Shown: positions 1-16,645 of the stretch, in pieces
How positions within the stretch are numbered: the stretch's first letter is position 1
Layout of the letters: every line of letters begins with the position of its first letter
Assembly (NCBI GenBank): GCA_009697495.1
Contig: SHUN01000011.1
Coordinates: forward strand, 1 to 16,645
Origin: Bryobacterales bacterium
Lineage (GTDB): Bacteria > Acidobacteriota > Terriglobia > Bryobacterales > Bryobacteraceae
DNA: 16,645 nucleotides
Direction: 5' to 3'
The notes under the pieces: model-generated
The model's input: only the letters and a program-made list of their open reading frames with translations
Told to the model about the DNA's origin: nothing
Databases searched by the model: none
Program-made: the position numbers and the translations under genes

Positions 1-2
1 GC

Positions 3-1559
3 TACGCCACGACGTATCAAGTGGCTGAACGGGTGTTCCACGATGAAGCGAAGAAGGCCGCCGGCGGTGTGCTCCCCGGCGCGGTTGCGTTTAAGCTGTA
101 TGACTCCTACGGCCTGGCCGCGGATGAACAAGTGGATATGGCGCGCGAGTTCGGATTGGCCATTGACACCGATGGTTTCGAAGCCGAAATGGACAAGCAG
201 CGGGTGCGCGCGCGGGCTTCGTGGAAGGGCGCGGAGAAAGCGCACGTCGCTCCGGTCTATCAACAGTTGCAGTCCAAATTCGGTCGCACGAAATTCACCG
301 GCTACGACTCGCTGACGCAGGACAACTGCAAGGTGCTGGCGCTGCTGGTGGATCAGAAGGAAGTGGATGCGATCGAGCCCGGCACGGTGGCCGAACTGGT
401 ATTGGATACCACCAGTTTCTACGCCGAATCCGGCGGGCAAGTGGGCGATCACGGAGAGTTGCAGAACCGGTCCGGGGAGACAGTGGCCACGGTTCAAACC
501 ACTTATCCGGCCGTGCCGGGCTTGTCCGTTCACAAAATCACCGCCGTCACCGCTATCGCCAAGGGCGATATTGTTCGCTGTCAAGTGAGCGCGGATCAGC
601 GCACCGCAACCCGCCGCAACCACACGGCGACGCACTTGCTGCACGCCGCGCTGCGGACGGTGCTGGGAATTCATGTGAAGCAGGCAGGCTCGGTGGTCGA
701 TCCGGCCCGGCTGCGCTTTGACTTCAGCCATTACACGTCCATGGGCTCGGAAGAAGTGGCGGAAGTGGAACGGATTGTGAACGAAGAGATCATGCGCAAT
801 ACGCCGGTCTCGACGGAGGTGATGGAGCTGGAAGACGCGATTTCCACCGGGGCCATGGCGCTCTTCGGCGAGAAGTACGGCGAGAAAGTCCGGGTGGTTC
901 ACGTACCCGGATTCAGCAAGGAACTCTGCGGCGGCACGCACGTTTCGCGAACGGGCGATATCGGGCTTTGCAAGATCGTCTACGAAGGCTCGGTGAGCGC
1001 GGGTTCGCGCCGGATTGAGGCTATTACGGGTAACGCCGCCGTGGAGCGGTTCCAGGACGCGACAGCCACGCTGACTCGCGCCGCGCAGGCGATTAAGGTT
1101 TCGGAATCCGAACTGCTGGAACAGATTGAGAAGTTGCTGATCAATCAGAGGACCCTGGAAAAGCAAGTCGAGCAGTTGAAGAATAAAATTGCGCAGGCGC
1201 AGAGCGGCCCGCTGGAAGCGCAGGTCCGGGTGATGAAGGGCGTGCATGTTCTGGCGGTGGAAGTGGATGGGCTGGACCGCATTCAGATGCGCGCGCTCGC
1301 CGATTCCTTGCGCAATAAATGGAAGTCAGCGGTGATTGTATTCGGCGCCGTGGACGCCCTCGGCGTGGGGCTCATTTGCGCTGTTACCAGGGATCTGACG
1401 CAGAAAGTGCATGCCGGAAAGTTGATCGGCTCGGTGGCGCAAGCCGTTGGAGGCAAGGGCGGCGGGCGGCCGGATATGGCTGAGGCCGGCGGTAAGGACG
1501 CCTCCGCATTGGGCGCGGCGCTGGAAGCGGTTTACACGCAGGTCGATGGACTCCTTTGA
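3..1559 (+). CDS. alaS: Alanine--tRNA ligase, C-terminal two thirds (5' truncated by window)
   Basis: This gene charges tRNA-Ala with alanine and hydrolyses mischarged Ser/Gly-tRNA-Ala in the cytoplasm. The frame is open from the first bases, so the aminoacylation core and the true start lie upstream; the GTG at 21 is internal. Visible in order: the end of the tRNA-recognition region (AFKLYDSYGL, then a charged EAEMDKQRVRARA helix), the editing domain with the TSFYAESGGQVGD motif, the zinc-binding HTATH (nt 621-635) and its partner CGGTH (nt 927-941), the SAGSRRIEAITG segment, a coiled coil around nt 1090-1200, and the C-Ala domain ending with GGKGGGRPDMAEAGG. All zinc and editing residues are present, so the gene looks functional. 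Its last 14 bases overlap the next gene, suggesting translational coupling. Confidence 0.97.
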   Translation, partial: YATTYQVAERVFHDEAKKAAGGVLPGAVAFKLYDSYGLAADEQVDMAREFGLAIDTDGFEAEMDKQRVRARASWKGAEKAHVAPVYQQLQSKFGRTKFTGYDSLTQDNCKVLALLVDQKEVDAIEPGTVAELVLDTTSFYAESGGQVGDHGELQNRSGETVATVQTTYPAVPGLSVHKITAVTAIAKGDIVRCQVSADQRTATRRNHTATHLLHAALRTVLGIHVKQAGSVVDPARLRFDFSHYTSMGSEEVAEVERIVNEEIMRNTPVSTEVMELEDAISTGAMALFGEKYGEKVRVVHVPGFSKELCGGTHVSRTGDIGLCKIVYEGSVSAGSRRIEAITGNAAVERFQDATATLTRAAQAIKVSESELLEQIEKLLINQRTLEKQVEQLKNKIAQAQSGPLEAQVRVMKGVHVLAVEVDGLDRIQMRALADSLRNKWKSAVIVFGAVDALGVGLICAVTRDLTQKVHAGKLIGSVAQAVGGKGGGRPDMAEAGGKDASALGAALEAVYTQVDGLL

Positions 1560-2532
1560 TACGGACGTAGTTGTCGTCGGCGCGGGGCCCACCGGCCTCG
1601 CTTGCGGCATTGAGCTGGGGAAGAATGGCGTGCGGGCGACGTTGATCGACAAAGGCTGCGTCGTCAATTCGCTCTACAATTACCCGACGAATCTGGTGTT
1701 CTTCACCACGCCGGAACTGCTGGAAATCGGCGACATTCCCATGACGTCGCTGAACGAAAAACCGAATCGCACCGAGGCGTTGAAATACTACCGGCGCGTG
1801 GCGGATCACTATAAACTCAACATTCAGCAGTATCAGCGTGTTGAAAAAATTACTGGCGGCGACGGGGACTTCACGGCCATCACGCGCGACCAATACGGTG
1901 CCGAGCGCCAGTATCGGGCGAAGAAAGTGATCCTTTCCACCGGCTATTACGATCTGCCGAATTATCTCAATGTGCCCGGCGAGGAACTGCCCAAAGTCAT
2001 TCACTACTACCGCGAGCCGCACCCGTATTTCGACATGGACATTCTCGTCGCCGGCGCGAAGAATTCCGCGGCGCTGGCCGCGTTGGAACTCTGGTGGGGC
2101 GGTGCCCGCGTGACCATGGTCCATCGCGGAACCGAAATTCATCGCCACGTTAAATACTGGATTAAGCCGAATATTGAGAACCGCATTAAAAACGGCGAGA
2201 TCCCCATGTACTTTGAGAGCAGCGTGATTGAAATTCTGCCGAATTCCGTGCGGCTGCAAACGCCGAAAGGCGAAGTGACGATTAAGAACGACTTCGTATT
2301 CGCCATGACCGGCTATCATCCTGACTTTGAGTTCCTGGCCGCGCACGGTATCACGCTGGATCCGGAAACGCGCAAACCGCGAACAAATCCCGAGACCTTC
2401 GAAAGCGAGACGCCCGGAATCTATTTGGCGGGCGTCATCGTCGCAGGCGAACACACGAACGAAATATTTATCGAAAATGGACGCTTTCACGGCAAGGCCA
2501 TCGCCGCGGCGATCGCGAAGCGACTACGATAG
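1546..2532 (+). CDS. ypdA: YpdA/Bdr-family FAD-NAD(P) oxidoreductase (putative bacillithiol-disulfide reductase)
   Basis: Members of this family are thioredoxin-reductase-like flavoproteins proposed to reduce oxidised bacillithiol with NADPH. The 328-residue product matches the family length. It has an N-terminal FAD-binding GAGPTG (12-17), the family-specific segment NSLYNYPTNLVFFTTPELLEI (41-61) followed by GDIP, and a second dinucleotide fold with GAKNSAA (170-176). It ends with the FAD-contacting region TPGIYLAGVIVAGEH. There is no CxxC redox pair, as expected for YpdA. The Cys described in the staphylococcal GPCG motif is Thr16 here; Cys20 and Cys38 are the nearest cysteines. The ATG at 1546 was chosen because the protein fold begins directly there and the longer upstream frame is only the alaS shadow. 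It overlaps alaS by 14 bp. A role with another low-molecular-weight thiol or with thioredoxin is possible. Confidence 0.9.
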   Translation: MDSFDTDVVVVGAGPTGLACGIELGKNGVRATLIDKGCVVNSLYNYPTNLVFFTTPELLEIGDIPMTSLNEKPNRTEALKYYRRVADHYKLNIQQYQRVEKITGGDGDFTAITRDQYGAERQYRAKKVILSTGYYDLPNYLNVPGEELPKVIHYYREPHPYFDMDILVAGAKNSAALAALELWWGGARVTMVHRGTEIHRHVKYWIKPNIENRIKNGEIPMYFESSVIEILPNSVRLQTPKGEVTIKNDFVFAMTGYHPDFEFLAAHGITLDPETRKPRTNPETFESETPGIYLAGVIVAGEHTNEIFIENGRFHGKAIAAAIAKRLR

Positions 2533-2539
2533 AAGCCAC

Positions 2540-3361
2540 ATGCGTGTCCTCCACCTCGACCTCGGCCGGCAGATGCGCGGCGGGCAGTATCAGGTACTGC
2601 ACCTGATGGAAGCGTTGTCGGCGCGCGGCGTTGCGCAGCGTTTCCTCAGCCCGCACGGCGAGCCCTACGCGATTCGAAAGCTTCGCCGCGACGCGGACAT
2701 CGTGCATGCCCATGACGCCAAAAGCCACACAGTCGCGGCACTGTTCGCCAACGCTCCGCTCGTGGTCAGCCGGCGCGTCGCGTTTCCAATCAAAGATACG
2801 TGGACGAGCCGTTGGAAGTATCGCCAACCCGTTTTGTATCTGGCCGTTTCGAACTACGTTGCCGGCATACTGATGAAGGCTGGCGTGCCCGCCGCGAAAA
2901 TCGAAGTTATTTACGACGGCGTTCAGCCCATGCCGCTTTCCACTCGTACTGGTCCGCTGATTGCGTGCGCCTCGGACGACCCGATGAAGGGGTCCGATCT
3001 CATTCGCCAATCCGGCGCCAACGTGGTTTTCACCGCCGATCTCCCCGAAGCGCTGAAAACGGCCAGGGGCCTGCTGTACATCACGCGCGAGGAGGGCCTT
3101 GGGTCGGCCGCGTTGCTGGCGATGGCGGCCGGCGTGCCGGTGGCCGCCAGCCGAGTCGGCGGCCTTCCGGAGGTCGTCCAGCACGAACGGACCGGCCTGT
3201 TGACGGATAACGATCCGCAGGCGATCGCCGCAGCCGCGGCGCGCCTTCTTACGCCCGAAGCCGACGGCTGGGCGGCACAGGGAAGGGAACTCGTGCAAAG
3301 GCGTTTTCTTGTCAGCCACATGGCGGAGGCGACACTGTCGGCTTACCGGAGAATGTTGTAA
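2540..3361 (+). CDS. Compact GT4-family (group 1) glycosyltransferase
   Basis: A 273-residue GT-B glycosyltransferase, shorter than the usual 350-400 residues. It probably transfers a sugar from a nucleotide donor to a lipid, polysaccharide or small acceptor; the substrate cannot be read from sequence. Visible: the N-terminal RVLHLDLGRQMRGGQYQVL with the glycine-rich loop (GGQYQVLHL, 14-22), an acceptor-domain segment AVSNYVAGILMKAGVPAAKIEVIYDGV, and the C-terminal donor domain with EEGLGSAALLAMAAGVPVAA followed by GGLPEVV. The second Glu of the EX7E motif is Leu193. ATG 2540 follows the ypdA stop by 7 bases, so the two are probably cotranscribed. The last codons and the stop lie inside the first copy of a 34-bp direct repeat (3333-3366). 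BshA was considered because of the YpdA neighbour, but the N-terminus does not resemble BshA. Confidence 0.85.
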   Translation: MRVLHLDLGRQMRGGQYQVLHLMEALSARGVAQRFLSPHGEPYAIRKLRRDADIVHAHDAKSHTVAALFANAPLVVSRRVAFPIKDTWTSRWKYRQPVLYLAVSNYVAGILMKAGVPAAKIEVIYDGVQPMPLSTRTGPLIACASDDPMKGSDLIRQSGANVVFTADLPEALKTARGLLYITREEGLGSAALLAMAAGVPVAASRVGGLPEVVQHERTGLLTDNDPQAIAAAAARLLTPEADGWAAQGRELVQRRFLVSHMAEATLSAYRRML

Positions 3362-3366
3362 ACTAC
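3333..3366 (+). repeat. 34-bp direct repeat, copy 1 (3' end of GT4 gene)
   Basis: These 34 bases, beginning CACTGTCGGCTTACC and ending TTGTAAACTAC, recur exactly at 4036-4069. This copy encodes the last residues of the GT4 gene (LSAYRRML) and its TAA stop. A LSAYRRML-type tail is normal for GT4 proteins, so this copy is taken as the original coding copy. A short internal inverted pair TTAC/GTAA is present. Confidence 0.95.
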
Positions 3367-3433
3367 GGCAAGCGCCGCTACCACAAAGCCGTTGACTGGC
3401 AGCGGGCTGAAGCCATTCTGAAATTGGGCGCGC

Positions 3434-3463
3434 TTGACAAGGCAAAGCCTCGCCGCGCACACT
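3434..3463 (+). promoter_or_regulatory. Candidate sigma70-type promoter for the ORF6N gene
   Basis: A perfect TTGACA at 3434-3439 is followed after 18 bases by CACACT (3458-3463), a weak -10 element. Transcription would start at about 3470, practically at the ATG at 3472, so the message would be leaderless. This agrees with the lack of any Shine-Dalgarno sequence before the gene. The -35 box is convincing and the -10 box is not. Confidence 0.35.
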
Positions 3464-3471
3464 AGCCGGTA

Positions 3472-4002
3472 ATGGTCAGATCGAAAATTCCGGCCGATCC
3501 GAATGTCGAAACCATTCCGATCGAAAGTGTCGCCACCCGGATTTACCTGATCCGGAGTCAGAAAGTTTTACTCGACCAAGACTTGGCTGAACTCTACGGC
3601 GTGACGACCGGGAACCTGAATTTGGCGGTTCGTCGCAACCAACGTCGTTTTCCCGATGATTTCATGTTCCAACTTTCCCCTGCCGAGTTTGATTCTTTGC
3701 TCTTGCAAAATGCAATAACAAAAGGGCGCGGCGGGCGGCGTACGCCTCCCATCGCTTTCACGGAGCAAGGCGTTGCGATGTTATCCAGCGTATTGAGAAG
3801 TGACCGTTCCATTGATGTGAACGTGATCATCATGCGGACTTTTGTCCGGCTTCGCCAGGTTCTTGCCACGAATGAGGACCTGGCCCAAAAAATGGCGAAG
3901 CATGACCGGCAGATTGCCATACTCTTCGAGCACGTACAAAAGATGCTCTCTCCGGCGCCGGTAAAGAAGAACCCCATTGGTTTCGTTACGCCAAAAATCT
4001 GA
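3472..4002 (+). CDS. ORF6N domain-containing protein
   Basis: A 176-residue protein of the ORF6N family (KilA-N-related, probably DNA-binding), common in phages, integrated elements and accessory regions. Residues about 18-105 carry the domain: the characteristic RIYLIRSQKVLLDQDLAELYGV, then NLAVRRNQRRFPDDFMFQLS and the closing PPIAFTEQGVAMLSSVLRS. Residues about 115-158 are a helical tail with coiled-coil character (VRLRQVLATNEDLAQKMAKHDRQIAIL), followed by a basic end. The gene has no Shine-Dalgarno sequence. It stands between two exact 34-bp direct repeats and interrupts what would otherwise be a GT4-kinase junction, so it is read as a small inserted cassette. The molecular role of chromosomal ORF6N proteins is not established; DNA binding is inferred from the family. 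Confidence 0.9.
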   Translation: MVRSKIPADPNVETIPIESVATRIYLIRSQKVLLDQDLAELYGVTTGNLNLAVRRNQRRFPDDFMFQLSPAEFDSLLLQNAITKGRGGRRTPPIAFTEQGVAMLSSVLRSDRSIDVNVIIMRTFVRLRQVLATNEDLAQKMAKHDRQIAILFEHVQKMLSPAPVKKNPIGFVTPKI

Positions 4003-4035
4003 GGGCCGCGACACAGCCAAAGTCACACGGCACAG

Positions 4036-4069
4036 CACTGTCGGCTTACCGGAGAATGTTGTAAACTAC
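4036..4069 (+). repeat. 34-bp direct repeat, copy 2 (upstream of kinase gene)
   Basis: Exact copy of 3333-3366, offset by 703 bases. It lies just before the kinase start codon at 4078. It contains a TAAACT (4062-4067) that could act as a -10 element. Removing one repeat copy with the 669 bases between the two would leave the GT4 stop 13 bases from the kinase ATG. Confidence 0.95.
4062..4067 (+). promoter_or_regulatory. Candidate -10 element for the kinase gene, inside repeat copy 2
   Basis: TAAACT matches TATAAT at four of six positions. It would place the transcription start near 4074, four bases before the ATG. No good -35 element is visible at 16-18 bases upstream. Offered mainly because the kinase gene has no Shine-Dalgarno sequence and only T-rich sequence between the repeat and the ATG. 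Confidence 0.25.
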
Positions 4070-4077
4070 TTTTTTAC

Positions 4078-6816
4078 ATGAATAGCGATCCACGATGGCT
4101 CTTGATGAAAGAGATCTACTTCGCGGCCCAGTCGCTGTCCGGGGAAGCGCAGGCGCAGTATCTCAAGGACCACTGCCCGGACGAAGGGCTTCGCGCGGAA
4201 GTAGAACGGCTGCTCGGCGATTCGACCGAAAGCATCACCCACGTGACGCTCGATTCCCTGGTGCCGCCGCAATCGGTGACGGAGAGCGTGAACGCCCTCG
4301 GCCCCGGGTCCATGCTGGGGCACTATCGGATCAAGCGGAAATTGGGCGTCGGCGGCATGGGTTGGGTTTTTGAGGCGGATGACGAAAAACTGCTCCGCGT
4401 CGTTGCCATAAAGGTGCTTCCGCCCGGCCAGGATGACGAGCCAATGCGCCGCCGCCTGATGCGCGAGGCGCAGTCGGCGTCCGCGCTCAATCATCCCAAT
4501 ATCGTTACCGTTTACGAAGTAGGGCGCCACGGCGACACGGATTTTATCGCGATGGAACGCGTCCACGGAAAGACTCTGCGGGAACTCGCCGGGCCGGCCG
4601 GTCTGGGAATCAAGACTGCATTGCGAATTGCAGCGCAGATTGCCGACGCCCTCGCCGCCGCCCACGATGCCAATATCGTCCACCGCGATCTGAAACCCAG
4701 CAATATCATGGTCACCGAACGCGGTCTGGTGAAGGTCCTCGACTTCGGAATCGCCAAGCAAGTGGGCAAGATGACCGCCATGGCCAGCGGCGGCGACGTC
4801 TCCATCACCCGCAGCGGAGAAGTCATCGGAACGCTCTCCTACATGTCGCCCGAGCAGGCGCAGGGCCACGCCGTCGATCCTCGTTCCGACATCTTTTCTT
4901 TTGGCTCCGTTCTCTACGAAATGCTCAGCGGCCGCCGTGCGTTTATGGCGGAAACCGGACTGGAGACGATCGCCGCGATTTTCTCAAAGGACCCGGCGCC
5001 GTTGCGGGAACTTGTGCCGGGATTGCCTCGGGGCGTCGAGCGCGTCATCGCCAAGTGTCTGCAGAAAAAGAGCGTCGAGCGATGGCAGCACATGTCCGAT
5101 GTCAAGCTGATCCTGCAGGACCTGGAGAAGGATTTTGAACTACCGGCCGAAGTGGAAACGGTTGCGCCGGTGTCGCTCCGCGGCTGGCGGGGGCTCGCGA
5201 TCGGCGCCGGCGTGCTGGCGGCCGCTTCAATGGCCTACGTCTCGGTTTCGTACTTCAACCGGATGGACCCGGAGCCGAAATCACTCCTCCGCCGCGTCAC
5301 CGCCGATGCGGGGCTTAGTACTTCCCCCGCCTTGTCACGCGATGGCAAATTGATCGCTTTCGCGTCGGACCGCGCCACGCTGGGAAATCTCGATATTTGG
5401 GTGCAGCAAGTCGGCGGCGGCGAGCCGATACGCCTCACCACCAGCTCTGCCGACGAGACCGATCCAACCTTTTCTCCCGACGGTACGCGCGTCGCCTATC
5501 GCTCCGAGGCCGATGGCGGCACCATCTCCGCCATCCCCACGCTTGGCGGCGATCCGGTCGTGCTGGCCCGGGAGGGACGCGGTCCACGGTTCTCCCCCGA
5601 TGGCCGGTCCATCGCCTACTGGACCGGCGACCGGAATAGCTTTGTCTTGGGTGCCTCTCGAATCTTTATCGCCGACGCGAACGGCGGAACCCCCCGGCCC
5701 ATTCACCCGGGAATGTCCTGGGCGCATTCGCCCATCTGGTCGCCGCGCGGCGAAGCGCTGTTGGTGTATGGGATGAAAGATCCGGTTGCGTCCTCGCTGG
5801 ATTGGTGGGTCCTGCCGCTGGATGGGAAGGCTCCTGTGAAGACCGGAGCCATGACAGTTACCGCACCCATACCCGGCGGGAATCTCTCGCCCGCCCTGGA
5901 CTGGATTGACGATGGCCTTAGCCGCGTTCTCTATCCATCCATTTCCGGCGACGCCACCAATCTCTGGGAAGTTTTCTTATCCACCGCTTACCAGGCGCAA
6001 CCGCCTGCCCGCCGTGTTACGCATGGTCCCGGCAGCCATTTGCGCGGGGCAGTTGCCGGTGGCGCAACCGCTTTTTCAGACGAAACGGAAAATGCCAATA
6101 TCTGGGAAATTCCGATCGATCCCAAACAGGGCATGCCCGCCGGTGAACCGCGCCGCGTCATCGGCAGGCAAGCGCCGGAACTGGCGCCTTCCTTGTCCGG
6201 TGACGGCCGGCAAATGGTCTTCATTCGCCGGACTTTCGGCAGTTATAGCGTGCTCGCCATGGATCGGGATGGCGTCAAGGAACGCGTTCTCACGACGTCT
6301 CCCCGCCTGCTGCCCAGCGCCCATGTCACATCTGATTTCGGTAAACTCCTTTTCACCAACGGCCGCTACGATCTATCCGCCATTCCCATGGCCGGCGGCG
6401 CTCCGGAAGTTCTCTGCGCCGCTTGCGGAATCATCACCGGCGTTTCGTCTGACGGCGGTCTGATCCTCTACGAACCCAAACGGGATGAGGACCTCCTCCT
6501 TTTCGACGTCGCCGCCAGGAAGACAATAAGACTGGCCGAACGGCCTAACAAACAGTCCACGATTACCGGCGCGCGTTTCTCGCCCGACGGGAAATGGATC
6601 GCCTTCATCCTCGCGGAAAGCGCGGCCCGCCGCTCACGCATTTTTCTAGTCCCGCTCAGCCCCAACCGCGCCTCGCCGTTCGGCGAATGGATCCCGTTTC
6701 GGAAGAGTCCCACGCCGCCATGGATCCCGCGTGGTCGTCGCAGGGCGACAGAATCTATTTCACTTCGGAACGCGACGGGTTTCGCTGTATCTGGGCTCGC
6801 CGCCTTGACCGGGTAA
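4078..6816 (+). CDS. Membrane Ser/Thr protein kinase with TolB/PD40-type beta-propeller; 3' end frameshifted
   Basis: A PknB-like (Hanks-type) kinase of 912 residues. Residues 1-78 form a helical N-terminal extension. The kinase domain spans about 82-355 with the P-loop GVGGMG (90-95), VAIK lysine (K112), HRDLKPSN (202-209), DFG (222-224), and GTLSYMSPEQ (251-260). All catalytic residues are present. A single hydrophobic segment (about 370-392) would anchor it, leaving the kinase in the cytoplasm. The rest (about 400-880) is a beta-propeller of PD40 repeats (DGKLIAFASDR, FSPDGTRVAYRSEADGG, FSPDGRSIAYWTGD), possibly a periplasmic sensor. After GEWIP (nt 6682-6696) the family-like sequence continues in another frame; the annotated tail after that point, rich in Arg and Pro, is probably not native. 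The start is the first ATG after the repeat. Confidence 0.9.
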   Translation: MNSDPRWLLMKEIYFAAQSLSGEAQAQYLKDHCPDEGLRAEVERLLGDSTESITHVTLDSLVPPQSVTESVNALGPGSMLGHYRIKRKLGVGGMGWVFEADDEKLLRVVAIKVLPPGQDDEPMRRRLMREAQSASALNHPNIVTVYEVGRHGDTDFIAMERVHGKTLRELAGPAGLGIKTALRIAAQIADALAAAHDANIVHRDLKPSNIMVTERGLVKVLDFGIAKQVGKMTAMASGGDVSITRSGEVIGTLSYMSPEQAQGHAVDPRSDIFSFGSVLYEMLSGRRAFMAETGLETIAAIFSKDPAPLRELVPGLPRGVERVIAKCLQKKSVERWQHMSDVKLILQDLEKDFELPAEVETVAPVSLRGWRGLAIGAGVLAAASMAYVSVSYFNRMDPEPKSLLRRVTADAGLSTSPALSRDGKLIAFASDRATLGNLDIWVQQVGGGEPIRLTTSSADETDPTFSPDGTRVAYRSEADGGTISAIPTLGGDPVVLAREGRGPRFSPDGRSIAYWTGDRNSFVLGASRIFIADANGGTPRPIHPGMSWAHSPIWSPRGEALLVYGMKDPVASSLDWWVLPLDGKAPVKTGAMTVTAPIPGGNLSPALDWIDDGLSRVLYPSISGDATNLWEVFLSTAYQAQPPARRVTHGPGSHLRGAVAGGATAFSDETENANIWEIPIDPKQGMPAGEPRRVIGRQAPELAPSLSGDGRQMVFIRRTFGSYSVLAMDRDGVKERVLTTSPRLLPSAHVTSDFGKLLFTNGRYDLSAIPMAGGAPEVLCAACGIITGVSSDGGLILYEPKRDEDLLLFDVAARKTIRLAERPNKQSTITGARFSPDGKWIAFILAESAARRSRIFLVPLSPNRASPFGEWIPFRKSPTPPWIPRGRRRATESISLRNATGFAVSGLAALTG

Positions 6817-7001
6817 CGAAAAAGCCAGTCGGCGAATCGTTCCCTGTCAGTCACTTTCATTCGGCCCGGCAGTCCCTGCGCAGCGTGGGATGGCAGGGCC
6901 GCTTTCTCGGTCTGAACGCCGGGCCGGATCGCCTCGTCTTCGCCGTTACCGAACTTACCGGCAATATCTGGCTGGAAGAAAAATCGTTTGCCAAAGAATA
7001 A
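6697..7001 (+). pseudogene. Displaced C-terminal blade of the kinase beta-propeller (-1 frame)
   Basis: In the frame that begins GTT TCG GAA GAG at 6696 the sequence reads VSEESHAAMDPAWSSQGDRI, then YFTSERDGFRCIWARRLD, and continues to ELTGNIWLEEKSFAKE and a TAA at 6999-7001. This is typical PD40 repeat sequence and directly continues the kinase frame, which stops making sense after GEWIP. Restoring one missing base near 6696-6697 would give a protein of about 974 residues. The cause is either a real 1-bp deletion or a sequencing/assembly error. No slippery heptamer is present, so programmed frameshifting is unlikely. The restored end would overlap the next gene by 14 bases. Confidence 0.85.
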
Positions 7002-7869
7002 GTCCATCAGCGTCGTTGTTATCAGCCGGAATGAAGGCTCGGACCTTCGCATGACTGTTGAAAACCTGCAGGACACGCTTCCCGGGAACGCCGAAATCGT
7101 CGTGGTGGATGATGGTTCCACCGATAAGTCGGCGGACTTTCTCGCCCGCCGCCGCGGTCGTGTCCGCCTGTTCCGTTCCGATGGCCGCGGCGTGGCCCAA
7201 TCGCGAGTCTTCGGCGCCTCGCACGCCAAAGGCGAAGTGATCCTGTTTGCCGATGCGCACCTCGGGCTCGACGCCGGCTGGTGGCAGCCAATGCTGGAAC
7301 AACTCGAGAACCCGAAAGTGGGCGCCGTCGCTCCCGCCATTACCCGCTTGCCCGCCACGAAAGTTGTCGGATACGGAATTACTTTCACCGGTCCGAAAAT
7401 GGAGGTCAGGTGGTTACGACGCAAGCCCAAGGCCCCTGTCGCGGTGCCGATTCTGCCGGGTTGCTGCCTTGCCATGCGGCGCGATGTGTTTGAATCAACC
7501 GGCGGCGGCTGGGACCCAGGCTTGCTCCATCGCGGCAACGTCGACAACGAATTTTCCGTCCGCCTGTGGCTGCTCGGGTTTCAGTTGATGATAGTGCCCG
7601 ATGTCCTCGTCCGCCACCGGTTTCGATCTGTTTCACCGTTTCCTGTCGGATGGCCCCAATACATTCACAATCGATTGCGCCTCGCGTTTGTCCATTTCAA
7701 GCCGGCGCGGCTGGCCGCCGTTGTCAGCAGCCTTCGTACTTACTCCGGATTCGGCGAAGCGCTCGGCTTACTCGTTGACAGCGATATTACTGCTCGCCGC
7801 CGGCAAATTTCCGCTCAACGCAAACGAAATGACGATTGGTACTTTGAACGTTTCCGCCTGAACTGGTAG
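6988..7869 (+). CDS. GT2-family glycosyltransferase, polypeptide GalNAc-transferase-like
   Basis: A 293-residue GT-A glycosyltransferase. The N-terminus ISVVVISRNEGSDLRMTVENL leads to the nucleotide-binding VVVDDGSTD (38-46). The metal-binding motif is DAH (89-91), a DxH form as in GalNAc-transferases, rather than DxD. The segment TGGGWDPGLLHRGNVDNEFSVRLWL resembles their Gal/GalNAc motif (E188), followed by a histidine at 210 in LVRHRFR. Donor and acceptor remain unknown. The start is TTG at 6988: the conserved beta strand begins seven residues later and no ATG lies near. It overlaps the frame-restored kinase end by 14 bases, which supports translational coupling to the kinase and hence one operon. 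Confidence 0.88.
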   Translation: MPKNKSISVVVISRNEGSDLRMTVENLQDTLPGNAEIVVVDDGSTDKSADFLARRRGRVRLFRSDGRGVAQSRVFGASHAKGEVILFADAHLGLDAGWWQPMLEQLENPKVGAVAPAITRLPATKVVGYGITFTGPKMEVRWLRRKPKAPVAVPILPGCCLAMRRDVFESTGGGWDPGLLHRGNVDNEFSVRLWLLGFQLMIVPDVLVRHRFRSVSPFPVGWPQYIHNRLRLAFVHFKPARLAAVVSSLRTYSGFGEALGLLVDSDITARRRQISAQRKRNDDWYFERFRLNW

Positions 7870-7872
7870 ACT
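7844..7872 (+). promoter_or_regulatory. Candidate promoter for the Lys/Ala/Pro repeat protein
   Basis: TTGAAC (7844-7849) and TAGACT (7867-7872) are separated by 17 bases; each matches the sigma70 consensus at four positions. The -10 includes the TAG stop of the upstream GT2 gene. A start near 7879 gives a leader of about 39 bases that carries the ribosome binding site. This is a prediction from spacing only. Confidence 0.35.
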
Positions 7873-7902
7873 CCTAAGATCTGTCCACGGACAACCCACG
7901 AA

Positions 7903-7912
7903 AGAGAGGAAG
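7903..7912 (+). promoter_or_regulatory. Strong purine-rich ribosome binding site
   Basis: AGAGAGGAAG ends 5 bases before the ATG at 7918. It is the clearest Shine-Dalgarno-like sequence in the window; most neighbouring genes lack one. It suggests high translation of the small basic protein. Confidence 0.6.
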
Positions 7913-7917
7913 TTTGT

Positions 7918-8244
7918 ATGGCAACAAAAGCAAAAAAGATTGTAAAAAAGGCCGCAGCTCCGGCTAAGAAGGCCGCTGCTCCGGCGAAGCAGGCCGTTGC
8001 TCCGGCGAAGAAGGCCGCTGCTCCGGCGAAGAAGGCCGTTGCTCCGGTGAAGAAGGCTGTTGCTCCGGCGAAGAAGGCTGTTGCTCCGGCGAAGAAGGCC
8101 GTTGCTCCGGCGAAGAAGGCTGTTGCTCCGGCGAAGAAGGCTGTTGCTCCGGCGAAGAAGGCTGTGCCGGCGAAGAAGGCTGTGACGGCGAAGAAAAGGC
8201 CGCCCACCACGCCTCCTCCAGCCACTCTCTTCCCTGTAGGTTGA
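7918..8244 (+). CDS. Histone H1-like Lys/Ala/Pro heptad-repeat protein
   Basis: A 108-residue, extremely basic, low-complexity protein with no globular domain. After MATKAKKIVKK come ten heptads of the form A(A/V)APAKK (residues 12-81), two shortened six-residue units AVPAKK and AVTAKK (82-93), and a Pro/Thr tail ending LFPVG. Such sequences resemble the C-terminal tail of eukaryotic histone H1 and the tails of bacterial nucleoid proteins (AlgP, HctB, PhaF-like), which bind DNA through lysines. A nucleoid-associated or DNA-compacting role is inferred. It has its own promoter-like sequence and a strong ribosome binding site, so it is probably expressed independently. The gene ends before a hairpin shared with a convergent gene. 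Repeat number probably varies between strains. Confidence 0.85.
   Translation: MATKAKKIVKKAAAPAKKAAAPAKQAVAPAKKAAAPAKKAVAPVKKAVAPAKKAVAPAKKAVAPAKKAVAPAKKAVAPAKKAVPAKKAVTAKKRPPTTPPPATLFPVG
7951..8196 (+). repeat. 21-bp coding tandem repeats (heptad array)
   Basis: About ten 21-bp units, most of the form GCTGTTGCTCCGGCGAAGAA plus one base, followed by two 18-bp units. Adjacent units near the middle of the array (8050-8150) are almost identical at the DNA level, differing mainly in the GCT/GCC Ala codon. The first units are more diverged. The pattern fits recent expansion by slippage or recombination. It is coding, in frame, and not a CRISPR array. Confidence 0.9.
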
Positions 8245-8260
8245 TCGAAGGCCGCAATCA

Positions 8261-8286
8261 ATAGGGGCGGCCCCGGTCGCCCCTAT
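8261..8286. terminator. GC-rich hairpin between convergent genes (possible bidirectional terminator)
   Basis: ATAGGGGCG (8261-8269) pairs perfectly with CGCCCCTAT (8278-8286) across an 8-base loop. It lies between the stop of the repeat protein and the stop codon of the minus-strand glycosyltransferase, and includes that stop codon. There is no T-tract on either side, so it is not a classical intrinsic terminator. It may still slow polymerase or protect 3' ends of both transcripts. Confidence 0.5.
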
Positions 8287-8990
8287 CCCTGACGCAATAG
8301 CTTTCTGTAATCCGCCGCGTCCAGCGTCGGGACTAACTCCTCCAAAGTCTTCGTATAAACCGCCCGCCCCGCGAAATACTGCTCAACTGACATCCGTACC
8401 CCCTCCGCAATTCCCCAATTCCACGTGTTCGTCCCATGCCGGACTACGATGTATTGCTCCACATCGCAGATCCGTTTGATCTGTGGCCGCAAGTCGCGCA
8501 GTAGGTGCGTATCCACCGATTGATTCACGTCCCGGAACGGCTGCGTCTTCCACAGAGATCGATGAAAGAACAGCGAGCCGCCGGTATTCCATCCATGCCC
8601 GCTGTGCCACACTTCTTTCCGGCCCCGCATTGTCAATAGAAAACAGCAGCGCGTGACGATCGTCCCCGCAAAGTCGCTCGCTGGCCGATTTCGCGCCGAC
8701 GTCGCTAGGAAGGCCGGCGCGTAGTAATCGTCATCATCCAGTTTCTGTATCCATTCCCCACGCGCCGCCTCGATTCCCAGATTTATCTTCGTTCCCTGTA
8801 CTGACGGCCGCGTCAACCGCAGATACCGCACGCCCGGAACATCGCGGCACAAAGATCCCACTGGCCGGTCGCCATCATCGACAAGAATCAACTCCGCATT
8901 CGCGTACGTCCGCCGCTGAAAACAGCGCAGCGCCTGCGGAATGAATCGACGCCTGTTTTTAGTCGCCATCACGCACGAAACCAAGGGCAT
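8283..8990 (-). CDS. GT2-family glycosyltransferase
   Basis: A GT-A glycosyltransferase of about 235 residues. From the chosen ATG it reads MPLVSCVMATKNRRRFIPQA, then the nucleotide-binding LILVDDG (34-40), and GEWIQKLDDDDYY (78-90) with the metal-binding Asp cluster. The C-terminal half (HSGHGWNTGGSLFFHRSLW, then a stretch ending DVEQYIVVRHGTN) is typical of small acidobacterial and proteobacterial GT2 proteins of unknown acceptor. Three in-frame ATGs occur at 9002, 8996 and 8990. I chose 8990 because the conserved beta strand starts right after it and a TACAAT -10-like box at 9010-9005 would start the transcript near 8998. It is divergent from the sulfatase gene and convergent with the repeat-protein gene, so it stands as a single-gene unit. 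Confidence 0.85.
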   Translation of the reverse strand: MPLVSCVMATKNRRRFIPQALRCFQRRTYANAELILVDDGDRPVGSLCRDVPGVRYLRLTRPSVQGTKINLGIEAARGEWIQKLDDDDYYAPAFLATSARNRPASDFAGTIVTRCCFLLTMRGRKEVWHSGHGWNTGGSLFFHRSLWKTQPFRDVNQSVDTHLLRDLRPQIKRICDVEQYIVVRHGTNTWNWGIAEGVRMSVEQYFAGRAVYTKTLEELVPTLDAADYRKLLRQG

Positions 8991-9003
8991 TCCCATTACC
9001 ATG

Positions 9004-9010
9004 TATTGTA
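9004..9010. promoter_or_regulatory. Overlapping divergent -10-like boxes (GT2 / sulfatase)
   Basis: On the minus strand, 9010-9005 reads TACAAT, a five-of-six match to the -10 consensus. On the plus strand, 9004-9009 reads TATTGT, a four-of-six match pointing at the sulfatase. No convincing -35 box is seen for either. If both are used, the two promoters exclude each other physically. Confidence 0.3.
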
Positions 9011-9022
9011 GCCGTGCAAAGC

Positions 9023-10381
9023 ATGAAACCCATCACCCGTCGCGCCGCCTTCGCCATAGCCCTCGCTCCGCAGTCCCGCCCCAATATTCTCTGGATCCTC
9101 GGCGACGATTTGGGCCCCCAACTCGGCTGCTACGGCCATCCGCTCGTCCGCACTCCGAACGCCGATCGCATCGCCGCCGAAGGCGTCCGCTTCACTCACT
9201 GTTTCACCACCGCGCCCGTGTGCTCCCCCTCCCGCTCGGCCTGGAACACCGGCGTCTACCAAACCACCATCGGCGCTCATAACCACCGCAGCCATCGCCA
9301 GGATGGGTATACCCTCCCCGAAGGCGTTCGCCTCGTCTCGCACCGTCTCCACGACGCCGGCTACTTCACCGCCAACGTCACCGAAATCACGCCCGCGCTT
9401 CGTACCAACGGCAAGACAGATTTCAATTTCAAAGTGGCTAAACCCTTCGACGGCACGCACTGGAACCAGCGCGCGCCCGGCCAGCCCTTCTACGCCCAGA
9501 TCAATTTCACCGCGCCCCACAAAGGCCCGCAATGGCCCCTCGCGCGCAAACAGCCCAACCTCGTCGATCCCGCCAAAGTCGAACTCCCGCCGTATTATCC
9601 GGACCATCCCGTCATTCGCGATGAAGTCGCCAACTATCTTGACGCCGTCAACAATTGGGATCGGCAGGTTGGCGTCGTCCTCGATCAACTCAAGAAAGAC
9701 GGCTTGCTCGACAACACCCTCATCTTCGTCTTCGGCGACAACGGCCGCTGTCTTCTCCGCGGCAAACAATGGCTCTATGACGCCGGCACTCACATTCCGC
9801 TCCTCGTTCGATGGCCCGGCCGCATCAAGCCTGGAACCGTGCGCCGGGACCCCGTCCTCTCGCTCGACATCACCGCCGCCACGCTCGACGCCGCCGGCAT
9901 CGAACTCCCCAAACTCTTCCACGGTCAGTCGCTTTTCAAAAACACCAGGCCCCGCACGGAAATCTTCACCGCGCGCGACCGTTGCGACATGACCGTTGAT
10001 CGCATTCGCGCCGTCCGCGACGCCCGCTATAAGCTCATTCATAACTTCTATCCTGATCGCTCCTACTCGCAATATAATGAGTACATCAAGAACAGTTACC
10101 CGGCCCTGACCGTCATTCAAAACCTCGCCAAAGAAGGGAAACTCAACGAAATCCAGGCCCGTTGGGTCGCGCCAACCCGCCCCGAGTTTGAACTCTACGA
10201 TCATCAGGCCGACCCCCACGAAGTGAACAACCTCGCCGCCCAACCCGCGCACAAGAAGGCGTTTGACCGCCTCAAAAAACGCCTCGATCAATGGATCGTC
10301 GAAACGAACGATCAGGGCCGCGTGCCCGAACCGGCAAGCGTCATCGCGCAGGAAGAACCGCGAGCCATCTCTGTAAAGTAA
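9023..10381 (+). CDS. Cys-type sulfatase (family S1, N-sulfoglucosamine sulfohydrolase-like)
   Basis: A formylglycine-dependent sulfatase of 452 residues that hydrolyses sulfate esters or sulfamates. Visible: RPNILWILGDDLG with the metal-binding Asp pair (28-29), the activation motif VCSPSR with Cys67 as the residue to be converted to formylglycine, GAHNHRSH downstream as in sulfamidase-like members, TAPHKGP (His166), and the second metal site GDNG (238-241) followed by a lysine (K248). The N-terminus MKPITRRAAFAIALA has a twin Arg and a short hydrophobic stretch; it could be an abbreviated Tat or Sec signal, so export is uncertain. ATG 9023 is preferred to the GTG at 9014. It precedes uxaC by 8 bases, which suggests action on sulfated uronate-containing glycans. 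The activating enzyme (anSME or FGE) is not in the window. Confidence 0.92.
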   Translation: MKPITRRAAFAIALAPQSRPNILWILGDDLGPQLGCYGHPLVRTPNADRIAAEGVRFTHCFTTAPVCSPSRSAWNTGVYQTTIGAHNHRSHRQDGYTLPEGVRLVSHRLHDAGYFTANVTEITPALRTNGKTDFNFKVAKPFDGTHWNQRAPGQPFYAQINFTAPHKGPQWPLARKQPNLVDPAKVELPPYYPDHPVIRDEVANYLDAVNNWDRQVGVVLDQLKKDGLLDNTLIFVFGDNGRCLLRGKQWLYDAGTHIPLLVRWPGRIKPGTVRRDPVLSLDITAATLDAAGIELPKLFHGQSLFKNTRPRTEIFTARDRCDMTVDRIRAVRDARYKLIHNFYPDRSYSQYNEYIKNSYPALTVIQNLAKEGKLNEIQARWVAPTRPEFELYDHQADPHEVNNLAAQPAHKKAFDRLKKRLDQWIVETNDQGRVPEPASVIAQEEPRAISVK

Positions 10382-10389
10382 AACCGACA

Positions 10390-11793
10390 ATGTCATTCAT
10401 ACACGACGATTTCCTCCTCCAATCCGCCGCCGCGCGGGACCTCTTTCACACTTACGCCAAAGACGAGCCGATCCTCGATTACCACTGCCACCTCCCGCCG
10501 CAGGATGTCGCCTCCAATCGCCGCTTCCGTAATTTGCATGAAATCTGGCTCGAAGGCGATCACTATAAGTGGCGCGCCATGCGTGCCAATGGCGTTCCCG
10601 AAGAGTTGATCACCGGCTCGGCAAGCCCTTACGAAAAGTTCCTGGCCTGGGCCCGCACGGTGCCCTTCACGCTTCGCAATCCGCTCTATCACTGGACCCA
10701 TCTCGAACTCCTCCGGTACTTCGACATCGACGATACCCTCAACGAACAAACCGCCGAATCCATTTGGAATCGAGCCAATGAAAAGCTCGCGACCGACGAA
10801 CTCTCCGCCCACGGAATCCTCGGCAAATTCCAAGTCCGCGCCCTCTGCACCACCGACGATCCCACGGATTCCCTGAGCGATCACAAGCAAATCGCCGCCT
10901 CCGGCCTCAGCACAAAAGTGTTTCCCGCCTATCGGCCCGATAAGGCCCTGACCGTCCACGACCCCGCCGCCTTCAATGCCTGGATAGCCAAGCTCGAGGC
11001 CGCCGCCAACGTGGAAATCCGCGGCTTTCAATCCTTCCTCGACGCCCTCGCCAATCGCCACGACTTTTTCCACTCCATGGGTTCGCGCCTCTCTGACCAT
11101 GGCCTCAACACCGCCTTCTCCGAACCCTGTACGCACGACGATGCCGCGCATATTTTCGACCGCGCCCATAACGGCCAAGCCGCCGATGCCGCCGAACACG
11201 CCCAGTTCGCCAGCTATCTCATGCATTTCTTCGGCCGCCTGGATGCCGCCAAAGGCTGGACCAAGCAGTTACACCTTGGCGCACGCCGGGCGAATAACAC
11301 GCGCATGTTCCGCCAGGTCGGCCCCGATACCGGTTTCGACGGTATCGGCGACTGGCCCCAAATCGACGCCGTGGCCCGGTACATGGATCAACTCGACTTA
11401 GTTGGCGCTCTGCCGAAGATGATCCTCTATAACGTGAACCCGGCCGATAATTACGCCTTCGCAACGGTGATCGGCAATTTCCAGGACGGCTCCGTCCCCG
11501 GCAAAATTCAATTCGGCAGCGGCTGGTGGTTCCTCGATCAGAAGGAGGCAATGGAACTGCAAATCAACGCGCTCTCCAACTGCGGCTTGCTCTCCCGTTT
11601 CGTCGGCATGTTGACGGACTCCCGGTCATTCGCATCCTACCCCCGCCACGAGTATTTCCGCCGCGTGCTTTGTAACATGCTCGGCCGCGATATTGAGAAT
11701 GGCGAACTCCCCCGGGATATGCCGTTGGTCGGCGGCATGGTCAGGAGTATTTGCTACTCGAACGCGGTTCAGTACTTTAATTTGCCAGCCTAA
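10390..11793 (+). CDS. uxaC: Uronate (glucuronate/galacturonate) isomerase
   Basis: Converts D-glucuronate to D-fructuronate and D-galacturonate to D-tagaturonate, the first cytoplasmic step of hexuronate use. The 467-residue product is the normal length for UxaC. It starts MSFIHDDFLLQSAAARDLFH and carries the metal-binding DYHCHL (30-35), the family signature CTTDDPTDSL (153-162), AYRPDKA, the HLGARRANNTRM segment, FGSGWWFLDQKEAME, and the end MVRSICYSNAVQYFN. All appear intact. The ATG at 10390 is 8 bases after the sulfatase stop; no other start fits. Cotranscription with the sulfatase points to catabolism of uronic acids released from sulfated polysaccharides. No uxuA/uxaB-type gene follows; the next gene is a transposase on the opposite strand. 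Confidence 0.96.
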   Translation: MSFIHDDFLLQSAAARDLFHTYAKDEPILDYHCHLPPQDVASNRRFRNLHEIWLEGDHYKWRAMRANGVPEELITGSASPYEKFLAWARTVPFTLRNPLYHWTHLELLRYFDIDDTLNEQTAESIWNRANEKLATDELSAHGILGKFQVRALCTTDDPTDSLSDHKQIAASGLSTKVFPAYRPDKALTVHDPAAFNAWIAKLEAAANVEIRGFQSFLDALANRHDFFHSMGSRLSDHGLNTAFSEPCTHDDAAHIFDRAHNGQAADAAEHAQFASYLMHFFGRLDAAKGWTKQLHLGARRANNTRMFRQVGPDTGFDGIGDWPQIDAVARYMDQLDLVGALPKMILYNVNPADNYAFATVIGNFQDGSVPGKIQFGSGWWFLDQKEAMELQINALSNCGLLSRFVGMLTDSRSFASYPRHEYFRRVLCNMLGRDIENGELPRDMPLVGGMVRSICYSNAVQYFNLPA

Positions 11794-11818
11794 TCAATTC
11801 AGGTGCGCGACATTTACC

Positions 11819-11864
11819 GAGCTGCGACCGATCCGTTTCCGAGCCGCGACCGTAAGGGAGCGGT
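11819..11864 (+). repeat. REP-like repeat, left cluster (one diverged partial and one full copy)
   Basis: A partial copy GAGCTGCGACCG (11819-11830) precedes a full copy at 11841-11864 (GAGCCGCGACCGTAAGGGAG and four more bases). Bases 11836-11864 are an exact inverted match to 12396-12424 on the other side of the transposase gene. The unit has short internal complementary ends and could fold into an imperfect hairpin. The placement next to uxaC's 3' end is typical for extragenic REPs. Confidence 0.85.
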
Positions 11865-11874
11865 CCCTGCGTCC

Positions 11875-12369
11875 TCAAAAATCGGCGCCCACACACACCG
11901 CCATATCTTCGCCCTGCTCCTCAACGACATACCGGATCGCTTCCCGCACATCTTGATCCTTCCATAGCCACCGGGTGCTGCCATGGCGCGCCCAGCGCTT
12001 TCGATCGGATCCATCTGGCCCCAGCCGGTTTAAACCCCGGCTGGCGTATGACTTGAAATCGTTCATGATTTTCTCGGGCCGCGGCTCAGCCTCCACGACG
12101 ACATGCACATGATTGGTCCGCACATGGGCGGCCAACAGACCCCAACCTCGGTGCATACATACCTCCCGCAGTGCATGCAGCACTACCGCCCGGCTGTCCC
12201 GGTCGAGCAAATACGGCACCTGATTCATGCGCTGCCTTTCATCGGAGACGCGTTGCGGGTCAGCTTCCAACAATCGGCCCCTGGGCATATTGTGGCGCCG
12301 ATCTACAGAACCCGATTCATCGCCGTGCAGGTGCCCGCCGTAAGTTGCGAACGTGATGAAGTACCTCAT
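11875..12369 (-). CDS. Y1 (IS200-like/REP-associated tyrosine) transposase, RAYT type
   Basis: A single-domain HUH transposase of 164 residues that would nick and rejoin single-stranded DNA. It begins MRYFITFATYGGHLHGDESGSV, characteristic of the RAYT-like branch. It has the metal-binding HUH motif NHVHVVVEA (H87, H89), the presumptive nucleophile Tyr108 in NDFKSYASRGLN, and the C-terminal WARHGSTRWLWKDQDVREAI followed by YVVEEQGE. All catalytic residues are present and the frame is intact. The longer frame could start at a TTG (12381), but ATG 12369 gives the standard N-terminus. The gene is flanked by inverted REP-like sequences, which is the arrangement of RAYT loci; these genes are usually single-copy, domesticated, and act on dispersed REPs. 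Confidence 0.92.
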   Translation of the reverse strand: MRYFITFATYGGHLHGDESGSVDRRHNMPRGRLLEADPQRVSDERQRMNQVPYLLDRDSRAVVLHALREVCMHRGWGLLAAHVRTNHVHVVVEAEPRPEKIMNDFKSYASRGLNRLGPDGSDRKRWARHGSTRWLWKDQDVREAIRYVVEEQGEDMAVCVGADF

Positions 12370-12395
12370 AGTCTCGTACAAATCAACTCTTACAC

Positions 12396-12440
12396 ACCGC
12401 TCCCTTACGGTCGCGGCTCGGAAAGTCGCGGCTCGCTACA
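12396..12440 (+). repeat. REP-like repeat, right cluster copy A plus partial copy
   Basis: Bases 12396-12424 are the exact reverse complement of 11836-11864 and include ACCGCTCCCTTACGGTCGCG. A partial second copy GTCGCGGCTCGC follows immediately at 12425. The order full-then-partial mirrors the partial-then-full order on the left side, so the whole cluster is an inverted repeat with a small indel. Confidence 0.85.
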
Positions 12441-12485
12441 CCGGCTCAGCCAAGCGCACCTGGTACCCTCACATTCACGGGAACT

Positions 12486-12514
12486 CCGCTCCCTGGCGGT
12501 CGCGGCTCGGTACA
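12486..12514 (+). repeat. REP-like repeat, copy B
   Basis: CCGCTCCCTGGCGGTCGCGG followed by CTCGGTACAC matches copy A with two substitutions (TTA replaced by TGG at the centre). It lies in the same orientation as copy A, about 90 bases further on. It is in the gap before the prepilin peptidase gene, a gap of about 200 bases in which nothing else is recognisable apart from a promoter-like box. Confidence 0.8.
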
Positions 12515-12561
12515 CAGGATCACCTAAACATTCTCCCCTCAATCTGTTTTATCCCCCACCC

Positions 12562-12570
12562 TGCTATCTT
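12562..12570 (+). promoter_or_regulatory. Candidate extended -10 promoter for the prepilin peptidase operon
   Basis: TGCTATCTT is an extended -10 element (TGn followed by TATCTT). A start near 12577 would leave about five bases before the ATG at 12582. No good -35 is seen, which extended -10 promoters can tolerate. It would drive the three-gene unit that follows. Confidence 0.4.
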
Positions 12571-12581
12571 GTCTAGTAGCC

Positions 12582-13400
12582 ATGCTCCCCGCGATTCTGG
12601 CAGGACTCTTCGGCCTTCTCATCGGCAGTTTCCTCAACGCCTGCATTTTCCGTTTCCCCAGAGACATCACTCTCTGGAACCCCTCACGCAGCTTTTGCCC
12701 CGCGTGCGAAACGACCATCGCCTGGTACGACAATATCCCCGTCCTCAGCTACCTCCTGCTCCGAGGCAAATGTCGGCACTGCCAATACGCCATCCCCTTC
12801 CGCTATATTCTGGTTGAATTGCTTTGCGGTATAATGTACTTTCTAATTGTGTACAGCTTCGGCCTCACTTTGCCCGCCGCCAAACTTGCCTTGTTTGGCG
12901 CCATCAACCTGGAACTGGCCGCTTCCGATTTTGAAGAACGCATTCTTCCCGATGAGTTCACCAAGGGCGGTGTCATCGCCGGGCTGGTCCTGGCGTGGTT
13001 CCAGCTTCTCCCGGTGGGTTTCTCGTCGCTGGTTGTTCCTTTCGACGCATCGCTCGCGATGCATTCGGTGGTGGAATCGGCAATCGGCGCGGGCTTCGGG
13101 TACTGTTCGTTGTGGGCCGTCGCGTGGCTGTATCTTAAGTTTCGTGGAAAGGAAGGCATGGGAATGGGCGACTTTAAGATGGCGGCCATGGTCGGGGCTT
13201 TTCTTGGACTTTCACCGATGTTGTTCTCGCTGATGATCGGTTCCGTGCTCGGGGCCGTCGCGGGAATTGTCATCGTCACATTCTCCAAAGAAGAAGCGGC
13301 AACCTATGAAGTGCCCTTCGGTTCCTTCATGGGAATTGCCGCCTTTGGCGTCGCCTGGATGGAAGCGGTACGAGAGATGGCTGATGCTGTTGTACACTAA
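12582..13400 (+). CDS. Type IV prepilin peptidase / N-methyltransferase (family A24)
   Basis: A polytopic inner-membrane aspartic protease that cleaves and N-methylates type IV pilin or type II secretion pseudopilin precursors. Its 272 residues include the N-terminal GSFLNACIFRFPRD, the two zinc-type pairs CPAC (39-42) and CRHC (64-67) of the methyltransferase domain, and the two catalytic aspartates: D116 in ASDFEERILPDE and D197 in GMGMGDFKM. Several hydrophobic segments follow the PilD layout. The start ATG follows an extended -10 box by a few bases. uppS begins 12 bases after the stop, so all three genes to 14995 look like one operon. No pilin or assembly gene is in the window. Whether it acts as PilD or GspO cannot be told. 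Confidence 0.94.
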   Translation: MLPAILAGLFGLLIGSFLNACIFRFPRDITLWNPSRSFCPACETTIAWYDNIPVLSYLLLRGKCRHCQYAIPFRYILVELLCGIMYFLIVYSFGLTLPAAKLALFGAINLELAASDFEERILPDEFTKGGVIAGLVLAWFQLLPVGFSSLVVPFDASLAMHSVVESAIGAGFGYCSLWAVAWLYLKFRGKEGMGMGDFKMAAMVGAFLGLSPMLFSLMIGSVLGAVAGIVIVTFSKEEAATYEVPFGSFMGIAAFGVAWMEAVREMADAVVH

Positions 13401-13412
13401 GAAATTACGCTG

Positions 13413-14222
13413 ATGAAAGCGCTACTGGAGAGTCTCGGCCCCCGCGATTCGGACCTGGCTCTGGCCTTGGCTATCGATCCGCACCGGCTGCCCGCCCATA
13501 TTGCTGTCATTATGGACGGCAATGGCCGCTGGGCTAACCGGCGTTTGCTCCCCCGCGTCGCCGGGCATCAGGCTGGCATTCAGCCCGTTCGGACCATCGT
13601 CGAATCCTGCGCCGCGCTGGGCCTGGAAGCGCTCACGCTTTACGCCTTCTCGGTGGAGAACTGGAAACGGCCGCGGACCGAAGTCGATACGCTTTGGAGT
13701 CTGTTGCGCGTTTATTTGCGGAAGGAACTCGCAACTCTGCAGCAGAATAACGTCCGCCTGAACGCCATCGGCCGCATCGAGTATCTCTCTTCGACCGTCC
13801 GCGAAGAACTTGAATCCACCATCCGCGCCACTGAGGGCAACACCGGCCTTCGCCTCAACATGGCGATTAACTACAGCGGCAAAGCCGAGCTCGTCGACGC
13901 GGCGAACCGGCTCATCGCCCAGGCCCGCCAGGCAGGGACGCTCGAGTCGCTCCACGTCACCGAAGAATCCCTCGCCGCTAATCTCTACACCGCCGGACTT
14001 CCCGATCCGGATCTCCTCATCCGTACCTCCGGCGAACTGCGTATCTCCAATTTTCTCCTTTGGCAGATTGCGTACGCCGAAATCTACGTTACGGAAACGT
14101 TTTGGCCCGATTTCAAACGCCGCGACCTGCTCAGCGCTATCCTCGATTATCAAAAACGCGAACGCCGTTTCGGCGGCCTCGGCGCGGTAGACGCGCCGGC
14201 GCTGGTTGAAGCGGCCAGATGA
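13413..14222 (+). CDS. uppS: Isoprenyl transferase (undecaprenyl diphosphate synthase)
   Basis: A cis-prenyltransferase that extends farnesyl diphosphate with isopentenyl diphosphate to make the C55 lipid carrier for peptidoglycan and other envelope polymers. The 269-residue protein has HIAVIMDGNGRWA with the catalytic Asp35, YAFSVENWKRP (77-87), NYSGKAEL (153-160), and the C-terminal LLIRTSGELRISNFLLWQ with IPP-binding arginines and Glu223. It has about 20 extra N-terminal residues compared with the shortest family members; HRLPAHIA would be the conserved beginning. The ATG at 13413 is the only good start after the prepilin peptidase stop. Its TGA overlaps the cdsA start (ATGA), the common uppS-cdsA arrangement. 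Confidence 0.97.
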   Translation: MKALLESLGPRDSDLALALAIDPHRLPAHIAVIMDGNGRWANRRLLPRVAGHQAGIQPVRTIVESCAALGLEALTLYAFSVENWKRPRTEVDTLWSLLRVYLRKELATLQQNNVRLNAIGRIEYLSSTVREELESTIRATEGNTGLRLNMAINYSGKAELVDAANRLIAQARQAGTLESLHVTEESLAANLYTAGLPDPDLLIRTSGELRISNFLLWQIAYAEIYVTETFWPDFKRRDLLSAILDYQKRERRFGGLGAVDAPALVEAAR

Positions 14223-14995
14223 AGAGAGTCGTCACCTCTGTCATCCTCATTCCGGTTATTTCCTGGGTCATTCTCTTTGCCCCCCAAGCCGTCTTTGCCA
14301 CCGTCGTCTGCGCCTTTGCCGCGCTGTGCTGGATGGAGTTCGCCGGCATAGCCGCTCACTTCGGAGCCAGGTTCACCGCGCAAGCCGGTTGGATTCCCGG
14401 CCTTGCGTTTCTCCTCATCCAACGCGATGAGTCGATTCTGTTCATTGCCATCGTCCTGGCCGCCCTGGCGTTCTCGCTTCGCGTCGATGACCTTCGGGAG
14501 GCCATCCCTTCCGCCGCACTCTTCGCGCTCGGCATTCTTTACGTCTTCGGCACCTGGCGTTCCGCCATTGCCCTCCATGCGATTAGTCCGTATTGGATTC
14601 TCTTCGCGCTGGCAATTAACTGGATCGGTGACACCGCCGCCTATTATTTTGGCCGTGCATTCGGCAAGCATAAACTCGCGCCCGCGGTCAGTCCCGGCAA
14701 GAGCTGGGAAGGCGCGATCGCCAGCACCGTCGCCGCCGCCCTCTTCGGCGTCTTCTATCTCCGCTGGCTGCTTCCTGATGTGCCGCTCCCGATCGCCGCG
14801 CTCATCGCCATCGCCGGCAACGCCGCCGGACAGTTAGGCGACCTCGTCGAGTCCGCCTTCAAACGCGGTGCCGGCGTCAAAGACTCCGGAACCACTCTCC
14901 CCGGCCACGGCGGCTGGCTCGATCGGCTCGATTCCAGTCTCTTTTCCATGCCCGCAGTGCACATACTCATTCGCCTTTGCGGTTTGCCAACGTAG
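14219..14995 (+). CDS. cdsA: Phosphatidate cytidylyltransferase (CDP-diglyceride synthase)
   Basis: An integral membrane enzyme that makes CDP-diacylglycerol from phosphatidate and CTP, the precursor of most phospholipids. The 258-residue product has multiple hydrophobic helices, INWIGDTAAYYFGRAFGKHK (Asp138), SPGKSWEGA (158-166), and the family signature near the end: KRGAGVKDSGTTLPGHGGWL then DRLDS (215-239), which contains the catalytic metal-binding residues. The start codon overlaps the uppS stop by four bases, so translation is coupled. In many bacteria dxr and rseP follow; here the operon ends and a regulatory gene begins 27 bases later. Confidence 0.96.
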   Translation: MKRVVTSVILIPVISWVILFAPQAVFATVVCAFAALCWMEFAGIAAHFGARFTAQAGWIPGLAFLLIQRDESILFIAIVLAALAFSLRVDDLREAIPSAALFALGILYVFGTWRSAIALHAISPYWILFALAINWIGDTAAYYFGRAFGKHKLAPAVSPGKSWEGAIASTVAAALFGVFYLRWLLPDVPLPIAALIAIAGNAAGQLGDLVESAFKRGAGVKDSGTTLPGHGGWLDRLDSSLFSMPAVHILIRLCGLPT

Positions 14996-15013
14996 CATTT
15001 CGCTTGGTACGAT
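14984..15013 (+). promoter_or_regulatory. Candidate promoter for the winged-helix/hydrolase gene
   Basis: TTGCCA (14984-14989), five of six to the -35 consensus, is followed after 18 bases by TACGAT (15008-15013), preceded by TGG to form an extended -10. The start would be near 15020, three bases before the ATG. The -35 lies within the last codons of cdsA. This suggests that the gene is transcribed separately from the uppS-cdsA operon. Confidence 0.45.
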
Positions 15014-15022
15014 GCCGTAAGC

Positions 15023-16645
15023 ATGACGCTTTCGTTCGGCGGTTTCAGACTACACGTCGCCGACCGCCGCCTGTGGCACGGGAACACGGAAATCCCGCTC
15101 GCTCCCAAGGCATTTGATTTGCTCGCTTATCTGGCGCGTCGGCCCGCGCATGTTTGCAGCCGCGACGAACTCTTCGCCGCCCTTTGGCCCAATACGTTCG
15201 TCGATGATCATGCTCTATCGGTCCAAATTGCCGATGTCCGCCGCGCCCTCGGCGATTCCCCCAAGGCCCCGCGCTTCATCGAAACCCGCTCCCGCCGCGG
15301 GTACTGTTTCGTGGCCGCCGTCAGCAGCGAGGAAGCCCCCGCAAAACCGTCCGAGCGTGCTCCCCCGTTTCCCGAAACGCGTTACGCTTCCAGCGGCGAC
15401 GTCAATCTCGCCTACCAGATCTTTGGCGAGGGTCCGGTGGATCTCGTCTTCGTCATGGGTTGGGTCTCCCATCTTGAATATTTCTGGCGCGAACCCCACT
15501 TTGCGGCTTTTCTGCGCCGCCTCGGCACTCTCGCGCGTGTCATCCTCTTCGATAAACGCGGCACCGGACTCTCGGACCGCGTCCCCCTCTCCCAACTACC
15601 ATCCCTCGAGCAGCGGATGGACGACGTTCGAGCCGTCATGGAAGCTTCCCAATCCCAGCGCGCCGTACTCTGCGGCGTCTCCGAGGGCGGTCCGCTCTGC
15701 ACACTCTTCGCCGCGACGTATCCGGAAAAAACTGCCGGCCTCATCATGATCGGCAGTTACGCCCGCCGGCTTCGCGATGTTGATTACCCCTGGGGCCCAA
15801 CCCGCGACGACCGCGATCGATACTGCCGCGAAATTCGAACCAACTGGGGCGGCCCCGTTGGCATTGAGGACCGCGCCCCCACGCTCGCCAACGATCCGGC
15901 GTTTCGCGAATGGTGGGCCACTTACCTTCGCATGGGCGCCAGTCCCGGCGCCGCCGAAGCACTCACGCGGATGAACGCCGACATCGACGTCCGCCCCATT
16001 CTTCCCACCATCAGCGTCCGTACACTTGTTCTCCATCGCCGCGATGACCGCTGCCTTCTGGTTGAGGAGGGGAAGTTGATGGCCGGGCTCATCCCCGGTG
16101 CCCGGTTCGTTGAACTCGCCGGCGCCGACCATCTCCCCTTCGTCGGCGACCAGGAAGAACTCTTCGCTGAAATCGGCGTGTTCCTCACCACCAGCGCCCA
16201 CATCTTTGAATCGGAACGCTCGCTGGCCACCATCCTTTGCATGGAACTCCCGCCTCCAGACCTCGGCCGCCTCCAAATTCATCTCCGCCGCGAAATCGGC
16301 TGGTTCCGCGGACGTCCCGGTAATCTCAGCACCGGTGCGCCACTGGCCAGCTTCGACGGCCCGGCCCGCGCCATCCGCTGCGCCCACTCCATCGTCACCC
16401 ATGCCGGCGGCTTCGGCGTCAGCCTGCGAGCTTCCCTTCATACCGGCGAATGCGAGTTTAACGACGATGGCGTCCCCGGAGGCAACGCCGTCAATTGGGC
16501 GGGGCAACTGCTTCCTCATTCTCTCCTTGGAGGCGTGGCCGTCTCCCGCGTGGTCAGGGATCTGGTTGCTGGTTCCGGCATTCGCTTCTCCGATGGACGC
16601 AGGATCTCAATTGCCGGTCAGCTCGAGCCTATGGAGCTTTACGAC
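15023..16645 (+). CDS. Winged-helix regulator fused to alpha/beta hydrolase and degenerate cyclase-like domain (3' end open)
   Basis: 541 codons run open to the window end. Residues 1-100 are an OmpR/PhoB-type winged-helix DNA-binding domain without receiver (LAPKAFDLLAYLARRPAHVC, then SVQIADVRRALGD and ETRSRRGYCF). Residues about 118-388 are an alpha/beta hydrolase: DKRGTGLSD, the nucleophile elbow GVSEGG (Ser220), an acidic site at D341/D342, and GADHLPF (His370), so the triad is complete. Residues about 399-541 align with class III adenylate/guanylate cyclases (FDGPARAIRCA, SLHTGECEF, VSRVVRDLVAGSGIRF). The first metal Asp is Glu408, the second is Gly438, and the Arg expected after Asn491 is Gln495, so cyclase activity is doubtful. 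The end of the cyclase-like domain is nearly reached, so few residues may be missing. Likely a one-component sensor; its ligand is unknown. Confidence 0.88.
   Translation, partial: MTLSFGGFRLHVADRRLWHGNTEIPLAPKAFDLLAYLARRPAHVCSRDELFAALWPNTFVDDHALSVQIADVRRALGDSPKAPRFIETRSRRGYCFVAAVSSEEAPAKPSERAPPFPETRYASSGDVNLAYQIFGEGPVDLVFVMGWVSHLEYFWREPHFAAFLRRLGTLARVILFDKRGTGLSDRVPLSQLPSLEQRMDDVRAVMEASQSQRAVLCGVSEGGPLCTLFAATYPEKTAGLIMIGSYARRLRDVDYPWGPTRDDRDRYCREIRTNWGGPVGIEDRAPTLANDPAFREWWATYLRMGASPGAAEALTRMNADIDVRPILPTISVRTLVLHRRDDRCLLVEEGKLMAGLIPGARFVELAGADHLPFVGDQEELFAEIGVFLTTSAHIFESERSLATILCMELPPPDLGRLQIHLRREIGWFRGRPGNLSTGAPLASFDGPARAIRCAHSIVTHAGGFGVSLRASLHTGECEFNDDGVPGGNAVNWAGQLLPHSLLGGVAVSRVVRDLVAGSGIRFSDGRRISIAGQLEPMELYD

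What the first reader, a model, noticed from the sequence alone, without database searches (positions are those of the whole stretch)
3333..4069. ORF6N gene inserted as a cassette between exact 34-bp direct repeats
Seen: 3333-3366 and 4036-4069 are identical over 34 bases. The first copy is the 3' end of the GT4 gene, the second sits directly before the kinase gene, and one ORF6N gene lies between. Removing one repeat plus the intervening 669 bases rebuilds a GT4-kinase junction with a 13-base gap. The repeat restores the GT4 stop on one side and the kinase upstream region on the other, as site-specific elements that integrate at gene ends do. No integrase is present, and 34 bases is long for a target duplication by a transposon. 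This may be a small non-autonomous mobile unit carrying an ORF6N gene.
Basis: partly seen in the sequence, partly recalled or inferred. Interest (0 to 1): 0.7.

Follow-up and report, generated by a model that had tools for sequence, protein, structure and literature searches.

The report
Inserted gene carrying its own binding-site palindrome
A small regulator-like gene was inserted at the end of a host gene between 34-base repeats, and genes of its family carry, inside their own coding sequence, a palindrome whose letters follow the presumed DNA-reading amino acids of the protein they encode.

Summary
A congener (G002) has the same GT4-kinase junction with one copy (32/34) and the same 13-bp gap; a second is also empty. 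So this is a real insertion. Exact repeats of 15 bp or more straddle ORF6N genes in 14 of 101 loci and 9 of 92 in a later set, against 2 of 347 and 0 of 52 control positions; many are tandem copies or dispersed repeats. Some clean cases duplicate a host gene's 3' end; at one such end other cargo also occurs, and most ORF6N genes there lack the duplication. What moves these units is unknown.

The larger result: 226 of 241 ORF6N genes hold a 25-bp palindrome (9+ of 11 pairs), kept even in another reading frame. Its bases track helix residues 47, 48, 51 (Q51-TCACAA, E51-TCGCAA, K51-TTCCAA, R51-TGCCAA; simple rule right in 215 of 231) and loop residues 86-91. ORF6N proteins therefore very probably bind inside their own gene. 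Autorepression is the likeliest use; not shown.

The parts
3333..3366 (+). left 34-bp direct repeat; last 26 coding bases and stop of GT4 plus 5 bp
   Evidence: single-copy counterpart in G002
4036..4069 (+). right 34-bp direct repeat, 8 bp before the kinase start codon
3367..4035 (+). 669-bp inserted segment, GC 54.0%
   Evidence: absent from the empty sites L003/L007; single copy in own genome; GC
3364..3465 (+). truncated ORF tail (33 codons and stop) starting inside the left repeat; origin unknown
   Evidence: no family match; found in 1 of 237 family genomes, its own
3472..4002 (+). ORF6N-domain gene, 176 aa
   Evidence: PF10543 E=3.5e-32; PADLOC PDC-S05 E=7.1e-50; PHROG anti-repressor families
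3696..3722 (+). intragenic palindrome TTTGCTCTTGCA-AAA-TGCAATAACAAA (9 of 11 scored pairs), the proposed binding site of the encoded protein
3607..3636 (+). codons of the presumed recognition helix, residues 46-55; residues 47 (G), 48 (N), 51 (L) are those that track palindrome bases across the family
   Evidence: model; covariation; residues
3727..3744 (+). codons of loop residues 86-91 (RGGRRT), which track the outer palindrome bases across the family
2540..3361 (+). GT4 glycosyltransferase gene, left host gene
4078..6816 (+). Ser/Thr kinase-PD40 gene, right host gene

Best explanation
A 669-bp piece of foreign DNA carrying an ORF6N gene was inserted at the 3' end of the GT4 gene in this lineage, with a 34-bp duplication that leaves the GT4 stop and the kinase upstream region intact (shown by empty sites; recombination agent unknown). 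The ORF6N protein is a winged-helix-like DNA-binding protein whose target is a palindrome (commonest skeleton TTGA-nn-T-nn-CA-nnn-TG-nn-A-nn-TCAA) inside its own coding sequence: helix residues 51/48 read the inner bases, residue 47 the next, loop residues 86-91 the outer ones (inferred from strong covariation). In the genomes scanned, perfect matches to the skeleton lie mostly at ORF6N loci, so the likeliest action is in cis: the protein binds within its own gene and represses its transcription (inferred). With the operator inside the reading frame, the gene stays autoregulated wherever it lands and whichever promoter it falls under (inferred).
Confidence: 0.75

Rival explanations
1. The palindrome is an RNA hairpin in the ORF6N mRNA (stability, translation, RNase site) and not a protein-binding DNA site.
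For: Near-perfect stems with a 3-nt loop, and strong covariation.
Against: G-T mismatches (30) are not commoner than A-C mismatches (55), as sense-RNA pairing would predict. Bases follow helix and loop residues, which an RNA hairpin does not predict. Solitary copies also lie upstream of some start codons.
Confidence: 0.07
2. The covariation is a protein-level effect: helix residue 51 packs against the amino acids encoded by the palindrome.
For: Residues 78 and 81, encoded by the palindrome, covary with the same bases, as they must.
Against: In the other-frame class the palindrome encodes different amino acids and still follows residue 51 in 14 of 16. Synonymous codon choice is constrained too. 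The encoded loop is low-confidence in the model.
Confidence: 0.03
3. The insert arose by a one-off illegitimate event (end joining or template switching with a 34-bp duplication), not through a mobile unit.
For: Single copy, no terminal inverted repeats, truncated ORF at the left end, variable repeat lengths between cases.
Against: Direct repeats straddle ORF6N genes more often than control positions in two sets, and a few duplicate a host gene 3' end; one 3' end was used with different cargo in different genomes.
Confidence: 0.4
4. The unit is a gene-end cassette integrated site-specifically by a recombinase acting in trans, with the repeats as att sites.
For: Insertion at a gene 3' end with stop restored; copies of a LarA-like 3' end behind ORF6N, TA-like and membrane-protein-like cargo in different genomes; two tyrosine recombinases over the cut-off elsewhere in the own genome.
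Against: The repeat sequences of the cases printed look unrelated to one another (no formal core search was made). No recombinase is linked to the unit. Of 7 loci with ORF6N behind the LarA-like gene, 5 show no copy of the 3' end and in L334 the ORF6N lies beyond the copy.
Confidence: 0.3
5. The ancestor carried the insert and G002 lost it by recombination between the repeats.
For: Such a loss would also leave one clean copy.
Against: The more distant G003 is also empty at the same junction, and the insert has lower GC.
Confidence: 0.07

Closest known systems
Phage lambda O protein and oriLambda
   Same: A DNA-binding protein whose specific sites (iterons) lie inside its own gene (PMC4488673, passages read).
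   Different: Lambda O is a replication initiator with four 19-bp repeats; here one inverted repeat in each gene, no replication partner looked for or seen, family-wide.
repABC plasmids: oriV inside the repC coding sequence
   Same: Cis-acting site inside the gene; a section heading says RepC acts in cis (PMC3155836, passages and headings seen).
   Different: Plasmid replication module; no palindrome with an amino-acid code in what I read.
ORF6N / Bro-network phage anti-repressor domains
   Same: Window protein matches PF10543 and PHROG anti-repressor families.
   Different: Stand-alone gene, rare in the phage and viral collections searched (5 phage records; 19 viral loci) but in 69 of 200 family genomes. 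Titles and abstract starts of the 5 papers holding the word ORF6N mention no intragenic site (one passage read).
PADLOC PDC-S05 (candidate phage defence)
   Same: Residues 13-147 match profile 10-145 of 306, E=7e-50.
   Different: A candidate label only; nothing here tests defence.
Coding palindromes of nematomorph mitochondria; Rickettsia palindromic elements
   Same: Palindromes inside coding sequence (PMC6649704, abstract read; Rickettsia elements seen in the listing and otherwise recalled).
   Different: The abstract does not describe them as sites read by the encoded protein.

Membership tests
ORF6N domain family (PF10543) | Profile match over the curated cut-off | tested here: met
   111 bits against 27.8, residues 23-107
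DDE-type insertion sequence or MITE | Terminal inverted repeats at the insert ends | tested here: not met
   No arm pair of 9 bp or more joins the two insert ends
DDE-type insertion sequence or MITE | Transposase gene inside | tested here: not met
   The insert's plus-strand ORFs are the ORF6N gene and a 33-codon tail; neither matches a transposase
Integrase-type gene-end element | Insertion at a gene 3' end with direct repeats and a clean empty site | tested here: met
Integrase-type gene-end element | Linked integrase | tested here: not met
   None among the 15 window proteins scanned; two tyrosine recombinases elsewhere in the genome
Integrase-type gene-end element | Excision as a circle | not testable with these tools
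   needs reads or PCR
Integron gene cassette | attC site and integron integrase | not tested
   no attC search was run
Autoregulator with intragenic operator (works like lambda O / repC in siting) | Site inside the gene | tested here: met
Autoregulator with intragenic operator (works like lambda O / repC in siting) | Protein binds the site | tested here: inconclusive
   strong covariation with helix and loop residues, no binding assay
Autoregulator with intragenic operator (works like lambda O / repC in siting) | Binding lowers its own expression | not testable with these tools
   needs an experiment
Winged-helix DNA-binding fold | Structural match to a solved winged helix | tested here: inconclusive

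The most novel reading that the evidence does not exclude
ORF6N genes are self-addressed single-gene mobile units: the protein acts in cis on the palindrome inside its own gene not only to repress it but to drive its own copying or excision, as lambda O acts on the origin inside its gene, and duplications of host gene 3' ends are the footprint of that movement. Recognition helix, loop and site co-evolve as one self-referential unit in which the DNA site dictates part of the protein sequence.
Probability: 0.12. Interest if true: 0.95.

Novelty: new variant of a known kind. Interest (0 to 1): 0.78.

Why it matters
A widespread gene family, for which the paper searches made here found almost nothing, appears to carry its own binding site inside its reading frame, with a code readable from sequence: residue 51 gives the inner site bases in 215 of 231 genes. 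That offers a directly testable target for a family labelled only as anti-repressor-like and a phage-defence candidate, and shows protein sequence constrained by a DNA site across phyla, even in two reading frames. It would also explain how a gene moved under foreign promoters could keep its own control. The insertion at the GT4 gene is a clean example of such a gene arriving at a host gene end.

Tried and rejected
ORF6N-specific mobility: weakened, because TA-like and membrane-protein-like genes occupy the same kind of site behind a LarA-like gene, and 5 of 7 ORF6N genes there (L312, L328, L332, L337, L338) show no copy of the 3' end. Of the 14 repeat cases, L041, L081 and L085 are tandem ORF6N copies, L120 and L057 are copies of the palindrome, L096 is low-complexity, L114 looks like a dispersed repeat, and L088 and L080 are 15-mers; the strict set L113, L072, L098, L040, L045 was chosen after inspection (5 of 101 against 1 of 347, p=0.003). 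Of the 9, L240 is dispersed (16 copies), L298 repetitive, L296 and L260 ORF6N-derived; L304 and L237 were not inspected. Mismatch-tolerant comparison, window included: 20 of 102 against 15 of 219.

Regulon: the skeleton (up to 1 mismatch) was sought in 20 genomes. Perfect matches fell at 12 places: 9 in ORF6N stretches, 1 just upstream of one (G077), 1 elsewhere in G077 that I did not examine, and 1 non-palindromic in G025. One-mismatch hits were scattered, and the reversed control pattern also hit once in 6 of 20 genomes. The skeleton misses sites with other outer bases: 5 of the 13 ORF6N-bearing genomes gave no hit. Avoidance of shared specificity between co-resident genes: not supported. 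KilA-N as comparison family: too rare (1 of 61 genomes). Donor of the ORF tail: not found in 237 family genomes. No PDB relative by sequence. In one search the printout of three of the six control residues (45, 50, 54) was wholly or partly cut from view and is not used.

Full report
1. The observation. The 34-bp repeats are exact and occur twice in the window. The unit is 703 bp; the 669 bp between the repeats hold an ORF6N gene (3472-4002) and most of the last 33 codons of an unknown ORF (3364-3465). The insert has 54.0% GC against a mean of 60.2%. It is single-copy in its own draft genome (2.36 Mb, 62.6% complete).

2. It is an insertion. I searched the own genome and 60 relatives with the GT4 protein. 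In G002 (GT4 96% identical) the GT4-kinase junction has one copy of the repeat (32 of 34 identical) and the same 13-bp gap; flanks are 409 of 434 identical. G003 has the two genes adjacent without insert. Among the loci fetched these were the only two in which DNA comparison showed this junction, and both are empty. The two window copies agree with each other where G002 differs, as expected of a duplication of the local sequence. Loss in G002 is possible but less likely, as G003 is empty too. The insert's DNA matches 2 of 19 genomes of the genus: the own genome, and a 169-bp stretch at 72% in G002.

3. Do other ORF6N genes sit between repeats? In 101 usable loci from two searches made without regard to repeats, an exact repeat of at least 15 bp straddles the gene in 14, against 2 of 347 shifted positions in the same loci (p=3e-8). 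A later set gave 9 of 92 against 0 of 52 (p=0.015). Inspection shows that part of this is tandem ORF6N duplication, palindrome copies or dispersed repeats; a strict set chosen by inspection leaves 5 of 101 against 1 of 347 (p=0.003). Mismatch-tolerant comparison gives 20 of 102 (window included) against 15 of 219. Some clean cases duplicate a host gene's 3' end: GT4 here, a diacylglycerol kinase (L040), an N6 methylase gene (L098), a LarA-like gene (L247); family names. In the genus of the last, 39 of 41 genomes match the LarA-like protein, one of them only weakly. I examined 32 loci there and L247 again (L329 gave no match). ORF6N lies behind the gene in 7 (L310, L312, L328, L332, L334, L337, L338), but only in L310 between two copies of the 3' end; in L334 it lies beyond the copy and in the other 5 no copy was seen. 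Aligning six loci: a copy of the gene's 3' end follows ORF6N in L310, a two-gene unit that looks like a toxin-antitoxin pair in L313, L330 and L334 (my reading of the sequence, not searched; L330 holds further ORFs), and a membrane-protein-like ORF in L341; for L316 the copy is doubtful. So gene-end insertion with duplication is not special to ORF6N. The agent is unknown.

4. A palindrome inside the gene. Looking at the repeat cases I saw the same short palindromes inside and beside ORF6N genes. Aligning 110 genes on the codons of window residues 76-84 showed an inverted repeat centred on the same codon in most. At this fixed centre, 106 distinct genes are 86% paired over 12 positions; the best of the 299 other offsets tested reaches 39%. 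Variable positions covary: d4 97 of 106 paired against 34.8 expected from independence, d5 90 against 44.4, d7 78 against 47.8, d8 84 against 37.0, d13 96 against 50.2; d1 is not constrained (59 against 61.8). In the whole collection (286 ORF6N stretches in 255 loci, 241 distinct 29-mers) 226 have at least 9 of 11 pairs at their best centre; the second-best centre reaches 9 or more in 43 of 241. A later phylum sample gave 29 of 29 besides the window itself, again at best centre, each at codon position 1. Redrawing synonymous codons drops the mean from 10.41 to 4.31 pairs in 204 genes (selected for 9 or more pairs). G-T mismatches (30) do not exceed A-C (55), so RNA pairing is not indicated.

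5. The constraint is on DNA. In 17 stretches the centre falls on codon position 2, and in most of these the same kind of palindrome encodes peptides such as VVTNCDHL or LITNCDKLP instead of LRSQIVTS; 5 more at codon position 3 are mostly chance hits or solitary copies. A skeleton search of 20 genomes gave 12 perfect places, 9 in ORF6N stretches and 1 just upstream of one (limits under Tried and rejected). Solitary copies lie within about 260 bp of some ORF6N genes: 42 in all, 27 with the same inner dinucleotide as the neighbouring gene, of which about 5 compare a site with itself, against 36% for random pairs.

6. The protein reads it. Mutual information between palindrome bases and protein columns (205 proteins, effective number 157) singles out residues 51, 48 and 47, in the predicted helix 46-55, besides the residues that the palindrome itself encodes. 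Residue 51 against d5d4: Q-CA 128, E-CG 43, K-TC 21, R-GC 16, L-TG 7, and the exceptions L-TT 5, R-TC 4, R-AC 3, Q-AA 2, Q-GG 1, K-CA 1. The simple rule is right in 215 of 231; it was read from most of the same genes, so the other-frame class, 14 of 16 right, is the cleaner test. The viral subset is right in 27 of 27 (frame 1) and 5 of 6 (frame 2). Residue 47 against d7: K-G 106, R-A 58, R-G 12, K-A 1 among others. On a FastTree tree without helix and palindrome columns the site dinucleotide changes at least 82 times and residue 51 80 times; over independent pairs on supported branches Q51/CA go the same way in 15.7 of 17 and never oppositely (median p=3e-5), E51/CG 9 of 9, R51/GC 6.7 of 9, K51/TC 6.0 of 7; control residues 123, 144 and 148 give no significant association. 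Outer bases d9-d12 track residues 86-91 (residues 74-85 left out of that scan), so bases and residues map in order. The model (mean pLDDT 85.9) resembles winged-helix DNA binders weakly. In the window, L51 and N48 go with TTGCAA as in most other L51/N48 genes; its palindrome has two broken pairs.

7. How it probably works. Shown: insertion, palindrome, covariation code. Inferred: binding, and its use. A protein whose site lies inside its own gene and is rare elsewhere most simply represses itself by blocking transcription; with the operator inside the coding sequence the unit needs no promoter of its own to stay controlled after landing behind a foreign gene. A role in exclusion between copies is not supported (11 of 47 co-resident pairs share d5d4, expected 14.6, p=0.14; within one locus 3 of 23).

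8. Known relatives. Sites inside the gene of their own binding protein are known for lambda O (PMC4488673, passages) and oriV in repC (PMC3155836, passages). A search for the word ORF6N found 5 papers, none about such a site by title or start of abstract (one passage of PMC10111431 read). Searches around intragenic operators, autoregulation and Bro-network domains listed 18 of 18, 2 of 2, 12 of 14 and 12 of 54 papers; by title and start of abstract none describes it. The library lacks most subscription papers, so novelty is only as good as these searches.

Noticed in passing
window 11836-12424: A Y1 (IS200-like) transposase gene on the minus strand (11875-12381, PF01797) lies between perfectly inverted 29-bp repeats, with a further near copy at 12483-12510: looks like a REP-RAYT unit (my reading).
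   Followed up: no
window 7900-8214: Eleven-fold 21-bp repeat encoding a Lys/Ala/Pro-rich 108-aa protein without a Pfam match, histone-H1-like to my eye.
   Followed up: no
L310, L313, L330, L334, L341 (3' end of a LarA-like gene): The same host gene end carries different small accessory genes in different species of one genus, each followed by a partial copy of the gene's 3' end: a possible cassette hotspot.
   Followed up: partly
L140, L075, L084: Extra palindromes inside the same ORF6N stretch, in L140 two side by side with different inner bases.
   Followed up: no
L214 (G151:C11:183774): An ORF6N remnant, with a stop in the frame matched, still keeps a 10 of 11 palindrome.
   Followed up: no
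L041, L062, L081, L085, L111: ORF6N genes in clusters, neighbours usually with different palindromes (not significant when tested over genomes).
   Followed up: partly
table: Several broken ORF6N matches split near residues 70-83, where the palindrome lies; palindromes may be mutation hotspots.
   Followed up: no
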